Positions 1 through 34,671 of a DNA stretch of 34,671 bases are shown here, one piece after another. Under the pieces are notes generated by a model. The model saw only the letters and a list, made by a program, of their open reading frames with translations. It did not search any database and had not been told where the DNA came from. Source of the DNA: Spirochaetales bacterium (GTDB lineage Bacteria > Spirochaetota > Spirochaetia > SZUA-6 > JAFGRV01); assembly GCA_016937215.1 (NCBI GenBank), contig JAFGWI010000059.1, positions 1 through 34,671 on the forward strand. Reading direction: 5' to 3'. Position 1 is the stretch's first letter, and each line of letters opens with the position of its first letter. Both the position numbers and the translations under genes were made by a program.

Positions 1-59
1 GCGAAGCGGAGTTATGGAAAGCCTGGCCTGCTGTAATGAAATGAAAGCAGGAAACGCCC
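1..59 (-). repeat. Structured repeat, copy E (cut by window edge)
   Basis: Read on the minus strand this begins gggcgtttcc, has a 6-bp stem (51-46 with 32-27, cctgct/agcagg), then ccaggct and ctccgcttcgc before the window edge. The order and the unpaired motifs match the other copies at 2506-2666, 9527-9680, 18882-19064 and 33586-33791, while the stem sequence differs. Only the 5' third is visible. Confidence 0.7.
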
Positions 60-108
60 AATGTAACAACCAGCTAAACAAATACGATTTTTTTATAAGG
101 AAATAAAC

Positions 109-468
109 ATGAACAGAGAAATGGGGACTTCTTGCCCCTGGGTGGAAACAACAGACACCCGACTTTTACACAGCGTGGACCAAGCCTTGGACCTTTTGGG
201 GTTTTACGGCTTTGGCCAAAAGCCCCGCTTGTTGATTCATCACAAGCATTTATCCAGCGATTTTTTTGATTTAAAAACCGGGCTGGCTGGTGAAATCTTC
301 CAGAAATTCGCCAATTATAATGTCAGGGCTGCCCTGGTTCTGAATCAATGCTGCCTGAAAGGCCGTTTCGCTGAATTGGTTTTGGAACTTAATCGCGGCG
401 GACCTGTCCGTGTGTTTCATTCCTCTGAAGAAGCCATGCCATGGCTTTGTGAAAAAAAATATGATTAA
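109..468 (+). CDS. DUF4180 domain protein
   Basis: A 119-residue soluble protein with no signal peptide or membrane segment. The central stretch LSSDFFDLKTGLAGEI (about residues 48-63), the following FQKFANYN, the later LELNRGG and the C-terminal FHSSEEAMPWL are the hallmarks of the DUF4180 family, whose members are about 110-120 residues long and of unknown biochemical function. The whole protein is this one domain. An AAGGA ribosome-binding site lies about 8 nt before the ATG. The alpha/beta hydrolase gene starts 12 nt after its stop, so the two are probably one transcript. The upstream boundary is a structured repeat (1-59), so the promoter should lie in the short AT-rich stretch between 60 and 100. 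Function is not predictable from sequence; a role in a stress or resistance context would be speculation. Confidence 0.8.
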   Translation: MNREMGTSCPWVETTDTRLLHSVDQALDLLGFYGFGQKPRLLIHHKHLSSDFFDLKTGLAGEIFQKFANYNVRAALVLNQCCLKGRFAELVLELNRGGPVRVFHSSEEAMPWLCEKKYD

Positions 469-480
469 TGGAGATAGAAA

Positions 481-1323
481 ATGAAAACCTTGAATGTTTA
501 CAAAAGCCCTGAAGGGCAAAAACAAATACTGCAATGCTATGAAAAAAACCTTGCAACCTGGCCAGTGCCCAAGGAAACCATGGTCATAGATAATCCCATT
601 GCCCAGGGTTTTGTGATAGCCTCTGGACCAAAAAATGCTCCTCCCCTGGTTCTTTTTCACGGCTCTGGTTCCAATTCCCTGACATGGGCCAATGAGTCGG
701 TGGAGCTCAGCAAGCATTTTCGCTTGTACGCCATGGATTTACCTGGTGAGCCTGGCAAAAGTGAGGCCCGGCGCTATGATTGGCAGGGGCAGGAATACAT
801 GGACTGGATAAGCATGATGCTGGAGTCTCTTGGCATAGAAGAGTGCGTTATGGGAGGTTTGTCTCTTGGGGGAGGATTTGCCTTGAAATACGCGGCAAAT
901 AACAGGGACAGGGTTAAAGCCCTGGTTCTGATTTCTCCTGGTGGAATCGTACCCGTAAAACCAGATTTAAAACTCATTTGGTATGCTTTGCAAGGGAAAA
1001 GGGGCTTTGAAAAAATGTGCCGCTATCTCTTTCCTGGTGTCATTCTTGATGGGCCGGCAGCTGAATTCATGGCTTTGACAGCCGAGCATTTTAATTACAA
1101 CCAGGGGCAGCCGCCACAGGTGAGTGATGAGGCATTGAAACAGCTTTCAATACCGGTTCTTTATTATGCCGGTGGGAAAGATCCACTAGTAAACACCAAA
1201 GCCACGCTCACTCGGTTGAAAAAGCATGTGGCACAGTTATACGCGCGAATCTATGAGGATAAGGGGCATCTGCTATTGCCTTTGGCAAAAGAAATCGTGA
1301 AGGATTTAAAAAACCACCTTTAA
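481..1323 (+). CDS. Alpha/beta hydrolase
   Basis: A 280-residue cytoplasmic alpha/beta-hydrolase-fold enzyme. The oxyanion segment LFHGSGSN is at residues 58-65, the nucleophile elbow GGLSLGG at 125-131 with Ser128, the likely acid Asp234 in GGKDPLVN, and His263 in DKGHLLLP, giving a complete Ser-Asp-His triad in the usual order. The second beta-alpha unit has the typical AMDLPGEPGKS sequence. The fold covers esterases, lipases, C-C hydrolases and haloperoxidases, so the substrate cannot be named. GGAGA precedes the ATG, and the gene sits 12 nt behind the DUF4180 gene, suggesting cotranscription. A Rho-independent terminator follows the stop, so the pair ends here. Confidence 0.88.
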   Translation: MKTLNVYKSPEGQKQILQCYEKNLATWPVPKETMVIDNPIAQGFVIASGPKNAPPLVLFHGSGSNSLTWANESVELSKHFRLYAMDLPGEPGKSEARRYDWQGQEYMDWISMMLESLGIEECVMGGLSLGGGFALKYAANNRDRVKALVLISPGGIVPVKPDLKLIWYALQGKRGFEKMCRYLFPGVILDGPAAEFMALTAEHFNYNQGQPPQVSDEALKQLSIPVLYYAGGKDPLVNTKATLTRLKKHVAQLYARIYEDKGHLLLPLAKEIVKDLKNHL

Positions 1324-1341
1324 GGCGCGAAAACAATTGAT

Positions 1342-1380
1342 TCCGGGTCATGGTTTTTTGACCCGGACTATTTATTTTTT
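1342..1380 (+). terminator. Rho-independent terminator after the hydrolase gene
   Basis: A 9-bp perfect stem tccgggtca/tgacccgga (1342-1350 with 1359-1367) with an 8-nt loop is followed by a T-rich tract to 1380. It closes the DUF4180-hydrolase unit. Confidence 0.8.
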
Positions 1381-1473
1381 GAAGCTTTGATTATACTTAT
1401 ACAAGGCTCTTAAAAAGCAGGGCTTTGGCCGCCAGGTTCATCTGGATATCATTTCACAAAGGATGGAGGAATT

Positions 1474-2463
1474 ATGGAAAAAATAAATTGGGGTTTTATA
1501 AGCACAGCCAAAATCGGGCTTGAAAAAGTGGGGCCAGCACTTAAAAAGAGCCGGCTGGGACAGTTTGAAGCCATTGCCTCAAGATCCATGAGCAACGCAA
1601 GAAAAGCTGCCGAGGCTCTGAATGTTCCGCGGATTTATGGTTCCTATGAAGATTTATTGGCCGATAAATCCATACAGGCTGTGTATATTCCTCTGCCCAA
1701 TCATCTTCACGCCGAATGGACCCATAAAGCCCTTTTGGCCGGAAAACATGTGTTGTGTGAAAAGCCCTTGACCCCGGACCTGGAGCAAACAAAAGCTTTT
1801 GTAAACATGACTGCCCAATTTCCAGCTCTTAAAGTAATGGAAGCCTTCATGTACCGTTTTCATCCCCAATGGGAAAAGGCCAAAAACTGGATTTCTCAAG
1901 GCAAAATCGGTGAATTGCGTACAATCCATTCTGATTTTTGTTATTTTAATACTGATCCGGAGAACATACGGAATATCCGCGACTTTGGAGGCGGAGGCTT
2001 GCTGGACATCGGGTGTTACTGTATTTCCGTTGCCCGCTTTATTTTCGAAAAGGAACCGGTGCGGGTTAGCGGAACAATTGATTTTGATCCGGTATTTAAA
2101 ACCGATCGTCTGGCCAGCGGCATACTGGATTTTCAAGGAGCAACAGCTACTTTTACCTGTTCCACCCAATTACCCAATCGTCAAAGCCTCTTTATTCATG
2201 GCACAGAAGCCACGATTGAAATACCCATGCCCTTTAATCCTGCTCCCGAGCTGAATGCCCAAATAAATCTGATTGTGAACGGAAATATAGTTGACAAGAC
2301 CTTTGCTCTGGCAGACCAGTACACCCTGGAATGCGACAGTTTCAGTAAGAGCATTATCGATGATTCGCCGGTCGCGACCCCTTTGACTGATGCTTTGAAT
2401 AATGCCGCTATCATCGACGCTATTTTTCGATCATCGGAAACAGGTAAATGGATAACATTGTAA
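1474..2463 (+). CDS. Gfo/Idh/MocA family NAD(P)-dependent oxidoreductase
   Basis: A 329-residue dehydrogenase. The N-terminal Rossmann half begins WGFISTAKIG, the form of the nucleotide loop seen in the branch with dihydrodiol dehydrogenase and NADP-dependent xylose dehydrogenase rather than the classic GxGxxG. Residues 71-79 read YIPLPNHLH, and the family-defining EKP is at 96-98 (LCEKPLT). The C-terminal half carries GGGGLLDIGCYCIS, the conserved catalytic-domain motif (Asp, then Cys-Tyr). Length matches the family. The enzyme should oxidise or reduce a sugar or polyol hydroxyl with NAD(P), but the substrate is not readable. GGAGGA lies 4 nt before the ATG. It stands alone, between a terminator and a structured repeat, and the carbohydrate cluster begins just downstream. 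Confidence 0.9.
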   Translation: MEKINWGFISTAKIGLEKVGPALKKSRLGQFEAIASRSMSNARKAAEALNVPRIYGSYEDLLADKSIQAVYIPLPNHLHAEWTHKALLAGKHVLCEKPLTPDLEQTKAFVNMTAQFPALKVMEAFMYRFHPQWEKAKNWISQGKIGELRTIHSDFCYFNTDPENIRNIRDFGGGGLLDIGCYCISVARFIFEKEPVRVSGTIDFDPVFKTDRLASGILDFQGATATFTCSTQLPNRQSLFIHGTEATIEIPMPFNPAPELNAQINLIVNGNIVDKTFALADQYTLECDSFSKSIIDDSPVATPLTDALNNAAIIDAIFRSSETGKWITL

Positions 2464-2505
2464 GCCTTTCAATTTGCTTGTCCCATTCATGAAACCCTGT
2501 TTTTC

Positions 2506-2666
2506 GGGCGTTGCCCTGAGCCGAAGCTCCACTTCGGTTCAGGGCCGGGCTTTACGTGACTCCGGCTTTCGCCTCCGAAGGTTTTGGGCCTGAGATTGTC
2601 AGGCCCAAAACGCTTTGGCCTAAAGGTTTTGAAAAACCTTTAGGCCATCACTCCAATCCCTAACGC
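2506..2666 (+). repeat. Structured repeat, copy A
   Basis: 161 nt starting gggcgttgcc and ending caatccctaacgc. The ends can pair (gcgtt with aacgc). Inside are a first hairpin (ctgagccgaag with cttcggttcag), the conserved ggccgggct, the conserved ctccgaagg, an 11-bp hairpin (2582-2592 with 2600-2610), a conserved cgctttgg and a 14-bp hairpin (2617-2630 with 2633-2646). It starts 42 nt behind the oxidoreductase stop codon, in the same direction. The unpaired motifs match copy B at 9527-9680 almost base for base while the hairpin arms do not. Confidence 0.9.
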
Positions 2667-2770
2667 ATCGAAACCTCAGGATCATCAAAATCAAGAGAGA
2701 AAAGCCAAACCTAAAAACAGGAACATGATGAATTTATATGCAAATCAGAGCTCCCAAAGCCATACAAATA

Positions 2771-2779
2771 TGCTATAAT
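2771..2779 (+). promoter_or_regulatory. Candidate extended -10 promoter for the GH43 gene
   Basis: An extended -10 element TGcTATAAT lies about 145 nt before the GH43 start. No good -35 is present at the expected spacing. The resulting leader would contain a small 7-bp hairpin (acaaaac/gttttgt, 2794-2811). No other strong promoter is visible in the gap. Confidence 0.4.
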
Positions 2780-2925
2780 CAGGAGTGACTTTTACAAAAC
2801 AGAAGTTTTGTCAGAATTAAGAAAATCGGGGATAAGTTATTTTAATATTGCTGCCTGCTAATTATAAATGTCAGGACTTTTACAATTAGCTCAGGTAAAC
2901 AAAAATCACAAAAATGGAGTTTCAA

Positions 2926-4560
2926 ATGAAAAGAATAGTGTGTCTTTTTCTGTTATTCACCATTGGCCTTTCTTCAGCTTTTTCCGAAGAAGTAACCATA
3001 GCTGTGGGTGATCAATTTCGAGATACCGATGGAAATCTGGTCCAGGCCCATGGCGGCGGAATTCTAAAATACGATGGCTATTATTACTGGTTTGGCGAAA
3101 ACCGCTCGGGTGATAATCTTGTGGCCTGCTATCGTTCCCGCAACTTCAAGGATTGGGAATTCCGCAATAATGTACTCAGGCGGTCCTTTCATTCGGAACT
3201 CCAAACAGCCAATATTGAACGCCCCAAGGTGATTTATAATCCCTCCACCGGGAAATTCATCATGTGGGCCCATAAAGAAATGCAAAGCGATTACGGCCAG
3301 GCCAGGGCCTGTGTGGCTGTCTGCGATAGGATCGACGGCAATTATACCTGGCTTCGAAGTTTCAGGCCATTGAACCATATGTCCCGGGACTGCACATTGT
3401 TTGTGGACGACAATGGCCGGGCCTATTTTATTTCGGCAGCCAACGAAAACTACGATCTACATATATATCGTCTTACTGCCGATTTTCTGGATGTCGAGGC
3501 CCTGCTCTATAACTTCGACGGTTTCCACCGTGAAGCCCCGGCCATTTTCAAACACCAGGGAACCTATTTTCTTGTGACTTCCGGCGCCACTGGCTGGGAC
3601 CCCAACCAAGGACAATATGCAACAGCTACCAGTCTTTCCGGGCCCTGGTCAGGATGGAGGAACATTGGAAATAGCACGACTTTCCAGTCCCAGCCCACTT
3701 ATATTCAGCCCATAACCGGGAGTGAGGGAACATCCTACCTTTATATGGGTGATCGCTGGGCCGGTGCCTGGGACGGGCCTGTGAACGATTCCCGCTATGT
3801 CTGGCTTCCAATCTGTGTTACCTCTTCCAACAGCATCACTCTTCCCTATTCCAATGGCATTACCTTGAATGCTGAAACCGGTCTTTTATTGAACGGAATG
3901 GTGGTAAAGGAGAATAACAAAAGCGTGATTTACCTTAATGACACAGCTGAGGGAAATGGTCTGAATAACTTTGACTATGCGGGTGACTGGAGTTACGGCG
4001 CTGAGACCAATGCCTACGAAGGTGATAATCACTGGAGCGGCGATGCTAATGAGTATTATGAAGTGCGTTTTAAGGGAATACAAATCGAGCTCTATGGAGG
4101 AAAGGCCTCCAATCATGGTATGGCTGCTGTTTCGGTTGACGCTTCGGCTGAAACCATGGTGGATTTTTATGCATCAAGCCGATCAGATAAGGCCCTGCTT
4201 TATACCAGTCCGCTTCTTGCCTATGGAAACCACAGTCTTAAGGTGAGGGTTACAGCCAGTAAAAACAGCAATTCCGGAGGAACGGCGATTACCGCTGATA
4301 TGGTGAAAATCACAGTTTCTGACGGAAGCACCGAGACGCCCTCTCCCAGTCCCGAACCCACGCCAATCGTAAAAGCGGGTGATGTTAATTCAGACGGCCA
4401 GGTGAATATTGTTGATGCCCTTTTGGTGGCGCAATATTACGTGGGGCTTTTGGAAAGCATTAATTTTGAAGCCGCGGATGTGAATCGCGATAATACTGTG
4501 AATATAGTTGATGCCCTTCTTATTGCCAGGGCTTATGTGGGGCTTGAGAATATAGAATAA
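2926..4560 (+). CDS. Secreted GH43 (subfamily 24-like) exo-beta-1,3-galactanase with C-terminal dockerin
   Basis: A 544-residue secreted enzyme. Residues 1-20 are a signal peptide (cleavage near AFS-EE). The GH43 five-bladed propeller spans about 25-315, with QAHGGGILKYDGYYYWFGE at 40-58. Glu98 (NIERPKV), Glu203 (HREAPAIF) and Gln254 or Gln256 (FQSQPTYI) have nearly the spacing of Glu102, Glu208 and Gln263 of the fungal galactanase Pc1,3Gal43A, where a Gln replaces the usual catalytic Asp base. A galactose-binding-like carbohydrate module follows (about 320-450), then a Pro/Thr linker and a type I dockerin (about 474-535) with two Ca-binding repeats. The likely job is removing galactose units from beta-1,3-galactan side chains of arabinogalactan. 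An ATG at 2914 is also open, but only 2926 has a spaced GGAG and begins a proper signal peptide. Confidence 0.85.
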   Translation: MKRIVCLFLLFTIGLSSAFSEEVTIAVGDQFRDTDGNLVQAHGGGILKYDGYYYWFGENRSGDNLVACYRSRNFKDWEFRNNVLRRSFHSELQTANIERPKVIYNPSTGKFIMWAHKEMQSDYGQARACVAVCDRIDGNYTWLRSFRPLNHMSRDCTLFVDDNGRAYFISAANENYDLHIYRLTADFLDVEALLYNFDGFHREAPAIFKHQGTYFLVTSGATGWDPNQGQYATATSLSGPWSGWRNIGNSTTFQSQPTYIQPITGSEGTSYLYMGDRWAGAWDGPVNDSRYVWLPICVTSSNSITLPYSNGITLNAETGLLLNGMVVKENNKSVIYLNDTAEGNGLNNFDYAGDWSYGAETNAYEGDNHWSGDANEYYEVRFKGIQIELYGGKASNHGMAAVSVDASAETMVDFYASSRSDKALLYTSPLLAYGNHSLKVRVTASKNSNSGGTAITADMVKITVSDGSTETPSPSPEPTPIVKAGDVNSDGQVNIVDALLVAQYYVGLLESINFEAADVNRDNTVNIVDALLIARAYVGLENIE

Positions 4561-4562
4561 TA

Positions 4563-4598
4563 AAACTTGCCCTTTGGTGTTTATCAAAGGGCAAGTTT
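4563..4598. terminator. Bidirectional terminator between GH43 and CE7 genes
   Basis: A perfect 14-bp stem (4563-4576 with 4585-4598) with an 8-nt loop lies between convergent genes. The A/T-rich outer ends serve as U-tracts in either direction. It starts right after the GH43 stop and ends 11 nt before the CE7 stop. Confidence 0.8.
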
Positions 4599-4609
4599 CA
4601 GAGATGTTT

Positions 4610-5584
4610 TTATTTGAATAGTTTATTCAGAAATTTGAGCTTTTCGATATGCTGATAGCTTTCACCGCCTTCGTGATTATTGAAAGGATAGACAATAATG
4701 TCCTTATTGCCTTTATAGTGATTGTAAGCAGCATAGACTGTTGAGGGAGGGCATATCGTATCCATTAATGCTGTTGAAAACAGGGCCCTGGCCTTTGCCC
4801 TTTTGGCAAAATGGCAGCCGTCAAAATAATTGAGAACACCGAGAATTTGCTTTTCCTTGTGGCGATGGCGCTGAAGGTATCGGGCAATCTCATTGTAGGG
4901 ATGGCTGTCGACCAAGGTGATGGCCCTTTCAAAGAAGCATAGAAATGGCACATCTGCCATAGCTGCCGCAATATCGTTACGTAAACCAGCCACTGATAAG
5001 GTCAAGGCACCTCCCTGGCTGCCGCCGGTTATGGCGATCCGCGATTTATCAACCATATCCAGGCTTTTGACAGCGTCTATGGCTCTGTAGGCGTCACAGA
5101 TAAGCCGGCGGTAATAATAATTGTCCTGGTGCTGAATTCCGCGGGTCATGAATCCCGGCAGCTCGGGGCCGCAGTGGTAATCGCCTTTATCAGCTGTGTC
5201 GCCGGTCCGCCAGGTGGTTCCTTGTCCGCGGGTGTCCATGATGAAATAGGCATAGCCACTAATGACCCAGCCCAGCCAGTCTGTTGGAAGGCCGCGACCG
5301 CCGCCGTAACCTATGTATTCCACCATAAGAGGAAAGGGCCCTTTTGTGTTTTTGGGAAGCAATAACCAGCCTTTGATGGGATGTCCCATAAAGCCGGGGA
5401 ATTCCGCGTCAAAGGCTTCGATAAGCGGAAAATCGATTTCATAGGGATGAAGTTTGATAGAAGAGGGTTTTTCGGCTTCCGAAGCTTCTATTGTTTTTTT
5501 CCAGAATAAATCAAAATCCTCGGGTTCCTTAATATCGGGTTTGAATTTTTTCAAGTCCTCCAGGGACAGATCAAAAAAGGCCAT
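4610..5584 (-). CDS. Acetylxylan esterase / cephalosporin-C deacetylase (CE7 family)
   Basis: A 324-residue enzyme that removes acetyl groups from xylo-oligosaccharides and other small acetylated sugars. The N-terminus FFDLSLEDLKKF.P is typical of CE7, and DTRGQG is at 117-122. The nucleophile elbow TGGSQGG places Ser189, with Asp275 in MDTICPP and His304 in NNHEGGE, within one residue of the triad of the Thermotoga maritima enzyme (188/274/303). There is no signal peptide, as usual for CE7, so it should work on imported oligosaccharides in the cytoplasm. AAAGGA lies 8 nt before the ATG. Its start overlaps by 14 nt the end of a truncated BNR_4-type reading frame (5571-5849), so translation and transcription may come from that remnant's signals. 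Confidence 0.93.
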   Translation of the reverse strand: MAFFDLSLEDLKKFKPDIKEPEDFDLFWKKTIEASEAEKPSSIKLHPYEIDFPLIEAFDAEFPGFMGHPIKGWLLLPKNTKGPFPLMVEYIGYGGGRGLPTDWLGWVISGYAYFIMDTRGQGTTWRTGDTADKGDYHCGPELPGFMTRGIQHQDNYYYRRLICDAYRAIDAVKSLDMVDKSRIAITGGSQGGALTLSVAGLRNDIAAAMADVPFLCFFERAITLVDSHPYNEIARYLQRHRHKEKQILGVLNYFDGCHFAKRAKARALFSTALMDTICPPSTVYAAYNHYKGNKDIIVYPFNNHEGGESYQHIEKLKFLNKLFK

Positions 5585-5849
5585 TTATTTGTTCCTTTCT
5601 GCGTTTTATATTTTTTTTGGACCATGACTTTGATCCCAGAGTACGCATTGCTATGACCATTTGATGGCTGCTGTTATAATAAGCCGCGTATTGATGGTTG
5701 CCCCTGGTAACCAGTGAAAAATCTACCGGAAAACCACCGGGAACCTGGTCTATGCTTTGTTCTTCGATGATTCCTGGTTCAGCTCCAAGACTCGCGGCGA
5801 AAAACATGAAGAGGATCGCAAGTATATCTATTAATCTGTTTTTTGGCAT
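5571..5849 (-). pseudogene. 5' remnant of a secreted BNR_4-type protein gene
   Basis: A 92-codon frame with a good ribosome-binding site (AGGGAGA before the ATG) and an intact signal peptide (residues 1-23, cut near LGA-EP). Residues 29-75, including DQVPGGFPVDFSLVTRG, HQYAAYYN and MVIAMRTLGSKSW, resemble the first propeller strand of BNR_4 repeat-containing proteins, which are several hundred residues long and act in polysaccharide binding or lysis. After SKSWSKK the similarity stops at an A-run, followed by a basic tail and a stop inside the start of the CE7 gene. There is no room for the missing part, so most of the gene has been deleted and the remaining 5' end now serves as leader for the esterase. 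It could still make a short secreted peptide. The family call rests on a short match. Confidence 0.6.
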
Positions 5850-5987
5850 TTTGATCTCCCTGATTTTTTAGGAATTTCAAGTATAGCAAGATTCAAGCAT
5901 TGTGTCATGGTTTTTTACCGGAATCCATCTTTATCATAAAAATTAACAGGGCCATGCTTTTTTTTTAGTAGCTAAAGGACCAAAAAA

Positions 5988-6019
5988 AAAGAACCCCTGT
6001 TTGAATCCAGGGGTTCTTT
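5988..6019 (-). terminator. Rho-independent terminator of the CotH gene
   Basis: A perfect 12-bp stem (5988-5999 with 6008-6019, aaagaacccctg) with an 8-nt loop is followed on the minus strand by a run of nine T. It lies 14 nt past the CotH stop codon. Confidence 0.88.
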
Positions 6020-6033
6020 GGGGGAAGTGTCAA

Positions 6034-7854
6034 CTATCGGCTATTCAGGTAATTTCTTACCTGGCTGTGCCGGGAAGTTATATATTGGTTTAAAGTCCTA
6101 ATAGCCTGATCAAATTGACTAACGCCATTATCCAAAAATGAATAGACCGCTGTTTCTCCCTGAATGTAGGGGCGAATCAAAGCCGCGTACTTTTCGATCT
6201 TGGCCAGAATTTTAGCTTCATTGAAAGCGCCATTTAGAACAGCCGTCATCTCCTGATGATAAAGATCATTATAAACCGGATCATCCATCAAGAAACGGAT
6301 TAATGGCCATTGTCGGCCGATTTCCGATAATGACAGGCTTGGAATGGCGATGTTCCAGGGATTGGTCTCGGACATGGCGAAATTCAGGTCCCAGGGTATC
6401 CAAACCAGGCGGCCGTTGTCCGCCAAATTCTGATAAACATAGTAATTCTTGGTTACCCAGCCATAGGTGTCAAAATTCACTACTGTTGTGTTGCTAGCCA
6501 GCCAGCGGATAAAACCCCTGGCGTCAAAAACCCTTTCAAGATTGCTTCGCCACTGAGCCGCGTTGGTTCTCGAAGCGTTCAGGCTGGAGATCATGGCCTG
6601 TATATCGCTGTAATCAGCTTCATCCTCATTTGTTTTTTTAACATAAACATCCTGGCGGAAAGTTGTGAAATCAGCGCCTGTTCCTTCAGGTTTGTACAAA
6701 TTGCCTTCATCATCATCAAACTGATATTTTTTCATCTGGTCTGAGGGGTCTTCAATCATGGTGTAAAGTCCCCAGTACACTGGACCTGAACCTGTGTCGA
6801 TGTATATACGGGCAAAGCCGCCAACAGCAGCAGGTATTCCGTTTTCCCGGAAGATTTCGCCGCAGATTCTGTCGTGGAGATAGGTTGGATCGTACCAGTT
6901 ATTGGAAAAGGTCATTTCGCTGAAACCGTAAAAACGCTGGTTTTTAATTTCTGGATAATCATCTTCTAATTTATCAAAATTCAGGCGCAGGGGTAATTTC
7001 TTTTTACCAGCCTGGTTGGCCATCATTAATGAGCTGAACCCTTTGTAGCGAATGCCTACATTCCACCAGGTAAAGCCATTGAATTTTACCGTTGATTTTA
7101 CATAAACCGGATTTTCTGTTGACATCATGTTCAGGGTCCGCAAATTATTCTGCATGGTCTGAAAGTCCTGGGCCGTAATTGTGATGTCCAGACGTGGCAC
7201 AGAGTCTTCGGGAAAAAGAAGTTCATAGTCAGCATCAGCACTTTTGTGGTGAGTTTCCTTTGTCCAGCCTTGGGGGCGTCCCACAAAAACCCTTTCATCC
7301 CTGTCGTCGATGGCACCGCTTGTTTCTGTGACCGTGAGTTTGACATTAAAATCATCCATTTCACTGAAAGAATGGCTGACTTGAATGCCGCTGCCTGTTG
7401 TGCCATCGTCAAAATCCCATTCATAGCTGATGATGCTTTGTCCTGAGGAGGCGGTGGAAAGGGAGGCATCAAAATAAACCCTTTCGTTAATGGAGGGGAC
7501 TGTGTTGGAAATAGTGAAAGCTGCTTTTAAACCCTCACCCTGGGGTATTGGCGTGCCTGTATTCTGGCCAGGGAAACTGGTGATCAGGTTTACATAGAAT
7601 TGGGCGATTAAAAGAGCATCGGTTATTTCTATTTTACCATTACCGCTTGTATCAGCCGCGTTGGGATAAAAATTATCCGCATTCAGGCCCACATAGTAAC
7701 GAGCCACGAGAAGGGCGTCGACTATGTTGATGTTGCCGTCATTGTTGGTGTCGCCTAGCTCTTGGCCATATAAACTCGCGCCCATGAATAGTAACAGGGC
7801 AGCCATGAGCAAGGGCCATGGATTGTTCTTGTTTTTTTCTTTTTGAATTTTCAA
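6034..7854 (-). CDS. Secreted CotH-family protein with N-terminal dockerin and PKD domain
   Basis: A 606-residue secreted protein. Residues 1-31 form a signal peptide (cut near YGQ-EL). A dockerin follows at once (about 33-92), with repeats GDTNNDGNINIVDALLVAR and DTSGNGKIEITDALLIAQ. A PKD domain spans about 108-195 (SYEWDFDDGTT), and the CotH kinase-like domain fills about 215-600, with GIRYKGFSS, the NNWYDPTYLHDR segment, YWGLYTMIEDP and VWIPWDLNFAM. CotH proteins are atypical kinases, first known from Bacillus spore coats, and dockerin-bearing CotH proteins occur in clostridial cellulosomes. The start codon is TTG, supported by AAGGAG 6 nt upstream. Substrate and role in the complex are unknown. 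The hairpin at 5988 ends the transcript. Confidence 0.9.
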   Translation of the reverse strand: MKIQKEKNKNNPWPLLMAALLLFMGASLYGQELGDTNNDGNINIVDALLVARYYVGLNADNFYPNAADTSGNGKIEITDALLIAQFYVNLITSFPGQNTGTPIPQGEGLKAAFTISNTVPSINERVYFDASLSTASSGQSIISYEWDFDDGTTGSGIQVSHSFSEMDDFNVKLTVTETSGAIDDRDERVFVGRPQGWTKETHHKSADADYELLFPEDSVPRLDITITAQDFQTMQNNLRTLNMMSTENPVYVKSTVKFNGFTWWNVGIRYKGFSSLMMANQAGKKKLPLRLNFDKLEDDYPEIKNQRFYGFSEMTFSNNWYDPTYLHDRICGEIFRENGIPAAVGGFARIYIDTGSGPVYWGLYTMIEDPSDQMKKYQFDDDEGNLYKPEGTGADFTTFRQDVYVKKTNEDEADYSDIQAMISSLNASRTNAAQWRSNLERVFDARGFIRWLASNTTVVNFDTYGWVTKNYYVYQNLADNGRLVWIPWDLNFAMSETNPWNIAIPSLSLSEIGRQWPLIRFLMDDPVYNDLYHQEMTAVLNGAFNEAKILAKIEKYAALIRPYIQGETAVYSFLDNGVSQFDQAIRTLNQYITSRHSQVRNYLNSR

Positions 7855-8088
7855 TTTTTACTCCTTTTATAGTTGTGTTTACCTTTATTTTCCGGTGTGG
7901 TATTCATTGGTGCTCACATAAAATATAATTTTCAATTATATAAGTGTGTAAAATATACCCACTTCATCATACAGCAAAAAGTGCTCTTGTGATATGGCCC
8001 TTTTGTGTCAATTCTGTGGCCTGTGTTGCATAGCGATTTTGCCTGGGTGTACTTGCCCAAAGCCGGTAAAAAAAATAAACTAATTCAG

Positions 8089-8094
8089 TATAAT
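8089..8094 (+). promoter_or_regulatory. Candidate -10 box for zwf
   Basis: A consensus TATAAT sits 39 nt before the zwf start in the 279-nt divergent gap (7855-8133). The -35 position (8066-8071) is poor, so the call is weak. Nothing else recognisable was seen in this AT-rich gap. Confidence 0.35.
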
Positions 8095-8133
8095 ATTGAC
8101 AGTTTTAAATTGATAATAAAGTGAGGGTGATTT

Positions 8134-9510
8134 ATGGGTGACGCGATAGTGCTTTTTGGAGCAACCGGTGATTTGAGTCGAAGGAAGATTTTACCGGCTT
8201 TGAATAATTTGCTCAAGCTTGGAAAATTGCCCTCTGATCTTGAGGTGGTGGGGCTGGCGACCCGGCAATTGAATTTGCAGGAGTTTTTTGATTATGTTAA
8301 GGCCCCTGAGCTGATTCGCAATCATCTGTCCTATTTAAGCGGCGATTTCAAGGCCCATGAAACCTATGAAGCGCTCAAAGAAAGGCTCGCGGCCAAGAAA
8401 AACATCATTTTTTACCTGGCAACACCGCCATCTTTTTATGTGACCATAAGCTCCATGCTGGCGGAACACGGAATTGCCACCCGGGAGCAAGCCAATGGGT
8501 TTCATCACATCATTGTTGAAAAACCCTTTGGTATGGACCTGGAAAGCGCCAGGGAGCTTAATAAAAGTTTGTTATCCCACTTTAATGAGGACCAGATATT
8601 CCGAATCGATCATTATCTTGGCAAGGAAACCGTGCAGAATATCGCGGCTTTCCGCTTTTCCAATGGCATATTCGAGCCCATCTGGAACCGGCGCTATATT
8701 GATTTTGTGACCATCACGGTTGCCGAGGATATTGGCGTTGAAAACCGGGGAAAGTATTTTGAAGAAGCGGGAATGCTCAGGGACATTGTGCAGAATCATC
8801 TGCTTCAGGTACTGGCCTTGATTGCCATGGAGCCGCCGGTGAAATTCGACGCTGATAATGTGCGCGACGAGAAGGTCAAGGTTTTCAGATCCATCCGAAA
8901 AGTGCGAATCAAGGACGTGATCCGCGGCCAGTACAAGGGTTATCATGGTGAAGAGAATGTAGCCTCCGATTCAATGGTTGAAACCTTTGTGGGTGCCAAA
9001 TTTTATGTTGAAAACTGGCGCTGGGCCGGTGTGCCCTTTTATATACGCACCGGTAAAAAACTGCCCAAAAAAACCACCGAGGTGGTTATTTCCTTTCGTC
9101 AACCACCCATGCGCATGTTTGATGTTGAGCAGGACCATGTTTGCGGTATGCCGAACCAGCTGGTCATAGGTCTTCAACCCGAGAGCTTTATTGATATCCG
9201 TTTTGGGGTGAAAAAACCCGGCCCTGGCATGGACATGATGCCGGTTGACATGAAATTCAATTATTCCAAATACATGAGCGAGGACACCATTTCCGACTAT
9301 CAGCGCCTTTTACTCGATTGCTACAAAAAGGATCTGACCCTTTTCGCGCGAAACGACGGTGTCGAGGCCTGCTGGCAGATCATCGATCCCATTGAAGAAG
9401 CCTGGCAAAACCTCACCGATGACATGAAAATTTATAAACCAGGCAGCTGGGGGCCTGAACTGTCCGATATCATGGATGATCATTGTCATGGCTTTCAGGA
9501 GAGTTATTAA
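8134..9510 (+). CDS. zwf: Glucose-6-phosphate 1-dehydrogenase
   Basis: A 458-residue enzyme catalysing the NADP-linked oxidation of glucose 6-phosphate to 6-phosphogluconolactone, the entry to the oxidative pentose phosphate pathway. The N-terminal nucleotide-binding motif LFGATGDLSRRK is at residues 7-18, the conserved EKPFG at 129-133, and the signature RIDHYLGKE at 157-165 with the active-site His160. The C-terminal half has the beta-sheet domain with YIRTGKKLPKK. It is somewhat shorter than the usual 480-500 residues but lacks no signature. GAGGG lies 6 nt before the ATG. The pgl and gnd partners are not in the window, and the gene stands alone. A structured repeat (copy B) begins 16 nt past the stop. 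Confidence 0.97.
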   Translation: MGDAIVLFGATGDLSRRKILPALNNLLKLGKLPSDLEVVGLATRQLNLQEFFDYVKAPELIRNHLSYLSGDFKAHETYEALKERLAAKKNIIFYLATPPSFYVTISSMLAEHGIATREQANGFHHIIVEKPFGMDLESARELNKSLLSHFNEDQIFRIDHYLGKETVQNIAAFRFSNGIFEPIWNRRYIDFVTITVAEDIGVENRGKYFEEAGMLRDIVQNHLLQVLALIAMEPPVKFDADNVRDEKVKVFRSIRKVRIKDVIRGQYKGYHGEENVASDSMVETFVGAKFYVENWRWAGVPFYIRTGKKLPKKTTEVVISFRQPPMRMFDVEQDHVCGMPNQLVIGLQPESFIDIRFGVKKPGPGMDMMPVDMKFNYSKYMSEDTISDYQRLLLDCYKKDLTLFARNDGVEACWQIIDPIEEAWQNLTDDMKIYKPGSWGPELSDIMDDHCHGFQESY

Positions 9511-9526
9511 GCTAGCCCTGTTTTCA

Positions 9527-9680
9527 GGGCGTTGCCTGCCGCCCGGGGGCTTGGCAGGCCGGGCTCTCTGCCACTTCGGCTATGGCCTCCGAAGGTTTTT
9601 GTCCTGAATCTATCAGGACAAAAACGCTTTGGAAGACGGGTTTTGAAAAACCCGTCTTCCATGGCGCCGATCCCTAACGC
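9527..9680 (+). repeat. Structured repeat, copy B
   Basis: 154 nt starting gggcgttgcc and ending gatccctaacgc, 16 nt behind the zwf stop and in the same direction. The first stem is tgcc/ggca followed by ggccgggct. Then come acttcggct, ctccgaagg, a 12-bp hairpin (9596-9607 with 9613-9624), cgcttt and a 14-bp hairpin (9631-9644 with 9647-9660). All arms differ from copy A while remaining complementary. It may also serve as a terminator between the convergent zwf and hypF genes. Confidence 0.9.
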
Positions 9681-9723
9681 TTATAGGACAGAGGGCCTGG
9701 ATTAGCCGAAGCGTTGACACCTT

Positions 9724-12045
9724 TTAACCTCGTTGCTCAAGCATGTGTTTGGCAATTGCCGCCTGTCCCAGAGCAAGGCCGCCGTCGTTAAGCGGCAGGC
9801 TAATCGCTGTATAAACCTCGAATCCCTTTTGTTCCAGATAGCCTGTGAGGCCACTTAGAAGCAGACGGTTCATAAAGCAGCCGCCAGACAAGGCGATAGG
9901 TAATCTGGGTCTTTCCTTGCTGTATTCACCTAGGGCCCGGCCGATTCCCTGAATCAATCCCTGATGAAAGGACATTGAAATCTCTGCCGCCGCTTTTTGG
10001 GCAATTATATCTTCACTGATTTGTCTAATCATTGGTCTCCAGTCAAGGATGATTTGGTCATCCTCTGGCAAAATATCCATGGCATAGGCTTCGGTCGCCA
10101 GGCCAGAGGCCAGTTGTTCCAGTTCAATGGCTGCCTGGCCCTCATAGGCGACCTGATGGCGCGTACCAAGCAAGGCCGCGACCCCGTCGAACAATCGGCC
10201 GCAGGAGCTTGTTACAGGACTGTTGATTTGCTTTTCGATTTGCCGGGCGATCAGCTTGAGTGTGGCTTCTTCAATGGCTTTAAAACCCGGGGGAAGCTTT
10301 TCCTTCCAGTTTTCCGGCCAGGCTGACATCAGGTAGGACAAGCCCATTTGCCAGGGATATTTTACCGACCTGTCGCCGCCGGGCATGGTCACTGGCAGAA
10401 GGTGGCCGATGCGTTTGAAGTCATGATATTCACAAAAAAGGATTTCTCCGCCCCAAATGGTGTTGTCCTTTCCCAACCCTGTTCCGTCAAGGGCAATTCC
10501 GATGACCGGTGTACTTAAATTATTTTCCGCCATAACCGAAGCAATATGAGCGTGGTGATGCTGCACCTGGATTTTTTGAATATTGCCGGGAAATCCCATT
10601 TTCTCTGGCGGTTTTCTCATGAAGAGGGTGCTCAAATAAAGGGGGTGAAGGTCGCTGACCAGTATCTTGGGTTTAAAGTCATAGAGTGATGAAAGGTGCT
10701 GGATATTATCCTGAAAAGAATCAAAGGTTCTCATGTCCTTTAGGTCGCCAATATGATGAGAGGGAATGGTGTAATTGTCAAAGGCAAGTAAAAATGTGTT
10801 TTTTTGCTCTGCTCCAAGGGCCAGAATGCCTTGGTCAAAAAAGAGGGGGCTATTGATGGGGTGGGGCGCGAATCCCCTGGAGCGGCGGATGATCTGTCTT
10901 TTGCCTGAAACAAAAGCGATAACCGAGTCGTCACAGCGAATCAAAATGTCCCGGTTCCCCTGAATAAAAAAATCACAGATTTTCGAGAGTCTCTGAATAG
11001 CTTCATCATCCTGAAAGGCGATGGGTTCATCGCTCAGGTTTGCGCTGGTCATGACCAGGGGAAAATCGACCCATTCAAAAAGCATGTGCTGGAAGGGGGT
11101 GCAGGGCAGCATGATTCCGATGTATTGGTTCCCCGGGGCTATTTCCGGGCAAAGGGAACTGCTTTTCCTGCTTTTTAATAGCACAATGGGCTGGTCAGGG
11201 GCTAAAAGGTATTCGCTTTCCTGCTTTGAAATATAAGCCAGCTTTTTTGCCTGTTCCAGATTCTTCACCATCACGGCCAGGGGTTTCTCTTCGCGCTTTT
11301 TCCGCTTTCGAAGCTCTTTGACAACCTTGCTGGAACGGCCATCGCAAACCAGGTGATAGCCTCCCAACCCCTTTATTCCCAAAATATGTCCTTCATTGAG
11401 CAATTCCCGGGTTTGATTAAGCAAATCCTTGTATTGCCTGGACGATTTTGGTTCAATCAGGGGCTGGCCAGCGTTGTTTGTTAATTTATAATGGGGCCCG
11501 CACTGGTGGCAGGCATTGGGCTGAGCATGAAAACGACGATTTTGCGGCGACTGGTATTCCTTCAGGCATTCGCTGCACATGGGAAAATCGGCCATGGTGG
11601 TGTTTTTTCTGTCGTAGGGAAGGGCTTTGATGATCGTGAAGCGCGGCCCGCAGTGGGTGCAGTTGATATAGGGATATAGAAAACGCCGATTGCCTGGGTC
11701 GAGTAATTCCTTTTGGCATTGGTCGCAGAGAGCCATGTCTGGTGAGATTCGCTGTGAAATACTGCCCTTTAACTGACTTTCGGTGATTTGAAAGTCCTGA
11801 TAAGGGAATTTTTCCACAGAATGAGACTGAAAACTGTCGATACAGGCCTGGGCCGGATGCTTTTGTGTCAAATTTTCAATAAAACGGGTAATAAGTGATT
11901 CCTCACCTTGCAGGAAAATGGTGACGCCCTGGCTGTGATTAAAAACTTCTCCTTTTAATTTTAAAGCAAGGGCCTCTGTGTATACAAAGGGTCTGAATCC
12001 GACTCCCTGAACAATACCACTTACATCGATTTTAGTGGTTTTCAT
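9724..12045 (-). CDS. hypF: Carbamoyltransferase HypF
   Basis: A 773-residue protein that uses carbamoyl phosphate and ATP to carbamoylate the C-terminal Cys of HypE, providing the cyanide ligands of NiFe hydrogenase. Domains in order: acylphosphatase (about 1-90, GIVQGVGFRPF), two zinc fingers built from four CxxC pairs (about 100-185, CDQC, CTHC, CSEC, CHQC), YrdC-like (about 200-375), and a Kae1-like domain (about 385-770) with QHHHAHIASVMAEN and GIALDGTGLG. The MKTTKIDV start at 12045 is chosen as the usual HypF N-terminus; an in-frame ATG at 12069 would overlap the upstream gene, and its GGGGAG is too close. The gene follows the shikimate-kinase-like gene by 5 nt. No hypABCDE or hydrogenase genes are present, so the partners lie elsewhere. 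Confidence 0.95.
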   Translation of the reverse strand: MKTTKIDVSGIVQGVGFRPFVYTEALALKLKGEVFNHSQGVTIFLQGEESLITRFIENLTQKHPAQACIDSFQSHSVEKFPYQDFQITESQLKGSISQRISPDMALCDQCQKELLDPGNRRFLYPYINCTHCGPRFTIIKALPYDRKNTTMADFPMCSECLKEYQSPQNRRFHAQPNACHQCGPHYKLTNNAGQPLIEPKSSRQYKDLLNQTRELLNEGHILGIKGLGGYHLVCDGRSSKVVKELRKRKKREEKPLAVMVKNLEQAKKLAYISKQESEYLLAPDQPIVLLKSRKSSSLCPEIAPGNQYIGIMLPCTPFQHMLFEWVDFPLVMTSANLSDEPIAFQDDEAIQRLSKICDFFIQGNRDILIRCDDSVIAFVSGKRQIIRRSRGFAPHPINSPLFFDQGILALGAEQKNTFLLAFDNYTIPSHHIGDLKDMRTFDSFQDNIQHLSSLYDFKPKILVSDLHPLYLSTLFMRKPPEKMGFPGNIQKIQVQHHHAHIASVMAENNLSTPVIGIALDGTGLGKDNTIWGGEILFCEYHDFKRIGHLLPVTMPGGDRSVKYPWQMGLSYLMSAWPENWKEKLPPGFKAIEEATLKLIARQIEKQINSPVTSSCGRLFDGVAALLGTRHQVAYEGQAAIELEQLASGLATEAYAMDILPEDDQIILDWRPMIRQISEDIIAQKAAAEISMSFHQGLIQGIGRALGEYSKERPRLPIALSGGCFMNRLLLSGLTGYLEQKGFEVYTAISLPLNDGGLALGQAAIAKHMLEQRG

Positions 12046-12050
12046 TAATT

Positions 12051-12581
12051 CTATACCCCATGGAAGCATTCTCCCCTGGTAATTCCAAGAGTATCATATA
12101 TTTTGCAAAGTATGCTTTCGATGTGCACGGGATATTCTTCACCCCTAAGAGTAAAATCAGCGTATTTTTGATACAAAGGCCGTCGTTCCAAATACAATTC
12201 CTCTAGGCTTTTTCCCCTGGCCATGGCAATACCGCGGCTTGTGATGTTTTGAAGCCGCCTCTGTATCTCCTCCAAGGGAAAATCCAGAAAAATCAGCTTT
12301 CCCAGAGACTTGAGGTGTTCCATGGATGGTTCACGGTAAATAACACTACCGCCAGTTGCAATAACCGTGCTTTGACAATGAAGGGACAGAATGCCTTTCA
12401 TTTCAGCTTCAAGAAAATCATCAAGACCTCGTGTATCGATGATTTTCTGCAAGGCGCATTGTTCCCTTATTTGAATCAAAATATCGGTATCAATAAAATC
12501 CATTCCCAGGCTTTTGGCCAGTAAAACCCCTAGAGTGCTTTTTCCTGAAGCAGGCATGCCAATTAGTATAATATTGTCCAT
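12051..12581 (-). CDS. Shikimate-kinase-like P-loop kinase
   Basis: A 176-residue small kinase of the shikimate kinase family, which phosphorylates shikimate at the 3-OH in aromatic amino acid synthesis. The Walker A GMPASGKST is at residues 8-16, DTD at 31-33, ATGGSV at 75-80 and ERRPLYQKYAD at 132-142. Two substrate-site features deviate from textbook AroK: the FRxxE Arg is replaced (FLEAE, 56-60), and the GGG triplet is GGS. Related sequences in anaerobes share these changes and are still annotated as shikimate kinase, so the substrate is uncertain. The start at 12581 has AAGGAGA 4 nt upstream; an earlier in-frame Met at 12632 lacks support. It is probably cotranscribed with hypF, 5 nt downstream, and divergent from the PilZ gene. 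Confidence 0.8.
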   Translation of the reverse strand: MDNIILIGMPASGKSTLGVLLAKSLGMDFIDTDILIQIREQCALQKIIDTRGLDDFLEAEMKGILSLHCQSTVIATGGSVIYREPSMEHLKSLGKLIFLDFPLEEIQRRLQNITSRGIAMARGKSLEELYLERRPLYQKYADFTLRGEEYPVHIESILCKIYDTLGITRGECFHGV

Positions 12582-12667
12582 GAAATCTCCTTGTTGGAAT
12601 TTCAGGATAGTCAAATTATCCATTTTGGGCAAGGTGAGACAAAAAATTCAAAAAGCCCTATTTTTTC

Positions 12668-12696
12668 TTGAAATAGTCATCATTATGCATTAAATT
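12668..12696 (+). promoter_or_regulatory. Candidate sigma70 promoter of the PilZ gene
   Basis: TTGAAA (12668-12673), a 17-nt spacer and TAAATT (12691-12696) would start a transcript near 12703, about 26 nt before the ATG at 12729. Confidence 0.45.
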
Positions 12697-12728
12697 TTCA
12701 GAGTGACTGAAGAATTCGGGGCCTTTTG

Positions 12729-13526
12729 ATGGCGAATTATACCAAACACAGAATGACGCAATTGTACGAGAAGTACCATGAAATAGAGGTGACCTTTAAT
12801 AAAAAGGTGGTGGAATACACCCGATTTATTCCTGGTGAAATCACTTTAAAAATTGGAAACGAACGCTACAGTTGTATTCTGAATTCCTCTTCCATGGTTG
12901 GGGCCCATATTATTTTAAAAGCTGATAAAACCCTTTTTGAAAAAATAAATGATAATAAGGGGCGTGTTTTTCTGCGATTTGCCTTTCAGCGTGATAAATC
13001 AGCCATCCCCTTAAGCTTTTTCGTGGAATCCAGGGTAAAAAGCTCCAATCCTTTGAAAGGAAATTCTCAGAACCTTTTTATTATACATATTGAATACAGC
13101 AAGCAGCCTCCTGATGATTTTATAGAAATTCTCGGCACATTGATCGATGCAGGTGCCAACAACAAGCACAGGCAGCAGAACAGAATCACATTAAATAATG
13201 AAGCTATGGAACTCCTTCATCTGGAATCGGGCAATGGGGTTCTTAATATCAACAATCAGAATATACCCTGCATTATCCGTGAAATATCCCAGAGCGGCTG
13301 TAAAATCATCGCCAAAATTACGCCCGAGCAGTGCGAGAACCAGAATGGAATTTTTGCCTTCAAGTTCGCGGGAGACACGGAATATTCCGGTATCCCGGGA
13401 AAAATTGTAAGAACAGAATCAATTAAGGATAATCAGGAATTCCTGGTTTTGGGAATGGAATTTGTGGGCGATAAAGTCCCTGCCTTGTTAGTGCGCTATA
13501 TTGATGAATACTTTTCTAAAACCTGA
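12729..13526 (+). CDS. PilZ-domain protein, putative c-di-GMP receptor
   Basis: A 265-residue soluble protein. The C-terminal half (about 135-262) is a PilZ domain. Its c-di-GMP motif RxxxR is seen as HRQQNRI, and the downstream (D/N)xSxxG appears in conservative form as EISQSGCK. The N-terminal half (about 1-130) looks like the PilZN-type domain found before PilZ in spirochaete proteins; that assignment is an inference from order and length. The product would bind c-di-GMP and pass the signal to motility, surface or polysaccharide functions. The ATG at 12729 is chosen over a TTG one codon earlier; the GGGG upstream is a modest ribosome-binding site. It is divergent from the kinase-hypF pair. 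The window's only GGDEF-like protein (29538-30929) is degenerate, so the messenger comes from elsewhere. Confidence 0.75.
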   Translation: MANYTKHRMTQLYEKYHEIEVTFNKKVVEYTRFIPGEITLKIGNERYSCILNSSSMVGAHIILKADKTLFEKINDNKGRVFLRFAFQRDKSAIPLSFFVESRVKSSNPLKGNSQNLFIIHIEYSKQPPDDFIEILGTLIDAGANNKHRQQNRITLNNEAMELLHLESGNGVLNINNQNIPCIIREISQSGCKIIAKITPEQCENQNGIFAFKFAGDTEYSGIPGKIVRTESIKDNQEFLVLGMEFVGDKVPALLVRYIDEYFSKT

Positions 13527-13621
13527 GTCAATTTTTTTTTATCGGTTGAAAGTTCTTGAATTATTCTTCGCAGGTCGGCCCTGTAAAAGAGATTTTTTAT
13601 TAATATGCTTTGCGGTATAAA

Positions 13622-13654
13622 ACAAGGGGCCTGGATTTTTTCCAGGCCCCTTGT
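13622..13654. terminator. Bidirectional terminator between PilZ and ABC-importer genes
   Basis: A perfect 14-bp stem (13622-13635 with 13641-13654) with a TTTTT loop lies between convergent genes. On the minus strand it is followed by TTTTAT and so ends the importer operon. Confidence 0.85.
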
Positions 13655-13675
13655 GTTTATATCAGTAAATCTGAT

Positions 13676-15265
13676 TTAGTTTCCAAAGAATTCCTTATAT
13701 AAATTTGTTCTTTCATCGATGATTGCCTGGCCGCCAGACTGAAGGTAGTCTGCCATACCGGAATCGTAGATTTTATCAAAATCCGCTACAGGAGCAACAA
13801 CCGCTTGAACGAGGAAGGTGTTGCGTTTTTCCTTGAGCGCGGCTTCCATGCCTTCTTCTGCTTTGATAATACCAACATTGTAGTTGGGAGAAATTCGCGC
13901 ATCATGTTTCATGATTTTGTATGATTGTTCCAGGTATCTCTTTTCAACGCCGGAAAAGGCCAAAGCCAGTGATTTGATGTTCAGGTCCTGATCGCCAAGA
14001 TCCAGACCATTGAGAAGGATAGTGTAGTCGATGTTGCTGGGTGAGTTCATGATTTTTTCACCTGTAACCGTTTTTGCCTTGATCGCCCCGTCAGCCATAA
14101 CTTCGTGATGCACTCCCTGGTCTCCGATCTGGAGATAGCGTCGGTTTTCAAGGGTGGCCATCCATTCCAGATAGTATAATGAAGAAAGGGGATCCTTGTT
14201 GGTGGCAGGAAAGAATACCTTTCTATCCACAGGAGGAGAGAGATATTTTCTGTATTTGCCCGCGTTGTTGGGGAAGCATTCCACGGCAATATAAGCCGCA
14301 TCGGGACTTGACATTTTTTTCAAATTGGCATGTATTCCATTGTCGCCGTCGCGGTAAGGATAGTCCCAGTTGCCCAGAAAAGCGCCCACATAGCCGGCTT
14401 TCATGAGGTTGTCTTCGGTTTTATCGCCAAAAGGATACAGGGGAAAATCTTTCCAGATAAGGCCATCATTGTACCATTTGTTAATCACGCGGTAGCCTTC
14501 TTTTACGCCAGGCCATGTGAGCCGTCTGTCGTCAAAACCGCGAATCCAGAGTTCCTTATCGGAAATGGAGTCGGTAACAAATGAAGTGTGTAGTGGGTCG
14601 GCTCTCCAGCCAAGGTCTACGCCAACGCTGAAGGGAATCATTTTGTCGGCATCCTTACCAAGAAGGGTGCTGGCATTGTTTTTGAATGCAACAAGCATGG
14701 CTTCAAATTCCTTCAAGTTTTTTGGTTCCTTGATGTTGAGCTTTTTCAGCCAGTCTTCACGCACAAAAACACTGTTTCTCATATTATTAACAAGAATGGC
14801 TTCGATATTATATACTTTACCGGTTTTGGGGTCCTTGTCCCAATAAATATTCTGATCTCCCAGAAGCTTCCAGAGATTGGGTAATTCAGCTTTGTGCTCT
14901 TTTAAAAGAGGTGCCATATCAAGAACACCGCCCATTTGGGCATAGGTATCGATGGTTGGTTTGCTGTAGGTCACGCAGATATCCGGCGCTTCACCTGCCG
15001 CGAGCAGGTTGTTGAGTACTTCAACCTCTGTCCAGCGGGGAACTGGTTTGAATGTGACCTCAATCCCGTAAGTGTCCATCATTCCTTTTTTGATGAAATC
15101 AGTCCAGTAATTGGCTTCCGGTTTTGACCCTCCGGGATTGCCTCGGTCGTAAATCTCGACGGTTATTGATTTTTTACCAGTAGGGTTATTCGCGGCTTGT
15201 TCGCCGGCAAATAACATTCCTGCCAGAAAAGTCAGACATAGAAATGTCGCTAAAATTTTTTTCAT
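13676..15265 (-). CDS. ABC transporter substrate-binding protein (LplA-type)
   Basis: A 529-residue periplasmic sugar-binding protein of the large LplA/YtcQ group. Residues 1-20 form a signal peptide (MKKILATFLCLTFLAGMLFA) without a lipobox Cys, so it is probably a soluble periplasmic protein rather than a lipoprotein. The mature part shows the family features NNLLAAGEAPDICVTYS (about 90-106), LREDW-like VFVREDWLKKLNIKEPK, and the aromatic-rich centre with LGNWDYPY. AAGGAGG lies 5 nt before the ATG at 15265, and an earlier in-frame ATG at 15289 has no such support. It is last in a three-gene operon behind two permeases. The substrate is most likely an oligosaccharide, in keeping with the family. 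Confidence 0.9.
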   Translation of the reverse strand: MKKILATFLCLTFLAGMLFAGEQAANNPTGKKSITVEIYDRGNPGGSKPEANYWTDFIKKGMMDTYGIEVTFKPVPRWTEVEVLNNLLAAGEAPDICVTYSKPTIDTYAQMGGVLDMAPLLKEHKAELPNLWKLLGDQNIYWDKDPKTGKVYNIEAILVNNMRNSVFVREDWLKKLNIKEPKNLKEFEAMLVAFKNNASTLLGKDADKMIPFSVGVDLGWRADPLHTSFVTDSISDKELWIRGFDDRRLTWPGVKEGYRVINKWYNDGLIWKDFPLYPFGDKTEDNLMKAGYVGAFLGNWDYPYRDGDNGIHANLKKMSSPDAAYIAVECFPNNAGKYRKYLSPPVDRKVFFPATNKDPLSSLYYLEWMATLENRRYLQIGDQGVHHEVMADGAIKAKTVTGEKIMNSPSNIDYTILLNGLDLGDQDLNIKSLALAFSGVEKRYLEQSYKIMKHDARISPNYNVGIIKAEEGMEAALKEKRNTFLVQAVVAPVADFDKIYDSGMADYLQSGGQAIIDERTNLYKEFFGN

Positions 15266-15313
15266 ATAATCCTCCTTATATATTTGCAAGACACAACGTG
15301 TCTCTAACTGCCA

Positions 15314-16183
15314 TTATTCTTTGATGGCTCCCAGGGTAACACCGGTGATAAAGTATTTTTGAAGCCCAGGATAAATTATCAGAATCGGTATGGTGGCAAA
15401 CATGATAGTCGCGGCTTTGAGTGATTCTGTCAGCCCTGGAGGCGAGAAGCCTTCCTGGGTCGTAATTTCAATATCCGAAATGGAACGGATTATATTGTAC
15501 AAGAGGAGTTGAATGGGATAGTAGAATCGATCATTCATATACATTAGAGCGTCTGAAAAGCCGTTCCAGCGGCCAACAGCGTAAAAAAGACAGAGGGTGG
15601 CAATTACCGGGGTTGACAATGGCAGATAAATGCTGAATAAGGTGCGTATGGGCCCGGCTCCATCTATTTCAGCCGATTCCCTTAAGCTTTCCGGAATCTG
15701 TTGTAGAAAACTCCTCATGATAATCATGTAAAAAACGTTCAGGCTGTAGGGAACAATCAGAACAATGGGCTTGTTGAGCATATTCAAATCGCCCAGAAGC
15801 AAGTACATCGGAATCGTTCCCGCGCTGAAATACATGGTAAAAACAATAAAGGTACTGATGATTTTGCGGCCCTTGAGTTTTTTATAAGTGAGGGGATAGG
15901 CACAAATGATTGTCATGAACAGGGACAAACAAACACAGATCACCGTTAAAATGGCTGTCCATGTAAGCGACCAGGTGTATTTGGCATCTTCCAGGATCAT
16001 CTTATAGGCATTGAAATTCAAATCCTTGGGAATAAGGGTGACCTCGTTTCGAATCAAGGCTTCCGAGGAACTTAAAGAGCGTGCCAGTATATTTAAAATG
16101 GGTAAAAGGCAAACCAGTATAAGCAGGGTACATAATGCGATAACCACGATATCACCTATTTTGACATTTTTTGCTTGAACCAT
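15314..16183 (-). CDS. Sugar ABC transporter permease (LplC/YtcP-type)
   Basis: A 289-residue inner-membrane permease with about six hydrophobic segments, the first at about 12-32. The cytoplasmic EAA loop that docks to the ATPase reads ESLRESAEIDGAGPIRTLFSIYLPLS (about 165-190, here in two joined pieces ESLRESAEIDGAG and PIRTLFSIYLPLS). The C-terminus PGLQKYFITGVTLGAIKE is characteristic of the YtcP/LplC group. It lies 21 nt after the other permease gene and 48 nt before the binding protein gene. An AGAGG site precedes the ATG. Confidence 0.92.
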   Translation of the reverse strand: MVQAKNVKIGDIVVIALCTLLILVCLLPILNILARSLSSSEALIRNEVTLIPKDLNFNAYKMILEDAKYTWSLTWTAILTVICVCLSLFMTIICAYPLTYKKLKGRKIISTFIVFTMYFSAGTIPMYLLLGDLNMLNKPIVLIVPYSLNVFYMIIMRSFLQQIPESLRESAEIDGAGPIRTLFSIYLPLSTPVIATLCLFYAVGRWNGFSDALMYMNDRFYYPIQLLLYNIIRSISDIEITTQEGFSPPGLTESLKAATIMFATIPILIIYPGLQKYFITGVTLGAIKE

Positions 16184-16204
16184 AGATTGAAAACCTCTTT
16201 TTAT

Positions 16205-17155
16205 CTAAATAATGCCGCTTTCGCCGAATTTCTTAGAAATATAATTGGCTGAAAGCAGGAAAATCACACAGACCACAGATTGAAACAAACCCACGGCTGT
16301 TGTCAGGGCAAATTGAAGCCCGCGGATACCATAGGTATAGACAAAGGTGGCAATTACATTTGAAACATCCAGAACCAGGGGATTGGTCAGGGCATAGGGC
16401 CTGTCAAATTCGCTGCCTAGAATACGTCCCAGACTCAGAATCAGCAGAATGATGATGGTGGGGCGAATGCTCGGCAGTGTAACATGGATGATTTTTCTGA
16501 TGCGCCCGGCTCCATCCAGTTCGGCTGCTTCGTAAAGTTCCGGGTTGATACCTGAAATGGCAGCCAGATAGATAATCGTGTTCCAGCCTATACTCTGCCA
16601 AATGCCGAGAAAGATGTAGGTCATCACCCAGTTTTCCGATTTATTGAGAAAAGGCACTGATTCAAAACCCAGATTATTGAGAACAATATTGACCAGGCCC
16701 GTTGTGGGGGCTAAAAGCTGGAGCGCAAGACCCGCAATGATGACCCATGAAAGAAAATGGGGCATATAAGCCACGGTCTGGGTAAAGCGTTTGAACCATC
16801 TGATTTTTAATTCATTAAGCAAAATAGCCAGCAGGATGGGAGCGGGAAAACCTATGATCAAATCCAGTAAATTGAGCATCAGGGTATTGCGCAGGGCGTA
16901 GAGAAAATCACGGTTGGCAAAGGCCTTGATAAAATATTCAAAACCGTTTTTATCGGCAAAGGGCATTTCCCAAGGGGTTTTGAAAATATTGTATTTTTTA
17001 AAGGCGATCTGAATATAGGTCATGGGAATGTATTTAAAAATGATGAAGTAGATAACAGGCAGAGCCAGCAAAAGATAGAGTGTTCCATAGCGGTGCATAT
17101 AGTCTGAGAATTTTCTCTTTTTGCTGGGAACAGTCAATAATCCGGTTGATTTCAC
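16205..17155 (-). CDS. Sugar ABC transporter permease (LplB/YteP-type)
   Basis: A 316-residue inner-membrane permease, first gene of the importer operon. It begins with the family's YGTLYLLLALPVIYFIIFKY segment (broken by the first membrane helix), has FKKYNIFKTPW, and the EAA loop ELYEAAELDGAGRIRKI (about 205-222). The start codon is GTG with AAGGAG 9 nt upstream. With the second permease it forms the heterodimeric channel. No ATPase gene is in the operon, which is usual for this group: a shared MsmX-like ATPase encoded elsewhere normally energises several such importers. Confidence 0.92.
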   Translation of the reverse strand: MKSTGLLTVPSKKRKFSDYMHRYGTLYLLLALPVIYFIIFKYIPMTYIQIAFKKYNIFKTPWEMPFADKNGFEYFIKAFANRDFLYALRNTLMLNLLDLIIGFPAPILLAILLNELKIRWFKRFTQTVAYMPHFLSWVIIAGLALQLLAPTTGLVNIVLNNLGFESVPFLNKSENWVMTYIFLGIWQSIGWNTIIYLAAISGINPELYEAAELDGAGRIRKIIHVTLPSIRPTIIILLILSLGRILGSEFDRPYALTNPLVLDVSNVIATFVYTYGIRGLQFALTTAVGLFQSVVCVIFLLSANYISKKFGESGII

Positions 17156-17893
17156 TGTTAGAATCTCCTTGGTTTTTTTGCATTCTTTGTATCTGGTTTA
17201 TGGTTATATTAAAATTATCAATGGGTTAGTTATGATTAATGAAACTTCCCCTTTCCTCCGATGATCATGATTGGTCTGATTCTTTCATTTTACCTTACTA
17301 TAGCTTTCGATTTCTTACAAGCGAAAGTAATAAAAAAAGTCTGAAGAAAGCCCATTATTTTATTTCTGCCTGATTATAGGCCTGTGAATTCGTTTTTGGC
17401 CCAGGGTATCCTTGTTTTAATCCTGTTATTGCGATTTGTTATATAATTAATATTATTATAGGTAGATAAAAATAGCAATATTTCAGTTTTCCAATGTGTA
17501 AGTTATTTTAATGTAATAAATTAAATGATTTTGCTGCCGAATAGGGCTGTGAAGCTGTTTTCTGTTGCTTTTTAGAATTTGGCTGAATTTGTTCGGGCGT
17601 TTTCGGTAAGGATGTCATGATTTTTCGGATATTCTGAAAATTGAAATAAAACGAAAATGTCGATGTTTTTGCTTTCGTTTTTTTACTTCAGCATTGAATA
17701 ATCGGGGTGACCTTTCAAGGCTGCAAGCTAATTCAGGATGGTTTCTGCTGCCACCGTGTTGCATGGGGGGAACCTTTTACCGAGAATTTGAGGATGTTTT
17801 TTTATTTGCTTTTTGAGATGAAACAGATTTTGCCTTTCCAAAGCTCAGCTTAAATATAGACGATACCGGCTTTTTCGATTATATTTTCACATC
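17156..17893. other. 738-nt gene-free region between divergent genes
   Basis: AT-rich and without a convincing gene. It should hold the promoter of the importer operon (leftward) and of tcdA (rightward, see 17857-17885). A weak A/T-rich inverted repeat, aaaacgaaa/tttcgtttt (17648-17656 with 17673-17681), is followed by T residues and could be a terminator or a binding site. No clear -35/-10 pair for the importer was recognised. Confidence 0.5.
17857..17885 (+). promoter_or_regulatory. Candidate promoter giving a leaderless tcdA mRNA
   Basis: TAGACG (17857-17862), exactly 17 nt, then TATATT (17880-17885). The ATG follows 8 nt after the -10 box, so transcription would start at or next to the A of the ATG. 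No Shine-Dalgarno sequence is present. Confidence 0.5.
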
Positions 17894-18688
17894 ATGAACA
17901 GTCCCCTATTTAACAGAAGCCGCCTATTATTGGGCGATGATGTTATGAACACAATTCAATCAACAAAAGTGGCACTTTTTGGTTTGGGAGGAGTTGGTTC
18001 CTGGTGCGCCGAGGCCCTGGTCCGCTCTGGGATAGGCCATCTGATGATTGTCGATTCTGACCGGATTTGCCTTACTAATGTGAATCGCCAGCTTCAGGCT
18101 ACTTTCCAAAATATCGGTTGTTCCAAGGTCGATGAATTGGCCCTCAGGCTTCGGGCCATTAACCCGGCGGTAAAACTGGAATGTGTGGAAAAATTTTATG
18201 ATTACCAAAGCCGGAATGAATTTCCCCTGGAGCAATATGATTACGTGATTGATGCCATCGACAGTCTCAGCGCCAAGGTGGAATTGATTCTTCATGCTTC
18301 CGATGCCGGAGCAAAGCTATTTTCTGCCATGGGTGCGGCCTGTCGTCTTGACCCCGCTCTTATTAAAACAGGCTCAATCTGGGGAACCCAAGGCTGCGGA
18401 CTCAGCCGGGTGGTAAGGAAAAAATTGCGTAAAAAGAATTATAAGGGTGATTTTATCTGTGTTTTTTCTGAGGAAACCCTGGAGAACAAAGGCTCCGCGG
18501 GGGCTTACGATTCAAATGAATCTCCAGAGCCCAAGGAAGGGGCTGAAAATAGCGAAAGCAATGAAGCACATGAGTTGAGCTCCTCCAAAAAGCAGGTAAA
18601 CGGCAGCCTTGTTCATATGACAGGTATTTTTGGCTTTACACTGGCAGGTCTGGTGATTCAGGATGTGGTTAAAGTAATGGCTGGTTAA
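17894..18688 (+). CDS. tcdA: ThiF-family tRNA threonylcarbamoyladenosine dehydratase
   Basis: A 264-residue E1-like enzyme that activates t6A37 in tRNA with ATP to give the cyclic ct6A form. Residues 1-20 (SPLFNRSRLLLGDD) match the short lead typical of TcdA. The ATP motif FGLGGVGSW is at about 30-38, VDSDRICLTNVNRQ at about 52-65 with the conserved NxNRQ, and YVIDAIDSLSAK at about 118-129. Between the catalytic core and the C-terminal GIFGFTLAGLVIQDVV lies a Ser/Glu/Asn-rich stretch (about 197-234) without hydrophobic residues, an unusual flexible insertion. An ATG 48 nt further in would remove the conserved lead, so the first ATG is kept although it has no Shine-Dalgarno. Confidence 0.88.
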   Translation: MNSPLFNRSRLLLGDDVMNTIQSTKVALFGLGGVGSWCAEALVRSGIGHLMIVDSDRICLTNVNRQLQATFQNIGCSKVDELALRLRAINPAVKLECVEKFYDYQSRNEFPLEQYDYVIDAIDSLSAKVELILHASDAGAKLFSAMGAACRLDPALIKTGSIWGTQGCGLSRVVRKKLRKKNYKGDFICVFSEETLENKGSAGAYDSNESPEPKEGAENSESNEAHELSSSKKQVNGSLVHMTGIFGFTLAGLVIQDVVKVMAG

Positions 18689-18881
18689 GCAAATAATAAT
18701 TCCTTTTTATTTGCTTGTTGAAGCAAGGCGCCTGCTATTAGTAGAGTTCTTGGATTTTGCATATGCTTTAAATAATAAGTGCTCCTTGAACAAGCCTGCT
18801 TTTTTTGGCCTGATTTTTAATTTTTCTGATAGGGATAATGGCCTTTTTGAGGTTTCAAAAAAAAGGTGTTTGTGTTTGGCT

Positions 18882-19064
18882 GCGTTAAGGATTGGAAGGG
18901 GCCACGCCTTTTTTTCAAAAAAGGCGAAGGCAACAAAAAGGCGGCGTTTTTTTAGCCGCCTTTTTGTTCGGAGCGTTAGCGGAGCCCTGCAAAGCCTGAC
19001 CCCTGAAGGTTGTTGCTGTCCTGTGTTCAGGGTATTTATAAAAAGCCCTTCAGGGGGAACGCCC
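18882..19064 (-). repeat. Structured repeat, copy C
   Basis: Read on the minus strand: gggcgttccc, a 10-bp first stem (19056-19047 with 19009-19000, cccctgaagg/ccttcagggg), then tcaggct, gctccga, a 13-bp hairpin (18967-18955 with 18945-18933), a 10-bp hairpin (18926-18917 with 18914-18905), and the end caatccttaacgc. It starts 9 nt behind the stop of the gene at 19074-19694, in the same direction. The arms are unrelated to those of copies A and B. The rest of the gap to tcdA (18689-18881) holds no recognisable gene. Confidence 0.88.
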
Positions 19065-19073
19065 AAAATCTCC

Positions 19074-19694
19074 TTAACTGCCGGTTGAAATCATGAGAAA
19101 ACCGCCGAATGCCGCGTTGTCGGGGGAAAGAACTTCGCTGACCTGGCTTTTCATTTGATGAATCAGCTGGCGGTATTTGTGGTAAAACTCCCATGTGGGC
19201 AGGGCTGAGTAAACCAGACCAGGGACCTCGAAGTAGGCGATGACGTTTTTCGCTGTGGTGGGTTTGATAAAGACTTCCTCGCGCGGGCGGTAATAGGCCG
19301 GGCAGACTGTCACCAGGGTCCATTTGGCCAGTTTAACGGGCTTGAGAACTTCGACCAGGCTCCTGAACCCGGCTTCCATGCTGCCGTGAAGCATTTGGTA
19401 TACAGCAGCCACCATGGCTGCCTGCTCTTTGGGGGTCTGACTATTGACGTAATCACGAAACTTGGGCTTTTCAAAGACCGACACCATCGATGAGGAGGTC
19501 ACGGTTTTGATGATATTTTGGGCCATTACCGGAATTTCCTGGAAATTTTCCGGCGCAAAGACTTCCTGTGCCTTTTGAATCAGTTTTTCCATGCGGTGTT
19601 TTTTGCCGATTTCCACCATTTCGGGGTGCATGAAGCCTCCGGGATAGCGATCGAGAAATTCGGCTTCGGCGTTTTTGAGTTTTTCCAAATCCAT
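19074..19694 (-). CDS. Conserved-looking hypothetical protein
   Basis: A 206-residue soluble protein without signal peptide or membrane helix. The N-terminus DLEKLKNAEAEFLDRYPGG is charged and helical, followed by FMHPEMVEIGKKHRMEKL. The middle holds VTSSSMVSVFEKPKFRDYV and a Met/Ala-rich helical stretch. The C-terminal part has AKWTLVTVCPAYYRPREEVF and IKPTTAKNVIAYFEVPGLVY, alternating strand-like and aromatic residues. Codon use is like its neighbours, and the frame is clearly coding, but I do not recognise a characterised family. No Shine-Dalgarno precedes the ATG; a promoter with its -10 box only 5 nt upstream (19700-19728) suggests a leaderless message. Copy C of the structured repeat follows the stop. 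Confidence 0.75.
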   Translation of the reverse strand: MDLEKLKNAEAEFLDRYPGGFMHPEMVEIGKKHRMEKLIQKAQEVFAPENFQEIPVMAQNIIKTVTSSSMVSVFEKPKFRDYVNSQTPKEQAAMVAAVYQMLHGSMEAGFRSLVEVLKPVKLAKWTLVTVCPAYYRPREEVFIKPTTAKNVIAYFEVPGLVYSALPTWEFYHKYRQLIHQMKSQVSEVLSPDNAAFGGFLMISTGS

Positions 19695-19699
19695 GGGTA

Positions 19700-19728
19700 A
19701 ATATAAGGGATAGGTGTTTTTGGGGCAA
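19700..19728 (-). promoter_or_regulatory. Candidate promoter giving a leaderless mRNA for 19074-19694
   Basis: On the minus strand, TTGCCC (19728-19723), a 17-nt spacer and TATATT (19705-19700). The ATG (19694) follows after 5 nt, so the expected start point is at the start codon. Confidence 0.45.
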
Positions 19729-19787
19729 GGGGGGATTGTTTAGGGTGGATTTGATGAGTGGGGGGCTTTTTTATAAAATAATCGTAA

Positions 19788-19806
19788 TATCAGGCTCAGC
19801 CTGATA
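19788..19806. promoter_or_regulatory. 19-bp palindrome upstream of the lipoprotein gene
   Basis: TATCAGGCT c AGCCTGATA is a perfect inverted repeat around one central base, 70 nt before the lipoprotein ATG. The lack of a loop and of a following T-run favours a protein-binding operator over a terminator. No regulator can be assigned. Confidence 0.4.
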
Positions 19807-19876
19807 GAAACACAAAGTTTTTTGCGATAAACTGCAATGGTTGAGTGATTGATTTAACAAAAAAAGTGGAGGATTT

Positions 19877-22006
19877 ATGAGATTGTTTAGAATGGCTCTT
19901 TTAATTTTATTGATTTTAACTGTTTTTTCAGCTTGTCCTGAACTGTTTAAAATGCCCAAACCATTGGGACAGCTTGGACAACCCGGCCAGGCTTCTGGTG
20001 CCGATGATCTGGTGAATGAGGCTATTGCCGCGCTTCAGAACAGGGAATGGGAGAAGGCTCTGAGCAAATTTTCACAGGCCGTGATTGTGGACCCGAATAA
20101 TGGGGCCGCGGTTCTAGGTTATTCCCTTGTTAACCTGACCAGCCTGGCATCTGACCCGGCTGTGGTTGGTGTGATGAAGGAAAATCTGGGTTTTGTGGAT
20201 TATCCGGCCCAAATGAAGGATGTTCTCAATATATCCAGCTGGATTCATGAAGCGATCATACCCCTGTATGATGTATCTAATGATGAAGAGGGCAATGAAG
20301 TAAAAATTCCAAACGGTAGTTATTATTCCCAATTTTTTCCTCGAATTGCCGGTCAGGATGATTTTGACGGTATGGGCATCAGCGGGCCTGCCGACGGTGT
20401 TGTTGATTTCAAGGAGGCTTCAATGGCTTTCGCGGCCCATTATATGAGCCATAACATGGGTTTGAAAAATGTGGTGGCCGGGGTTCTCCCTGCTTTTGAA
20501 AAGCGATTGAATGATACGCTAACCGTCATTAATAAGGCGAATGATGATATGACCTTCAAGCTTAGCTGGGACATGGTTTTTGACACCAAACCGGTGCAGG
20601 GTTCCGGGGGTTCCTCCTGGCCCTTTTTTAATGGTGAAGGCGAACCTCTTCCTCTTATTATTGGAAAAGCCGAGCTCCTTAGTATGGTTTCAGGGCTTCA
20701 GGTCTATGAAGCGCTTTCAAATTTGACCCAGGCTTATGATTTGAGTTTGCCTCTGGCTGAATACTGGGCGGCCTATAATCCTATTGACGGGACTTTTGAC
20801 CCGACAGCCCTGGAAAAACCCTTCAGCCACTTTTTGCAGTTAAATGAAAATGCCGAAGCTGCTTACGCAAAAACAAAGGCCATCATGATTAATGCCATCA
20901 GCAATTTGTTGAATGCGGCATCTTCCTTTGAATCAAACCGGCCGGGTTTCAGTTTTTCTAGTGATCCGGAAGTTGGTCTCTGCTCTATAGAAGCCTGGAA
21001 TGATATGCTAAGGGAGTCTGGTGCTTATGCCTTTCAAAAGCGAGTGGCCCAGGAAATACTGCTTTCCCTTAAGGCCAATCAGAATGTTATTATTCCCTCA
21101 GTTTCCGAATTTTATGAGAATGGATGGCCCGAGACCTTTATTCCTGGAGAATCAACCATGTATAATTTTGGCATTCTTTTTGGTTCTCCGGTCAATCTTT
21201 TAAGCGGTTTTTTGAGTATGGGAAGTGAGGGGGAGCCGGTTTTTTATGTTTACAACGCCGAAAATATGAAATTTGATATTCTGGACGCGGCACTGTTTGC
21301 GAGCTACTATCCCGGATATGATATGTCGAGCAATAATCCCGATTTGAAAATTTTCACCTATATGCCGGATTACACTATAGGCGGGGCTTTTCCTTTAGCA
21401 AACATCAGCTTAGATGATCCAAATACTGGATTGACGCTCAGCAATTTGTACTGGAATGATTACAACAGCGATTACGAAAGCCCGGCTTATGGGAATGCTT
21501 TGTGGGAGCCGGGGGAAAAGTTAACCACTATTGATATCGGTAACCGAATTGAGGGAGCCATCAATATAAAAAGGCTTTCGGAGTATCCGGGAAATGATCC
21601 CTTTAAATTATTTGCCAATGACCCTCCTGATTTTACATTGCTCAGTGATGCAGAATTGGCCAGATACACCCTGCCCGAAAATATTCCGGCCCTGCGTATG
21701 GAAATTGAAGAGCACTATGATGAAACCTATCATATTAGTAGCATAAACAGTCCGGTAGATATAATCTTTATTGATGGAACCAGTGCTTATTTGCAGAATT
21801 CAGCTATTTTTCCAGAGATTGTCTTTCATAGTGTGACCCCCAAAGGAACCAGTGGAACAGGTATGAGTGGTGGCGCTGTTACCAGTACTGGTTCGGCCTA
21901 CTGGTATTTTTTTAATGAATATAACAAGTTTTTTAAGGGTGAACCATCGTTTTTTGATATTTCCGATTATCTAAGGTTTCCGACTCCAGCTCCGACTCCG
22001 GAATAA
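19877..22006 (+). CDS. Large lipoprotein with TPR-like N-terminus, unknown function
   Basis: A 709-residue lipoprotein. Residues 1-20 are a type II signal peptide ending in the lipobox FSAC (Cys20). Residues about 46-75 (NEAIAALQNREWEKALSKF and AVIVDPNNGAAV) form one tetratricopeptide-like helix pair. A segment around 165-178 (DDFDGMGISGPADGVVD) is an acidic DxD-rich loop that could bind Ca. The remainder is helical, then (from about 470) strand-rich with a short GTSGTGMSGG stretch, and ends in Pro-Ala-Thr repeats. I recognise no characterised family. GGAGG precedes the ATG, a clear terminator follows, and it appears to be monocistronic. A palindrome at 19788-19806 may regulate it. It should be anchored to the inner or outer membrane. 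Confidence 0.8.
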   Translation: MRLFRMALLILLILTVFSACPELFKMPKPLGQLGQPGQASGADDLVNEAIAALQNREWEKALSKFSQAVIVDPNNGAAVLGYSLVNLTSLASDPAVVGVMKENLGFVDYPAQMKDVLNISSWIHEAIIPLYDVSNDEEGNEVKIPNGSYYSQFFPRIAGQDDFDGMGISGPADGVVDFKEASMAFAAHYMSHNMGLKNVVAGVLPAFEKRLNDTLTVINKANDDMTFKLSWDMVFDTKPVQGSGGSSWPFFNGEGEPLPLIIGKAELLSMVSGLQVYEALSNLTQAYDLSLPLAEYWAAYNPIDGTFDPTALEKPFSHFLQLNENAEAAYAKTKAIMINAISNLLNAASSFESNRPGFSFSSDPEVGLCSIEAWNDMLRESGAYAFQKRVAQEILLSLKANQNVIIPSVSEFYENGWPETFIPGESTMYNFGILFGSPVNLLSGFLSMGSEGEPVFYVYNAENMKFDILDAALFASYYPGYDMSSNNPDLKIFTYMPDYTIGGAFPLANISLDDPNTGLTLSNLYWNDYNSDYESPAYGNALWEPGEKLTTIDIGNRIEGAINIKRLSEYPGNDPFKLFANDPPDFTLLSDAELARYTLPENIPALRMEIEEHYDETYHISSINSPVDIIFIDGTSAYLQNSAIFPEIVFHSVTPKGTSGTGMSGGAVTSTGSAYWYFFNEYNKFFKGEPSFFDISDYLRFPTPAPTPE

Positions 22007-22027
22007 ATCGGTCAATGGGGATAATCA

Positions 22028-22059
22028 AAACTGCCAGTCTGTAAACTGGCAGTTTTTTT
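22028..22059 (+). terminator. Rho-independent terminator of the lipoprotein gene
   Basis: An 11-bp perfect stem (22028-22038 with 22045-22055) and a 6-nt loop run into a T-rich tail. It ends 11 nt before the stop of the convergent beta-barrel gene and may serve both. Confidence 0.88.
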
Positions 22060-22069
22060 ATTATTGCTT

Positions 22070-23368
22070 TTAAAGCCTGTAAGTGAATCCCATCGATCCA
22101 TAGATGTTTTTACGGTACTGACCAAAATCGCTTTTCTCTTTACCAAAAAACAACGGAAGTGTGAAAAAACACTCGAAAAAATATTCCGGCGCGAAGGTGA
22201 AATTGAAAATGGTTGCCCAGCTTTGGTCAAGGGTGGATAGAAGCACCACGGGATAAAATATGATTTTATCGTCATGTAAAAAAAGGCGGAGATTGATGGT
22301 AAGCAGGTTCGCAAAATCGGGCGTTACAATTTCCGGAAGGTTTATGAGAATCCATTCTTTTTTGTATTCGATTAAAAGACTGATATGTGGTGTCTGGATT
22401 TCATAGCCCATGCCCAGGGTAGAGATGATTGAAGGGCTTTCTTTTATTAGCGTCGAGAAATTCGTGGTATCGAGTTTCCGGCTTTGATAGGGCTTCCAGG
22501 GGTAATAGGCCGCATCCAGCCAAAAGGTCATGGCATTTAGTGTTGTTTTAATATCCAATCCAAAGGCATCGATGTTTTCCCAAAGAGGTGTTAAAATGAT
22601 ATTGTAATAATCGTTTAATCCCTCCGGAAATTCCATTGTGGAAGTAAACAAAGGAAAATTGTTTTGGCCGTGAAAATAGCTGAGTGAAAAGTCAAAATAA
22701 CTGAAGCCTCCGCCGAGTTCAAAGCCATAATTGGCATTTGATAATGAATTTTCGCATATGATATCCTGAATAATGATGCTGCCAAGGTTTATGGTTTGAT
22801 TGATTGGCTCGCTTATGCTGATCGATGGGGGCAGGTTTTTTGTGGGAAACCAAGGTGATGCCGGGTCGGGTAGTATGGGTGTGATTAAAAAAGGAGAGCA
22901 GGTTAAAAATAGATACCACTGGTCAGTGAAAAATTGTAACTGGATTAATGTTGAAGGAGTCATTGAATTTTGGAAATTTCCTGAAACAAGTTCTTCGTAA
23001 TCGCTAATTGTATAGAAATTGGTGTTTGAAAAGAATTCCGCCATTCCGGGAAGATAGGGGAAAAACCCTGTTTTTATGGATAAAAAAGTAAATAAATCGA
23101 TTTTTAATGCCCATTCCTTTAATCGCGGTTCAATTAATTTTTCAGTATATGAGAAATCTATTTCAGGTGTAATAAGAAAAGAGTAGTTATCCGATTCATC
23201 GCCTATGGTGAAGTTTAGTGAAGTCCGGTCACCGATGGTGCTGTTGCTTATTTGATCACTATTGATGTAACTATAAACGGAACTGGTGAATTTACCTGAG
23301 AAATATGTTTCAGCAAATACCAGAACACAGGAAAAGAAAATGCCTATAATGAGAGTACATTTTTTCAT
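22070..23368 (-). CDS. Outer-membrane beta-barrel protein of the RND/LolA-like operon
   Basis: A 432-residue protein with signal peptide (1-19, cut near VFA-ET) and many alternating, aromatic-rich short strands, such as YSFLITPEIDFSYTEK and NYGFELGGGFSYFDFSLSYF, ending in MGFTYRL. This pattern and its place as third gene behind an RND/MMPL permease and a LolA-like protein fit the outer-membrane component often found in such loci (DUF1302-like barrels). The specific family is inferred from context, not from a motif. Its start overlaps the LolA-like stop by 4 nt (ATGA) with AAGGGA upstream, so it is translationally coupled. Codon use is more AT-rich than in the genes left of 22000. Confidence 0.75.
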   Translation of the reverse strand: MKKCTLIIGIFFSCVLVFAETYFSGKFTSSVYSYINSDQISNSTIGDRTSLNFTIGDESDNYSFLITPEIDFSYTEKLIEPRLKEWALKIDLFTFLSIKTGFFPYLPGMAEFFSNTNFYTISDYEELVSGNFQNSMTPSTLIQLQFFTDQWYLFLTCSPFLITPILPDPASPWFPTKNLPPSISISEPINQTINLGSIIIQDIICENSLSNANYGFELGGGFSYFDFSLSYFHGQNNFPLFTSTMEFPEGLNDYYNIILTPLWENIDAFGLDIKTTLNAMTFWLDAAYYPWKPYQSRKLDTTNFSTLIKESPSIISTLGMGYEIQTPHISLLIEYKKEWILINLPEIVTPDFANLLTINLRLFLHDDKIIFYPVVLLSTLDQSWATIFNFTFAPEYFFECFFTLPLFFGKEKSDFGQYRKNIYGSMGFTYRL

Positions 23369-24087
23369 AAATTTCCCTTGTTAAAAATGCGGGAGGGAAT
23401 ACTTTCCAGTATTTCATAATCACTTATCGTGATAATGGATACAGAATGATTTGTTTTTGATTCCATTTGACATTTGGTGGTTATTGATTTTGAATCCTTT
23501 ATTTCAGTTTTTAATAATTGATATTCTTTGATTATTTGTGAATTTTTTAAATATATTATTGATTCGATTAAGCAAGTATCTGGGTTTAAGGTAATGATTT
23601 TTCTGTCGTAATCTGGGTTCTTTAGCTTTGGTTCCAAAATATATTTTATTAATCTTTCCTGATCTTTTTGGGAACTTGTTTCAATTGTATAATCATTTAG
23701 TTTTAATGGAGAAAGATCTTCGACTGTAAAATCCGAGTCAAAGAGAGAATCGGAGCTATTAGAATTGCCTAATCGTTTTACCCCTCGTGATGATGACATC
23801 CATTGGGTTACTGTGTTGTTTTCATGAACTGAGAGGAATTTTGTTTTTCTTAAGAAGCCAGGTGTCAAGACCTGAATTAACACATTGTAATTCAGACCCT
23901 TTTGGTTCAGGTATACTTCAAGTTGTCTTTCCTTTTTTCCCTCGGGCTTCGTTATTTCAAGATCGCATATCAAACGCAGGTTTTGAGAATCGCTGAATAT
24001 TCTGGCTTTTTGAAGTAAATCTATATACTCTTGAGCTTGAATCATGACCGGGAGTAATAAAAAATAAAGAAGCGGTAAGTGTTTCAT
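23365..24087 (-). CDS. Outer membrane lipoprotein-sorting (LolA-like) protein
   Basis: A 240-residue periplasmic protein with a signal peptide (1-18, cut near IQA-QE). The segment SSRGVKRLGNSNSSDSLF continuing into DSDFTVEDL (about 98-124) is the signature of the LolA_like family that accompanies MMPL/RND permeases, where the usual form is R.R.I.....DSF.GSDFTYEDL. Such proteins are thought to receive a lipid or lipoprotein from the permease and carry it through the periplasm. Both ends overlap their neighbours by 4 nt (ATGA), with AGGAGA 4 nt before the ATG, so all three genes are tightly coupled. There is no lipobox. Confidence 0.85.
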   Translation of the reverse strand: MKHLPLLYFLLLPVMIQAQEYIDLLQKARIFSDSQNLRLICDLEITKPEGKKERQLEVYLNQKGLNYNVLIQVLTPGFLRKTKFLSVHENNTVTQWMSSSRGVKRLGNSNSSDSLFDSDFTVEDLSPLKLNDYTIETSSQKDQERLIKYILEPKLKNPDYDRKIITLNPDTCLIESIIYLKNSQIIKEYQLLKTEIKDSKSITTKCQMESKTNHSVSIITISDYEILESIPSRIFNKGNL

Positions 24088-26321
24088 TGAATCTCCTGTG
24101 TATTAAAAAATAATTTTATAAATCGGGGTAAAATAAAATAACTTGTAAAGGTCCCGGCGCCTAGCCCTACAGCAGTTAAAATTCCGATTTGCGTGACAAG
24201 CCAGTATTTCGAGAAAAGCAATGCGCTGAATCCGAATATTAATAACAGGGTTGTTTCCAAGATAGGCCTTCCTGATTGTGTTTGGACCTGAACTAATTTT
24301 TGTTCGAGTGTAAAAATTTTATTCTGCTTTGTAAAACACACCAAAAAGTGCATGGCGTCATCGCAACTGATTCCCAATATTGACATAAGCGCTAAAGCTG
24401 AAATACCATTTAATGGGATATTCAACCACCCCATTATGCCCAGATAAGCACTGATGCCACAAAAAAGGGGAATTAAAAATAAGATTGATAATTTGAATGA
24501 TTTAAATTTGATTAATCCAATCATAAAAATGATGACTATAAAAACAATGCTTCCATAAATTTGTTCAGTAATAGCTATCCGGGCCTTGATTTTATGTTCT
24601 TCGTAATTCCCCAAAATAACCAATTCGCTTTGAGGGAGGAAGGTAGCCTGGAGTGATCTGATCTTTGATATATATTCGTTGTAAGCATTATAAGCAAGCT
24701 TGTTTGCTGATTCGGAAATATTGTAAGTAATAAGGATACGAATTTGGCTATAATCGATGTTGATAAAGGTTTTCAGAGTAATGCCTGAACTATTGTTGTA
24801 TAAAAATTCAATATTTTCGCCTAGCTTTTCATCTGATTCTGGGGTCCTTGGAAGGTGCGTGCCTGCCATTTTCCCCTCAAACCAGTTTATTAGGTCTACA
24901 ATCGATAAAATTTCATTTGTATATTTATCCTCTGCTATTTTTTGCAGGAACAAATTCAGGTTTTTATAAAAGTCGATGTCAACAATTCCATATTCTTTTC
25001 CACTATTTATATAAAGATTCAGCTGGTTTAGCCCCATATCCTCGTTATTGAAACGCGCTATTTGATCCGAAATAGTTGTGCCTTTCTTGAATATTCTTTC
25101 GATACGAAAGTCAGGACTGATTAAAATAGACCCGGCTAATAGAAAAATCATCAAGCAAATCCAGATGACAAGCGGAATCCGAGGATTTCTCAAAGCTTTC
25201 TGTTCTGTTTTTAGCTGGACAAATTGGGACAGAAAATAAGGAAGAATAAACATACTTATTAATATTGAAATGAATATACCTATGACTAATGCGGCTCCGA
25301 ATTTTGATAATGCCTGGAAGGTGGAAAAGCATAGCAAGCCAAAACCGATTAAGGTTGTTATGCCTGTTAGAATTATTATTTCAATGCTGTCGCTCATTGT
25401 TGTTGAATAATTATTTAATACGCTTGAATTCCAATATCGAAAAAGATGTATGGAATAGGATGTTGATATTGTAAAAATAATGACTGGTATCAATATGGTA
25501 TTGGTTTGAATCGGAAGGTCAAGGATAATAAAAAAGGGAATGATTAATATTGATGGTATAAGTGAGTTCAGCAAAAGAATGAAAGCCAAAACTATTTTTT
25601 TAGTTATCCATAATTGTATGACAAAAAGGGCAATCAAGGCCAATGTTCCAACTATGGATAGATCAAGTAAAATACTGTTCTGCAATTCATAATTCAATAT
25701 CGGGTAACCAAAATAGAAAATCTCGATATCGGAACTGCTTTGAGAGTGATTGTTCAGCATAGTGACGATTTTTTTTACAGGTTTTGAATTATCTAAAAAC
25801 ACATGAATGCAATGTGATTCAAGGTTTTTTGATTTAAGGAATTTTCTGAACAAGCCATCATGATTTATGGTGCTTTCAATTGTATTTGGATTTTCTACGG
25901 CATTTTGAATGATTGGCAAAATGATGATTTCATTATCGCGTACTTTGATATCTTTAATTGTCGCTGCAGAAATCACTTCTTGTACATCTGTCAAATCTTG
26001 AAGCTCTGAAGTCATGATGGAAATAGTATCATAGATTAAGTGAAGATCATTACTTTTGGATTTCAGTAATATTTTGATATATCCTGCATCAGGAATACCC
26101 TTTTGAAGCTGAATTTGCTGTAGTAAATAGGGATGATTTGAAGGAAGAGACATATCAACATTATCATCTATGCGAATAAATGACATTGAGAGTATGGCTA
26201 TGGCAATACAGACAAGTAGTATGATAAAAAGTTTAAACCCATGTTTTTCTGAGAATTGAACAGGGTAAAAAAAAAGGGATTGGTACTTCATTCCGAAGCA
26301 ATTATTAAGGAAGAAACTCAT
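24084..26321 (-). CDS. RND/MMPL-family transporter permease
   Basis: A 745-residue inner-membrane exporter. One helix near the N-terminus (about 32-48, LFIILLVCIAIAILSM) is followed by a periplasmic loop (about 50-215), five helices (about 220-370), then the same plan again: one helix (about 390), a second loop (about 410-590) and the last five helices (595-740). The second half carries ALALMSILGISCDDAMHFLVCF, the RND motif with acidic residues in the membrane. The family exports lipids, hopanoids or other hydrophobic cargo. The ATG at 26321 is chosen; MKYQSLFF at 26291 is equally possible, and neither has a clear Shine-Dalgarno. It is first in the operon with the LolA-like and barrel genes, divergent from the PaaX-like regulator. 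Confidence 0.9.
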   Translation of the reverse strand: MSFFLNNCFGMKYQSLFFYPVQFSEKHGFKLFIILLVCIAIAILSMSFIRIDDNVDMSLPSNHPYLLQQIQLQKGIPDAGYIKILLKSKSNDLHLIYDTISIMTSELQDLTDVQEVISAATIKDIKVRDNEIIILPIIQNAVENPNTIESTINHDGLFRKFLKSKNLESHCIHVFLDNSKPVKKIVTMLNNHSQSSSDIEIFYFGYPILNYELQNSILLDLSIVGTLALIALFVIQLWITKKIVLAFILLLNSLIPSILIIPFFIILDLPIQTNTILIPVIIFTISTSYSIHLFRYWNSSVLNNYSTTMSDSIEIIILTGITTLIGFGLLCFSTFQALSKFGAALVIGIFISILISMFILPYFLSQFVQLKTEQKALRNPRIPLVIWICLMIFLLAGSILISPDFRIERIFKKGTTISDQIARFNNEDMGLNQLNLYINSGKEYGIVDIDFYKNLNLFLQKIAEDKYTNEILSIVDLINWFEGKMAGTHLPRTPESDEKLGENIEFLYNNSSGITLKTFINIDYSQIRILITYNISESANKLAYNAYNEYISKIRSLQATFLPQSELVILGNYEEHKIKARIAITEQIYGSIVFIVIIFMIGLIKFKSFKLSILFLIPLFCGISAYLGIMGWLNIPLNGISALALMSILGISCDDAMHFLVCFTKQNKIFTLEQKLVQVQTQSGRPILETTLLLIFGFSALLFSKYWLVTQIGILTAVGLGAGTFTSYFILPRFIKLFFNTQEIQ

Positions 26322-26361
26322 AAATGTCAACTATTCAAATAAAAAGCGTTTTATCTTTGGT

Positions 26362-26391
26362 TTTATAGCAGCAAAATGTCTTAATTGTTAA
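26362..26391 (-). promoter_or_regulatory. Candidate promoter of the RND operon
   Basis: On the minus strand TTAACA (26391-26386), an 18-nt spacer and TATAAA (26367-26362), giving a start near 26355 and a leader of about 34 nt before the ATG at 26321. Confidence 0.5.
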
Positions 26392-26396
26392 GTCAT

Positions 26397-26426
26397 GATC
26401 AAAATCATAAACAAATGTTTTTGATC
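26397..26426. promoter_or_regulatory. 30-bp imperfect palindrome, candidate operator
   Basis: GATCAAAAtCAT, a 6-nt centre and ATGtTTTTGATC match on 11 of 12 paired positions. It lies next to the -35 box of the RND promoter and about 60 nt upstream of the PaaX-like gene's promoter. Position and symmetry suggest the binding site of the divergently encoded regulator. Confidence 0.5.
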
Positions 26427-26486
26427 CAGAAAACTTCTCAATTATTTTCGGAAATTCCCTATCATGAAATATATATTACAATTAAT

Positions 26487-26515
26487 TTGACATAATAATA
26501 AATTTGTAATATTAT
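26487..26515 (+). promoter_or_regulatory. Strong candidate promoter of the PaaX-like gene
   Basis: Consensus TTGACA (26487-26492), a 17-nt spacer and TATTAT (26510-26515). The ATG at 26527 is only 11 nt further on, so the 5' leader would be about 5 nt and no Shine-Dalgarno exists. Confidence 0.65.
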
Positions 26516-26526
26516 AAAAAATATAG

Positions 26527-27315
26527 ATGAATGATTCAGATTCCATTTTCGGCATTATGGCCTCTCTTGGCCATGTTTATTACTCAGTTAAAGTGCTGAT
26601 AGTGCTTTGTGATGTCCTCGGAATTTCTGAAAATTCGGTTCGAACCAATTTGCACCGGATGGTGAAAAAAGGAATTTTGGATTCAAAAAAGGATGGTAAA
26701 AAGGCTTTTTATTATTTTGGAAGTAAGGGAATAAAGATTTCCAGAAATGTGGCCCAAGGATTTTTCACTCCTGACTGGAAAAAATGGGACAATCAATGGG
26801 TTGGAATAATTTATTCGATTCCTGAAAATCAAAAAACACTTCGCCATAAGGTCAGAAAAAAGCTGGAACTTTATCGTTTCGCATCACTTTATCCGGGTTT
26901 CTGGATGCGTCCTTGTCAGGAAAAGCTACCAGTAAACCTTGATGACATTGTAAGTAGAGAATATTGCGACACAATCATTTTTAAACCCGAGAGATCTTTT
27001 TCTGTTCAAAAAATTCAGGAATTATGGAATATCAAAGAGATTCATAGAGAGATGATAGAGGCTCTTAGTCTTATAAATAAAGAAATAAAAATAATTACCT
27101 CGGCCACACCGGAAGAGGCTTTTAAAAGGAAAATTATTATGGGAGAAAAAATGGTAAGTACGCTTTTTAAGGACCCTCTGTTACCTGACCAATTTCTTCC
27201 AAAAGACTGGAGCGCGGCCCGTTTACGAAAATCTTTTTTTGAATTTGATAGTTTGGCCAGTAAGAGATCAGAAACATTAATCAATAAAATCATTGTGGAG
27301 GAAGGAAATGATTAA
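26527..27315 (+). CDS. PaaX-like transcriptional regulator
   Basis: A 262-residue regulator. Residues about 8-75 form the winged helix (ISENSVRTNLHRMVKKGIL is the recognition part). The middle domain opens with WDNQWVGIIYSIPE (about 96-109) and HKVRKKLELYRFASLYPGFWMRP. The C-terminal domain has KDPLLPDQFLPKDWSAARLR (DPLLP...LPxDW), typical of PaaX. Known family members repress catabolic operons and respond to aryl-CoA compounds; the ligand here is unknown. It is divergent from the RND operon and likely controls it and itself through the palindrome at 26397-26426. Its stop overlaps the GNAT start by 8 nt. It seems to be translated from a nearly leaderless message. Confidence 0.82.
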   Translation: MNDSDSIFGIMASLGHVYYSVKVLIVLCDVLGISENSVRTNLHRMVKKGILDSKKDGKKAFYYFGSKGIKISRNVAQGFFTPDWKKWDNQWVGIIYSIPENQKTLRHKVRKKLELYRFASLYPGFWMRPCQEKLPVNLDDIVSREYCDTIIFKPERSFSVQKIQELWNIKEIHREMIEALSLINKEIKIITSATPEEAFKRKIIMGEKMVSTLFKDPLLPDQFLPKDWSAARLRKSFFEFDSLASKRSETLINKIIVEEGND

Positions 27316-28114
27316 AATTATCGATTTATCCAGTAAATATGAAAGTCTTTATGCAAGTTGTCTCCATGGACAAAATTCGGCGAATGAGTCCCTTTGTAAT
27401 GCAAAATTGCAATGGTATCATAGAATGAAGCCGAAGGGAATCACCGTGAAACTGGCCTTGGATGATAGGGGTGAAGCTGGAGGTATGATTCAGTATGCCC
27501 CTTCTGAAGAGTCGTTTGTTCTTGGAAAGAACCTGATGATTCTGCAATGCATCTGGGTGTTGAATGAAAAAAAGGGAAGAGGCAATTTCCAAAAAAAGGG
27601 AATGGGAAAGGCTTTGCTTAAAGCCTTTGAGGAAGATGCCAGACAAAAAAACAAGGATGGCATTGTTGTATGGGGGCTTTCCATACCTGTCTTCATGCGG
27701 GCATCCTGGTTTAAAAAGCAGGGTTATATTGTGGCTGACAAAATGGGTATCCAGACTTTACTCTGGAAAAAACTGAATACCGAAGCTTCACCTCCGGAAT
27801 GGATGCGTCAAAAAAAAGGTCCTTTTATAAACCAGAATAATGTCACTGTAACTTGCTTCAAAAACGGATGGTGCACAGAAATAAACAGGGCATTGAGCAG
27901 AGCCAAGGAAGTGGTGAGTGAATATGAGAAGGATGTGAAATGTGAGGTCGTTGATACCTCTGAGGCTGATGTTATGCGAATTTGGGGGATTTCCGATGCT
28001 TTATTTATCGGATCAAAGGAGATCCCAACCGGACCGGCGCCTGAAAAGAAAAAAATAAGAAAAGAAATCAATAAAGCGATAAAAGAGTTGCATAAAAAAA
28101 AGGAAAATAAATGA
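27308..28114 (+). CDS. GNAT-family acetyltransferase with YoaP-like C-terminal domain
   Basis: A 268-residue protein. The N-terminal half (about 1-155) has a GNAT fold: AGGMIQYAPSE, LMILQCIWVLNEKKGRG, then the acetyl-CoA loop region KKGMGKALLKAFEEDARQK and VFMRASWFKKQGYIVAD. The C-terminal part (about 170-268) contains NVTVTCFKNGWCTEINRALSRAKEV and a strand-turn GISDALFIGSKEIPTGPAPEKK. It is arranged like the YoaP-type domain that follows GNAT in some proteins and resembles a thioredoxin-like fold. The acetyl acceptor is unknown. GGAGGAAGG lies before the ATG at 27308, inside the last codons of the PaaX-like gene. Its stop overlaps the next gene in ATGA, so the three genes are coupled. Confidence 0.75.
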   Translation: MIKIIDLSSKYESLYASCLHGQNSANESLCNAKLQWYHRMKPKGITVKLALDDRGEAGGMIQYAPSEESFVLGKNLMILQCIWVLNEKKGRGNFQKKGMGKALLKAFEEDARQKNKDGIVVWGLSIPVFMRASWFKKQGYIVADKMGIQTLLWKKLNTEASPPEWMRQKKGPFINQNNVTVTCFKNGWCTEINRALSRAKEVVSEYEKDVKCEVVDTSEADVMRIWGISDALFIGSKEIPTGPAPEKKKIRKEINKAIKELHKKKENK

Positions 28115-28380
28115 AGATACCATCGGAAACCATCCAATGGCTTATTGAATCGAAAATTGGCTATATCAGATATAATGGGGCTAAATTATTTAAACCAGGA
28201 GAAGAGAATCCCGCTGATTTAATAAATGATCCTTTTATTACCGAAACTGTCGCTCAATTGAAAGGATGGAAAACAGAAATACTAAAGCAACATAACAAAC
28301 CAGAACTATATATGCACCGGTTGGCGATGTTGGCGGATCTGGGTGTTACAAGGGATTTTCCCGAAATCGGGCCGCATTAA
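28111..28380 (+). CDS. Short protein, probably the N-terminal piece of a longer family
   Basis: An 89-residue soluble protein coupled by ATGA overlap to the GNAT gene. The sequence starts IPSETIQWLIESKIGYIRYNG, continues NDPFITETVAQLKGW, and ends HRLAMLADLGVTRDFPEIG. From memory this pattern (a line like W.LL....P.IRY, then HPLHKLAFLADLG) occurs at the beginning of prenyltransferase/squalene-cyclase-fold proteins of more than 300 residues. If so, this gene has lost most of its length, because it stops right after that motif and a convergent gene follows within 30 nt. Alternatively it is a genuine small protein. No catalytic residues can be named. Confidence 0.6.
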   Translation: MKIPSETIQWLIESKIGYIRYNGAKLFKPGEENPADLINDPFITETVAQLKGWKTEILKQHNKPELYMHRLAMLADLGVTRDFPEIGPH

Positions 28381-28410
28381 TGAAATGAATGAAGGCATTA
28401 TAAACCCGAT

Positions 28411-29235
28411 TCATTTTTCAAATATAATGGCTCCGTATCCCACAAAGGAGGATGAAGGATGTTTGTCGTAACTGCTGGCATAGCTTAAAAGCTGCCCTTG
28501 TTTGATGCCCATTTCTTTGGCAAAAGCGGCTGCGCAAACCGCGCCTCCTGCGGAACAGGCTGAATAGTGCGAATTGGCATGGTCCAGGGCCTCGGAAAGT
28601 TCATAATTCAGGATGTGTGAAATAAAACCCTTATCATTTGTGTTTTTAACCCAGTCAATAGCTAAAGGGCCTTGGCCCTTGGGAGTAAATTGATAATTAG
28701 GGCCGTAGTGGGTTAGGTCTGTTGAGCCGATAACAGCCATTTTGGAAGCGCTTTTTTCCTGCGCCAGAAATTGCCCCAGTTCAATGGCTATTTTTGATGG
28801 TGAAACACGCAGCCAAAGGATCTTTGCATGAGGAAAAAAGTGTTTCACCAGAGGAAGCTGAATTTCGACGGTGTTATCATGATAATTATCTTCACTAACA
28901 GAAAAAGCCGATCTGATGTTCTGTAATAGTTCATGGTTGTTTTCGATGGCGCCCAGGGGTGTTTCAAACCATTGCTCTTTGGCAGCTAATATCTTGTCTC
29001 CCTGGGGTAAATGCCCGCCTACAATGCAAATGGTTTCATAGTCTGGTTTTATCCTTCCAATCACATCACAGGCTAATTGACCCGAAAAAAACCAGCCAGC
29101 ATGGGGAACCATACCTGCCAATGCATTTCGTTTGTATAAGATATTTTGAGATTGAAATTCTTCGATTGCGCTTTTAACATCATTTGGTGAATGGGGATAC
29201 CACCCTGATGGCAGGCTGGGGGGACGTATGCTCAT
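28411..29235 (-). CDS. MEMO1-family protein (AmmeMemoRadiSam system protein B)
   Basis: A 274-residue protein of the MEMO1/AmmeMemoRadiSam B family, structurally related to class III extradiol dioxygenases. MVPHAGWFFSG is at about 42-52, CIVGGHLPQGD at about 70-80, the NTVEIQLPLVKHFFP segment at about 120-134, GSTDLTHYGPNYQF at about 168-181 and SACSAGGAVCAA at about 222-233. The His residues in PHAG, GGH and THYG correspond to metal-site positions of the dioxygenase fold. The partner genes (AMMECR1-like and radical SAM) usual in the three-gene system are absent here, so function is open. GGGAG lies 8 nt before the ATG. It is convergent with the PaaX-GNAT operon and divergent from the sensor gene. 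Confidence 0.9.
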   Translation of the reverse strand: MSIRPPSLPSGWYPHSPNDVKSAIEEFQSQNILYKRNALAGMVPHAGWFFSGQLACDVIGRIKPDYETICIVGGHLPQGDKILAAKEQWFETPLGAIENNHELLQNIRSAFSVSEDNYHDNTVEIQLPLVKHFFPHAKILWLRVSPSKIAIELGQFLAQEKSASKMAVIGSTDLTHYGPNYQFTPKGQGPLAIDWVKNTNDKGFISHILNYELSEALDHANSHYSACSAGGAVCAAAFAKEMGIKQGQLLSYASSYDKHPSSSFVGYGAIIFEK

Positions 29236-29537
29236 GATTTAAACTCCCTCTTTTTGGTATTTATCCTAATTTTGACATGTATAGAAAAAACTTTCAATAT
29301 GGATTTAGCCTGCCCAAGAAGAATGATGGGTTTTTGTGCAGGTTTGTTTGGCCAACTTTATAAAAAAAGGGTGAATCAAAGCTTTAATTTTCTATTTTCG
29401 ATCATATACACGAGGAAAAACGTGACTGATATAGACAGAAAGACAAAAAAATGCTGCTATTTTTAAAAAAAAATTATATAATTAAGACGAATCTGCCAAT
29501 AATATATTTAGAAACAGGGTATTTTGGATAAATAATT
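29236..29537. other. 302-nt AT-rich divergent intergenic region
   Basis: No gene was seen. A TATAAT at 29477-29482 with a poor -35 could serve the sensor gene at 29538. No convincing promoter was found for the MEMO gene on the other strand. Confidence 0.4.
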
Positions 29538-30929
29538 ATGAATCGAACAGTCACTGTAATTTTTTCAGTTTTTATGCTCGTTATTTTTCTGACCATTTTT
29601 CTGGCTTGCGGATTTGTGCTTTATAGCAAGTATCAGGTAAACTGGGATAAAACGCAAAAAAGCCTTAGACAAATCAAGGGGCGGGTCGAGTTTTATTATA
29701 ATCAATATCATAATTTCAGTCATTCCGGATTTACCCAGGAAGTTCATGACCGATTGGTCACTGATCCCCGTCTCCTGGTGATATCTATTTATCACCCTAA
29801 AGACGGCATGATTTACGCCAGTGAAAAAAAGTTCAATAACCAGGCATCCTTTTTATTGTCTCCTGTTCAAACCAATCGGCTTTATCAGGATGCAAGCTGG
29901 AAGGGGCGGCCAGAATACCGCAAAATGCTTTTTTCAGGAATAACTCCTGTTGCCATGAAAATAATTAATTATGATAACAGGGTTTTTTATATTGAAGGAT
30001 TATACGAAATTCTCACGCGGAACGAGATTTTCGATGTGCTTAAATGGGGCTTTTTCGCCTTTGTCATGTGTCTTCTTTTGTCTATCCTTTGGCGTTTGTT
30101 TTTTGTGAACTCTGTTGAACAAGGCCCGGTTCAAAGGAACTATGGATTCAAAACCATGTCTCCCATTTCTCAGGGAAATCATCAAGGAAATTACCAGGAA
30201 GAGCCATTCAGTGACCAACATGCAGGCTTCAAAGCGAAAAGCAGTCATGTGGAGGAGCCGGCTGCAAAAGGCGTTTTTGATGATTTTGATGAAAAGATTC
30301 CTTTCCAAAACCAGGAAAAAACCCCAACTCATCTGAATGAAGCTGTTTTAAAAACCGAAAGCAAGTCGAGAGCTGATGAATTTGAAGCCTCTCGGGAAAA
30401 TCCCATGGCAAAAGGTCCTAAATGTGATTTGTTTTCACCGGTGACTGGTCTTGGATGGGAAAGTCATTTGTCCCAGCGATTGGGTTTTGAAATTAACCGC
30501 ACATCATCATTTAATCAGGATATGGTTTTTGCCATTATTAAAATAGATCACCCGGAGGATCTCAAAGATGTGACACAGGTTTATTCATCTTTGGCCAAAA
30601 CCCTGCTTGATCATTTTCTTTTTCAGGATCTGGCTTTTGAATATGATAACAGCGGTTTTGCCCTGATTATACCTGATAAGGATTTACGGGAAGGGCTATC
30701 TGCTTTGGAAGCCTTTCAGAAAAAGATCGCCCGCAGCATGGTCGGCGGCCAACGATGCACTCTCTCAATTGGCCTTACTTCTCGAAATGGAAGGCTGGTG
30801 AGCGAGGCCATATTGTTGAAAGAAGCAAAACGTTCAGTTGAAAAGGCCCAGCAGGAAGGAGTGAATCAGCTTTTTGCGTTCAAGACTGATCCTGACAAAT
30901 ACCGGAAGGTGATTTCCGAGTCCCTTTAA
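29538..30929 (+). CDS. Membrane sensor with degenerate GGDEF domain
   Basis: A 463-residue inner-membrane protein. Helix 1 spans about 8-28, a periplasmic sensor part about 30-165 (LLVISIYHPKDGMIYASEKKF resembles small extracellular sensing folds; shown here as one stretch near residues 77-97). Helix 2 spans about 170-190. A long polar, Gln/Glu/Lys-rich linker (about 195-295) leads to a GGDEF-fold domain (about 298-452). That domain starts FSPVTGLGWESHLSQRL like a diguanylate cyclase, but the GGDEF loop is YDNSGF, so cyclase activity is very unlikely. CTLSIGLTSR and the helix EAKRSVEKAQQEGVNQLFAF are preserved. It may act as a c-di-GMP or GTP sensor or as a scaffold. It is transcribed alone. 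Confidence 0.8.
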   Translation: MNRTVTVIFSVFMLVIFLTIFLACGFVLYSKYQVNWDKTQKSLRQIKGRVEFYYNQYHNFSHSGFTQEVHDRLVTDPRLLVISIYHPKDGMIYASEKKFNNQASFLLSPVQTNRLYQDASWKGRPEYRKMLFSGITPVAMKIINYDNRVFYIEGLYEILTRNEIFDVLKWGFFAFVMCLLLSILWRLFFVNSVEQGPVQRNYGFKTMSPISQGNHQGNYQEEPFSDQHAGFKAKSSHVEEPAAKGVFDDFDEKIPFQNQEKTPTHLNEAVLKTESKSRADEFEASRENPMAKGPKCDLFSPVTGLGWESHLSQRLGFEINRTSSFNQDMVFAIIKIDHPEDLKDVTQVYSSLAKTLLDHFLFQDLAFEYDNSGFALIIPDKDLREGLSALEAFQKKIARSMVGGQRCTLSIGLTSRNGRLVSEAILLKEAKRSVEKAQQEGVNQLFAFKTDPDKYRKVISESL

Positions 30930-31010
30930 GACAAAGCCCCAAAACAGGTGGTTGTCGCTTTTATTGTGCATTTAAAGGCTTTGTGAGCAAAGCAACTTGC
31001 CTTATTCTAA

Positions 31011-31084
31011 CCGAGATCCTTCACTCCGCTTCGCTTTATTCAGGATGACAGCGATGAGGCTGCTGAATAGATATTCAATTACAT
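31011..31084 (+). repeat. Short dispersed repeat R1, left of the GH5 gene
   Basis: Contains gagatccttcactccgcttc and caggatgaca, a pattern common in dispersed bacterial repeats of the TCATCCTGAGCGAAGCGAAGG type. The part 31043-31084 (ggatgacag...gctgctgaata...attcaattacat) resembles 33431-33482 on the other side of the GH5 gene, in the same orientation. Confidence 0.5.
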
Positions 31085-31172
31085 AAAAATCAACACCCTG
31101 AATGATTGTTTTCTCCAATAGGTTCTGCTCAGGAAAACAACACAGTGGCTGGATGATGAGTCCAACCGGTTG

Positions 31173-33143
31173 TTATAAATCCACCAATCCCACATAGTAC
31201 TGGGCAATCAGCAATGCATCAACGATATTTATCAGATTATCTTTGTTCACATCAGCGGCATTTTCATTAAAACTGCTGGTAAGCGGAATTTTCACGTAAA
31301 ATTGGGCCACCAAAAGGGCATCCACAATATTCACGGCCAAATCGCTGTTAGCATCTCCCAGTAAAAATTCAGGATCTACTGTTGGGCTCGGTGTTTCTGT
31401 GGGCGTGGGATTGCTGTTTCCGTAATATTCAGAAATATTTGTATTGGATGAATGTTTTCCCAGAGGGATTTCATGATCCAGACCGATAAAGGCGCCTGAT
31501 GAATTTTGCCATAACGCGGGTTTAACAATGGCGTACTTGGCTGTGTCCAGTTCATAATCGGCTGTGACAATACCGCCGGTATCATGGGAATCGGGATTAT
31601 AGCACCAGAAGGTGAAGTTCAGGTCATTGGCTTCTATAAAATCGGCTAGTAATTCCATCCATTTTTTGTTGTCTCCTCCCAATTTTCCACCCCATTCTCC
31701 GATCAAAATAGGCGTGGTGTTCGATTCAACAAGATAGAACCAGTTAGGCCCCCAGGCCTCCTGGGCCAGGCTTTGGTAAGTAAAATTGTCTTTAAACCAG
31801 GGTTGAACATAAAGGTCAGGGCCATAGTCGTGAGGAGAGTAGACCACTTGCTTGCTCTGGGCACCCAGGTCAACAGGATATTTACCGGCTTCCCGAAGAT
31901 TTCCGCCCCACCAGTTGCAATAATATTGATATTTGTCGTTGGAGGAATAATCAGAACCTTCCATAGGGGTGCATTCTATGCCTTCGACCAGAATCAGTAG
32001 ATTGGGATTGATGGATAGTATGGCCTGGGCAATTTGCTCTGCCGCGTGGGGCCAGTTATTGGAATCTGATGAACCATCCCATTTGGCTGTTCCATTGGGG
32101 CCCAACCAGGATTGGCCGTGTGGTTCGTTGTAAAGATCAACCGCGATAACCGTGTCATTGTCCTTGTAACGGTTGACAAGCCATTTCCATCCGTTAATCA
32201 AATCGTTCATGGTGTACCTGGAATTAAACCAAAGGGCCGGACGATCGTTATTGCCAAGGGCGTGCATGTCCAGTATCAGCTTTAGCCCGATTTCCTGGCA
32301 GTATTCAAGGGTTTTGTCCAAGAGCCCAAGGCTTGAAATCTGGTCGATGTCAGGATTCACTAAGCCATTGATGAACTGAACTTGGGGGCCGCCGCCATTT
32401 TTCCAGTCTAGCACAATCTCCAGACTTAAGGGAAGACGGATGACATTAAAGCCCAGTTTTGTGAGCATATCAAAGGTTTCTTTCCAGTTGACCGACTGTA
32501 AACCGCCTAATCCCAATGGATTGGTTTCAAAGCCGAACCAATTGATTCCCGTGAGTCGTACATGATTACCCTGAGCATCAACAATCCGGCCGCCTGAGCT
32601 ATGGAGCCAGTCATCGTCTTTGGTTGGAGGCTCTGTTGGTTCAGGCGGCGGCGGTGGTGTGCTGCCGAAAATCATGGTAGTACCTATATGGGCGCTCACA
32701 CGGTTGTGGACTTGGTAATCGGTGTAGCTGGGTTCAAAGCTGTAGTCGTTGCTTTGGATATAATTGCCGTGATGGAGTTTCTCCACGCGCAACTGGATTT
32801 CTCCTGTGTTTTCGCCGGGAGCGAGGCTGCCGGCGCTGGAAGTAAAGCCTACTTCTAGATATTCATCATAAAAACTGCCTTTGATAGCAGCATTTCCCAT
32901 GGCCGCGTAATCAATACTCAATTGGGATTCATCATAGCCTTCGGCGGAAAAATAATAGCGAATCCTTAGTTGGGAGAGATTGATGCTGGAAGTTCCGGTA
33001 TTGTTCACAATAAATCGGGGTTTCAAGCGGTGGATAACAGCATCGCTTTGGGCACACTGGTATTCCACAGTGACCTCCTGGGCATTCAGAGTGAGCACGC
33101 AGGAAAGAATGGTAAAAGTAAAAATCTGGACTTTTTTAAACAT
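31173..33143 (-). CDS. Secreted CBM3-GH5-dockerin cellulase
   Basis: A 656-residue secreted endoglucanase. The signal peptide covers about 1-21 (cut near LNA-QE). A family 3 carbohydrate-binding module spans about 23-160, with LKPRFIVNNTGTSSINLSQL, then RIRYYFS, then NYIQSNDYSFEPS. A Pro/Glu/Thr linker follows (163-178). The GH5 catalytic domain is at about 180-545: the acid/base Glu340 is in DLYNEPHG and the nucleophile Glu483 in LIGEWGG, with DMHALG and YSPHDYGP in the expected places. A Pro/Thr linker leads to a C-terminal dockerin (about 594-653) whose repeats read NIVDALLVAQFYV and NIVDALLIAQYYVGL. It should cleave cellulose or related beta-1,4-glucans. Of two adjacent ATGs the inner (33143) has AAGGAG at the better distance. 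Confidence 0.95.
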   Translation of the reverse strand: MFKKVQIFTFTILSCVLTLNAQEVTVEYQCAQSDAVIHRLKPRFIVNNTGTSSINLSQLRIRYYFSAEGYDESQLSIDYAAMGNAAIKGSFYDEYLEVGFTSSAGSLAPGENTGEIQLRVEKLHHGNYIQSNDYSFEPSYTDYQVHNRVSAHIGTTMIFGSTPPPPPEPTEPPTKDDDWLHSSGGRIVDAQGNHVRLTGINWFGFETNPLGLGGLQSVNWKETFDMLTKLGFNVIRLPLSLEIVLDWKNGGGPQVQFINGLVNPDIDQISSLGLLDKTLEYCQEIGLKLILDMHALGNNDRPALWFNSRYTMNDLINGWKWLVNRYKDNDTVIAVDLYNEPHGQSWLGPNGTAKWDGSSDSNNWPHAAEQIAQAILSINPNLLILVEGIECTPMEGSDYSSNDKYQYYCNWWGGNLREAGKYPVDLGAQSKQVVYSPHDYGPDLYVQPWFKDNFTYQSLAQEAWGPNWFYLVESNTTPILIGEWGGKLGGDNKKWMELLADFIEANDLNFTFWCYNPDSHDTGGIVTADYELDTAKYAIVKPALWQNSSGAFIGLDHEIPLGKHSSNTNISEYYGNSNPTPTETPSPTVDPEFLLGDANSDLAVNIVDALLVAQFYVKIPLTSSFNENAADVNKDNLINIVDALLIAQYYVGLVDL

Positions 33144-33207
33144 CATGTCTCCTTTTTGACCTGTCCGGTTAAAAAATATTTGTATTTGTTTAGCTCCTAT
33201 GCTTTTT

Positions 33208-33230
33208 GGGCGTTACCTGATAAGCCCATA
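33208..33230 (+). repeat. Possible 5' fragment of the structured repeat (F)
   Basis: tttttgggcgttacctg matches the 5' ends of the other copies, including the T-run before gggcgtt, but no first stem, ggcc-gggct or 3' end follows. It is probably a decayed or interrupted copy. Confidence 0.4.
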
Positions 33231-33430
33231 AACAGCAATTCTATATTTGAGTACAAATATTTTATAATTACAGTACAGCTAGCGCATAAAAATCATTTCC
33301 CGCAATTCTTCTGATGGCCAGCTAGGGCCTGGTCGCAAACCTTCGATTTGCTGCTTGGTGCGGTGAATCCTTATTAGGGTTCACATGATTCCTGTTGCCT
33401 GCCTGGCTTCTGATTCCTATTGTCTTTCTT

Positions 33431-33482
33431 CGGAATGACAGTGGCCAAGATGCTGATAAATCATATTCCATCAATTATACAT
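33431..33482 (+). repeat. Short dispersed repeat R2, right of the GH5 gene
   Basis: cggaatgacagtggccaaga, then tgctgataaatcatattcc and atcaattatacat, align with R1 (31043-31084) with a few gaps and changes. The orientation is the same as R1, with the GH5 gene between them. Confidence 0.4.
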
Positions 33483-33585
33483 CCGATTTTTTTAAAGGGC
33501 AATCGGCAATCACTTTTATGCCATTATAGGATAAAGGGCTGATTAGGAGCTGGCTAAAATCGCCTGGAGTTAGCAGGTAAAAACC

Positions 33586-33791
33586 GCGTTAGGGATCGTA
33601 CCGGAAACCCCGCAGCCCGGAGATCAAAAATCGAAGATATCGCGACACTTTTATATTTTTCCTGTTGTGTGATGTTCCGGGCGAGGAGTTGAAGGGGAGA
33701 GCCCGGGCCCGGCTTTGCCGTTTTACTGGGTTCTTTCCGATAACTTTTAAAAGCATTGGAAATAAAAATTCCTCAAAGCCGGGTAACGCCC
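33586..33791 (-). repeat. Structured repeat, copy D (long-loop variant)
   Basis: On the minus strand it runs from gggcgttacc to gatccctaacgc, 206 nt. The first stem ccggctttg/caaagccgg (33709-33717 with 33774-33782) closes a 56-nt loop and is followed by gcccgggct. The two inner hairpins of copies A-C are replaced by a looser region with a short cccgg/ccggg pairing. It lies about 170 nt behind the response regulator stop, in the same sense. Confidence 0.75.
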
Positions 33792-33960
33792 AAAATTCAG
33801 ATAATTTTTAAAGCTTTGATTTTTTTAATTGCACAAAAATTTGAATATTTGATTTTCCGGCCTTGAAAGCAAGATAAAGCAGAAACAGCTATAGCAGAGA
33901 GGTGTTCCAGATGTGGATTTCGAGTGGAAGACATCGTGAAAAGGCTATGTTCGGAAGGTG

Positions 33961-34314
33961 TCAGGAATTTTGCCTGGCCAGAAGAAAATCTTCCAGCTGG
34001 TGAAAAAGAATGGGTTTTTCCAAATAGAGGTCATACTTCACATCTTTGAGTTCTTCGATGTAATTTTCTATTCGATAACCGGAAACAAATACAATGCTGG
34101 TTTTACTATTTACATTTTTGGCAAATTCAAGGCCGCTTCTTGATTCATTGATATTGATATCAAGAATAATCACATCGGGTTGTTCCTGTTTATAAATTTT
34201 CATGGCATCGTCATAGCGGCTGGTTTTAAATATTGATGTAAAACCAATATTTTTGAGTTTGATTTCAAGACCCATGGCAGAGATAATTTCATCATCCAAA
34301 ATTAAAATTTTCAT
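33961..34314 (-). CDS. Single-domain response regulator (CheY-like)
   Basis: A 117-residue stand-alone receiver domain. The acidic pair Asp7-Asp8 is in ILDDE, the phospho-acceptor Asp52 in IILDINI, the switch Ser78 in VFVSGY (Ser in place of the commoner Thr), and Lys100 in LEKP, so all catalytic positions are present. No output domain is attached, so it should act by protein contact like CheY or Spo0F. No histidine kinase is encoded next to it in the window. AAGG precedes the ATG by about 7 nt. The 278-nt gap upstream (34315-34592) is AT-rich and shows no gene. Confidence 0.92.
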   Translation of the reverse strand: MKILILDDEIISAMGLEIKLKNIGFTSIFKTSRYDDAMKIYKQEQPDVIILDININESRSGLEFAKNVNSKTSIVFVSGYRIENYIEELKDVKYDLYLEKPILFHQLEDFLLARQNS

Positions 34315-34584
34315 TTGCTACCTTGTTGAATAAGCGTATTTGACGGCAAGACAATTACGATGAACCTTGCTGTTTATGACCTCTTATTTTTGTTTAGCAT
34401 AGAGAGTAGAACGAGGGACACCTTTAAATCTGTTATAATCATACAAAATTTTCTGGGTAAATTCAAAGTTTTTTTTAGTAAATTGAGCCCTTTTTTTGCG
34501 ATCCATTGAAATGTTTGCTTATGACCCACATTCCGCAGTGAATTCTGGTAATTTCTTATATTATTTAGAATTGAGGTTCTATCT

Positions 34585-34671
34585 ACCCGAATTCAAGCAC
34601 TAAAAGCAACACTTAACACATATTCAATAGGAGTCAGGTAACCAAGACGCTTCCTCGGACGTGTGTTTAAC
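34585..34671 (-). mobile_element. End of an IS30-family insertion sequence
   Basis: The last codons of the transposase contain gtgttgcttttagtgcttga followed by attc, like the terminal inverted repeat that in many IS30 elements overlaps the 3' end of the transposase gene. The exact outer end, probably near 34585-34595, cannot be fixed without the other terminus. Confidence 0.6.
34593..34670 (-). CDS. IS30-family transposase, C-terminal end (cut by window edge)
   Basis: The last 25 codons of a transposase run in from the right edge on the minus strand: NTRPRKRLGYLTPIEYV followed by LSVAFSA and stop. The NxRPRKRLG-x-x-TPxE block is the conserved C-terminus of IS30-family DDE transposases. Whether the rest is intact lies outside the window. 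Confidence 0.85.
   Translation of the reverse strand, partial: LNTRPRKRLGYLTPIEYVLSVAFSA

Follow-up and report, generated by a model that had tools for sequence, protein, structure and literature searches.

The closest described systems are the REP/BIME repeats, of which the REPs are 20-40 nt long, carry a GTAG foot and lie beside a RAYT (TnpA-REP) gene (PMC3733652, PMC6006769), and the CGTC-tagged palindromic repeats, which are present in Bacteroidetes and Spirochaetes apparently without a dedicated transposase (PMC3733652). The repeats analysed here, from the draft genome of a spirochaete, resemble the REP/BIME sequences and their RAYT partners in that they are dispersed, intergenic and hairpin-forming, reach a high copy number in some genomes, are patchy between relatives and leave no target duplication. 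They differ from the REPs by a length of about 150 nt, by five or six stems, by the absence of a GTAG-type foot and by a position that is not beside Y1 genes, many of their hosts being devoid of Y1. With the CGTC-tagged repeats they have in common the host groups and the apparent lack of a dedicated transposase, but the latter are single short hairpins (PMC3733652). The MITEs and the IS200-type non-autonomous elements are likewise small, non-coding and mobile; unlike them, the present element lacks long terminal inverted repeats and target duplications, and we found no related autonomous copy.

The attC recombination sites of integrons have conserved ends, with a GTTAGG-like box at one of them, and a folded strand that varies in sequence while its structure is conserved. 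The element displays these same properties, but its polarity is reversed (5' GTT...AAC 3' instead of AAC...GTT), it forms no cassette arrays, and its copies stand singly between ordinary genes, in both orientations. The reading we favour, and consider probable, makes these repeats a non-autonomous mobile DNA element defined by its structure, of which the folded strand and not the sequence is conserved, and which has been amplified in the spirochaete.

Anatomy of the element and its copies in the window

The window, that is the whole stretch of 34,671 nt that was analysed, corresponds to one entire contig (C256) of a draft genome of 5.09 Mb in 335 contigs, 88% complete. The five copies located by an initial annotation, made from the letters of the window, are all confirmed by the sequence (Table 1), and a sixth, truncated copy is present as well; the annotation was right and fell short of the full extent. 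The intact allele that matches this remnant, CCTGATAAGCCC...GGGCTTTCAGG, is found among the genome-wide pattern matches.

In the main class of the spirochaete genome, the consensus begins with GG-GCGTT (P1), followed by the SL1 hairpin, CGGGCT, a variable P3 arm, a CTCCG..CTCCGA box and HP2; the 3' part consists of CGCTTTGG, HP3 around TTTTTGAAAAA, the second P3 arm, CCAATCCCT and the AACGC that closes P1. The GGG of CGGGCT pairs with a CCC near the element end to form P2. This order is constant within the class in an alignment of 27 copies, and the shared order of parts reported by the initial annotation is supported. Three features had escaped it: the variable long-range P3, the short P2 (GGG/CCC), and the terminal pairs, which co-vary in rare copies. 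The termini of the family are GGGCGTT...CCCTAACGC; in the other hosts both ends, SL1 and CGGGCT are kept and the inner hairpins are different. The usual length is about 150 nt, with compact copies of 60-90 nt in viral contigs.

The rare co-varied terminal stems are GGGGCTT...AAGCC (L030), GGGCCTT...AAGGC (L508), GGAGGTT...AACCC (L545) and GGACGTT...AACGT (L073). The copy carried by the p74 plasmid of Leptospira biflexa (L549, around 3990-4060) has the variant ends GGGCGCC...GGGCGC; its neighbours are the genes for an exonuclease V gamma and for a hydrolase, and, its host being cultivable, is convenient for laboratory work.

In the window, the scaffold of copy B is that of copy A (CTCCGAAGG, CGCTTTGG, TTTTGAAAAA), with different SL1, HP2 and HP3 stems. 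The P2 of copy C presents a coupled change, CAGGCT with ATCCTT against CGGGCT with ATCCCT, and this joint replacement by AGG and CCT is shared with L471 (Fisher p = 5e-4, on few cases). Copy D belongs to another internal class, of the ACTCCTCGCCCGG...CTGCGGGG type, like L014; its DNA fold closes P1 (the outer stem) and SL1, and its overall stability is not unusual (z = -0.9). The E-values of the covariance model (CM) are about 2e-32 or better for copies A and B, 3e-12 for C and 2e-6 for E. Neither an ORF or gene inside any copy nor an autonomous, gene-bearing copy was seen in a 469 kb sample of the genome and about 100 loci.

Table 1. Copies of the element in the window, stems of copy A, and copies of the spirochaete genome that host a second repeat.
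Feature	Position	Strand	Remarks
Copy A	2506-2666	+	complete; DNA fold z = -10.2; CM 139.9 bits; alignment and pair counts
Copy A, P1	2508-2512 with 2662-2666
Copy A, SL1	2513-2526 with 2532-2545
Copy A, P2	2547-2549/2551 with 2656/2658-2660
Copy A, P3	2556-2559 with 2648-2651
Copy A, HP2	2581-2593 with 2599-2611
Copy A, HP3	2616-2629 with 2634-2647
Copy B	9527-9680	+	complete; DNA fold z = -9.6; CM 152.4 bits
Copy C	18882-19064	-	complete; DNA fold z = -6.0; CM 57.6 bits over 18887-19001
Copy D	33586-33791	-	complete ends, long SL1; CM 11 bits
Copy E	1-59	-	5' part only, element cut by the contig end; CM 33.7 bits
Sixth copy	33208-33227	+	truncated; GGGCGTTACCTGATAAGCCC, i.e. 5' end of a common allele with the first arm of its SL1
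Host of second repeat, L542	6883	-	190-245 nt
Host of second repeat, L541	906	-	190-245 nt
Host of second repeat, L523	9373	-	190-245 nt

The stems of the element are also a nesting place for other palindromic repeats. Some copies enclose, at a single position, a second hairpin-rich repeat, GGTTGCATGGA..ATAGTGAATGC..GCATTCAC..GAGCAATAAATACG..TATTTATGACCAGC (Table 1). In Fibrobacter (L053), the copies at 236-403 and 2833-2966 are distinguished by the insertion of a CGTCATTCCGGGCTTGACCCGGAATCT palindrome into the loop of a hairpin, and a CGTCATTCC...GGAATC repeat that looks like a CGTC-tagged REP is nested inside an element hairpin; in L444 and L445 a CATCCCCGCGAAGGCGGGGATCTCC palindrome lies within SL1. 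As for the genes of the window, positions 31173-33146 of the minus strand encode a GH5 cellulase with CBM3 and type I dockerin domains, a composition that suggests a cellulosome-like machinery in this spirochaete.

Copy number, hosts and movement

A pattern made of both ends and the central GGCT box is found 177 times in the spirochaete genome, and its reversed form 0 times, a difference well beyond chance. The covariance model, built from the 27 aligned copies, gives 83 full or partial matches (E <= 0.01) in the 469 kb sample. Contigs already recognised as carrying copies make up part of this sample, and some of its matches are single hairpins or cut copies; a figure of several hundred for the whole genome, full and partial copies together, is therefore no more than a rough extrapolation. 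Many contigs of the draft end within copies (L511, L524, L526, L528, L529 and window positions 1-59, for example); the element therefore probably limits and fragments the assembly, and the copy counts are underestimates. The median identity between copies is 0.69 and exceeds 95% in only one pair among 121 copies. They are thus not the recent identical duplicates of one sequence that the initial annotation had named as contrary to its reading.

In the Spirochaetota, 12 of the 296 genomes searched carry the element, mostly at 1-2 copies; the phylum is identified by the Leptospiraceae genome of L110, which was searched as a member of the same phylum and yielded the same place and sequence in both searches. 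None was found in the relatives sampled from the family and order of the spirochaete, 60 by pattern and 20 by covariance model. On the other hand, Bacteroidota, Fibrobacter, Treponema, Leptospiraceae and others carry 1-8 copies each, in agreement with the relatives that the initial annotation had named in Bacteroidota and other spirochaetes, and 64 viral contigs carry the termini, one copy each. Neither Rfam 15 nor the open PMC subset of the literature yielded an earlier description of the family, sequence words giving primer coincidences only in the latter. The family is apparently unnamed, and is very widespread across several phyla and their phages.

Among the phages, the element follows terL in 13 sampled members of a divergent terminase family, but among the 80 relatives closest to the terL query set just 2 have it there; a conserved phage function after terL was rejected because most terL relatives lack the element. 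Its start is at most 18 nt from the terL stop codon in L221, L227, L280, L291, L292, L297, L303, L304, L306, L313 and L319, and its first base is the G of the terL TAG stop in L280, L291, L297, L313 and L324. In these divergent phages with one terminase-like family, the terL-adjacent element is followed by 200-600 nt with little coding.

The phages L284 and L287 carry an element after terS where six relatives have none, the latter having theirs across terS, on its opposite side; the empty site is a diverged intergenic stretch, so that it does not define the element ends to single-base precision. Presence and absence at orthologous sites, the general test of a mobile element, is thus observed both here and among the terL relatives. 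In the spirochaete genome, L137 and L156 are 97% identical copies with unrelated flanks, and L003 and L009 combine a common scaffold with wholly different stems. L239 and L299 are 98% identical up to mid-element and unrelated beyond. In the Fibrobacter orthologues L055, L458 and L447, single hairpins have been exchanged within otherwise conserved copies; six Fibrobacter loci show shared copies, breakpoints or diverged flanks, and no clean empty site. No chromosomal locus yielded an empty site clean enough to give the exact ends. Insertions are preceded by T-rich and followed by A/G-rich sequence, are otherwise unconserved, and in 295 flank pairs show direct flank matches (k = 2-9) at the expected level. 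The presence and absence in related phages, the 97%-identical copies at unrelated sites and the breakpoints inside copies together support mobility and recombination. Orthologous copies also persist at the same place between species (L036, L103, L109, L123), which could also mean a host function.

Could the repeats be neutral, spread by ectopic recombination and phage transfer without any dedicated enzyme? The breakpoints inside copies and the shuffled hairpins are what such a process would leave, and no enzyme was found, RVT_1 included. However, recombination between copies creates no new sites, and at least 177 copies, together with 97%-identical copies at unrelated flanks, need an insertion step. 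We therefore regard this explanation as unlikely.

Evidence for pairing at the DNA level

In the 27-copy alignment, 98.3% of the cells that the proposed structure pairs are standard pairs, against a shuffled mean of 79.1%, a figure inflated by the fact that the structure derives partly from the same alignment, which does not affect the contrast between double and single changes. The double-changed pair cells number 199, against 50.4 in the shuffles, and the covariation measure is 0.498 against 0.113; every pairing measure collapses when the partner is shifted by 1-3 columns. In an independent test, swapping arms between copies reduces the pairing from 6.9 to 5.0 bp in SL1, from 11.0 to 4.0 bp in HP2 and from 6.9 to 3.3 bp in HP3. 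The excess of double changes and the loss of pairing upon arm swaps bear out the strong covariation seen by the initial annotation, in which the arms are rewritten and yet paired.

From this covariation, the initial annotation had deduced a selected RNA or single-stranded DNA fold. A functional structured RNA, either a small RNA or a UTR element, selected for its fold, would agree with the strong covariation of a multi-branched fold, with the conservation of single-stranded boxes and with the single copy carried by each phage genome. Evidence to the contrary is that a G-U change concerns only 2 of 1079 cells, compared with the 199 double changes. Among 303 stems, detected from Watson-Crick seeds with G-T and A-C treated alike, there are 3265 Watson-Crick pairs, 11 G-T and 23 A-C; a G-T read from the other strand is an A-C, and G-T is not the commoner of the two. 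In the phage copies the G-T to A-C ratio is 8:3, numbers too small to speak against an RNA role in phages. Gene orientation is random, with 30 sense and 30 antisense copies in tandem gene pairs of the other hosts and 12 and 19 in the spirochaete genome; upstream, no promoter is conserved, the flanks being alike only in their T/A richness. No Rfam family among those scanned corresponds to the element (Rfam 15 gave no relevant match for the window, 18 loci and one compact copy). The scarcity of G-U cells, the random orientation and the unconserved upstream sequence argue for an inverted-repeat structure of the DNA and against a functional RNA, which we hold to be improbable; the pairing of the element acts at the DNA level, not at the RNA level.

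Two narrower possibilities were rejected. Each of the copies A-D follows a gene and shares its orientation, as a functional cis RNA would, but the 30:30 and 12:19 counts of the larger samples contradict it. Guide-like stems were discarded because the arms match their own flanks no more often than the flanks of other copies. A "skipping-rope" RNA near terminases was considered as a candidate identity, but no Rfam model matched.

Covariation alone does not imply a selected RNA, since template switching keeps DNA inverted repeats paired: stems are repaired arm to arm, with simultaneous double substitutions and without G-U steps (PMC8794818), and the process operates on bacterial quasipalindromes (PMC7202029). 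The hairpins described by Monttinen and Loytynoja (PMC8794818) resemble ours by their perfect stems, simultaneous double substitutions and few G-U intermediates; theirs are in RNA genes, whereas here the feature extends to almost all stems of a dispersed DNA element. The paired stems are probably maintained by arm-to-arm template switching and by recombination between copies. Selection on the DNA hairpin would leave a similar pattern, and the two are inseparable here.

Candidate enzymes and proposed mechanism

The initial annotation had also suggested a non-autonomous element moved by a Y1-type transposase. The mobile part, the better of its two proposals, is retained; the Y1 part is not. Mobilisation by a Y1 HUH transposase, as for a REP/RAYT-type or IS200/IS605-derived element, would fit dispersed intergenic hairpins without target duplication, and "atypical secondary structures" lie close to Y1 subclass 2.6 in Bacteroidetes (PMC6006769). 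The spirochaete genome has two Y1 genes, one of them with a copy about 150 bp downstream. However, 14 of 32 element-bearing genomes, some of them drafts or MAGs, have no Y1 match (E <= 0.001), none of 30 Y1 loci in 18 genomes has a complete element within 1.5 kb, and the GTAG or CGTC foot is absent from the element consensus. Furthermore, both spirochaete Y1 genes are flanked by a different repeat, GGTCTG(A/T)CCC, in 5 and 4 copies against 1 in the 469 kb background, which is apparently their own REP-type repeat. Y1/RAYT is thus rejected as a general partner, and movement of the element by such an enzyme appears improbable as well. The two spirochaete genes, RAYT-like and encoding 159 aa each, lie within the stretches 298-2681 of L032 (contig C114) and 951-2558 of L033 (contig C180); beside the Y1 gene of L410, TGTCCCGTTAGGGACA-type repeats were seen by eye.

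A reverse transcriptase (group II intron, retron or DGR) was discarded because the spirochaete genome, 88% complete, has no PF00078 match, and the 23S rRNA intervening-sequence protein PF05635 because none of 30 such genes is flanked by the element and the spirochaete genome has none. These four-helix genes, up to 12 per Bacteroidota genome among the 32 hosts searched, are unrelated to the element. It is very improbable that the element is a classic MITE, on whose short terminal inverted repeats a DDE transposase would act: the ends do form an inverted repeat, co-varied in a few copies, but it measures only 5 bp, it is rewritable, and no target-site duplication of 2-9 accompanies it in the 295 flank pairs.

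In the mobile DNA element, about 150 nt, or 60 nt in the compact phage form, is framed by the mutually pairing ends GGGCGTT...AACGC, which enclose a side hairpin together with at least one inner hairpin. In the mechanism we propose, phages would carry the element between hosts, where an enzyme acting in trans would recognise either the single strand in its folded form or the short constant boxes, and would insert the element, without target duplication, in T-rich/A-rich intergenic sites. The stems would then be rewritten by mutation followed by arm-to-arm copying during replication (template switching), and whole hairpins would be exchanged between copies via the conserved boxes. The combination of template switching and hairpin exchange would let the stems diverge fully while the scaffold and the pairing stay. 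The constant boxes of the scaffold need some selection or a recent common descent. The observations that weigh against the mobile element also include that a mobilising enzyme was not found in the hosts searched, and that the copies hold no ORF. We tentatively raise the further possibility that the repeats represent a new class of mobile DNA, read by the shape of a folded single strand, in which all stems, including the closing one, are rewritable, and which is moved across phyla and phages by a kind of enzyme not yet tied to such elements.

In conclusion, the family provides well over a hundred copies in one genome in which the same stems have been repeatedly rewritten. It allows a direct test of a long-debated question, namely whether the double substitutions seen in stems result from selection by way of G-U intermediates or from template switching, and it warns against taking covariation by itself as proof of a functional RNA. 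Should there be a dedicated enzyme, it would be a DNA recombinase that reads structure and has a very broad range of hosts.
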